In this document: positions 1 through 33,881 of the stretch, in pieces
How the letters are laid out: each line of letters begins with the position of its first letter
Numbering within the stretch: position 1 is the stretch's first letter
Assembly (NCBI RefSeq): GCF_000381125.1
Contig: NZ_KB905959.1
Span: 1 to 33,881, forward strand
Length of the DNA stretch: 33,881 bases
DNA from: Caldimonas manganoxidans ATCC BAA-369
Lineage (GTDB): Bacteria; Pseudomonadota; Gammaproteobacteria; Burkholderiales; Burkholderiaceae_C
Direction: 5' to 3'
The notes under the pieces: model-generated
Told to the model about the DNA's origin: nothing
What the model saw: only the letters and a program-made list of their open reading frames with translations
Databases searched by the model: none
Made by a program: the position numbers and the translations under genes

Positions 1-281
1 AGTGAATGCGCAACATGCGTTCCAAGCCCACGGGAGGACGGCCATTGCCGGGCTTGGGGTAGTGCGGCTCGATCAACGCCACCAGCCGATTCCACGGCAC
101 GATCGTCTGCATCTCGGCCAAGAATGCGTCGCGCCGGGGGGGCTTGCGAAAACGCTCGAATCCCGCGGACGCATCGGCCGCCGCTGCCAAGGTCATCTGC
201 TTCATGACCGTAATCATCGCCGCCCATCACCAGGGCGACAAGACGGACTACTGCCAGGCGCAGGACTTGATCAGCGTTTCC
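1..281 (-). mobile_element. IS5-family insertion sequence, one end (runs off the window)
   Basis: The element enters from the left edge and ends near 281, where homology of the neighbouring folate gene stops abruptly. The first bases on the minus strand from 281 (GGAAACGCTGATCAAGTCC) are the proposed terminal inverted repeat, because IS5-family ends commonly begin with GG and the transposase start lies about 75 nt inside. The other end and the target duplication are outside the window, so the exact boundary (about 281-284) is inferred. Confidence 0.7.
2..205 (-). CDS. IS5-family transposase, N-terminal 68 residues (partial)
   Basis: The minus strand from the ATG at 205 reads MKQMTLAAAADASAGFERF, then RKPPRRDAFLAEM, then VPWNRLVALIEPHYPK and PVGLERMLRIH. 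This is the conserved N-terminal region (DUF772-type helical domain) of IS5-group DDE transposases. The family is usually about 320-340 residues. Here the gene leaves the window after residue 68, so the DDE catalytic domain cannot be seen and I cannot tell whether the element is intact. The gene runs in the same direction as the disrupted folate gene but in another frame. Confidence 0.85.
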   Translation of the reverse strand, partial: MKQMTLAAAADASAGFERFRKPPRRDAFLAEMQTIVPWNRLVALIEPHYPKPGNGRPPVGLERMLRIH

Positions 282-602
282 ATAGGCGTCCTCTTCCATC
301 GGGCAGCCCGGAAACCACACGTGAAAGCGCAACTGCCTGCTGGTTTTGTCCACCACCGGCAGGCCGATCTGGCGGCTCACCCCCGGCGGGGCGCCGTCCT
401 GCCAACGGTATAGCGCGGGCAGCGGGTCGAACTCGCCCTTGATGGGCCAGTAGGCGCCGATGCGTGTCTCGCGCCGGCCCACCAGCCAGCTGCGCAGCAC
501 CGTTTGCAAGGCCACGGCCCGCTCGAGCCGATCCGGCAGCGCCTGGCGCGCCGCCAGCAAGCGCCGTCGCAATGCATCACGGTCTTGGTCCAACGCGCTC
601 AT
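282..602 (-). pseudogene. ygfA: 5-formyltetrahydrofolate cyclo-ligase, truncated by the IS5-family element
   Basis: The enzyme (MTHFS, 5-FCL) converts 5-formyl-THF to 5,10-methenyl-THF using ATP, recycling an inhibitory folate. From the ATG at 602, preceded by AGGAGA, about 107 residues are intact: GAYWPIKGEFDPLPALYRW, IGLPVV and LRFHVWFPGCPMEEDAYG are typical of the family. Normal length is about 190-200 residues. The missing C-terminal half should carry the conserved glycine- and tyrosine-rich block (GxGGGYYDR type) that completes the ATP/substrate site. After the Tyr codon at 282-284 the sequence becomes the IS end. The frame stays open through the IS to the window edge, so any product would carry an unrelated tail of more than 90 residues. 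It is almost certainly inactive unless the C-terminal half is provided elsewhere. Confidence 0.85.
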
Positions 603-720
603 CGAAGCTGTCTCCTGGGCCGCGGGCCCTCGCCACGGCCCAGGATTGTGCCCGCACATGGCCATCCCGCGTGCTCGGTCTTGCCCAACCCGGAAAGGCA
701 GTCCGTGGCAGCATCGGGTC

Positions 721-1413
721 ATGGACAGCGCGGTGATGAGGAGCTGGTTCGCGGACATGCCCTCGGTCCTCGGGCCCGGTGGGTGGGCCTCGCTCGCCCT
801 GTGGCTGCTGGGCCTGTTGTTCATGGCTGCGGCCTTTCGCAGCCTGCTGCGCGCTCGCCCGCTGGGCCTGCTGGTCCACACACTCACCGGGATGGTGCTG
901 CTGATCGGTGGGGTGGCCTTCAGCCTGGTCGGGCTGGGCATGCACGGCTACCGGGCCCTGACACAAGAGCAAGTGGCCGCACGCATCCGCATCGAACCCC
1001 TGGGGCCACAGCACTTCCGCGCCCACTTCACCCTGCCGGACGGTCGCCGCCAGTCCTTCGAGCTGCGTGGCGATGCCCTCTACGTGGACGCACACGTGCT
1101 GAAGTGGAAGCCATGGGCCCACCTGCTGGGTCTGCACACCGCCTATGAGCTGGACCGGGTGGCGGGCCGCTATCTCTCGCTCGAGCAAGAACGTGCCGAG
1201 CAGCGCACGGTCTACAGCCTGCGCCTGGACCGGCCGGTGGACCTGTTCAGCCTGCGAGAGCGCTTCGGCTGGCTCTCCGGTGTGCTCGACACCGACTATG
1301 GTTCGGCCACGTTCAAGGCCATCCATGGGACCGGTGAGATGGAATTGCGGGTGTCCGCCACCGGACTGCTGCTGCGGGCCGTCCCGCTCCAGGCGTCCTC
1401 CTCGGCCGACTGA
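721..1413 (+). CDS. Conserved two-helix membrane protein of unknown function
   Basis: The protein has 230 residues. Two hydrophobic segments lie near residues 18-40 and 50-72 (ALWLLGLLFMAAAF; TGMVLLIGGVAFSLVGLGM), followed by a soluble domain of about 150 residues with FRAHFTLPDG, VLKWKPWAHLLGLHTAYELDR, YGSATF and a C-terminal VSATGLLLR block. I recognise this layout from a gammaproteobacterial and betaproteobacterial family often labelled 'cation/multidrug efflux pump'. Two helices and no transporter motif do not support that label, so the function is unknown. The start is uncertain: ATG codons at 721 and 736 are both possible, neither has a clear Shine-Dalgarno, and I used the longer. It is divergent from the broken folate gene, with 118 nt between them. 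Confidence 0.6.
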   Translation: MDSAVMRSWFADMPSVLGPGGWASLALWLLGLLFMAAAFRSLLRARPLGLLVHTLTGMVLLIGGVAFSLVGLGMHGYRALTQEQVAARIRIEPLGPQHFRAHFTLPDGRRQSFELRGDALYVDAHVLKWKPWAHLLGLHTAYELDRVAGRYLSLEQERAEQRTVYSLRLDRPVDLFSLRERFGWLSGVLDTDYGSATFKAIHGTGEMELRVSATGLLLRAVPLQASSSAD

Positions 1414-1525
1414 TCAAAGGCCCTCGGGGGGCACCGCCTCCTGAGCCAGCCGCGGTCTCCAATCATCCGATGTTCAGGTCGCTGTACGCCAGTTTTGGCG
1501 ACAATGCCCTTTTACTGTCGCTTGC

Positions 1526-2272
1526 ATGAACCTCTCGCAACTACGCGCCGTCTGGCGCCATCCCGAATTTCGCCTCGGCGCCCGTCACATGGTCAGCTTG
1601 GCGCTGGGCATCGCCGCCTGGGGGCTGGTCACTGGCGTGGCCATGGTCAAATCGGGCCTGTCGGTGCCGTTGGCGCTGTTCATGACCTTCTTCGTGTTCG
1701 CCGGCAGTGCCCAACTCACGGCCTTGCCGCTGATGGCCGCCGGCGCGCCGATGTGGGTGGTCTGGGCGGCAGCCACCTGCGTGAACCTGCGCTTCGTGAT
1801 CTTCAGCGCCATGTGGCGGCCCTACTTTGCGCGCTTTCCTTTGCACCAGCGCTGCGTGCTGGGCTATTTCAGCGGGGACTTGAACTACGTGCTGTTCATG
1901 AAGCGCTTTCCAGAGCCCACGCACCGGGTGGACGATCAGATGCCCTACTACTGGGGCGGGGTGGCGACGAACTGGATCGCCTGGCAAAGCGCCTCGGTGC
2001 TGGGCATCGTGCTGGCCCATGCGATTCCGCCCGCGTGGGGGCTGGGTTTTGCCGGCGTGCTGGCGCTGCTGGGGGTGATGTGCTCGCTGTTGGGCGAGCG
2101 CGCCACCTGGGTGGCCGCGGCGGTGGCCAGTGCTGCCGCCGTGGCGGCCTATGCGCTGCCGCTGAAACTGAACATCGTGGTGGCCATTGCCGCTGCAGTG
2201 GCCGCCGGCCTGATGATGGAAACCGCCGAGCGGGCCTACAAGCGCATGCACCGGCGCGGAGCCGACACATGA
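1526..2272 (+). CDS. azlC: AzlC-family branched-chain amino acid exporter, large subunit
   Basis: The protein has 248 residues and is almost entirely hydrophobic. AzlC-family features are LALGIAAWGLVTGVAMVKSG near residue 25-45, FVFAGSAQLTALPLM near 60, and NLRFVIFSAMWRP near 87. AzlC/AzlD pairs (YgaZ/YgaH in E. coli) export branched-chain amino acids or analogues across the inner membrane. The substrate here is inferred from the family. The stop codon overlaps the azlD start (ATGA at 2269-2272), so the pair is translationally coupled. There is no clear Shine-Dalgarno before the ATG, and a TACTGT hexamer at 1513-1518 lies 7 nt before it (see the leaderless finding). Confidence 0.85.
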   Translation: MNLSQLRAVWRHPEFRLGARHMVSLALGIAAWGLVTGVAMVKSGLSVPLALFMTFFVFAGSAQLTALPLMAAGAPMWVVWAAATCVNLRFVIFSAMWRPYFARFPLHQRCVLGYFSGDLNYVLFMKRFPEPTHRVDDQMPYYWGGVATNWIAWQSASVLGIVLAHAIPPAWGLGFAGVLALLGVMCSLLGERATWVAAAVASAAAVAAYALPLKLNIVVAIAAAVAAGLMMETAERAYKRMHRRGADT

Positions 2273-2598
2273 ATGGCTGGGAAGCCCTCCTGACGATCAG
2301 CGGGCTGGCCGTGATCACCGTGATCACGCGCAGCTTCTTTTTGTTGCCAAGCCGCGAGCTGCCCCTGCCTGGCTGGGTCAAGCGCGGGCTGAAGTACGCC
2401 CCTCTGGCGGCATTGGCGGCCGTGATCGCCCCCGAAGTGCTGATGACGCATGGGCAATTGATCACGACTTGGCGCGATGCGCGCCTGTTCGGCTTGGTCG
2501 CGGCCACGGCCTACTACTTCTGGCGCCGCGACATCCTGGGCACCATCCTGGTGGGCATGGCGCTGTACCTGCCGCTGCGGCTCGGACTGGGCTGGTGA
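2269..2598 (+). CDS. azlD: AzlD-family branched-chain amino acid exporter, small subunit
   Basis: The protein has 109 residues and four likely membrane helices. Family-typical segments are ITVITRSFFLLPSRELPLP near residues 17-35, the RGLKYAPLAALAAVIAPEVL segment near 42-61, and a C-terminal GTILVGMALYLPLRLGLGW. It is the small partner of AzlC, and both are needed for export in characterised pairs. It starts inside the azlC stop codon. It converges with ctaB with only 6 nt between the two stop codons and no visible hairpin terminator. Confidence 0.85.
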   Translation: MNGWEALLTISGLAVITVITRSFFLLPSRELPLPGWVKRGLKYAPLAALAAVIAPEVLMTHGQLITTWRDARLFGLVAATAYYFWRRDILGTILVGMALYLPLRLGLGW

Positions 2599-2604
2599 GA
2601 ACGC

Positions 2605-3525
2605 TCACGAAGCCCACGTGGCTTCGACCAGCAACAGCACGAACAACCCGAACAGGTAGCCGATCGAATAGCGAAACAGCGGCAACGCCACGCGCAGGTC
2701 GCGCTGCAACCTCCAGGCCATGGCGACGAAGCGCAGGCCCAGCAGCACCGCCCCGGCCAGGTAGAGCCAACCGCCCATGCCAAGGGCCACCGGCAACAGG
2801 CTGACCGGCACCAAGGCCAGTGCGTAGCCCAGCACCCGCCGCGCCGTGTAGGCCACGCCGTGCGTGACCGGCAGCATCGGCACCCCTGCGCGAGCATAGT
2901 CATCCCGCCGGTCGATGGCCAAGGCCCAGAAATGCGGCGGCGTCCAGATGAAAATGATGAGGAACAGCAGCCACGCGCCCGGCTCGACCTGCCCCGTGAC
3001 GGCCACCCAGCCCAGCAGCGGCGGGGCTGCGCCAGCCGCTCCGCCGATCACGATGTTCTGTGGCGTGGCCTGCTTCAGGTACAGGCTGTACAGACCCGCA
3101 TAGCCCACGAGCGAGGCCAGCGTGAGCACCGCGCACAGCGGGTTGGTACCCCACCACAGCACCGCCCAGCCGCCCAAGCCCAGCAGCAGCGCAAACATCA
3201 TCACCTGCACGGCACCCAACTGTCCGCTGGGCAAAGGTCGCCGCCGGGTGCGTGCCATGCGTGCGTCCACATGGCGGTCCACCACATGGTTGATCGCCGC
3301 AGCGCTGGCGGCCATCAGACCGATGCCCAGCAGGCCGGCCAGCACGGTCCCGGGATCGGGATGCCGCGGTCGCGCCAGCCACATGCCGACCCAGGCGGTG
3401 AACAGCATCAACAGCACCACACGCGGTTTGGTCAGCGCCAGATAGGCCCGCCAAGGAAGGGCCGACGCAACGGCGGCCAGCCTCGGCCCGCGTGGCCGCA
3501 CACGACCGATCGAAGGCCCGGCCAT
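2605..3525 (-). CDS. ctaB: Protoheme IX farnesyltransferase (heme O synthase)
   Basis: This inner-membrane UbiA-family prenyltransferase adds a farnesyl group to heme b to make heme O, the precursor of heme A for the oxidase encoded upstream. The protein has 306 residues. The two metal/prenyl-diphosphate motifs are visible: NHVVDRHVDARMARTRRRPL (family NxxxDxxxD) and AIDRRDDYARAGVPMLPV. YLALTKPRVV is the usual family N-terminal signature, and LFLIIFIWTPPHFWALAI is the highly conserved loop between the motifs. I chose the ATG at 3525 because a longer upstream extension would read into the preceding gene. It is last in the cox operon, 11 nt after the subunit IV gene. No heme A synthase (ctaA) lies in the window, so that gene must be elsewhere if the enzyme uses heme A. 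Confidence 0.92.
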   Translation of the reverse strand: MAGPSIGRVRPRGPRLAAVASALPWRAYLALTKPRVVLLMLFTAWVGMWLARPRHPDPGTVLAGLLGIGLMAASAAAINHVVDRHVDARMARTRRRPLPSGQLGAVQVMMFALLLGLGGWAVLWWGTNPLCAVLTLASLVGYAGLYSLYLKQATPQNIVIGGAAGAAPPLLGWVAVTGQVEPGAWLLFLIIFIWTPPHFWALAIDRRDDYARAGVPMLPVTHGVAYTARRVLGYALALVPVSLLPVALGMGGWLYLAGAVLLGLRFVAMAWRLQRDLRVALPLFRYSIGYLFGLFVLLLVEATWAS

Positions 3526-3536
3526 CGAACGACCTC

Positions 3537-3851
3537 TCAGCGGAAAAAGGCCAGTCTGGAGGCGAGCGTGTGGTCGGCCTCGGCCGCCATCAGGCCCACC
3601 AGCACCAGCAGCAACAGCGGCGGCAGCACGATGGCCGTGACCAGTGCCACACGCTCCCAAGCCAAGTGCATGAAGACCGCCATGATCAACCCGGCCTTCA
3701 GCAGCATGAAAATCAGGATCAGGCTCCACCGCCACAGGCCCTGAATCTGGAAGTAATCCACCAAGTACGACAGCGCACTGAGCACGAAGAGCAACCCCCA
3801 GATCTTGAGGTACAGGCTGATGGGGTGCTGTTGCGGATGTTCTTGGTCCAT
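3537..3851 (-). CDS. Cytochrome c oxidase subunit IV-like protein (COX4_pro type)
   Basis: This small membrane protein has 104 residues and three predicted helices (YLKIWGLLFVLSALSYLVDYF; WSLILIFMLLKAGLIMAVFM; VALVTAIVLPPLLLLVLVGL). The segment LLKAGLIMAVFMHLAWE is typical of the prokaryotic subunit IV/CyoD-like family. Subunit IV is an accessory part of heme-copper oxidases and has no cofactor. It lies 7 nt downstream of the second subunit III gene and just before ctaB, consistent with one transcript. Confidence 0.85.
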   Translation of the reverse strand: MDQEHPQQHPISLYLKIWGLLFVLSALSYLVDYFQIQGLWRWSLILIFMLLKAGLIMAVFMHLAWERVALVTAIVLPPLLLLVLVGLMAAEADHTLASRLAFFR

Positions 3852-3858
3852 GAGCCCC

Positions 3859-4560
3859 TCACCACAAGTAGAAGAACGCGAAGATGAAGACCCACACCAG
3901 ATCGACGAAGTGCCAGTACAGTCCGACGATCTCGACGATCTGGTAATTGCCGCGACGGTCGTAATCCCCACGCAGCAGCTTCCAGCTCACCACGAACAGC
4001 AGGATCACCCCACCCGTGACATGCAGGCCATGGAAACCGGTGATCATGAAAAAGCTGGCACCGAACTGGGCCGCGCCAAAAGGATTCTCCCAGGGCCGCA
4101 CCCCCTCCAAGATGAGCTTGGACCATTCGAAGGCTTGCATCAGCACGAAGGTCTCGCCCAGCGCGGCGGTCAGCAGCATCAGGGCCGCGGCATTGACCTT
4201 GTCGCGTCGGTAGGCGCAGTTCACGGCCATGGCCATCGTGCCGCTGCTGGTGATCAGCACGAAGGTCATGATGGCGATCAGCAGCAGCGGCACGTCCGTC
4301 CCGCCCACGTGCAGCGAAAACACCTGGCTGACGTTGGGCCAGTCCACGGTGGTCGAGGCCCGTACCGTCATGTAGCCGGTCAGGAAAGAGCCGAAGACGA
4401 AGGTGTCGCTGAGCAGAAAGATCCACATCATCGCCTTGCCCCAGGACACCTGGAAGGCTTGGCAGTCGCTGGACCAATCGGCCACCAGCTCGCGCCAGCG
4501 GCCGGCTCCGGCACGGGCAGCGCCTGCCGGCGAGGACGGAGGCACTGGGATGCTGCTCAT
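3859..4560 (-). CDS. coxP: Cytochrome c oxidase subunit III (coxP-like)
   Basis: The protein has 233 residues and is a subunit III of the heme-copper oxidase. Subunit III binds lipid and stabilises proton uptake through subunit I, and carries no metal. Family signatures include GKAMMWIFLLSDTFVFGSFL (helix near residue 40), GETFVLMQAFEWSKLI, FGASFFMITGFHGLHVTGG (conserved FHGxHV) and YWHFVDLVWVFIF near the C terminus (conserved WHFVDxVW). The Shine-Dalgarno GAGGAG overlaps the end of the preceding gene. It is the second of two consecutive subunit III-like genes, the arrangement of Bradyrhizobium coxMNOP, and this one matches the consensus more closely. Confidence 0.88.
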   Translation of the reverse strand: MSSIPVPPSSPAGAARAGAGRWRELVADWSSDCQAFQVSWGKAMMWIFLLSDTFVFGSFLTGYMTVRASTTVDWPNVSQVFSLHVGGTDVPLLLIAIMTFVLITSSGTMAMAVNCAYRRDKVNAAALMLLTAALGETFVLMQAFEWSKLILEGVRPWENPFGAAQFGASFFMITGFHGLHVTGGVILLFVVSWKLLRGDYDRRGNYQIVEIVGLYWHFVDLVWVFIFAFFYLW

Positions 4561-4570
4561 GTCGGGCTCC

Positions 4571-5191
4571 TCAGGCCGTGCCGCACAGGTAGGCCACGAG
4601 CTCGGGCGTGAGCCATCCCAACGCGGCCACGAGCACGATCCACACGGCCAGCAAGAAGTGCCAGTAGCGCGCGCACAGCCCGAGCCGCCAAGCCACCTCC
4701 TGGACCTGCGCTGCGTGGGTCAAGCCACGCAGCGCCACGCCCCAGCCCACCAAGCCACCCAGCACATGCAGGGCGTGCATGGCCGTGAGCAGGTAGAAAA
4801 AGCTGGCTGCCGGATTGCCCACCGGCATCACCTCGGCGCTACGTAACGCTGTCCAAGCCCAGGCTTGCGTGGCCAGAAACGCCAGCGCCAGCCACCCGCC
4901 CGCCCCCAGGGCTGCACGGGCGGCCGCACGCCGTCCGGCCGCCGCAGCGCCAGAGGCGCGCTGCAGCACGAGGCTGACCAGCACCAGCAGCGCGGTGCTC
5001 AGCCCCACCTGCCAAGGCAGGGCCACGGGCGCCCAGTCCCCGCCGTCCATGCGCATCACATAGGCCGCCAGGAACAGGCCGAACAGCGCACTGCCCACGC
5101 CGATCATCACCCACACCCCCAGGCCCAGGGCCTGCGGACGCGGCACCTCGGCCGCACGGTCCGACACCAAAGACATCGTGGTTGTATTCAT
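4571..5191 (-). CDS. coxO: Subunit III-like heme-copper oxidase protein (coxO-like)
   Basis: The protein has 206 residues with about five membrane helices. Subunit III-like features are LGVWVMIGVGSALFGLFLAA near residue 28-47, SFFYLLTAMHALHVLGGLVG (the family HxxHVLGG motif) and CARYWHFLLAVWIVLVAALG (WHF followed by xxxW). It is more divergent than the next gene: the normal WHFVDxVW motif reads WHFLLAVW, losing the Asp. It overlaps the stop of the subunit I gene (TCAT at 5188-5191, that is ATGA on the minus strand), so it is translationally coupled to it. O versus P is assigned from gene order only. Confidence 0.8.
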   Translation of the reverse strand: MNTTTMSLVSDRAAEVPRPQALGLGVWVMIGVGSALFGLFLAAYVMRMDGGDWAPVALPWQVGLSTALLVLVSLVLQRASGAAAAGRRAAARAALGAGGWLALAFLATQAWAWTALRSAEVMPVGNPAASFFYLLTAMHALHVLGGLVGWGVALRGLTHAAQVQEVAWRLGLCARYWHFLLAVWIVLVAALGWLTPELVAYLCGTA

Positions 5192-6972
5192 GCGCGCACC
5201 CCCCGAATCTCGGCAGCGCCCGACGGTCGTTGTGGCTCCATCCCGCCGACCTCGGGCGGCTCGGTCTGAGCGATGTAGTCTCGCGGCGCTCCCGGCACGC
5301 TGTAGGCATAGGCCCAACGGTAGACCACGGGCAGCGACGGCCCCCAGTTGCCATGGCGCGGCGGTGTATCGGGCGTGTACCACTCCAGCGAAGCCGCGCG
5401 CCAGGGGTTGGGGTCGGCCCGCCGGCCTTTGAAGGCGCTCCACACCAAGTTGTACAGAAAGACGAGTTGCGCCACGCCCACGAAGATCGCCACCACCGTG
5501 ATGAAGACGTTGAGCGCATCGGCCGACGGCGGGACGAAGTCGTAAATCTCGTAGGAGTAGTAGCGCCGCGGCATCCCCAGCACGCCCAGGTAGTGCATCG
5601 GAAAGTAAATCGCATAGGTGCCAAGAAAAGTCACCCAGAAATGCAGGTGGCCCAGCCGGTCATCCAGCATGCGCCCGGTGATCTTCGGGAACCAGTGATA
5701 GATGCCGCCAAACACCACCAGGATGGGCGCCACGCCCATCACCATGTGGAAGTGCGCCACGACGAAATAGGTGCCCGACAGCGGAATGTCGACGCTGACA
5801 TTGCCCAGGAACAGCCCCGTGAGCCCGCCGATCACGAAGGTGCACAGGAAGGCCAGCGAGAACAGCATCGGCACCGACAGGTGGATGTCCCCACGCCACA
5901 GCGTGAGCACCCAGTTGTAGACCTTGATGGCCGTGGGCACCGCGATGATCAGCGTACTGGTGGCAAAGAAAAACCCGAAATAGGGATTCATGCCGCTGAC
6001 GAACATGTGATGCGCCCACACGATGAAGCTCAGGCCGCCGATGATCACGATGGCCCACACCATCGTTCGGTATCCGAAGATGGCTTTGCGTGCGTGCACG
6101 CTGATCAGATCGGAAACGATGCCGAAGGCCGGCAGCGCCACGATGTAGACCTCGGGGTGCCCGAAGAACCAGAACAAGTGTTGGAACAGCAGCGGGCTGC
6201 CGCCTTTGTAGTCCGTGGCCTGACCCAGCGACACCAAGGCCGGCATGAAGAAGCTGGTGCCCACGGTCTTGTCCAGCAACATCATCACGCCGCTGACGAA
6301 CAGCGCCGGAAAAGCCAGCAGTGCCAAGATGGTGGCCACGAAGATGCCCCACACCGTCAGCGGCATGCGCAGCAGGGTCATGCCTCGCGTGCGGGCCTGC
6401 AGTACGGTGGTGACATAGTTGAGGCCGCCCATGGTGGCTGCCACGATGAAGATCAGCAGCGACACCAGCATCAGGATGATGCCCCAGTCGTGCCCCGGCG
6501 TGCCTGGCAGGATGGCCTGCGGCGGATAAAGCGTCCAGCCCGCGCCAGTGGGTCCCCCTGGCACGAAGAAGCTGGCCAGCAGCACGATCACCGACAACAA
6601 GTACACCCAGTAGCTCAGCATGTTGAGGTAGGGGAAGACCATGTCGCGAGCCCCCACCATCAACGGAATCAGGTAATTGCCGAAGCCGCCGAGAAAGAGC
6701 GCGGTGAGCAGGTAGATCACCATGATCATCCCGTGCATCGTGACGAACTGGTAGTAACGCTCGGGATTGATGAACTCGAAACTGCCGGGAAAACCCAGTT
6801 GCAACCGCATCAGGTGCGACAACACCAACCCGACCAGACCGACGAAGATGGCGGTTGCGGCGTACTGGATCGCAATGACCTTGTGGTCTTGGCTCCAGAC
6901 ATAGCGGCGCCAGAAGCTGCGGGGCTCGTGCGCCTCATCCTGCATGTGGTGGACGGTGTCTTGCATGCTCAT
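5188..6972 (-). CDS. coxN: Cytochrome c oxidase subunit I (coxN-like, A-family heme-copper oxidase)
   Basis: This is the catalytic subunit, reducing O2 to water and pumping protons. The protein has 594 residues. Visible ligands are His80 (VTMHGM) and His409 for the low-spin heme, His407 (VAHFHMVMG) for the high-spin heme, and His272, His321 and His322 (GHPEVY; VWAHHM) for CuB, with the cross-linking Tyr276. The proton channels look complete: D-channel Asp110 (GARDMVFP) and Glu274 of GHPEVY, and K-channel Lys350 (PTAIKVYNW). These features fit the A1 subtype. About 60 residues follow the last helix, a longer soluble tail than in standard aa3 enzymes. It lies 9 nt after the subunit II gene and overlaps the next gene by 4 nt. 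The alternative start at 6966 would shorten it by two residues. Confidence 0.95.
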   Translation of the reverse strand: MSMQDTVHHMQDEAHEPRSFWRRYVWSQDHKVIAIQYAATAIFVGLVGLVLSHLMRLQLGFPGSFEFINPERYYQFVTMHGMIMVIYLLTALFLGGFGNYLIPLMVGARDMVFPYLNMLSYWVYLLSVIVLLASFFVPGGPTGAGWTLYPPQAILPGTPGHDWGIILMLVSLLIFIVAATMGGLNYVTTVLQARTRGMTLLRMPLTVWGIFVATILALLAFPALFVSGVMMLLDKTVGTSFFMPALVSLGQATDYKGGSPLLFQHLFWFFGHPEVYIVALPAFGIVSDLISVHARKAIFGYRTMVWAIVIIGGLSFIVWAHHMFVSGMNPYFGFFFATSTLIIAVPTAIKVYNWVLTLWRGDIHLSVPMLFSLAFLCTFVIGGLTGLFLGNVSVDIPLSGTYFVVAHFHMVMGVAPILVVFGGIYHWFPKITGRMLDDRLGHLHFWVTFLGTYAIYFPMHYLGVLGMPRRYYSYEIYDFVPPSADALNVFITVVAIFVGVAQLVFLYNLVWSAFKGRRADPNPWRAASLEWYTPDTPPRHGNWGPSLPVVYRWAYAYSVPGAPRDYIAQTEPPEVGGMEPQRPSGAAEIRGVRA

Positions 6973-6981
6973 CGACCCCCC

Positions 6982-8082
6982 TCAGGGCGTGGCCAGGGAC
7001 TTGATGTGCGCCACCAGCGCATCGAGCTCCGCCTCGCTGAGCTCGATGCGCGGCATCACCGGCGGGAAGCCCTGGATGCTCATGGCCTTGGGATCGCGGA
7101 TGAAGTCGCGCAGGAATTGCTCGTCCACGCGCACTCGCCGGCCATCCTCGAGCGTCTCCAGCTTGCCGTACAAGCCTTTCCAAGTGGGCCCCACGCTGGG
7201 GCTTCCATCGCTGCTGTGACAGGCCACGCAGCCCTTGGACTGCGCCAACGCGCGCCCCAGGGCCACCGGGTCGCCCTCGGCGGCCGACGGTGGCGTTTGC
7301 GTGCGGGCGAAGCTGGGCTGCTGTGCCATCCAGGCTTGGAACTGCGAGGCCTCGGCCACCACCACGTGAGCGCGCATCGCCGAATGTCCCAGGCCACACA
7401 GCTGGGCACACATGGCCTCGTAACGCCCGGTGCGCGTGGGCGTGAACCAAAACGTGCTGACCTGCCCCGGCACCAAATTCATACGGGCCCGAAACTGGGG
7501 CACGTAAAAGTCGTGCAGCACATCGACCGAGCGCATCGTCACCTTGACCGGACGATCCACCGGCAACAGCACCTCGCCAGCGTCGATGATCACATCATCC
7601 TGGCCGGCCGGATCGCTCGGATCCAGGCCCAAGGGATTGGTCGGGCTGACGAAGCGCACATCGGTGCGGCCAAACTCGCCGCTGGGCCCAGGCATGCGGA
7701 AACGCCATTGCCACTGATAGCCCACCACCTCCAGCTGCAGCGCATCCGGTGGCGCGCGGACGTAGTCCGCATAGACCACCAGGCCCGGGGCCAGCAACCC
7801 GACGATGCCCACCGTCGTGATGCCGATCAACCAGCGCTCCAGGCGATGATTCTCCGGTTCGTAGGTCGCGCGATGCCCCTCACGATGGCGATAGCGCCAT
7901 ATCGCGTAGGCCACGAACAGATTGATCGCGATGAAAAAAATCCCCGTGATGACCACCGTGATGGTCAGGGTGTCGTCCATGCGCTGCCAATGGCTGGCCA
8001 AGGGCGTGGTCCACCAGGGCGTGAGCAGGTGGAAAGCCACCGACCCCACGACGATGACCAGCAGGACCGCCGCGATGACCAT
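6982..8082 (-). CDS. coxM: Cytochrome c oxidase subunit II with fused cytochrome c domain (coxM-like)
   Basis: The protein has 366 residues. Three hydrophobic segments (about 1-20, 38-60, 84-104) are followed by a cupredoxin domain and a C-terminal cytochrome c. CuA ligands are His190 (VLHDFYVPQFR), Cys225, Cys229, His233 and Met236 (CAQLCGLGHSAM), and the aromatic electron-entry patch is QWQWRF near 123-128. A CxxCH heme site is at 285-289 (GCVACH) with a probable axial Met343 (FPPVMPRIE). Ordinary subunit II has two helices and no heme, so this is the caa3/CoxM layout, in which the fused domain delivers electrons directly. The residue between the two Cys ligands that is usually Glu is Gln227 here. 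The gene follows a small membrane protein gene by 33 nt and precedes subunit I. Confidence 0.92.
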   Translation of the reverse strand: MVIAAVLLVIVVGSVAFHLLTPWWTTPLASHWQRMDDTLTITVVITGIFFIAINLFVAYAIWRYRHREGHRATYEPENHRLERWLIGITTVGIVGLLAPGLVVYADYVRAPPDALQLEVVGYQWQWRFRMPGPSGEFGRTDVRFVSPTNPLGLDPSDPAGQDDVIIDAGEVLLPVDRPVKVTMRSVDVLHDFYVPQFRARMNLVPGQVSTFWFTPTRTGRYEAMCAQLCGLGHSAMRAHVVVAEASQFQAWMAQQPSFARTQTPPSAAEGDPVALGRALAQSKGCVACHSSDGSPSVGPTWKGLYGKLETLEDGRRVRVDEQFLRDFIRDPKAMSIQGFPPVMPRIELSEAELDALVAHIKSLATP

Positions 8083-8115
8083 GCCGGCCTCCCACTCGAG
8101 CGCACCCCACGGCGA

Positions 8116-8634
8116 TCAAGCGTCGGAGCGGCGCCGCGCGAGCTTCCAGTACAGCAGCGCAGCACAGATGCCGAACACCAGGTGCGCCATCAGAGTGGCC
8201 CCACCACGCAGGTCCAGGAACCACGGGAAGCCGTGCGCCAGCCCATGGAAATTGACCACGTAGAGCAACACCCCGAACGCAGCCCCGAGCGCCTCCATGC
8301 GGCCCAGCAGGCTGTCCAAGCGCCACCAGGACACCAGCGCCCCCAGGGCCAGGCCGAACAGCATCCCCAGGGCATAGTGCACCAGCAGTGCGGCGGCCAC
8401 CACGCCGGCATGGAAGGCGTAGCCCTGCGCCGCGGCCGTCTCCAGCCAGTCGGCGCCCAAAACGAGAGCGGCCACCATGTGAGGCAGCCGCCAAGGTCCA
8501 TCGCCGCCCATGCTGGCGGCCCAGAACAGTTCGAGCACCATCAGCACGGCCCCGGCAGCCAAGCCAGAGACGGCCGCAGCCATCCAATCCGGGCGGCTCG
8601 AGCCCGAGCGCCAGGTCGACAAATGCAGTTCCAT
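8116..8634 (-). CDS. Unknown membrane protein at the head of the cox operon
   Basis: The protein has 172 residues and four predicted helices (near 20-40, 52-64, 75-103, 113-165). Several histidines sit in or near the helices: LPHMVAALVLGADW, AFHAGVVAAALLVHYALGM, NFHGLAHGFPWFLDL and LMAHLVFGICAALLYW. I do not recognise a named family. The strong Shine-Dalgarno (GAGGAGG, spacing about 6) and the position 33 nt before coxM make it a likely co-translated operon member. The His-rich helices could suit heme or copper handling during oxidase assembly, but that is inference from position alone. Confidence 0.7.
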   Translation of the reverse strand: MELHLSTWRSGSSRPDWMAAAVSGLAAGAVLMVLELFWAASMGGDGPWRLPHMVAALVLGADWLETAAAQGYAFHAGVVAAALLVHYALGMLFGLALGALVSWWRLDSLLGRMEALGAAFGVLLYVVNFHGLAHGFPWFLDLRGGATLMAHLVFGICAALLYWKLARRRSDA

Positions 8635-8697
8635 GGTCTTGCCTCCTCAGACCCAAGCGAGGCGCCCCGGCCCAGCGCCGGGCCGCACGCCGCACAT

Positions 8698-9213
8698 TCA
8701 GGGAAAGGCCGGGATGTTGGGTTCGACGCCTTCGAGATGGGCCTCCGGATGCAAAGCCTGCAGCCGGGCCTCGATCTCGGCCACCCGTGAGCGCGGCACA
8801 TCGACCATCAGCAGGATCTGCCCTTGCTCGATGGCCGGCCGGAAACGCTCCAGACGGTGGCTGGGCGTGGAGATGCCGATCATGCTGGCCGCCCAGGCCC
8901 CGAACAATCCGCCCAGCACCGCCAGCACCGCGGCCACGCCCCATTGCGGCGAATCGCCGACGATGGGAAAGAAGATCGCCACGACCACACCCGCGACCGT
9001 GCCCACCACACCGCCGATCACCAGCCCGAGCTGGGCGGCGCGCAACACGTCGGAGGTCTGCAGCACGTTGGCGGCATGCAGGCCGCTCATGTCGATGTCA
9101 TCCCGTGCCACGAAGTGGATGTGGGGCTCGGCGATGCGCGCCAGCAAAAGATCATCCATCGTCCGCCTGGCGCTGGCCAGGTCGGGCAGAAGCCAATAAA
9201 TGCGTCTGCGCAT
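8698..9213 (-). CDS. DUF1269-type membrane protein
   Basis: The protein has 171 residues. The N-terminal part RRRIYWLLPDLASARRTMDD and FVARDDIDMSGLHAANVL, then two glycine-rich helices (LGLVIGGVVGTVAGVVVAIF near 83-102; AAVLAVLGGLFGAWAASMIG near 114-133), then a short ferredoxin-like C terminus (LLMVDVPRSRVAEIEARL) match proteins usually annotated DUF1269. Their role is not established. The start is well supported by AAGGAGG 7 nt before the ATG. It is the first gene of the minus-strand run to ctaB, and a good sigma-70-like promoter lies 50 nt upstream, so it probably shares the oxidase transcript. The 63 nt to the next gene hold no obvious terminator. Confidence 0.75.
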   Translation of the reverse strand: MRRRIYWLLPDLASARRTMDDLLLARIAEPHIHFVARDDIDMSGLHAANVLQTSDVLRAAQLGLVIGGVVGTVAGVVVAIFFPIVGDSPQWGVAAVLAVLGGLFGAWAASMIGISTPSHRLERFRPAIEQGQILLMVDVPRSRVAEIEARLQALHPEAHLEGVEPNIPAFP

Positions 9214-9263
9214 GGTGCCCTCCTTACGTCACAAAGGAAGTGGACGAAGCGAGCATTGATCAC

Positions 9264-9292
9264 CTTGTACACCCGAAATTGATGCATGACAA
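9264..9292 (-). promoter_or_regulatory. Putative sigma-70 promoter of the DUF1269-cox operon
   Basis: On the minus strand, TTGTCA (9287-9292, 5 of 6 matches to TTGACA) is followed by exactly 17 nt and then TACAAG (9264-9269, 4 of 6 matches to TATAAT). Transcription would start near 9257, about 44 nt before the DUF1269 start codon. It is the only promoter-like pair I found upstream of the cox run. Confidence 0.5.
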
Positions 9293-9340
9293 GCCGCCGG
9301 CCCCCAGCCTTAGGTAGGGAAGGCCCTTGCCCTGCCCCTC

Positions 9341-9346
9341 TAAAAT
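9341..9346 (+). promoter_or_regulatory. -10 box (TAAAAT) of the pgk promoter
   Basis: TAAAAT lies 38 nt before the pgk start codon in an otherwise GC-rich stretch. No good -35 box stands 16-18 nt upstream. An imperfect inverted repeat (AGGGAAGG at 9316-9323 against CCTTGCCCT at 9325-9333) lies just before it and could be an operator. The pgk ATG has no Shine-Dalgarno. Confidence 0.4.
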
Positions 9347-9384
9347 CTCGGGTTCTCCTTTCCTGCCACTGCCCGCCCTTTGCC

Positions 9385-10578
9385 ATGAACGTGCTTCGTT
9401 TTACCGATCTGATCGCCCAAGGCCAGGTGGCTGGGCGGCGTGTCTTCATTCGTGCCGATCTGAACGTGCCACTGGATGAGGCCGGACGCATCACGGAAGA
9501 CACCCGCATTCGCGCGTCGGTGCCTTGCATCGAGATGGCTTTGAAGGCCGGCGCCGCGGTGATGGTGACCTCGCATCTGGGGCGCCCCACCGAAGGCCAA
9601 TTCAAACCCGAAGATTCGCTCGCCCCGGTGGCACGGCGCTTGGGCGAGCTGCTCGGACGGGACGTGCCGCTGCGCACCGACTGGGTCGACGGCGTGGACG
9701 TGCAGCCCGGACAAGTCGTGCTGCTGGAGAACTGCCGCCTGAACAAAGGCGAAAAGAAAAACGACGAAACGCTGGCGCGCAAGATGGCGGCGCTGTGCGA
9801 CATCTTCGTGCATGACGCCTTCGGCACCGCCCACCGCGCCGAGGCCTCCACTTACGGCATCGCGCAATTCGCGAAAGTGGCCTGCGCCGGCCCGCTGTTG
9901 GCTGCCGAAATCGATGCCATCACCCGCGCCTTGGCCGAGCCGAAGCGTCCGCTGGTGGCCATCGTGGCCGGCTCCAAGGTCAGCACCAAGCTCACCATCT
10001 TGCAAAGCCTGGCCAAGAAGGTCGACCAGCTCATCGTCGGCGGAGGCATCGCCAACACCTTCATGCAGGCCGCCGGCCTGCCCATCGGCAAGTCGCTGGC
10101 CGAGCCCGATCTGGTGGGTGAGGCCCGCGCCGTGATGGACGCCATGCAAGCCCGCGGCGCGGCCGTGCCGATCCCGGTCGATGTGGTCGTGGCCAAGGCA
10201 TTCAAGGCCGATGCCACGGCCACCGTCAAGGCCGCCACCGACGTGGCCGAGGACGATTTGATCCTGGACATCGGCCCGCAGACTGCGGCAATGCTGGCCC
10301 AGCAGCTCCAAGCCGCCGGCACCATCGTCTGGAACGGGCCGGTGGGCGTGTTCGAGTTCGAGGCGTTTTCCAAGGGCACCGAGACGCTGGCCCGTGCCAT
10401 CGCGGCCTCCAAGGCGTTTTCGATCGCCGGCGGCGGCGACACCCTGGCGGCCATTGCCAAATATGGCATCGAGAAGGACGTGGGCTACATCTCCACCGGC
10501 GGCGGCGCCTTCCTGGAAGTGCTCGAAGGCAAACAGCTGCCCGCCTTCGAGATCCTGGCCCGACGCGCGGCAGGTTGA
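9385..10578 (+). CDS. pgk: Phosphoglycerate kinase
   Basis: This cytosolic enzyme interconverts 1,3-bisphosphoglycerate + ADP and 3-phosphoglycerate + ATP. The protein has 397 residues, normal for bacterial PGK. Signatures are [12 protein letters not shown] near residue 17 (substrate loop), [42 protein letters not shown] and the nucleotide-loop [13 protein letters not shown] and [18 protein letters not shown] chose the ATG at 9385 because it precedes the conserved N terminus directly. A further 33 upstream codons are open but do not resemble PGK. pyk follows in the same direction 100 nt downstream but has its own putative promoter and operator. Confidence 0.96.
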
Positions 10579-10604
10579 CGCGGCGTGCGGTCGGTCCCGC
10601 AAGG

Positions 10605-10659
10605 GGATGTAACTCCGCAGGCCTTCAGACGGCCCGCGAAATGGAATAAAGTTACATCC
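10605..10659 (+). promoter_or_regulatory. pyk control region: long inverted repeat with a HexR-like site
   Basis: GGATGTAACT (10605-10614) and AGTTACATCC (10650-10659) are perfect inverted 10-mers with centres 45 bp apart. The right arm is part of TGGAATAAAGTTACA (10642-10656), which matches 10 of the 12 fixed bases of the HexR palindrome TGTAATnnnATTACA. A weak promoter (TTCAGA 10624-10629, 17 nt, TAAAGT 10647-10652) overlaps that site, so a bound protein would block RNA polymerase. HexR is an RpiR-type, KDPG-responsive regulator known to control pyk and other central carbon genes. Its presence in this genome is not shown here. Confidence 0.45.
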
Positions 10660-10678
10660 TCACCGGAGACAAGCCATC

Positions 10679-12112
10679 ATGACCCGCGCCACCAAGATCG
10701 TCGCCACCCTCGGCCCTGCGTCGTCCACCCCCGAGATCCTGGAGCGCATGATCCGCGCCGGGGTCGATGTGGTGCGCTTGAATTTCTCGCACGGCACGGC
10801 GCAAGACCACATCGAGCGCGCCGCGCTGGTGCGCGAAGCCGCCCAGCGTGCCGGCAAGGAAGTCGCCATCATGGCCGACTTGCAAGGCCCCAAGATCCGG
10901 GTGGGCAAGTTCGAAGGCGGCAAGACCCTGCTGGAGGCCGGTCAGACCTTCATCCTGGATGCCAGCTGGTCGGAGCTGGGCAACAACGAACGCGTGGGCC
11001 TGGACTACAAGGAACTGCCGCGCGACGTGAAGCCGGGCGACACTTTGCTGCTCAATGACGGCTTGATCGTGCTCAACGTCGAGCGCGTGGTCGGCGATGC
11101 GGTGCACACCCGCGTGAAAATCGGCGGCGAGTTGTCCAACAACAAAGGCATCAACAAGCAAGGCGGCGGGCTCACCGCCCCGGCGCTGACGGCCAAGGAC
11201 ATGGAAGACATTCGCACCGCGATGAGTTTCCAGTGCGAATACCTGGCCGTCAGCTTCCCCAAGAGCGCCACCGACATGGAAATGGCACGCCAGCTGGCCA
11301 ACGTGGCCGGTGAGCCATGGCGGCACAAGCCGGCCTTGATTGCCAAGATCGAACGCAGCGAGGCCATCCCGCAGCTGGAGGGCATCCTCAAAGCCAGCGA
11401 CGGCATCATGGTCGCGCGAGGCGATCTGGCCGTGGAGGTGGGCAATGCCGCCGTGCCGGCGCTGCAAAAGCGCATGATCCGCTTGGCGCGCGAGATGGAC
11501 AAGGTGGTCATCACCGCCACGCAGATGATGGAGTCGATGATCGTCAACCCCGTGCCCACGCGCGCCGAGGTCAGCGACGTGGCCAACGCGGTGCTCGACG
11601 GCACCGACGCCGTGATGCTCAGCGCCGAAACCGCCGCAGGCAAGTACCCGGTGGAAACCATCGAGCACATGGCGCTCATCGCCCTGGAAGCCGAGCGGGC
11701 CGAAGAGATCGCGCTGGACTCCGATTTCGTGAACAAGAAGTTCGGCCGCATCGATCAGGCCATCGCGATGGGGGCACTCTTCACCGCCCACCACCTGGGC
11801 TGCAAGGCCATCATCGCATTGACCGAGTCGGGCTCCACCGCGTTGTGGATGAGTCGGCACAAGATCCATGTGCCGATCTTCGGTCTGACCTCTCAGCTCG
11901 TCTCGCAGCGCAAGATGGCCTTGTACCGTAACGTGCGACCGCTGCTGATGCCCGCCTACCAAGACCGTGACGAAGCCTTGCACAAAGCCGAGGCCCTGCT
12001 GGTCGAGCGCGGCGTCCTCAAGCCGGGCGACACCTACGCCATCACTTGCGGCGAACCGATGGGCTACCCCGGCGGCACCAACATGCTCAAGATCTGTCGC
12101 GTCGGCGGCTGA
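10679..12112 (+). CDS. pyk: Pyruvate kinase
   Basis: The enzyme converts phosphoenolpyruvate + ADP to pyruvate + ATP in the cytosol. The protein has 477 residues. Barrel signatures are TKIVATLGPASS at the N terminus, VVRLNFSHG, ADLQGPKIRVG, the catalytic-lysine segment IAKIERSEAI, MVARGDLAVEVG, ITATQMMESMI with PVPTRAEVSDVANA, and LSAETAAGKYPVE. The C-terminal domain (about 350-477) is the usual allosteric one. GGAGA 9 nt before the ATG is a good ribosome site. The upstream region carries a HexR-like palindrome. It converges with a DUF481 gene 12 nt downstream, with no clear hairpin terminator between. Confidence 0.96.
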   Translation: MTRATKIVATLGPASSTPEILERMIRAGVDVVRLNFSHGTAQDHIERAALVREAAQRAGKEVAIMADLQGPKIRVGKFEGGKTLLEAGQTFILDASWSELGNNERVGLDYKELPRDVKPGDTLLLNDGLIVLNVERVVGDAVHTRVKIGGELSNNKGINKQGGGLTAPALTAKDMEDIRTAMSFQCEYLAVSFPKSATDMEMARQLANVAGEPWRHKPALIAKIERSEAIPQLEGILKASDGIMVARGDLAVEVGNAAVPALQKRMIRLAREMDKVVITATQMMESMIVNPVPTRAEVSDVANAVLDGTDAVMLSAETAAGKYPVETIEHMALIALEAERAEEIALDSDFVNKKFGRIDQAIAMGALFTAHHLGCKAIIALTESGSTALWMSRHKIHVPIFGLTSQLVSQRKMALYRNVRPLLMPAYQDRDEALHKAEALLVERGVLKPGDTYAITCGEPMGYPGGTNMLKICRVGG

Positions 12113-12124
12113 GACTGGCCGGGC

Positions 12125-12925
12125 TCAATCCAGTCCGAGCGACACACCCGTCACGAACTGCGTGTCCGATTTGCTGAAGCCCGCACCGGGCTGGCTGTCG
12201 AAGCGGTGCGTGAGGCTGGCCGTCAAACTCAGGCGTTCATTGATCGCCACGTTCAAGCCGGCGGACAGCTCGGCGCGGAATTCACCGGCATCGCGCAGGC
12301 TGGGCAGCAGCCGCGCTTGCTGCTTCAGGCGCGCACCATCGGACAGGTAGATGGTGGACTCTTGCGCCAACACCAGCTCCAGACGGTCGCGGCTGCGACG
12401 GCTCTGTCCATCGATCACCGTGGGTGCCAGGAAGCGGTCACGCGAGTAGCCCAGGCCGGCGGACACGTCCCAATACCCGTCTGCGGTGCGACGCAGGTGA
12501 TAGCCCAGCCCCGAAGCCACCGATGTGCGGGACTCGATGTTCGCCGCCTCGTCGTGCAGGCCCGCCACGCTGCCATACCCGAACCATTGCAAGGACAGAT
12601 CGCGGTCGTACTGCGTCTTGAGTTCGGCACGCTGCGCGGCCGTGCTGCCTTCGGTGCGCGACTGCAAGGCGCTGCCGGCAAGCGACCACTTGTCCTCATA
12701 CGTCAGTCGGACACTGTCGAGGGAGGCATTCAAACTGCTGGCCTTCGTGTTGCCCGAGGCCACGCTGGCGCCCAAGCCGATGAGATGGCGCCACTGGCCG
12801 TCGGGAATCTGGGTCACTTGGGCGCAAGCCCCCGTGACGGCCACCCACAGGCCCAGGGTCGAAACGATCGCCCCACGGCCGCAACGAGCCCAACCCGTAG
12901 AACACACGTCCCAGATGCTCCCCAT
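12125..12925 (-). CDS. DUF481-family outer membrane beta-barrel protein
   Basis: The protein has 266 residues. From the ATG at 12925 a signal peptide is visible (hydrophobic [16 protein letters not shown], cleavage probably after about residue 34). The rest alternates polar and hydrophobic residues as in a beta barrel: [67 protein letters not shown], and it ends in VTGVSLGLD. The N-terminal [10 protein letters not shown] pattern is typical of DUF481 (YdiY-like) proteins. Their function is not established. I preferred this start to an upstream one at 13084 because it directly precedes the signal peptide. It converges with pyk. Confidence 0.75.
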
Positions 12926-13123
12926 GTTGGCAGGCAAGAATGGAAAGCGGCCGACTTTAAGATGCCCGGCCGGGGCGCGCCACCTCGGCCGCGCGGAAAC
13001 CCCATGCTGCACTGCGACATTCGTCCCCACACCCCAGGGGGCCAGACCGTTCAGCGGCAATGGGGTCGGTAGAATTCCGAGCAATTACAGCGCGGTTTCA
13101 TCTGTCGCCGGCCCAAGACCTGC

Positions 13124-13153
13124 GTCCATCCGCCCTAGGTCCATCCGCCCTCG
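13124..13153 (+). repeat. Tandem 15-bp repeat upstream of fba
   Basis: GTCCATCCGCCCTAG (13124-13138) is followed immediately by GTCCATCCGCCCTCG (13139-13153), one mismatch in 15. It lies in the 265-bp DUF481-fba intergenic region, 38 bp before the fba start. The region also has a TAGAAT hexamer at 13070-13075 that could be an fba -10 box. I see no other signal there. Confidence 0.7.
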
Positions 13154-13190
13154 ATCCAACCGATTTCCTAGCGTTCCAAGAGGCCCCACC

Positions 13191-14255
13191 ATGCCACTCG
13201 TCTCGATGCGCCAACTGCTGGACCATGCCGCCGAAAACAACTACGGCATCCCAGCCTTCAATGTCAACAACCTCGAACAAGTCCAGGCCGTGATGGCCGC
13301 GGCCGATGAAGTGGGCGCGCCCGTGATCCTGCAAGCCAGCGCAGGAGCGCGCAAGTATGCGGGCGAGAGCTTCATCAAGCACCTGATCCAGGCCGCCGTC
13401 GAAGCCTACCCGCACATCCCGCTGGTGATGCACCAAGACCACGGCACTTCCCCCAAGGTGTGCCAAGGGGCCATCGAACTGGGCTTTGGCTCGGTGATGA
13501 TGGACGGCTCGCTGCTGGAAGACGGCAAGACCCCGGCCTCGTTCGAGTACAACGTCAGGGTCACGCGCGAAGTGGTCGAGATGGCGCACAAAGTGGGCGT
13601 CACCGTCGAAGGCGAGCTCGGCTGCCTGGGCTCGCTGGAAACCGGCATGGCCGGTGAAGAAGACGGCATCGGCGCCGAGGGCAAACTCGACCATTCCGCC
13701 TTGTTGACCGACCCGGAAGAAGCCGCCCGTTTCGTGCAAGCCACCCAGCTCGATGCGCTGGCCATTGCCATTGGCACCAGCCACGGCGCCTACAAATTCA
13801 CCCGCAAGCCCACCGGAGACATCCTGGCGATTTCGCGCGTAAAGGAAATCCATGCCCGCATCCCCAACACGCATTTGGTGATGCATGGCTCGTCCTCGGT
13901 GCCGCAGGAGCTGCTGGCCATCATCAACCAGTACGGCGGCAAGATGAAGGAAACCTATGGCGTGCCCATCGAGGAGATTCAAGAAGCCATCAAGCACGGG
14001 GTGCGCAAGATCAACATCGACACCGACATCCGCCTGGCCATGACCGGTGCGGTCCGCAAGTTCATGGCCGAGAACCCCGACAAATTCGACATGCGCGAGT
14101 GGATGAAACCCGCGCGCGAAGCGGCCAAGCAGGTCTGCAAGGCGCGCTACCTGCAGTTCGGTTGCGAAGGTCAGGCCGGTAAAATCAAACCCATTCCCCT
14201 GTCCGAAATGGCGCGCCGCTATGCGGCCGGCGAGCTGGCCCAAGTGGTGCAGTGA
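13191..14255 (+). CDS. fba: Class II fructose-bisphosphate aldolase (Calvin-cycle subtype)
   Basis: This zinc enzyme interconverts fructose 1,6-bisphosphate with dihydroxyacetone phosphate and glyceraldehyde 3-phosphate. The protein has 354 residues, the length of the CbbA-like subtype found in proteobacteria. Zinc and substrate segments are [15 protein letters not shown] near residue 80, [46 protein letters not shown] and [17 protein letters not shown]. The ATG at 13191 has AAGAGG 7 nt upstream and starts at the family N terminus ([19 protein letters not shown]). The subtype name does not imply carbon fixation: no RuBisCO gene lies in the window and the gene sits with purine and glycolytic genes. 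A strong terminator follows, 26 nt after the stop. Confidence 0.95.
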
Positions 14256-14281
14256 ACCCCGCGGCCCAGCCGCCCACGTCG

Positions 14282-14310
14282 AGCCCGCTGGACTGGCGGG
14301 CTTTTTTCTT
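14282..14310 (+). terminator. Rho-independent terminator between fba and purC
   Basis: AGCCCGC (14282-14288), a 7-nt loop and GCGGGCT (14296-14302) form a perfect GC-rich stem, followed by a T-rich run (six T at 14302-14307, then CTT). It ends only about 15 nt before the purC start codon. Confidence 0.85.
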
Positions 14311-14325
14311 TGCCGGAGAACCGTC

Positions 14326-15225
14326 GTGACCGTCGCCCTGCTGCACTCTTCGATCCACTCACTGCCCCTGCTGGCGCGCGGCAAGGTGCGTGACAACTAC
14401 GCCGTGGGCAGCGACCGCATTCTGATGATCGCCACCGATCGCCTCTCGGCGTTCGACGTGGTGATGGGCGAGCCCATTCCCGGCAAAGGCGCCTTGCTCA
14501 CCGAAGTGGCGCTGTTCTGGTTCGACAAGCTGGGTCACATCGTGCCCCACCATCTCACCGGCGAAGACCCGCAGCAGGTGGTCACCGAAGCCGAACGGGA
14601 CCAGGTGCGCGGCCGCGCCATGCTGGTCAAACGCCTCAAGCCCCTGCCGGTGGAGGCCGTGGTGCGCGGCTACCTGGCCGGCAGCGGCTGGAAGGAATAC
14701 CAGCAAAGCGGCGAGGTCTGCGGCGTGAAGCTGCCCGCCGGCCTGAAAAACGCCAGCCGGCTGCCCGAGCCCATCTTCACCCCGGCCACCAAAGCCGAGA
14801 TCGGCCAGCATGACGAAAACATCTCCTTCGAGCGCATGAGCCAGATCATCGGAGGCGAGCTGGCCGAGCGCGTGCGCGCGGTGTCCATCGAGCTGTACCG
14901 CAGCGCCGCGGACTACGCGCTGTCACGCGGCATCATCATCGCCGACACCAAGTTCGAATTCGGCCTGGACGAGCACGGCACCCTCACGCTAATGGACGAA
15001 GTGCTCACCCCCGATTCCTCCCGCTTTTGGCCGGTCGAAGGCTATGCGGAAGGCACCAACCCGCCCAGCTTTGACAAGCAATTCGTGCGCGATTGGCTGG
15101 AGCAAGCCACGGTGGACGGCCGCCCGTGGAACAAGCAGCCTCCCGCTCCGGCGCTGCCGGCCGAGGTGATCGAGAAAACCGCCGCCAAGTACCGCGAAGC
15201 ACGCGACCGGCTGCTGGGCGCCTGA
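14326..15225 (+). CDS. purC: Phosphoribosylaminoimidazole-succinocarboxamide synthase (SAICAR synthase)
   Basis: In purine synthesis the enzyme joins CAIR and aspartate using ATP. The protein has 299 residues, the longer yeast-Ade1-like form common in proteobacteria. Signatures are [14 protein letters not shown] near residue 14, [69 protein letters not shown] and [15 protein letters not shown]. The start is GTG at 14326, with GGAGAA 5 nt upstream. There is no in-frame ATG near the conserved N terminus. A strong terminator lies immediately upstream, leaving no room for a promoter after it, so expression must come through the terminator. purE and purK lie beyond the oppositely oriented cnoX-like gene. 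Confidence 0.94.
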
Positions 15226-15232
15226 GGCCGCC

Positions 15233-16174
15233 TCAAAACAGCGTCATCGACAGCTTGCGGCGGTATTGCTCGACGACCGGATCGGCCGGCGTCACCGCGG
15301 TCTTGCCGGTCAGCTCCAGCGTGCCCTTGACCTCGGTGGCCGCTGGCTTGGGCGCCGGCTTGCTCATCATCTCCAGGACGGCCACATAGGTCTTGCGCGC
15401 CAGACCATCCTTCCAGGCCTTGTCGCGCATCAAAATTTCGAGCAGCTCGTCCATGGCCTGCGTGAAGCGGCCGGCCGCAAAGTGCACCTGGGCCAGCTCG
15501 TAGCGGGCGTCGAAGTCGCGTTTGTTGGCCGCGATCGCCTCGGCCAGCGCCTGCGGCGAGCGGGCCTGCGCAGCTGCCTGGCAGGCCTCCAGGTACAGCC
15601 CGAGGGCGGCCAAGCGCGCATCCACCGCCGCCTTGGAAGCCACCGGCTCATAAGCCGCACGCGCCTCGGCCAGCTGGCCGCGTTCCAGCAACAGCTTCAC
15701 ATAATCGAAGCGCGCCGCATCATTGGCCGGATCGATGGCCACGGCCTGCTGCAGCTTCTCCAAAGCGGCGTCGGTATGGCCCTCGGCCGCCAATTCCAGC
15801 GCTTCTTCGGTCTCCTCCTCGGCTTGCAGCTCGGCCGGGCTGGGCACATGCTTGTCCAGGAATTGCTGGATCTGCGCCTGGGGCAAGGCGCCGACGAAAC
15901 CATCGACGGGCTGGCCGTCACGAAACATCACGCAAAACGGGATGGAACGCACCCCGAACATCTGTGAGAGCTGGCCAGCGATCTCGGGCTGCTCGTCGGA
16001 ATTGAGCTTGGCCAGCACGAAGCGGCCCCCGTATTGGGTTTCGAGCTTCTCGAGCAAGGGGCCCAAGGTGCGGCAGGGCCCGCACCAAGGAGCCCAAATG
16101 TCCAGCAGCACGGGGCGGGACATCGAGGCTTGGAGCACCTCGGTTTCAAAGTTCTGCAAAGTGATGTCGATCAT
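15233..16174 (-). CDS. cnoX: CnoX/YbbN-type thioredoxin with TPR domain
   Basis: The protein has 313 residues. The N-terminal thioredoxin fold carries the active site WAPWCGPC (Cys31, Cys34), [24 protein letters not shown] and the cis-proline segment [14 protein letters not shown]. From about residue 115 it becomes tetratricopeptide-like helices ([40 protein letters not shown]). This is the architecture of CnoX chaperedoxins, which hold unfolding proteins under oxidative stress and pass them to GroEL or DnaK. E. coli CnoX has lost the CxxC, while the version here keeps both Cys and could also be redox active, as reported for Caulobacter. It stands alone on the minus strand inside the pur block. 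TAGAAC at 16184-16189 (minus) lies 9 nt before the ATG, which has no Shine-Dalgarno. Confidence 0.85.
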
Positions 16175-16250
16175 GGCAACGCCGTTCTAAAGAGGCGAGG
16201 CAGCCTCACGGGCGACGCCGAGGACGGAACCTTCCGTTCTCAGCCCCGCC

Positions 16251-16279
16251 TAAAATCGCGATTTCTGCCCAGCCTGGAG
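16251..16279 (+). promoter_or_regulatory. purE -10 box and the Shine-Dalgarno that sets its TTG start
   Basis: TAAAAT (16251-16256) is a good -10 box and would start transcription near 16263. TGGAG (16275-16279) follows, 6 nt before a TTG codon at 16286. This spacing supports TTG as the true purE start, rather than the ATG at 16319, which would remove the conserved first strand. Confidence 0.5.
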
Positions 16280-16285
16280 CCGTCC

Positions 16286-16795
16286 TTGTCGAGTGCTTCG
16301 CCCCTCATCGGTGTGGTCATGGGTTCCAACAGCGATTGGGACGTCATGCAGCACGCTGCCCAGATTCTCGCCGACTTCGGCGTGCCTTACGAGGCACGGG
16401 TGGTTTCTGCCCACCGCATGCCCGACGACATGTTCCGTTATGCCGAGCAAGCCGCGCCCCGCGGCCTCAAAGCCCTCATCGCCGGCGCCGGCGGGGCCGC
16501 GCACCTGCCAGGCATGCTGGCGGCCAAAACGGTGGTGCCGGTGCTGGGCGTGCCGGTGCCCAGCAAGCACTTGCAAGGGGTCGATTCGCTGCACTCCATC
16601 GTGCAAATGCCCAAAGGCATCCCGGTGGCCACCTTCGCCATCGGGACGGCCGGCGCGGCCAATGCCGCCTTGTTCGCCGTGGCCCTGCTGGCCAACGAAG
16701 ACGCCGCGCTGCGCGACAAGCTGCTGGACTTCCGCGCCCGGCAAACCGAGGCCGCGCGCGCCATGAGCCTGCCGCCGCCGGGAGCCGCCGCATGA
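16286..16795 (+). CDS. purE: N5-carboxyaminoimidazole ribonucleotide mutase
   Basis: PurE converts N5-CAIR to CAIR in purine synthesis, acting right after PurK and before PurC. The protein has 169 residues, normal for class I PurE. Signatures are [16 protein letters not shown] (substrate loop), [19 protein letters not shown] (with the conserved SAHR), [14 protein letters not shown], and [19 protein letters not shown]. The start is TTG at 16286, supported by TGGAG 6 nt upstream and by the need to include the PLIGVV strand. The stop overlaps the purK start (ATGA at 16792-16795), so the two are translationally coupled, as usual for purEK. Confidence 0.94.
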
Positions 16796-17952
16796 GCACA
16801 ACGGTGCTGCCTGGAGCCACCCTGGGGGTGATGGGCGGAGGTCAACTCGGCCGCATGTTCGTCCATGCCGCCCAGACCCTGGGCTATTTCACGGTCGTGC
16901 TCGACCCGGATGGGAACAGCCCGGCCGGGCTGGTGGCCCACCACCACATCCGAGCCGACTACCTGGACGAGCAAGGCCTGGCACAGCTGATGCAGCGCAG
17001 TGTGGCCATCACCACCGAATTCGAAAACGTGCCCTCGGCAGCACTGATGACGCTCCAAGCCCATCGCCCGGTCGCCCCCAGCGCCCAAGCGGTGGCCATC
17101 TGTCAGGACCGCGCCCTGGAAAAAGCCCATTTCCAGCGCTGTGGCGTGCCCTGCGCGCCCCATGCCGTGATCGACACCGCTGAACAGCTCGCCGCCGTCG
17201 ATCCGGCCTTGCTGCCGGGCCTGCTCAAGACCGCCCGCCTGGGCTACGACGGCAAGGGCCAAGTCCTGGTGCAGACACCGCAAGACCTGGCCGCCGCCTG
17301 GGAGCAGCTCGGCCGCGTGCCTTGCGTGCTCGAGCAGCGCTTGGACCTGGCCTTCGAGCTGAGCGTGATCGTCGCCCGCAATGCCCAGGGCGAGGTGGTG
17401 CACTTCCCGGTACAGCGCAATCTGCATCGACGCGGGATTCTGGCCGTCACGACCGCCCCGGCGCCCGACGTGGGCCCCGAGCTGCAGGCCCAGGCCATCG
17501 GCGCGGCCGAACAGCTGGCCGCCTCGATGCACTATGTGGGCGTGCTGTGCGTGGAATTCTTCGTGCTGCGCGACGGCCGGCTACTGGCCAACGAAATGGC
17601 GCCGCGGCCCCACAACTCGGGCCATTACACGCTGGACGCCTGCGACGTGTCGCAATTCGAGCTGCAGGTGCGTGCGATGACCGGGCTGCCGCTGGTGGCC
17701 CCGCGCCAGCACTCCCCGGCCGTGATGCTCAACCTGTTGGGCGAGCTGTGGTTCGACGCGCAAGGGCGCGAGCGCGAACCCGCCTGGGCCGAGGTGCTGG
17801 CCTTGCCGGGGGTGCATCTGCACTTGTATGGAAAACTCACGGCGCGGCCGGGGCGCAAGATGGGCCACCTGACCGTGACGGCGCCCACCGCAGCCCAGGC
17901 CGACGACGTGGCGCGTCGCTGCGCCGAACGGCTGGGCATCGACCCGTGGTGA
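16792..17952 (+). CDS. purK: N5-carboxyaminoimidazole ribonucleotide synthase
   Basis: PurK is an ATP-grasp enzyme that makes N5-CAIR from AIR, bicarbonate and ATP. The protein has 386 residues. Signatures are [19 protein letters not shown] at the N terminus, [27 protein letters not shown] (ATP-grasp glycine loop), [30 protein letters not shown] and [20 protein letters not shown] (metal and substrate site). It is coupled to purE by a 4-nt overlap and is followed by the Sua5 gene 8 nt downstream, so the three probably share one transcript. Confidence 0.95.
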
Positions 17953-17960
17953 GGAACGGC

Positions 17961-18941
17961 ATGGCACGCATCCTCGACGGCCCGCAAGCCGCCCAGTTGG
18001 ACCAGGCCCTGGAGGCTCTGGCTGCAGGGCGCCTCGTGGCCTTTCCCACCGAAACGGTCTACGGCCTGGGCGCCGATGCCGGCCGCGACGAGGCCGTGCG
18101 GGGCATTTTCGCGGCCAAAGGCCGGCCTACGGATCATCCACTGATCGTGCATGTGTCCAATGCCGAAGCCGCCCTGCCGCTGGCCCGAGCCGTGCCGCCG
18201 GCCGCCCAGCGGCTGATGGATGCCTTCTGGCCCGGCCCCTTGACCGTGATCGTGCCCCGGCGCGACGGCGTGGCCACGGCCGCTGCCGGCGGCCAAGACA
18301 CCATCGGCCTGCGCTGCCCGGCCCATCCACTGGCGCAGGCCCTGCTGCAAGCGGCCAGTCGGCGCGGCCTGCTCGGGCTGGCTGCGCCCAGCGCCAACCG
18401 CTTCGGCCGGGTCAGCCCGACCACCGCCGCCCATGTGGCCGCCGAATTCGGTGAGGACGTGCTGGTGCTCGACGGCGGCCCCTGCCCGGTGGGCATCGAA
18501 TCGACCATCATCGACTGCTCACGGGGCCGCCCGGTGCTGTTGCGCCCCGGAACCCTCACCCGCGCGCAAATCGAAGCGGCTTTGGGCGAGCCCCTGCTCG
18601 ACCGTGACGCGCAGGCCCCGCGGGCCCCGGGCACGCTGAAGGCCCACTACGCCCCTCGGGCCACGGTGCGTCTGATGAGCACCGACGTGCTGCGCACGGC
18701 TCTAAAGGTGTGGGCCGACTCGCCCGGCCCGGTGGCCTTGTATGCCCGCACGGTGCGCCCGGCCCCCGGCATGCTGTTTCGAGCCATGCCCGAGGATGCC
18801 GCCTCGGCCGCGCGGGAGCTGTTTGCGGCTTTGCGCGACTTCGACGCGCGCGGCGCGCGCATCATCTGGGTCGAGAGCCCGCCCCCAGGCCCTGAATGGG
18901 ACGGCGTGCGCGACCGACTGATCCGCGCCGCCGCGGCCTGA
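17961..18941 (+). CDS. L-threonylcarbamoyladenylate synthase (Sua5 type, TsaC function)
   Basis: The enzyme makes threonylcarbamoyl-AMP from threonine, bicarbonate and ATP, the first step of tRNA t6A37 modification. TsaB, encoded at 21462, works in the second step. The protein has 326 residues: an N-terminal YrdC domain of about 200 (VAFPTETVYGLGADA, AKGRPTDHPLIVH, WPGPLTVIVPRR, GLAAPSANRFGRVSPTTAAHV, GIESTIIDCS) and a C-terminal Sua5 domain after the linker APGTLKAHYAPRA. That second domain separates it from the short TsaC of E. coli. The ATG at 17961 has GAGGAA 5 nt upstream. It is the third gene of the purE-purK unit. Confidence 0.92.
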   Translation: MARILDGPQAAQLDQALEALAAGRLVAFPTETVYGLGADAGRDEAVRGIFAAKGRPTDHPLIVHVSNAEAALPLARAVPPAAQRLMDAFWPGPLTVIVPRRDGVATAAAGGQDTIGLRCPAHPLAQALLQAASRRGLLGLAAPSANRFGRVSPTTAAHVAAEFGEDVLVLDGGPCPVGIESTIIDCSRGRPVLLRPGTLTRAQIEAALGEPLLDRDAQAPRAPGTLKAHYAPRATVRLMSTDVLRTALKVWADSPGPVALYARTVRPAPGMLFRAMPEDAASAARELFAALRDFDARGARIIWVESPPPGPEWDGVRDRLIRAAAA

Positions 18942-18967
18942 CCCCTTCCATGTTGACTGGAGTGTGC

Positions 18968-19933
18968 ATGTCTTTGTCGTCTTTCGTCGCCGCTTGGCAG
19001 CGTCGAACACTGGCCGCCATGGCCGCCTTGACATTGGCCAGCTGTGGCGGCGATGTCTACAACCCTTTCCAACCGACCCGGCTGTTCTCCTTTGGCGATG
19101 GCCACAGCGCCATGGCCAGCGACGGACGCAAATACACCGTCAACGACCTGTCCAACTGCCAGTACACGCGCAGCTGGAATCAAATCGTGGCGGAAAACTA
19201 TGGCTTTGCCTTCGCCGCCTGCAACCCCGGCGGACTGAGCGGCAACCGCATCGCGCAGCTCTATGCCGATGCCACGTGGAAGCTGGCCGACGTGCGGGCC
19301 CAGGTCGAAGCCCAGCTGCCCAACCTGGGCACCGGGGACATGGTGTTGATCCAAGTGGGCGCGCAAGACGTGTGGGAGCTGTACCAACAAAACCCCTCGG
19401 TCGTGCCGCCCGACTACCAAGATGAGGGCCTGTGCAGCCAAGGCAGTCTGCCGACCACGCTGCGCGAAGCCTGCGACCGCGGGGCCGACTTCGGCCGGCT
19501 GGTGCAGCAACTCGTGGATCGCGATGCGCGCGTGCTGGCCATCGACGTGGTCAACCAGGGCAAGACCCCGCGCGGGCTGGCCGAACCCGTCAGCGGGCGC
19601 ACCTTGCTCAAGGCCTTGACCGACGCCTACAACTCTGGCTTCTACAACAGCTTCGGCAACAACAGCCGCAAAGCCGCCTACGCCCAGGTGAACAACCTGG
19701 TGCGTCTGGCCACCGGCGACAGCAACACCGGCTATCGCTTCACCCATGAAGGCACGGCGGCGTGCACCGTGACACCCGCCCTGGATTGCTCGACCTCGAC
19801 CGTGCAGTCGGACTACAACACCAGCTTGAGTGCTTATGTGTACGTGTGGGCCGACGATCTGTACTTCAGCCCCCAGATGAACCGCCTGATCGGCAATCTG
19901 GCCTGGCAGCGCGCCGAGCGGCATCCCTATTGA
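18968..19933 (+). CDS. SGNH/GDSL-fold lipoprotein, apparently catalytically dead
   Basis: The protein has 321 residues. The N terminus is a lipoprotein signal with lipobox LASC and lipidated Cys26. The rest resembles GDSL esterases: block I FSFGDGHS (42-47), block III LIQVGAQDVW (127-136) and a C-terminal YVWADDLYFSPQMNRL where the family has WDxxHPT followed by a helix. The catalytic residues are replaced: GDS reads GDG (Gly45), GxND reads GAQD (Gln133), and the DxxH His is Tyr299. An active esterase is therefore unlikely, and a binding role is more plausible. The start at 18968 has GGAG 5 nt upstream; an ATG at 18950 is possible but less well placed. Its 3' end overlaps dacB on the other strand by 7 bp. 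Confidence 0.7.
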   Translation: MSLSSFVAAWQRRTLAAMAALTLASCGGDVYNPFQPTRLFSFGDGHSAMASDGRKYTVNDLSNCQYTRSWNQIVAENYGFAFAACNPGGLSGNRIAQLYADATWKLADVRAQVEAQLPNLGTGDMVLIQVGAQDVWELYQQNPSVVPPDYQDEGLCSQGSLPTTLREACDRGADFGRLVQQLVDRDARVLAIDVVNQGKTPRGLAEPVSGRTLLKALTDAYNSGFYNSFGNNSRKAAYAQVNNLVRLATGDSNTGYRFTHEGTAACTVTPALDCSTSTVQSDYNTSLSAYVYVWADDLYFSPQMNRLIGNLAWQRAERHPY

Positions 19934-21429
19934 GGCGACCGTCCCACGCCCAAGGGCCGGTCGTGCATGGCCCAGGCCACCAAGGCCTCCAACACCGGCC
20001 GGGCGGCCGCGGCCCTTGGGTGGTTGACGATGGCCACGAAGCTGTAACGCTGCCCGCTGTCGCCCAGCACATAGCCGGCCAGAGCGGCCACATCCCGCAG
20101 CGAGCCGGTCTTCAGATAGGCGCGGCCCGGCTCGATCCGGCTGCGCCGCAAGGTGCCGTCGCGGCCACTGGCGGGCAAAGAGGCGATGAACTCGGGCATC
20201 ACCGGGTCGGCCCAGGCCGACTGCAGCAGCCGGGTGAAGAATGCCGCGCTGGCCCGCGCTTCGCGTGAAAGCCCGGCACCGTTGTCCAGCACCACGCTGG
20301 GATCGGGCCCGCCCAGCCGGCCGCGCAACCAGTCCTCGACCACGGCGCGCGAGGAGGCCAAGTCGCCCCGCCCGCGGCGCTCGCGCCCCAGGGTCAGAAA
20401 CAGCTGGCGGGCCATCACGTTGTTGCTGAACTTGTTGATGTCGCGCACCACTTCGGCCAGCGGGGGCGAGGTGGCCGCCAGCACCGGCGTCAGCCCCTCG
20501 GGCACCCGACCCTCGCGCACGGTGCCCGACAACTGCCCGCCCAGGCTGAGCCACACACCCAGCACGGCCTGCGCGTTGTAGCGGCGCGCATCGGCATGGG
20601 CGATGGCCCATGAGTTCTCGCCACAGCGCGCCGGATAAGCCCCACGGAAGCGCAAGCGGCTGGGGTCGCCCAGCTCGGCCCGCAGCTGAGCGCGCCAGTC
20701 GGAGCATGCGGCGCCGAAGTCCAAAGGCACCCAAGGATCGACCGCAAAGCCGTGCAGCGGCGGCTCCACCGTGACCCAGGCCCGCCCGCGGGCCACATCG
20801 GGCACGAAGCCCAGCACGATGGACTTGTAGTTGATCAGCAACGCATCGGGCAGCACGTTGTACGGTCGCCAGGGCTCCTCGTCGAACGCGCCGGGATCCC
20901 CCGGCGGCACCTCGAATGCCGAGCCATCGAGAACGATGTCGCCCCGAATCTCGCGTATCCCCAACTGCTGCACCCGGCGCAGCAACAGCCACAGCCGCTC
21001 CACCACCAGCTTCGGATCGCCTTGGCCTTGCAGATACAGCGTGCCGTGCAACACACCGTCGCCGACCCGCCCCTCGACATACACCGGGGTGGACCAGGTG
21101 TAGGCCGGCCCGAGCAAGTCCAGCGCGGCATAGGTGGTGATGAGCTTCATCAGCGACGCCGGGTTGACCGGCGCCTCGGCCCGGTAGCTCAAACGAGGGC
21201 TGCTGCCGCCGAGCGGCACCACCTCGACCGACAAGGCCTGCGGCGGCAGCTGGGCCTGCGCCAGAGCCGCTTCCACGGCCGGCGGCAATGCTGGCGGCGC
21301 CGTCTGGGCCGGCACCGGCCCGTGCAGCAGCACCCAGCCCCAAGCCCACACGGCCCCACGCCAAACGCCCCAAGCACCGCTTCGCCCCCGAATGCGGCGC
21401 CACATCGATGACAACGCAGCAGCATGCAT
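19927..21429 (-). CDS. dacB: D-alanyl-D-alanine carboxypeptidase/endopeptidase (PBP4 type)
   Basis: This periplasmic serine peptidase trims and cleaves peptidoglycan cross-links. The protein has 500 residues. After a signal peptide (hydrophobic to about residue 40, VPAQ) come the three penicillin-binding motifs: SLMK (92-95, catalytic Ser92), SNN in INKFSNNVMARQLF, and KTG in RAYLKTGSLRDVAALAGYV. The long insertion between the first two motifs (LQGQGDPKLV, VLDGSAF, NVLPDALLINYKS) is typical of the DacB/S13 family. The start at 21429 has no Shine-Dalgarno, but GATAAT lies 6 nt upstream, hinting at a leaderless mRNA. Only 32 bp separate it from divergent tsaB. Confidence 0.9.
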   Translation of the reverse strand: MHAAALSSMWRRIRGRSGAWGVWRGAVWAWGWVLLHGPVPAQTAPPALPPAVEAALAQAQLPPQALSVEVVPLGGSSPRLSYRAEAPVNPASLMKLITTYAALDLLGPAYTWSTPVYVEGRVGDGVLHGTLYLQGQGDPKLVVERLWLLLRRVQQLGIREIRGDIVLDGSAFEVPPGDPGAFDEEPWRPYNVLPDALLINYKSIVLGFVPDVARGRAWVTVEPPLHGFAVDPWVPLDFGAACSDWRAQLRAELGDPSRLRFRGAYPARCGENSWAIAHADARRYNAQAVLGVWLSLGGQLSGTVREGRVPEGLTPVLAATSPPLAEVVRDINKFSNNVMARQLFLTLGRERRGRGDLASSRAVVEDWLRGRLGGPDPSVVLDNGAGLSREARASAAFFTRLLQSAWADPVMPEFIASLPASGRDGTLRRSRIEPGRAYLKTGSLRDVAALAGYVLGDSGQRYSFVAIVNHPRAAAARPVLEALVAWAMHDRPLGVGRSPQ

Positions 21430-21461
21430 GCCCGGATTATCCCGGCAGCTACACTCTGGGC
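21430..21461. promoter_or_regulatory. 32-bp divergent dacB/tsaB start region
   Basis: GATAAT on the minus strand (21436-21441) lies 6 nt before the dacB ATG, and TACACT on the plus strand (21450-21455) lies 6 nt before the tsaB ATG. The inverted repeat CATGCCC (21427-21433) and GGGCATG (21458-21464) includes both start codons. Neither gene has room for a leader or a Shine-Dalgarno. No -35 consensus is visible for either. Confidence 0.4.
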
Positions 21462-22184
21462 ATGTCCACCCGTGCACACGACCCCTGCCTGCTGGCCATC
21501 GAGACGGCCACCGAGACCGTGCACCTGGGCCTGCGCTGCAACGGCCAGCAGCGCATCTACACCGGCCCAGGCGGCGCTCGAGCCTCGGCCACACTGCTGC
21601 CGGCCGTGCGAGGGCTGCTGCAGGAGGCCGCAATCGCCCCACGAGACCTCGATGCGATCGCCTTCGGCCGCGGCCCAGGCGCGTTCACCGGTTTGCGCAC
21701 GGCCTGCTCGGTGGCGCAGGGCCTGGCGCTCGGTGCCGGCTGCCCTGTGATCCCGGTGGACACCTTGCTCGTGGTGGCCGAAGATGCGCGCCGCGCCCAG
21801 GGACACACCGAGATCTGGGCGGCACAAGATGCGCGCATGGGCCAGCTCTATGCCGCCCGCTACCAGCACGACGGCCAGCGCTGGCTCACCCTGAGCGCGC
21901 CGGCCTTGTACGACCCCGAGGATTTCAATGCCCTGCTGCGCGCCGATCCACAGGCCGCGCTGGCGGGCAATGCCCCCGCCGCGCTGGGGGGGCGGCTGGA
22001 CGGCGGCGGCCGCGCCGTGCTGGCCACGGCCGTCCCCAGCGCACCGGCCTTGCTGGCGCTGGCGCTGGCGGCCTGGCAGCGCGGCGAGGCGATCGACGCG
22101 GCCCTGGCCCTGCCCCTGTACGTGCGCGACAAGGTGGCGCAAACCACCGCCGAGCGCGATGCCTTGCGCTGCGCCCTGACATGA
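21462..22184 (+). CDS. tsaB: tRNA threonylcarbamoyladenosine biosynthesis protein TsaB
   Basis: TsaB is an ASKHA-fold protease-like subunit that partners TsaD and TsaE in transferring threonylcarbamoyl to A37 of ANN-decoding tRNAs. The protein has 240 residues. Signatures are CLLAIETATETVHLGL at the N terminus, LPAVRGLLQEAAIAPRDLD, AIAFGRGPGAFTGLRTACSV (the family GPGSFTGLR motif, here GPGAFTGLR) and GLALGAGCPVIPVDTL. The stop overlaps the rimI start (ATGA at 22181-22184), the usual tsaB-rimI arrangement. The Sua5-type first-step enzyme is encoded 2.5 kb upstream in another transcript. Confidence 0.93.
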   Translation: MSTRAHDPCLLAIETATETVHLGLRCNGQQRIYTGPGGARASATLLPAVRGLLQEAAIAPRDLDAIAFGRGPGAFTGLRTACSVAQGLALGAGCPVIPVDTLLVVAEDARRAQGHTEIWAAQDARMGQLYAARYQHDGQRWLTLSAPALYDPEDFNALLRADPQAALAGNAPAALGGRLDGGGRAVLATAVPSAPALLALALAAWQRGEAIDAALALPLYVRDKVAQTTAERDALRCALT

Positions 22185-22651
22185 ACGCCGCGCTCCAATC
22201 CGCAGGCCGCCGCCTGGAACCCCTGCGCCTGGAAGACCTCGATGCCTTGCTGGCCATCGAGGTGCAGGCCTATGAATTTCCCTGGACCCGCGGCAATTTC
22301 ATCGACTCCCTGGCTGCCGGCCATGCGGCATGGTGGCTGCGCGAGGGCGACGGCCCGATGATCGGCTACTTCCTGGCCATGCGGGGCGTGGAGGAAATGC
22401 ACTTGCTCAACCTCACCGTGGCCCCGTCGCAGCAAGGACGCGGCCATGCCGTCTGGATGCTCGATCGCCTGTGCGAGATGGCACGCCGCGAAGGTGCCGC
22501 CCAACTGTGGCTGGAGGTGCGCCCAAGCAACCACCGGGCGCGGCGGCTGTATGAGCGCTATGGGTTCGCCGAGGTGGGGCTGCGCCGCGGCTACTATCCG
22601 GCCGCACGGGGCTTGCGCGAAGACGCGCTGCTGATGAGCCTGCCGCTGTGA
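22181..22651 (+). CDS. rimI: Ribosomal protein S18 alanine N-acetyltransferase
   Basis: RimI is a GNAT acetyltransferase that acetylates the N-terminal alanine of ribosomal protein S18. The protein has 156 residues. The acetyl-CoA loop is LTVAPSQQGRGHAVWMLDRL (Q/RxxGxG/A pattern), followed by LWLEVRPSNHRARRLYERYG, FAEVGLRRGYYP and the C-terminal EDALLMSLPL, all typical. IEVQAYEFPWTRGNF near residue 27 is the usual substrate-side segment (family sequence xAxxxPW). It is coupled to tsaB by a 4-nt overlap and followed 10 nt later by the glycosylase gene, so tsaB-rimI-udg is probably one operon. Confidence 0.93.
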   Translation: MNAALQSAGRRLEPLRLEDLDALLAIEVQAYEFPWTRGNFIDSLAAGHAAWWLREGDGPMIGYFLAMRGVEEMHLLNLTVAPSQQGRGHAVWMLDRLCEMARREGAAQLWLEVRPSNHRARRLYERYGFAEVGLRRGYYPAARGLREDALLMSLPL

Positions 22652-22661
22652 GGATCTGCCC

Positions 22662-23432
22662 ATGAGCCTGGACGATCGTCGAGTGGCCCTGTTGCGCGAA
22701 ATGGGGCTCACGGCCTGGGTGCTGCGCCGAGCCGAAGCCGCCACGCTGCCGCCAGCGTTCCACGTGGCCGAGCCCACGGGGCCCGATCCGGCCTCTGAGG
22801 AGGCGCCCCGCGCGCCCGAGACCCCGCTGCCGCACGGCACCCGCCCCAGCGGGGTCGAACAGATGGATTGGCCCACCCTGCGCGCAGCCGTGGCCGGCTG
22901 CCGAGCCTGTGCGCTGTGCGAGAGCCGCCACCACACCGTGTTCGGCGTGGGGCATGAACAGGCGCACTGGATGATCGTCGGCGAAGCCCCCGGCGAACAC
23001 GAAGATCGTCAGGGCGAGCCCTTCGTCGGCCAGGCCGGCCGCCTGCTGGACAACATGCTGCGCGCCATCGGCCTGACCCGCCAGCCAGCCCCGCCCGAGC
23101 AGCAGGTCTACATCTGCAACGTGCTCAAATGCCGGCCACCGGGCAACCGCAATCCCACGCCGCAGGAAGTGGCCCAATGCGAGCCGTTCCTGAAACGCCA
23201 AGTGGCCTTGGTCAAGCCGCGCATCATTCTGGCCATGGGGCGCTTTGCGGCGCAATCGCTGCTGCGCAGTGACGAGCCCATCGGCCGGCTGCGCGGGCGG
23301 GTGCACGACTACGAAGGCGTGCCGGTCATCGTCACCTACCACCCGGCGTATGTGCTGCGCAACCTGACCGAAAAAGCCAAGTCCTGGGAGGATCTCTGCC
23401 TGGCCCTGGACACACTGCAGACGCGGGCCTGA
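22662..23432 (+). CDS. Uracil-DNA glycosylase, family 4 (4Fe-4S)
   Basis: The enzyme removes uracil from DNA. The protein has 256 residues. Signatures of family 4 are WMIVGEAPGEHEDRQGEPFV (GEAPG motif with the ExxxGxPFVG extension), CNVLKCRPPGNRNPTPQEV and VIVTYHPAYVLRN. Four cluster Cys are visible: Cys80, Cys83, Cys157 and Cys173. About 70 poorly conserved, Pro- and Glu-rich residues precede the catalytic domain, longer than in minimal family 4 enzymes and common in proteobacterial forms. GAGG lies 10 nt before the ATG. It converges with corA across 9 nt. Confidence 0.9.
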   Translation: MSLDDRRVALLREMGLTAWVLRRAEAATLPPAFHVAEPTGPDPASEEAPRAPETPLPHGTRPSGVEQMDWPTLRAAVAGCRACALCESRHHTVFGVGHEQAHWMIVGEAPGEHEDRQGEPFVGQAGRLLDNMLRAIGLTRQPAPPEQQVYICNVLKCRPPGNRNPTPQEVAQCEPFLKRQVALVKPRIILAMGRFAAQSLLRSDEPIGRLRGRVHDYEGVPVIVTYHPAYVLRNLTEKAKSWEDLCLALDTLQTRA

Positions 23433-23441
23433 GGCGCAGGC

Positions 23442-24559
23442 TCAGGGCCGCGTGCCCAGGTAGCGCTTGCGCCAAAAGAACAGGCCCAAGCCCAGACCGA
23501 TGGCGGCCATCAGACCCAAGGCGATCCACACCCCCGTGGCCTGGTGGATCAGCGGCATGCGGTCGAAGTTCATGCCGAAAATGCCGGTGATCAGGTTCAG
23601 CGGCAAGAAGATGGCCGTCAGCACGGTGAGCGTGCGCATGATGTCGTTGGTGCGGTTGCTCTGCGCCGAGAAGTGCATCTGCACCGCCGTCTCGGCCGAA
23701 GACTCCAGCCGACGCACATGGCTGAGCACGCGCTCGATGTGCTCGAGCACATCGCGTGAACGCAGCCGCAGCAGCTCGCGCTCGCGCCGCGCCTGCGGCG
23801 TGGTCTCGGGAGGCCACTCCTGCAAGGCATCGATCCACTCTTGGATCGCATTGCGCTGGTCTTCGCAAATGTCTTCCAGCAGATGCAAGGTATTGCGCGC
23901 ATCGAGCAGCAACGGCCAGCTTCGGAACCGAGCCCGCGGATTGAACAACGCCTGTTGCAGCACGCCGAACTGGCGCGTCAGCAGCCGCCGCAGCTCCAGA
24001 TAGCCATCCACGATGTGGTTGACCATGCGCAGCATCTGATCGGCCGGGCTGCTTGGCAGACGCACGGCCACCGGTCGGCCTTCGGCGCGGGGATCGGCCT
24101 GGCCTTGGGCGATCTGGGTGTAGCGCTGAGCAAAATGCTCCAGCACCAGACAATCGGCCGGATGCACGGTCAGCAGCACGCGGTCGAAGACCGCAAAACC
24201 CACCGGGCGGGTGTCGATCGCCTCCAGCGCGCGCCGCGCGCTTTGCAAATCGCCGCCGCCCGTCTCACCGAGGAACAGCTCGCTCGTGCCCGCACCGGCG
24301 GCCAAACGCCGGAACACCAGCACGTCATACCACGGCGTGTCCTCGAAGTGCGAGGGCAGCTGCGGGTTGAGCAAGTCGGAGACATGCAAGTCCACCAAGG
24401 GCCCGCCGGTCCAGGCTTGCAAGCAGGACTGCACCCGGGCGATGTCGGCCTCGAACTCGCTGCGCGTGAGCCCGAGCCAGAGGTAACCGCTCTCGGGCAG
24501 GGCCGCCGGCAGCGCCGACCGTTCTTCGAAGCCGTCGGGGCGGACGTGGAAGATGCGCA

Positions 24560-24560
<1 letters not shown>
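23442..24560 (-). CDS. corA: CorA-family divalent cation transporter
   Basis: The protein has 372 residues: a large cytoplasmic N-terminal domain, a long stalk helix (LRMVNHIVDGYLELRRLL; RRERELLRLRSRDVLEHIER) and two C-terminal membrane helices with the pore signature GMN (329-331, in ITGIFGMNF). It would take up Mg2+ or related ions. In many CorA proteins the periplasmic loop reads MPE; here it is MPL, so the usual acidic residue is missing. The gene overlaps the hemB stop by one base (TGATG at 24560), so it is translationally coupled and probably co-transcribed with hemB. Confidence 0.9.
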
Positions 24561-25570
<1,010 letters not shown>

Positions 25571-25656
25571 CTAAGTAACAAGCGTTCGAAAGCGTGAAAA
25601 GCTGGTGTTTTCCATGCCCGAGTGGATTACTGGGGTCCTCCAGCCGGTCATCGATC

Positions 25657-25676
25657 TGTGATAAGCTCACATGTGA
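25657..25676 (+). promoter_or_regulatory. Extended -10 promoter overlapping a TGTGA-N5-TCACA palindrome
   Basis: TGTGATAAG (25657-25665) fits an extended -10 element (TGn plus GATAAG). The same bases form TGTGA (25657-25661), 5 nt and TCACA (25667-25671), and a second palindrome TCACATGTGA runs 25667-25676 across the expected start at about 25672. The half-sites resemble CRP/FNR-type boxes, but the 5-nt spacer is one short of the canonical six. No -35 box is clear. Confidence 0.45.
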
Positions 25677-25790
25677 ATGATACGTCGCAAGACGGTCATT
25701 CCCTGCTTTTCCTCCCTGAGCAGGTGCCTTACCGTGATGACAGCGATAAGGCTTTGAAGCCCCAGTCCCCGACTGGGGCTCTTTCTTTTT
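25672..25790 (+). ncRNA. Structured small RNA with an anti-Shine-Dalgarno loop
   Basis: About 119 nt with no open reading frame of note. Hairpin 1 (25675-25701) pairs GAATGA with TCATTC and CGTC with GACG around a GCAA tetraloop. Hairpin 2 (25702-25724) pairs CCTGC with GCAGG and exposes a 13-nt loop, TTTTCCTCCCTGA, whose CCTCC is complementary to the Shine-Dalgarno sequence. A third stem pairs GCCTTA (25726-25731) with TAAGGC (25747-25752). A strong terminator closes it. It lies between divergent hemB and hemJ. It could belong to the described 'Betaproteobacteria toxic small RNA' group or resemble the C-rich-loop (cuckoo) sRNAs, but I could not compare sequences. Confidence 0.7.
25758..25790 (+). 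terminator. Rho-independent terminator of the small RNA
   Basis: AGCCCCAGT (25758-25766), a 5-nt loop and ACTGGGGCT (25772-25780) form a perfect 9-bp stem, followed by CTTTCTTTTT. On the opposite strand no T-run follows the stem, so it works for plus-strand transcripts only. Confidence 0.88.
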
Positions 25791-25854
25791 GGGCGACGCT
25801 TTGCGCCCGCCCGCGCTGCGGTCGGTCATCGCACCGACGCCCGGCCGGGGTGGC

Positions 25855-25860
25855 TATCAT
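25855..25860 (+). promoter_or_regulatory. -10-like box (TATCAT) 7 nt before hemJ
   Basis: TATCAT matches 5 of 6 bases of TATAAT and ends 7 nt before the hemJ ATG, so transcription would begin at or next to the start codon. Upstream, GTCGGT (25821-25826) and ACCGAC (25833-25838) form a 6-bp inverted repeat. The ATG has no Shine-Dalgarno. Confidence 0.35.
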
Positions 25861-25867
25861 CCGGCGC

Positions 25868-26305
25868 ATGCTCTACGCCGTGGTCAAATCCCTGCACATC
25901 GTCTTTGTCGTCGGCTGGTTTGCCGGTCTGTTCTACCTGCCGCGCATCTTCGTGAACCTGGCGCAGGTCAGCCCCGACAGCCATGCCGAGCGCGAGCGCC
26001 TGCTGCTGATGGCGCGCAAGCTCTATCGCTTCATGTCGCTGCTGATGCTGCCGGCCCTGGGCTTGGGCCTGTGGCTATGGCTGGGCTTTGGCATCGGGCG
26101 CGGTCCCGGCAGCGGCTGGATGCATGCCAAGCTCGCGCTGGTGCTGGGCCTCATCGGCTACCACCACGGGTGCCGTCGCCTGCTGCGCGGCTTCGAGCAG
26201 TCCCCGAACTCGTCCCGATCCCATGTGTGGTACCGCTGGTTCAATGAGGTGCCGGTGATCGTGCTGCTGGCCGTCGTGCTGCTGGTGGTGCTCAAGCCCT
26301 TCTGA
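25868..26305 (+). CDS. hemJ: HemJ-type protoporphyrinogen IX oxidase
   Basis: HemJ oxidises protoporphyrinogen IX to protoporphyrin IX in the membrane, replacing HemG or HemY. The protein has 145 residues and four helices. Family-typical segments are VKSLHIVFVVGWFAGLFYLP at the N terminus (conserved His10 and Trp17), MHAKLALVLGLIGYHHGC near residue 80-100, and the C-terminal RWFNEVPVIVLLAVVLLVVL with LKPF, which is the best HemJ signature. Such proteins are often annotated only as 'CopD family'. Divergent hemB 306 nt away supports a heme role. It is followed by a VanZ-like gene with 5 nt between. Confidence 0.78.
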   Translation: MLYAVVKSLHIVFVVGWFAGLFYLPRIFVNLAQVSPDSHAERERLLLMARKLYRFMSLLMLPALGLGLWLWLGFGIGRGPGSGWMHAKLALVLGLIGYHHGCRRLLRGFEQSPNSSRSHVWYRWFNEVPVIVLLAVVLLVVLKPF

Positions 26306-26310
26306 GCGAG

Positions 26311-27423
26311 GTGCCGGTGCCGGCTCATCGCAGTTCGTTGGTGCCGCTGGCGCTGCTGTATGCCGCGCTCATCGTCTATGCGAGCCTGTACCCCTTCGGC
26401 GACTGGGTCACCCCCCATCAGCCGCTGTGGGCCTTCATGCTGGAGCCCTGGCCGCGCTGGTGGACCGGCTTCGACCTCATCTCCAATCTGCTGGGCTACC
26501 TGCCCTTGGGGATGGCCGTGGCCGGTGCGGCATTGCGCGGCGGCCGCTCGCGCGGCTGGGCCTTGGGCCTGGCCTTGGGCTGCGGCATGCTGCTGTCCGG
26601 CGCCATGGAGACGCTGCAAAACTTCCTGCCGCAGCGCGTGCCGTCCAACCTGGACTGGGCCCTCAACGCGCTGGGCACCGCTGCCGGCGCGCTGGCCATG
26701 CTGGCCTTACAGGCCATGGGCGCGCTGGGGCGCTGGCAGGCCTTGCGTGAGCGCTGGTTCATCGAGCGCAGCGCCGGCGGCTTGACGCTGTTGCTGCTGT
26801 GGCCCTCCGCCCTGCTGTTTCCCACCCCGGCGCCGCTGGGCGTGGGCCAAGTGGCCGACCGGGTGGACGATCTGGTGGCGCGCGCCTTGCAAGGCAGCGC
26901 CTTGGAAGGCTGGATCCAGGCCCCGGTGGCCAGCGCCGTGGCCAAGCTGCCCGCGGTCACCGAGCTGGTGGTGGTGGCCCTGGGCCTGCTGGCGCCGTGC
27001 CTGTTGGCCTTCTCGATCAGCCCGCCGCGCTGGCCGCGCTTGGTGTTGGTGGCCGGCGCGCTGGCGCTGGGCTTTGCCACGACCACCTTGTCCACCGCGC
27101 TGAGCTATGGCCCGCAGCATGCACTGGCCTGGATCACGCCAGCCACCCCGGTGGGGCTGACCGTGGGGACGGCCATCGCGCTGGCGCTCATCCCCGTGCC
27201 GACGCGCGCGGCCGCCGCGCTGGGCTTGGTGGCCATCACCGCCTTGGCCGGCTTCGTCAACGACGCGCCCGCCGATCCCTACTACGCCCAAAGCCTGGCA
27301 GCCTGGGAACAGGGCCGCTTCATCCGCTTCCATGGCCTGGCCCAATGGGTCGGCTGGCTGTGGCCATATGCCGTGCTGGTCTATCTGATCGGCCGCGCGG
27401 CCGCGCGGGAGCGCGCCCCTTAA
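26311..27423 (+). CDS. VanZ-like integral membrane protein
   Basis: The protein has 370 residues with about nine hydrophobic segments. The N-terminal half matches VanZ-like proteins: LLYAALIVYASLYPFGDW (family YASLxPF), FDLISNLLGYLPLGMAVAG (conserved N in NxLxYxPLG) and METLQNFLPQRVPSNLDWAL (conserved ExxQxFxPxRxxxxxD). The C-terminal half is extra hydrophobic sequence without a motif known to me. VanZ in enterococci gives teicoplanin resistance by an unclear mechanism; a resistance role here is not supported. The start is GTG at 26311, 5 nt after the hemJ stop. A second GTG at 26317 is equally possible, and neither has a well-spaced ribosome site. Confidence 0.75.
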   Translation: MPVPAHRSSLVPLALLYAALIVYASLYPFGDWVTPHQPLWAFMLEPWPRWWTGFDLISNLLGYLPLGMAVAGAALRGGRSRGWALGLALGCGMLLSGAMETLQNFLPQRVPSNLDWALNALGTAAGALAMLALQAMGALGRWQALRERWFIERSAGGLTLLLLWPSALLFPTPAPLGVGQVADRVDDLVARALQGSALEGWIQAPVASAVAKLPAVTELVVVALGLLAPCLLAFSISPPRWPRLVLVAGALALGFATTTLSTALSYGPQHALAWITPATPVGLTVGTAIALALIPVPTRAAAALGLVAITALAGFVNDAPADPYYAQSLAAWEQGRFIRFHGLAQWVGWLWPYAVLVYLIGRAAARERAP

Positions 27424-27426
27424 AAT
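27421..27426 (+). promoter_or_regulatory. -10 box (TAAAAT) overlapping the VanZ stop, 6 nt before the ferredoxin gene
   Basis: TAAAAT includes the TAA stop of the preceding gene and ends 6 nt before the ferredoxin ATG. If it works, the mRNA would be leaderless. The sequence 17 nt upstream is GC-rich and shows no -35 box. Confidence 0.4.
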
Positions 27427-27432
27427 CCTGCG

Positions 27433-27759
27433 ATGAGTTATTACGAGCGCCACGTCTTCTTCTGCCTGAACCAGCGTGACAACGGCCAGTCCTGTTGCGC
27501 CGATCATGCCGCCGAGGCCGCCTTCGATCACTGCAAGTCCCGCGTCAAGGCCGCCGGCCTGGCCGGCCCAGGCCGGGTGCGGGTGAACCGGGCCGGCTGC
27601 CTGGATCGCTGCGCTGGCGGCCCGGTGGTGGTCGTCTATCCCGAAGCCACGTGGTACACCTATGTCGATCTCGCCGACATCGACGAGATCGTCGAGCGCC
27701 ATTTGCAGCACGGTGAAATCGTCGAGCGGCTGCTGCTGCCTCCCGATGTCGGCCGATGA
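27433..27759 (+). CDS. 2Fe-2S ferredoxin, thioredoxin-like (Shethna type)
   Basis: The protein has 108 residues and is a small electron carrier. The cysteine pattern fits the thioredoxin-like ferredoxins: HVFFCLNQRDNGQSCCADH near residues 7-25 supplies Cys10 and Cys21/22, and RAGCLDRCAGGPVVVVYPE near 53-71 supplies the C(x3)C pair. GTWYTYVD-type sequence (here ATWYTYVDLADIDEIVERHL) follows, as in the family. The physiological partner is unknown. The stop overlaps the start of the hydrolase gene (ATGA at 27756-27759). There is no Shine-Dalgarno, and TAAAAT stands 6 nt upstream of the start codon. Confidence 0.87.
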   Translation: MSYYERHVFFCLNQRDNGQSCCADHAAEAAFDHCKSRVKAAGLAGPGRVRVNRAGCLDRCAGGPVVVVYPEATWYTYVDLADIDEIVERHLQHGEIVERLLLPPDVGR

Positions 27760-28364
27760 ACGCCCAGACCGAAAAATTTCAGCTCCCCGGCCCAAGCGGT
27801 GAGCTCGAATGTGCCGTCGATACCCCCAGCAGCGGGCCCGCCTGCGGGCTGGCCGTGTTGGCGCACCCGCACCCCTTGCACGGGGGCACGATGGACAACA
27901 AAGTCGTGCAGACCCTGGCGCGCGCCTTCGTGCAGCGCGGCTGGCGCACGTTGCGCTTCAACTTCCGCGGCGTGGGACGATCGCAAGGCGGCTGGGACGC
28001 CGGCCGGGGCGAGATCGACGACATGATGGCCGTGATCGATCAGTGCCGGCAGAACGGGGAACCTTTGGCCCTGGGCGGATTCTCTTTCGGGGCTTATGTG
28101 GCCTCACACGCTGCTTGGCGACTGGGCGAGCCGGTGACCCACCTGGTGCTGGTCGGCCCGGCCACCGGCAATTTCCAAGTGGCGCCCGTGCCGGCCCACA
28201 CGGTCGTGATCCATGGGGAACTCGACGAGGTGGTGCCTTTGCAGTCCACGCTGGACTGGGCTCGACCGCAGCACCTGCCCATCGTGGTCGTGCCCGGAGT
28301 GGGCCACTTTTTCCACGGGCAGCTGCCACTGCTGAAGACCTTGGTGCTGCGTGCCCTGGCCTGA
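27756..28364 (+). CDS. Alpha/beta hydrolase
   Basis: The protein has 202 residues. The fold is clear: AHPHPLHGGTMDNKVVQTLA near residue 36-55 (oxyanion HPHP and the GGTMDN motif), LRFNFRGVGRSQG, the nucleophile elbow GFSFGAYVA (Ser in GxSxG), HGELDEVVPL (acid) and PGVGHFFHG (catalytic His). The catalytic triad appears complete. This short subfamily is common in proteobacteria beside the ferredoxin gene, but its substrate is unknown. It is translationally coupled to the ferredoxin. A perfect 7-bp hairpin lies just after the stop. Confidence 0.82.
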   Translation: MNAQTEKFQLPGPSGELECAVDTPSSGPACGLAVLAHPHPLHGGTMDNKVVQTLARAFVQRGWRTLRFNFRGVGRSQGGWDAGRGEIDDMMAVIDQCRQNGEPLALGGFSFGAYVASHAAWRLGEPVTHLVLVGPATGNFQVAPVPAHTVVIHGELDEVVPLQSTLDWARPQHLPIVVVPGVGHFFHGQLPLLKTLVLRALA

Positions 28365-28366
28365 GG

Positions 28367-28384
28367 CGGTGTGCGCACACACCG
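28367..28384. repeat. 7-bp inverted repeat (hairpin) after the hydrolase stop
   Basis: CGGTGTG (28367-28373), CGCA and CACACCG (28378-28384) form a perfect stem with a 4-nt loop. No T-run follows, so it is not a standard terminator. It lies 2 nt after the hydrolase stop and 40 nt before the dacA start, so it may stabilise a 3' end or be an operator. Confidence 0.45.
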
Positions 28385-28424
28385 TCGGGTCCGCGCCCGC
28401 CGCACCTGAACCGACTCCACACCG

Positions 28425-29579
28425 ATGAAACGACTGATTGCCTCCTTGCTGACCATTGCTTCACTGGCATGGGCCGCGCTGTCTTCCGCGCAGCCGCTAC
28501 CGCCCCCAGACGTGGCGGCCAAGTCTTATGTGCTGCTGGACATGAACAGCAACCAAGTGCTGGCTGCCCGCGAGCCGGACACCCCCTCGGACCCGGCCTC
28601 ACTGACCAAGCTGATGACCGCTTATGTGGTCTTCAGCGCGCTGCGCGACGAGCGCCTGTCGCTGGAACAAGAACTGCCGGTTTCGGTGCGCGCTTGGAAC
28701 GAACGCAAGGGCGGCGCCTCGGTGATGTTCATCGAACCGCGCATGCGCGTGAAGGTGGAAGATCTGCTCAAGGGCATGATCGTGCAATCCGGCAACGACG
28801 CTTCGGTCGCCCTGGCCGAAGGCGTGGCCGGCAGCGTGGAGGCCTTCGTGGAGCTGATGAACCGCGAGGCCCAGCGCATGGGCCTGAAGAACACGCGCTT
28901 TGCCAACGTCACCGGCATGACCGAGCCCGGCCACCACAGCACTGCGCGCGATCTGTCGGTGCTGGCTTCACGGCTGATCACCGATTTTCCCGAGTACTAT
29001 CCGATGTACTCGATTCGCGAGTTCCGCTTCAACAACATCACCCAGCCCAACCGCAACCTGCTGTTGCGCCGCGACCCCAGCGTGGATGGTCTCAAGACCG
29101 GCTACACCGAAGCCGCCGGCTACTGCCTGATTGCCTCGGCGCAGCGCGAATTCCCCAACGGCAAGCGTCGCCTGCTCAGCGTGGTGCTCAACACCACCTC
29201 GATGGAAGCGCGCGCCAACGAAAGCCAGCGCCTGCTCAACTGGGGCTTCCAGGCCTTCGACACGCTGCGCTTGTTCGACGGCGGCCAAGCCGTGGTCGAG
29301 CCGCCGGTGTGGAAGGGCAAGGCCCCCAAGGCCCGGCTGGGAGCGGCAGCCCCTCTGTTCGTGACCGTGCCGCGTGGTCAAGGGGACAAAATCACCACCA
29401 AAATCGAGCGCATCGACCCACTGGTGGCCCCGCTGCAACAAGGGCAGACGGTGGGCCGCATCAAGGTGCTGCTGGGCGACTCCGTGATCACCGAAACCCC
29501 TCTGGTGGTCCAGGATGCCGTGCCCGAGGCCGGTCTGCTCGGCCGCGCCTGGGATGCCATCCGGCTGTGGATCCAGTAA
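28425..29579 (+). CDS. dacA: D-alanyl-D-alanine carboxypeptidase (PBP5/6 type)
   Basis: This periplasmic, membrane-anchored serine carboxypeptidase removes the terminal D-Ala from peptidoglycan pentapeptides. The protein has 384 residues. A signal peptide runs to about residue 22 (ALSSAQ). Motifs are SLTK (59-62, Ser59 catalytic), SGN (122-124, IVQSGNDASVALAEG) and KTG (224-226, VDGLKTGYTEAAGY). The C-terminal beta domain follows (VTVPRGQGDKI, GQTVGRIKVLLG), and the protein ends in an amphipathic helix (LLGRAWDAIRLWIQ) that anchors PBP5-type enzymes. No good Shine-Dalgarno precedes the ATG. The next gene, a D-amino acid transaminase, could use the released D-Ala. Confidence 0.94.
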   Translation: MKRLIASLLTIASLAWAALSSAQPLPPPDVAAKSYVLLDMNSNQVLAAREPDTPSDPASLTKLMTAYVVFSALRDERLSLEQELPVSVRAWNERKGGASVMFIEPRMRVKVEDLLKGMIVQSGNDASVALAEGVAGSVEAFVELMNREAQRMGLKNTRFANVTGMTEPGHHSTARDLSVLASRLITDFPEYYPMYSIREFRFNNITQPNRNLLLRRDPSVDGLKTGYTEAAGYCLIASAQREFPNGKRRLLSVVLNTTSMEARANESQRLLNWGFQAFDTLRLFDGGQAVVEPPVWKGKAPKARLGAAAPLFVTVPRGQGDKITTKIERIDPLVAPLQQGQTVGRIKVLLGDSVITETPLVVQDAVPEAGLLGRAWDAIRLWIQ

Positions 29580-29618
29580 TCTCTTACCCTCGTTCGCGCC
29601 GCACCGAAGGAGCCGATC

Positions 29619-30506
29619 ATGCAAGCCTTGCCCGACACCCTGTGCTACCTCAATGGCGAGTACCTGCGCCTGTGCGATGCCAAGGTGTCCGTCTTGGACC
29701 GTGGCTTCATCTTCGGCGACGGCTGCTATGAGGTCGTGCCGGTGTACGGGCAGCGTCTGTTCCGCTTCGAGGAGCACATGGCGCGACTGGAACGCTCGCT
29801 GGCCAAGCTGCGCATCCCCAATCCGCACTCGCGCATGGAGTGGCTGCAGCGCATGCGCAAGCTCATCGCGGCGCATGCCGAGCAGGAAGGCGCCCGCGAT
29901 CAGCTCGTCTACCTGCAGCTGACCCGCGGCGTGGCCCTGCGCGACCATGTGATGCCGCCGGACATCGCGCCCACCGTCTTCATGATGGTCAGCACGATGA
30001 AGCCCGCCACCCCCGAGCAACGCCATGCCGGTGTGGCCTGCACCACCGCGCGTGACTTCCGCTGGGAGCGCGGCGACATCAAGTCGATTTCCTTGCTCGG
30101 CAATGTGCTGGCGCGCCAAATGTCGGCCGATCAAGGAGCTGCCGAGACCATCCTGTTCCGCAACGGCCACCTCACCGAAGCCTCGGCCAGCAATGTGTGG
30201 ATCGTGCAAGAAGGCGCCGTGCTGGGCCCGCCCAAGAGCGAGCATGTGCTCGAAGGCATTCGCTATGGCTTGATCGCCGAGCTGTGCGAAGAACTGGGCA
30301 TTGGCTTCAACCTGCGCCCCATCAGCGAGGCCGAGGTGTTTGCCGCCGACGAAATCATGCTGTCCTCGGCCACCAAGGAAGTGCTGCCGGTCACGCGCCT
30401 GGATGGCCAGCCCGTGGGACACGGCGCCGGCAAAGGCAAGCCCGGGCCGGTCTATGCCCGCCTGTACGAAGCCTATCAGCGCGCCAAGGCCGAACAATCG
30501 ATATGA
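29619..30506 (+). CDS. dat: D-amino acid (D-alanine) transaminase
   Basis: This PLP enzyme of fold type IV exchanges amino groups between D-amino acids and 2-oxo acids, making or breaking down D-Ala and D-Glu. The protein has 295 residues. Signatures are [20 protein letters not shown] and [12 protein letters not shown] at the N terminus, [16 protein letters not shown], the PLP lysine in [16 protein letters not shown] (Lys155), and [12 protein letters not shown]. The RGxxxRDHxxP pattern favours D-Ala transaminase over branched-chain transaminase or ADC lyase. AAGGAG lies 8 nt before the ATG. It lies 39 nt after dacA, and its stop overlaps ybeD (ATGA at 30503-30506). Confidence 0.88.
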
Positions 30507-30769
30507 GCCCCGACCGCTCCCTGATCGAATACCCCAGCGCCTTCCCCATCAAGGTGATGGGCCCCAATGTCGATGGATTCGCCGCGGCCATGGTCGAGGT
30601 GGCTTTGCGCTTCGACCCGAGTTTCGACCCGGCGACGATCGAAATGCGCCCCAGCCGCAGCGCGAACTACCTGGGCCTGACCCTGACGGTGACGGCCACC
30701 AGCCGCGAACAGCTCGATGGGTTGTACCAGGCGCTGAGCTCGCATCCGATGGTCAAAGTGGTGCTGTAA
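30503..30769 (+). CDS. ybeD: YbeD/DUF493 family protein
   Basis: The protein has 88 residues with an ACT-like ferredoxin fold. Typical features are [20 protein letters not shown] at the N terminus, a [20 protein letters not shown] strand and the C-terminal [15 protein letters not shown]. Its role is not firmly known, but the gene accompanies lipB widely in proteobacteria and is suspected to assist lipoate metabolism. Here it is translationally coupled to dat. lipB follows only after the oppositely oriented Sel1-repeat gene, so the usual ybeD-lipB contact is interrupted. Confidence 0.88.
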
Positions 30770-30789
30770 CACGCCTCCAAGCACGCGCC

Positions 30790-31539
30790 TCAAAGCGCCC
30801 GCCCGCGCAACAGCGCGTCCATTTCCTCGACTTTGTACGGCGCGATCTCATCCCCGCTCGCAGCAGCCGCCTCGTACCAATCACGCGCCTGGCGGACATC
30901 CTTGGGCACGCCCAGGCCCTTTTCGTACATCGACGCCAGCAAGTACTGCGCCGCCATGTCGCCTTGCCATGCCGCACGGCGATACCACTGCGCCGCCTGG
31001 GCCCAGTCCTGGGGCACGCCACGCCCCAAGTAGTAGGCCGTGCCAACGGCCACTTGGGCCTCCACATGCCCGCGAGCTGCCGCCTTCGAGTACCACTGCA
31101 CCGAGCGCGCATGGTCGGCCCGGCCGGTCAGGCCGCGCTCATAAATCTCGCCCAAGGCATGTTCGGAGCGCACGAAGCCTTGGGCCGCCGAGGCTTCCAG
31201 CAGCGCGATCGCCTTGCCGATGTCGGGCCGGGCCGTCTCGCCGCGCACATGCATCATCGCCAAGTTGTAGCGGCCCACCGGGCTGCCCTGCTCGGCCAAG
31301 GCAGTGAAGCGGCGCTCGGCCTGCGCCCAGCGCCCGGCCTGGTGATCGGCAAGGGCCTCGAAGATCTCGCGCCGATCCTGCACGCCGCGCGGCGGGCTCG
31401 GCGACCTCACGCCGCCATCGGCCCCGAAAACCGGCGGGACCCAGACCGCTTGCAGCAGCACCAAGCCACAGGCCAGCGCCAAGGTCTTCAGGGCCGGCAT
31501 CCGGCCGCTGCGCATCCGTGTTGGCTGGGTCCACCTCAT
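30790..31539 (-). CDS. Sel1-repeat (TPR-like) secreted or periplasmic protein
   Basis: The protein has 249 residues. A signal peptide with a long basic N region ends near VFGADGG (hydrophobic core [18 protein letters not shown]). Four to five Sel1-like repeats follow from about residue 70: [60 protein letters not shown] and [20 protein letters not shown], each with the A-x-x-x-L-G/A-x-x-Y-x-x-G spacing. Sel1 repeats mediate protein-protein contacts; the partner is unknown. The start at 31539 is chosen because AGGAGA lies 8 nt upstream. It sits between ybeD and lipB on the opposite strand, converging with ybeD. Confidence 0.8.
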
Positions 31540-31643
31540 GGCCGTCTCCTGCCGGGGGCATGGTCCCCGCACCTTGAGCACGGTACCCCAAAGGCGATGA
31601 CCCGGCCAGCCGCGTGGATGCCCAGCCGCTCGTGCCAGGCCGA

Positions 31644-31649
31644 TAGACT
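31644..31649 (+). promoter_or_regulatory. -10-like box (TAGACT) 7 nt before lipB
   Basis: TAGACT matches TATAAT at 4 of 6 bases and ends 7 nt before the lipB ATG. The ATG lacks a Shine-Dalgarno. The region is divergent with the Sel1 gene, 117 bp between the starts, and no -35 box is clear. Confidence 0.3.
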
Positions 31650-31656
31650 CTCGACC

Positions 31657-32319
31657 ATGGAGATCCGTTGGCTCGGGCGCGTCGAATATCTGCCCACCGT
31701 CGAGGCCATGCAGGCCTACACCGAATCACGCACCGCGGACAGCCCCGACGAGCTGTGGCTGTGCGAGCATCCGCCAGTCTTTACCCTGGGGTTGGCCGGC
31801 AAGACCGAGCATCTGCTCGCCCCGGGACACATCCCGGTGGTGTCCACCAACCGAGGCGGCCAGGTGACCTACCACGGCCCCGGCCAAGTGGTCGCTTACC
31901 CTCTGGTCGATTTGCGCCGATTGGGCCTCTACGTGAAGGAGTATGTCCACCGGCTCGAGCAGGCCGTGATCCAGACGCTCGACAGCTTCGGCGTGACCGG
32001 CCATCGCGTCAGCGGCGCGCCGGGCGTCTATGTGAATCTGGCCGACCCCTTCGGTCACGCACGCCTGCGGCCCGACCGGCCCGACCCCTTCGCCGGTCTG
32101 GGCAAGATCGCCGCGTTGGGCCTCAAAATCAGCCAACACCGCAGCTACCACGGCCTGGCCCTGAACGTGGCAATGGACCTGAGCCCCTACGAACGCATCC
32201 ACCCTTGCGGCTACGCCGGCCTGCGCAGCATCGACTTGGCTACACTTGGGGTTTCCACCGACTGGGACACGGTGGCCAGCCGCCTGAGCGAACGCCTGCA
32301 GGCCCATTTGAGTCCCTGA
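31657..32319 (+). CDS. lipB: Octanoyl-ACP:protein octanoyltransferase
   Basis: LipB moves an octanoyl group from ACP to the lipoyl domains of pyruvate and 2-oxoglutarate dehydrogenases and GcvH, and LipA then adds sulfur. The protein has 220 residues. Signatures are [46 protein letters not shown], the catalytic Lys segment [30 protein letters not shown] and the catalytic Cys in [19 protein letters not shown]. An insertion of about ten residues ([11 protein letters not shown]) lies between YVNLADPF and the catalytic Lys. lipA follows 37 nt downstream in the same direction. Confidence 0.94.
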
Positions 32320-32356
32320 CACCGCAGCCGGCCGGCTGCGACGGAGCACCCCGCGC

Positions 32357-33349
32357 ATGTCCACCTCCAACGTCGTCCACCAGGTCCAGCCCAGCGGCAC
32401 CTACGACGCCACGGCCAAGCAAAAGGCCCAGGCCAAGACCGCGCGCATCCCCATCAAGATCGTGCCGGCCGCCCCCCTCAAAAAGCCCGACTGGATCCGC
32501 GTCAAGGCCGGCTCGCCCAGCACGCGCTTTTACGAAATCAAGCAGATCCTGCGCGAGCACAAGCTGCACACCGTGTGCGAGGAAGCCTCCTGCCCCAACA
32601 TCGGGGAGTGCTTTGGCAAAGGCACGGCCACCTTCATGATCATGGGCGACAAGTGCACCCGCCGCTGCCCCTTTTGCGATGTGGGCCACGGCCGCCCCGA
32701 CCCGCTGGACCCCGACGAGCCGATCAACCTGGCCAAAACGATTGCCGCACTCAAGCTCAAGTACGTGGTGATCACCAGTGTGGACCGCGACGACCTGCGC
32801 GACGGCGGCGCCGCCCATTTCGTGGAGTGCATCCGCCGCACGCGCGAACTCTCCCCCCACACCAAGATCGAGATCCTCACGCCCGACTTCCGCGGCCGCA
32901 TGGACCGTGCGCTCGAGATCCTCAAGGCCGCGCCGCCCGACGTGATGAACCACAACCTCGAGACGGTGCCGCGGCTGTACAAGGAAGCCCGTCCGGGCTC
33001 AGACTATCAGTACAGCCTGAACCTGCTCAAGCGCTTCAAGGAATTCGCCCCCCATGTGCCGACCAAAAGCGGCCTGATGGTCGGTCTGGGCGAGACCGAC
33101 GAAGAAATCCTCCAGGTGATGCGTGACATGCGCGAACACGGCATCGACATGCTCACCATCGGCCAATATCTGGCCCCCTCGAACCACCACTTGCCGGTGC
33201 GTCGCTATGTGCACCCCGAGGTGTTCAAGATGTTCGAGCAAAAGGCCTACGAGATGGGCTTCACCCATGCCGCCGTGGGCGCGCTGGTGCGCTCCAGTTA
33301 CCACGCCGATCAGCAAGCGCACCAAGCGGGCGTGGCCGACGCCGTCTGA
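32357..33349 (+). CDS. lipA: Lipoyl synthase
   Basis: LipA is a radical SAM enzyme that inserts two sulfur atoms into protein-bound octanoyl chains. The protein has 330 residues. The auxiliary 4Fe-4S cluster is bound by Cys74, Cys79 and Cys85 ([12 protein letters not shown]) and a serine in the C-terminal RSSYHAD. The SAM cluster is bound by Cys100, Cys104 and Cys107 (CTRRCPFC). Other conserved segments are [39 protein letters not shown] and [19 protein letters not shown] lysine-rich N-terminal extension of about 45 residues is usual in betaproteobacteria. Confidence 0.96.
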
Positions 33350-33351
33350 GC

Positions 33352-33661
33352 ATGGAGGCGGTCGCCCGCCTGAGTCGGCGCCAGTACGGCGAATCGAAGG
33401 GCAGCCATGCCCACGATCATTTCCAGCTCCTGTGGGGCTGGCATGGCGCTTTGGAGCTGGAGATCGAAGGCCGCGGCACGCGCGTGGTGGCCGGCCGCCT
33501 GGCGGTCATCGCCCCCGGCCAGCGGCATGACTTCTGGTCCGCCAGCGGCAGCACCTGCTTCGTGCTCGATGCCAACGACAGCGCCCATCCGGCACTTGCG
33601 GCCCTGGCCGGTCGCGTGCTGCCCCTGGACGGGACGGCCTTGCATCTGCTGCGTTTCCTGG
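33352..33661 (+). pseudogene. AraC-type regulator, N-terminal cupin half, cut by the ISL3-family element
   Basis: From the ATG at 33352, 2 nt after the lipA stop, about 103 residues resemble the cupin sensor domain of AraC-family regulators: SKGSHAHDHFQLLWGWHGAL (metal-like His pattern), LELEIEGRGTRVVAGRLAVI and APGQRHDFWSASGSTCFVLD. Such proteins normally continue to about 240-280 residues with two helix-turn-helix motifs. Here the ISL3 end begins at about 33662, after LHLLRFLG, and the frame runs 13 residues into the element before a stop at 33700-33702. DNA binding is therefore lost. The ligand and targets are unknown. Confidence 0.75.
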
Positions 33662-33726
33662 GGCTCTTCGTCATTTCGTGTGGAACCCAACAGTCACAAT
33701 GACTCCTGGTCGTCGCGCCCGGTGGG

Positions 33727-33761
33727 CATGTGTGCAGGCCGCTGGCCGGCCTGTGCACATG
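33727..33761 (+). repeat. 15-bp stem-loop in the ISL3 leader
   Basis: CATGTG-TG-CAGGCCG (33727-33741), the loop CTGGC and CGGCCTG-TG-CACATG (33747-33761) pair over 15 bp, with the two central pairs being G-T wobbles. It lies 34 nt before the transposase ATG and 20 nt before its AGGAGG ribosome site. Confidence 0.7.
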
Positions 33762-33795
33762 TCCACGAGGCGTGTTTGATCAGGAGGATGAGTCC

Positions 33796-33881
33796 ATGGG
33801 CATTGCCGTAGAAGCTCTGTTCACCAGCGCGCTGGGCTTGCAGCCGCCGTGGGTCGTCGATGACGTCAGGCTCGACACCGC
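33796..33881 (+). CDS. ISL3-family transposase, N-terminal 28 residues (partial)
   Basis: From the ATG at 33796 the sequence reads MGIAVEALFTSALGLQPPWV, then VDDVRLDT, and leaves the window. This is a typical ISL3 transposase N terminus (the family has LFxxALGLxxPWxVxxVxLD, before the zinc-finger and DDE domains). AGGAGG lies 8 nt upstream. Whether the gene is intact cannot be seen. Confidence 0.85.
   Translation, partial: MGIAVEALFTSALGLQPPWVVDDVRLDT

Follow-up and report, generated by a model that had tools for sequence, protein, structure and literature searches.

The window, by which we mean the whole analysed stretch of 33,881 nucleotides from Caldimonas manganoxidans ATCC BAA-369, carries a small RNA gene between hemB and hemJ, and its features are collected in Table 1. 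The plus strand of 25660-25800 folds with -58 kcal/mol compared to a shuffle mean of -39.0 (z = -4.89) and none of 200 shuffles was equally stable, which bears out the initial annotation of a structured plus-strand RNA with its own terminator, just as the Pfam matches bear out its placement between the two heme genes. Hairpin 1 indeed ends in a GNRA-type tetraloop (25687-25690), a feature shared by 22 of the 23 rows in the subtype alignment of the window's family. The proposed exposed anti-Shine-Dalgarno loop in hairpin 2 was also recovered, as the CCUCCC of the window's copy has a mean unpaired probability of 0.999 and is kept in relatives; its minimum-energy size is 9 nt (UUCCUCCCU), and the 13 nt given originally are reached only by leaving the closing U-A and U-G pairs out of the count. 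The C-rich stretch in the window's terminator loop is CCC only, and many members from other Burkholderiales (L034-L062) show a second C-rich stretch (CUCCCCUUU) at this place.

Table 1: Features of the small RNA locus and its flanking genes, in window coordinates.
Feature	Position	Strand	Basis
sRNA gene, three hairpins followed by an intrinsic terminator	25675-25790	+	folding
Putative -10 region (TG and TAAGCT), probably sigma-70-like	25657..25667	+	alignment with relatives
Hairpin 1 with GNRA loop GCAA	25675-25701	+	folding and family alignment
Hairpin 2, loop carrying CCUCCC at 25711-25716	25702-25724	+	folding, unpaired probability
Hairpin 3	25726-25752	+	folding
Intrinsic terminator	stem 25758-25780, T-rich run up to 25790	+	folding
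Rfam RF02837 (anti-hemB) match	25700-25787	+	60.8 bits, cut-off 49.5
hemB (porphobilinogen synthase), divergent neighbour	24560..25561	-	PF00490, E 8.5e-141
hemJ (UPF0093), downstream neighbour	25868..26305	+	PF03653, E 3.9e-41

As a kind the RNA is not unannotated, as had been assumed. It matches the complete covariance model RF02837 (positions 1-81 of 81, E 5.2e-12) above the curated cut-off, and RF02837 is the anti-hemB motif, also called Burkholderia RNA 7 and derived around 2007 by comparing Burkholderia genomes. Since this family is already catalogued, the window holds a fresh instance of it. One described member is ncS04 of B. cenocepacia J2315, for which anti-hemB is given as alternative name: it is 105 nt long with a 3' end set by RACE and RNA-seq, the figure legends count it among the RNAs shown by Northern blot, qPCR found no significant change across seven conditions, and the predicted targets of the study's candidates are placed in the supplement (PMC5688073). 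In B. pseudomallei Anti-hemB is listed among the homologues of known sRNAs (PMC3521395). In the accessible parts of these two accounts we found a confirmed transcript in one species, no proven target and no proven function. The window's RNA shares with RF02837 and ncS04 the three hairpins and the terminator, and with the family also the adjoining hemB, but its hairpin 1 is longer and has a GNRA loop, its hairpin 2 has a CCUGC/GCAGG stem and the gene downstream is hemJ instead of engB. Only the final two bases of hairpin 1 are taken in by the Rfam model.

The initial annotation had placed the RNA near the toxic small RNAs of betaproteobacteria (RF02278), which resemble it in their C/U-rich loops complementary to Shine-Dalgarno sites but have a two-hairpin architecture as published. 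We rejected this membership on the scores, as RF02278 stayed without a match in 25500-25900 even at E <= 1. The same permissive scan returned, besides RF02837, nothing but a weak match to mmgR/suhB (RF00519; 18.6 bits, E 0.18, cut-off 41), which was rejected as well: the model consensus contains a CCUCCCU stretch, but this and the stretch of the window are out of register in the alignment. Cuckoo/CcsR-type RNAs have repeated CCUCCUCCC loops; the window's RNA carries one CCUCCC loop.

Searching with RF02837 at E <= 0.001 we found matches in 126 of 150 genomes of the window's family (117 above the cut-off), in 192 of 250 genomes of the order (164 above), in 124 of 274 genomes of the class (14 above, two of these belonging to the window's family) and in 31 of 200 genomes of the phylum (4 above). 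The weak end of this distribution is unreliable because 3 of 14 control genomes also gave weak matches and because the 15 non-gammaproteobacterial genomes with matches in the phylum search reached at most 31.2 bits. For the main comparisons we used three sets of loci, which are best-scoring matches and not random samples: 52 from the window's family, including the window's own copy and a weak second match of its genome, 70 from other Burkholderiales (order loci) and 38 from other Gammaproteobacteria (gamma loci), each of the latter scoring at least 40.3 bits.

The structure is supported by the covariation suggested as a check in the initial annotation. The family alignment (A1) comprises all 23 CCTGCTT-type loci among the 52 and the order alignment (A3) 46 of the 70 loci, chosen by eye with near-duplicates and divergent loci left out, and both are biased towards structure; a further family alignment (A2, 33 of the 52 loci) did not enter the counts. 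Changes on both sides of a pair were found for 12 of 32 pairs in the former and for 21 of 30 pairs in the latter, a level of covariation reached by 0 of 500 shuffles of either alignment, and slid versions scored far lower. Hairpin 1 alone accounts for double changes in 5 of 9 family pairs and 7 of 7 order pairs, and judged from these alignments this hairpin outside the Rfam model is kept via compensatory change. Hairpin 2 is near-invariant inside each set (of its 7 pairs, none in the family and one in the order alignment has double changes), and between the subtypes its stem changes from CCCGC/GCGGG to CCUGC/GCAGG. CCTCCC lies within the first 40 bases in 52/52 family, 69/70 order and 34/38 gamma places, with a mean unpaired probability of 0.88, 0.82 and 0.90, respectively, compared to 0.41 for all positions in the family. 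The flanks of this core are kept as well, and so are the U and GAGC around it: 49 of the 52 family loci and 54 of the 70 from the order contain TT[CT]TCCTCCCTGAGC. Because the loop belongs to the search model its conservation is partly selected for; that of hairpin 1 and of the gene neighbourhood is not built into the model.

Whether the heme-gene neighbourhood is conserved or accidental had been left open, and the answer differs with the phylogenetic depth. Within the family it is conserved, with hemB upstream in 41 and hemJ downstream in 39 of the 52 loci and the complete arrangement hemB(-), sRNA, hemJ(+) in 38. Eight of the 52 (L006, L007, L010, L011, L012, L016, L018 and L081) lie behind rlmL-like and PIN-domain genes, a second conserved place of the RNA in this family. 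The order and gamma loci differ: hemJ was seen downstream in none of them. In the order set hemB is still upstream in 53 of 70 loci, the usual arrangement being hemB(-), sRNA, engB(-) (48/70), and together with four further loci with engB downstream and 11 in which the RNA lies behind engB in the same direction, engB adjoins the RNA in 63 of 70. In the gamma stretches read, hemB was not seen beside the RNA; here polA(+), sRNA, engB(-) occurs in 16 of 38 loci and polA and/or engB in 32. The common neighbour of both sets is thus engB and not hemB. A cytochrome c4-like gene often follows beyond engB, in order and gamma loci alike. Among 80 named loci, out of at least 120, hemB and engB flank the RNA in Burkholderia, Pandoraea, Nitrosospira and most Paraburkholderia and hemB and hemJ in Variovorax, Polaromonas and Ramlibacter. 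Some copies are oriented differently or lie elsewhere, unlinked, and this together with the turnover of neighbours does not indicate a role in heme control. The heme-gene neighbourhood of the anti-hemB RNA is therefore probably incidental, and the family name, like the heme surroundings, could be misleading.

A further difference between the groups was found in the predicted promoters. The sigma-E-like pattern used here was drawn from the general consensus and written after inspection of the loci. The 80 bases upstream contain it in 60 of 69 order places, where shuffles predict 1.5 and 4 of 341 control windows have it; one of the 70 was left out as it had too little upstream DNA. In the gamma set it occurs in 28 of 38 places (0.5 expected; 2 of 182 control windows). 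In the family it was found in only 3 of 52 places (0.6 expected; 0 of 260 control windows), one of them being the weak second match of the window's genome, and the pattern scan did not find it in the 80 bases ahead of the window's own Rfam match. Instead, 38 of the 52 family loci carry an extended -10 pattern, for which 2.9 are expected from letter shuffles, and the anti-hemB promoter of this family looks sigma-70-like. The window's genome encodes RseA, as do 20 of 25 family genomes, so the sigma-E system has not generally been lost. We also considered that sigma-E control might have shifted onto a paralog and rejected this: besides the second match of the window's genome none of 26 places of dispersed family copies (27 fetched, two incomplete; one of the 26 is a hemB-hemJ locus) has the pattern.

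In a second set, made up of named loci, just 10 of 28 engB-linked copies have the strict pattern (1 of 133 control windows), which speaks against the model preferred below and slightly lowers the odds of the wider scenario. A looser pattern admitting GAAACTT boxes, written afterwards, raised this to 22 of 28 (2 of 133 control windows). The copies failing the strict pattern include those of Burkholderia, Paraburkholderia, Caballeronia and Pandoraea, and its failure in Burkholderia would fit the unresponsive ncS04.

Spot 42 (spf) and ErsA are both encoded at the polA-yihA(engB) place, and ErsA is a stress-controlled regulator of Pseudomonas under an AlgU/RpoE-type sigma factor. No match to Spot 42 was reported in the 16 loci scanned. 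At E <= 0.001 the window's genome is not hit by the ErsA model RF01719 (Pseudomon-1), and the window's RNA also differs from ErsA in lying between hemB and hemJ, not beside polA, and in its promoter type; the path from anti-hemB to the polA place of ErsA runs via engB in other genomes. Across 252 class genomes RF01719 matched in eight, one of them above its cut-off. RF02837 also picks out five of these places (G448, G457, G536, G548, G563) and does not pick out that in G482; the remaining two are in G427 and G554. The full-score ErsA (G554) lies beside polA, as the gamma members do, and has a GAACTT-type promoter, but it is without the CCUCCC hairpin, RF02837 misses it, and the 3.1 kb covered showed no engB. 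The published pairing of ErsA with amrZ involves another, U-rich region and is activating (PMC5819304). In the titles and opening lines of abstracts covered, from a collection with few subscription papers, we found no published link of anti-hemB to ErsA or sigma-E.

From neighbourhood, promoter and intermediates we infer that anti-hemB and the polA/engB-flanked gamma sRNAs are one family with ErsA as a diverged member. The wider scenario, which we regard as evenly balanced between right and wrong, is that betaproteobacterial anti-hemB and Pseudomonas ErsA descend from one ancient, engB-anchored sRNA gene with sigma-E control and an anti-Shine-Dalgarno loop, and that the window's family swapped sigma-E for a housekeeping promoter and engB for hemJ and spread dispersed copies. 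The ErsA tie would offer a testable function, the control of translation under envelope stress, and the promoter change would forecast in which groups the RNA answers envelope stress and in which it does not. If the unity holds, the window's family would exemplify the natural recruitment of an envelope-stress sRNA into constitutive use. The link to ErsA and sigma-E and the promoter change are the parts of interest that go beyond the known family membership.

As to the function of the RNA itself, its own terminator, the dispersed copies, the changes of orientation, the open and conserved loop and the discrete relative in Burkholderia favour a trans-acting sRNA. The model that we prefer, with reasonable though not high confidence, is a trans-acting anti-hemB sRNA of about 115 nt, probably Hfq-dependent, that masks Shine-Dalgarno sites. 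It would be the counterpart of ErsA in Betaproteobacteria, the older sigma-E control having been replaced in the window's family. Transcription would start from the sigma-70-like promoter near 25660 and end at the RNA's own terminator (about 25790), and the RNA would probably be bound by Hfq, which is encoded in the window's genome. The CCUCCC loop could then pair with the Shine-Dalgarno regions of several mRNAs and hinder ribosome entry. The gene would correspond to the polA/engB-flanked sRNA of other Gammaproteobacteria, Pseudomonas ErsA being a diverged form, and the older control would have been exerted by an RpoE/AlgU-type sigma factor that was replaced in the window's family. A precedent is known from Bordetella, where other sRNAs that are C/T-rich and depend on Hfq bind numerous mRNAs by pairing at Shine-Dalgarno-like motifs (PMC12235514). 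Two of these, CT_433 and CT_521 of Bordetella pertussis, are alike in their C/T-rich seed acting on such motifs and in their Hfq dependence, but they lie at other genome places.

A search of 60 family genomes for the extended complement of the loop (TCAGGGAGGA-N(3,10)-ATG) gave 41 places, 11 of which are the sRNA gene itself read on its opposite strand, and the remaining 30 are barely above the 22 obtained with a permuted flank and the same core. Among 30 loci fetched, nine were self places and 21 readable, three of which precede a NodJ-type ABC permease (two named by NCBIfam). All ten bases are kept in 6 of 30 orthologous permease loci, with a doubtful start in several. By eye this stretch belongs to the 3' end of the gene upstream and its changes look synonymous, so that we ascribed the kept bases to coding constraint and rejected the candidate, not as proof against the permease as a target. 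The search of the 60 genomes thus yielded no credible target candidate.

The missing enrichment of extended targets, together with the almost fixed loop core that resembles a general anti-Shine-Dalgarno sequence, would also suit a general translation brake or decoy that has no defined set of targets and acts on ribosomes or on a large number of Shine-Dalgarno sites. We consider this unlikely, as the flanks of the loop and the U and GAGC around its core are conserved too and the partners of the C/T-rich Hfq sRNAs in a related organism are defined, though numerous (PMC12235514). The terminator lies upstream of hemJ and on its strand, both in the window and in the 39 family loci (of 52) with hemJ downstream, and this could be taken to mean a cis-acting leader or attenuator that ends transcription ahead of hemJ on a signal. 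This is very improbable in view of the absence of hemJ downstream in all 70 order and 38 gamma loci, the often convergent engB in these sets, the copies at unlinked places and the discrete RNA of the Burkholderia relative; moreover, a single stable structure is predicted. An antisense regulator acting on the hemB mRNA leader, as the family name implies, would explain why a divergent hemB precedes the RNA in 41 of the 52 family loci and in 53 of the 70 from the order, and leader overlap is possible. Yet in the window about 110 bases separate the start of the RNA from the hemB start codon, and no hemB was seen by the gamma, rlmL/PIN-type or dispersed copies, with the exception of one hemB-hemJ locus, which makes this the least probable of the readings.

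The window's family carries many dispersed RF02837 copies. One of its genomes (G087) has six matches (L358-L361, L005), two of them only about 100 bases apart, and another copy (L371), without a proper T-run, lies beside a gene that by eye resembles an IS110-type transposase gene. The 20-base loop pattern also occurs in the record of a Thermoplasmatota archaeon (L206, a metagenome bin) from which the usual flanking genes are absent, and we regard it as chance or contamination. The second match of the window's genome (contig C3:165406-165487, minus strand; L384:3001-3082) scores 33 bits, which is below the cut-off, and shows a sigma-E-like promoter and several CUCCC loops. Since its sequence differs we read it as probably another, sigma-E-driven C-rich sRNA, and its GTTGTCTCCTC stretch is common to L378 and L379.
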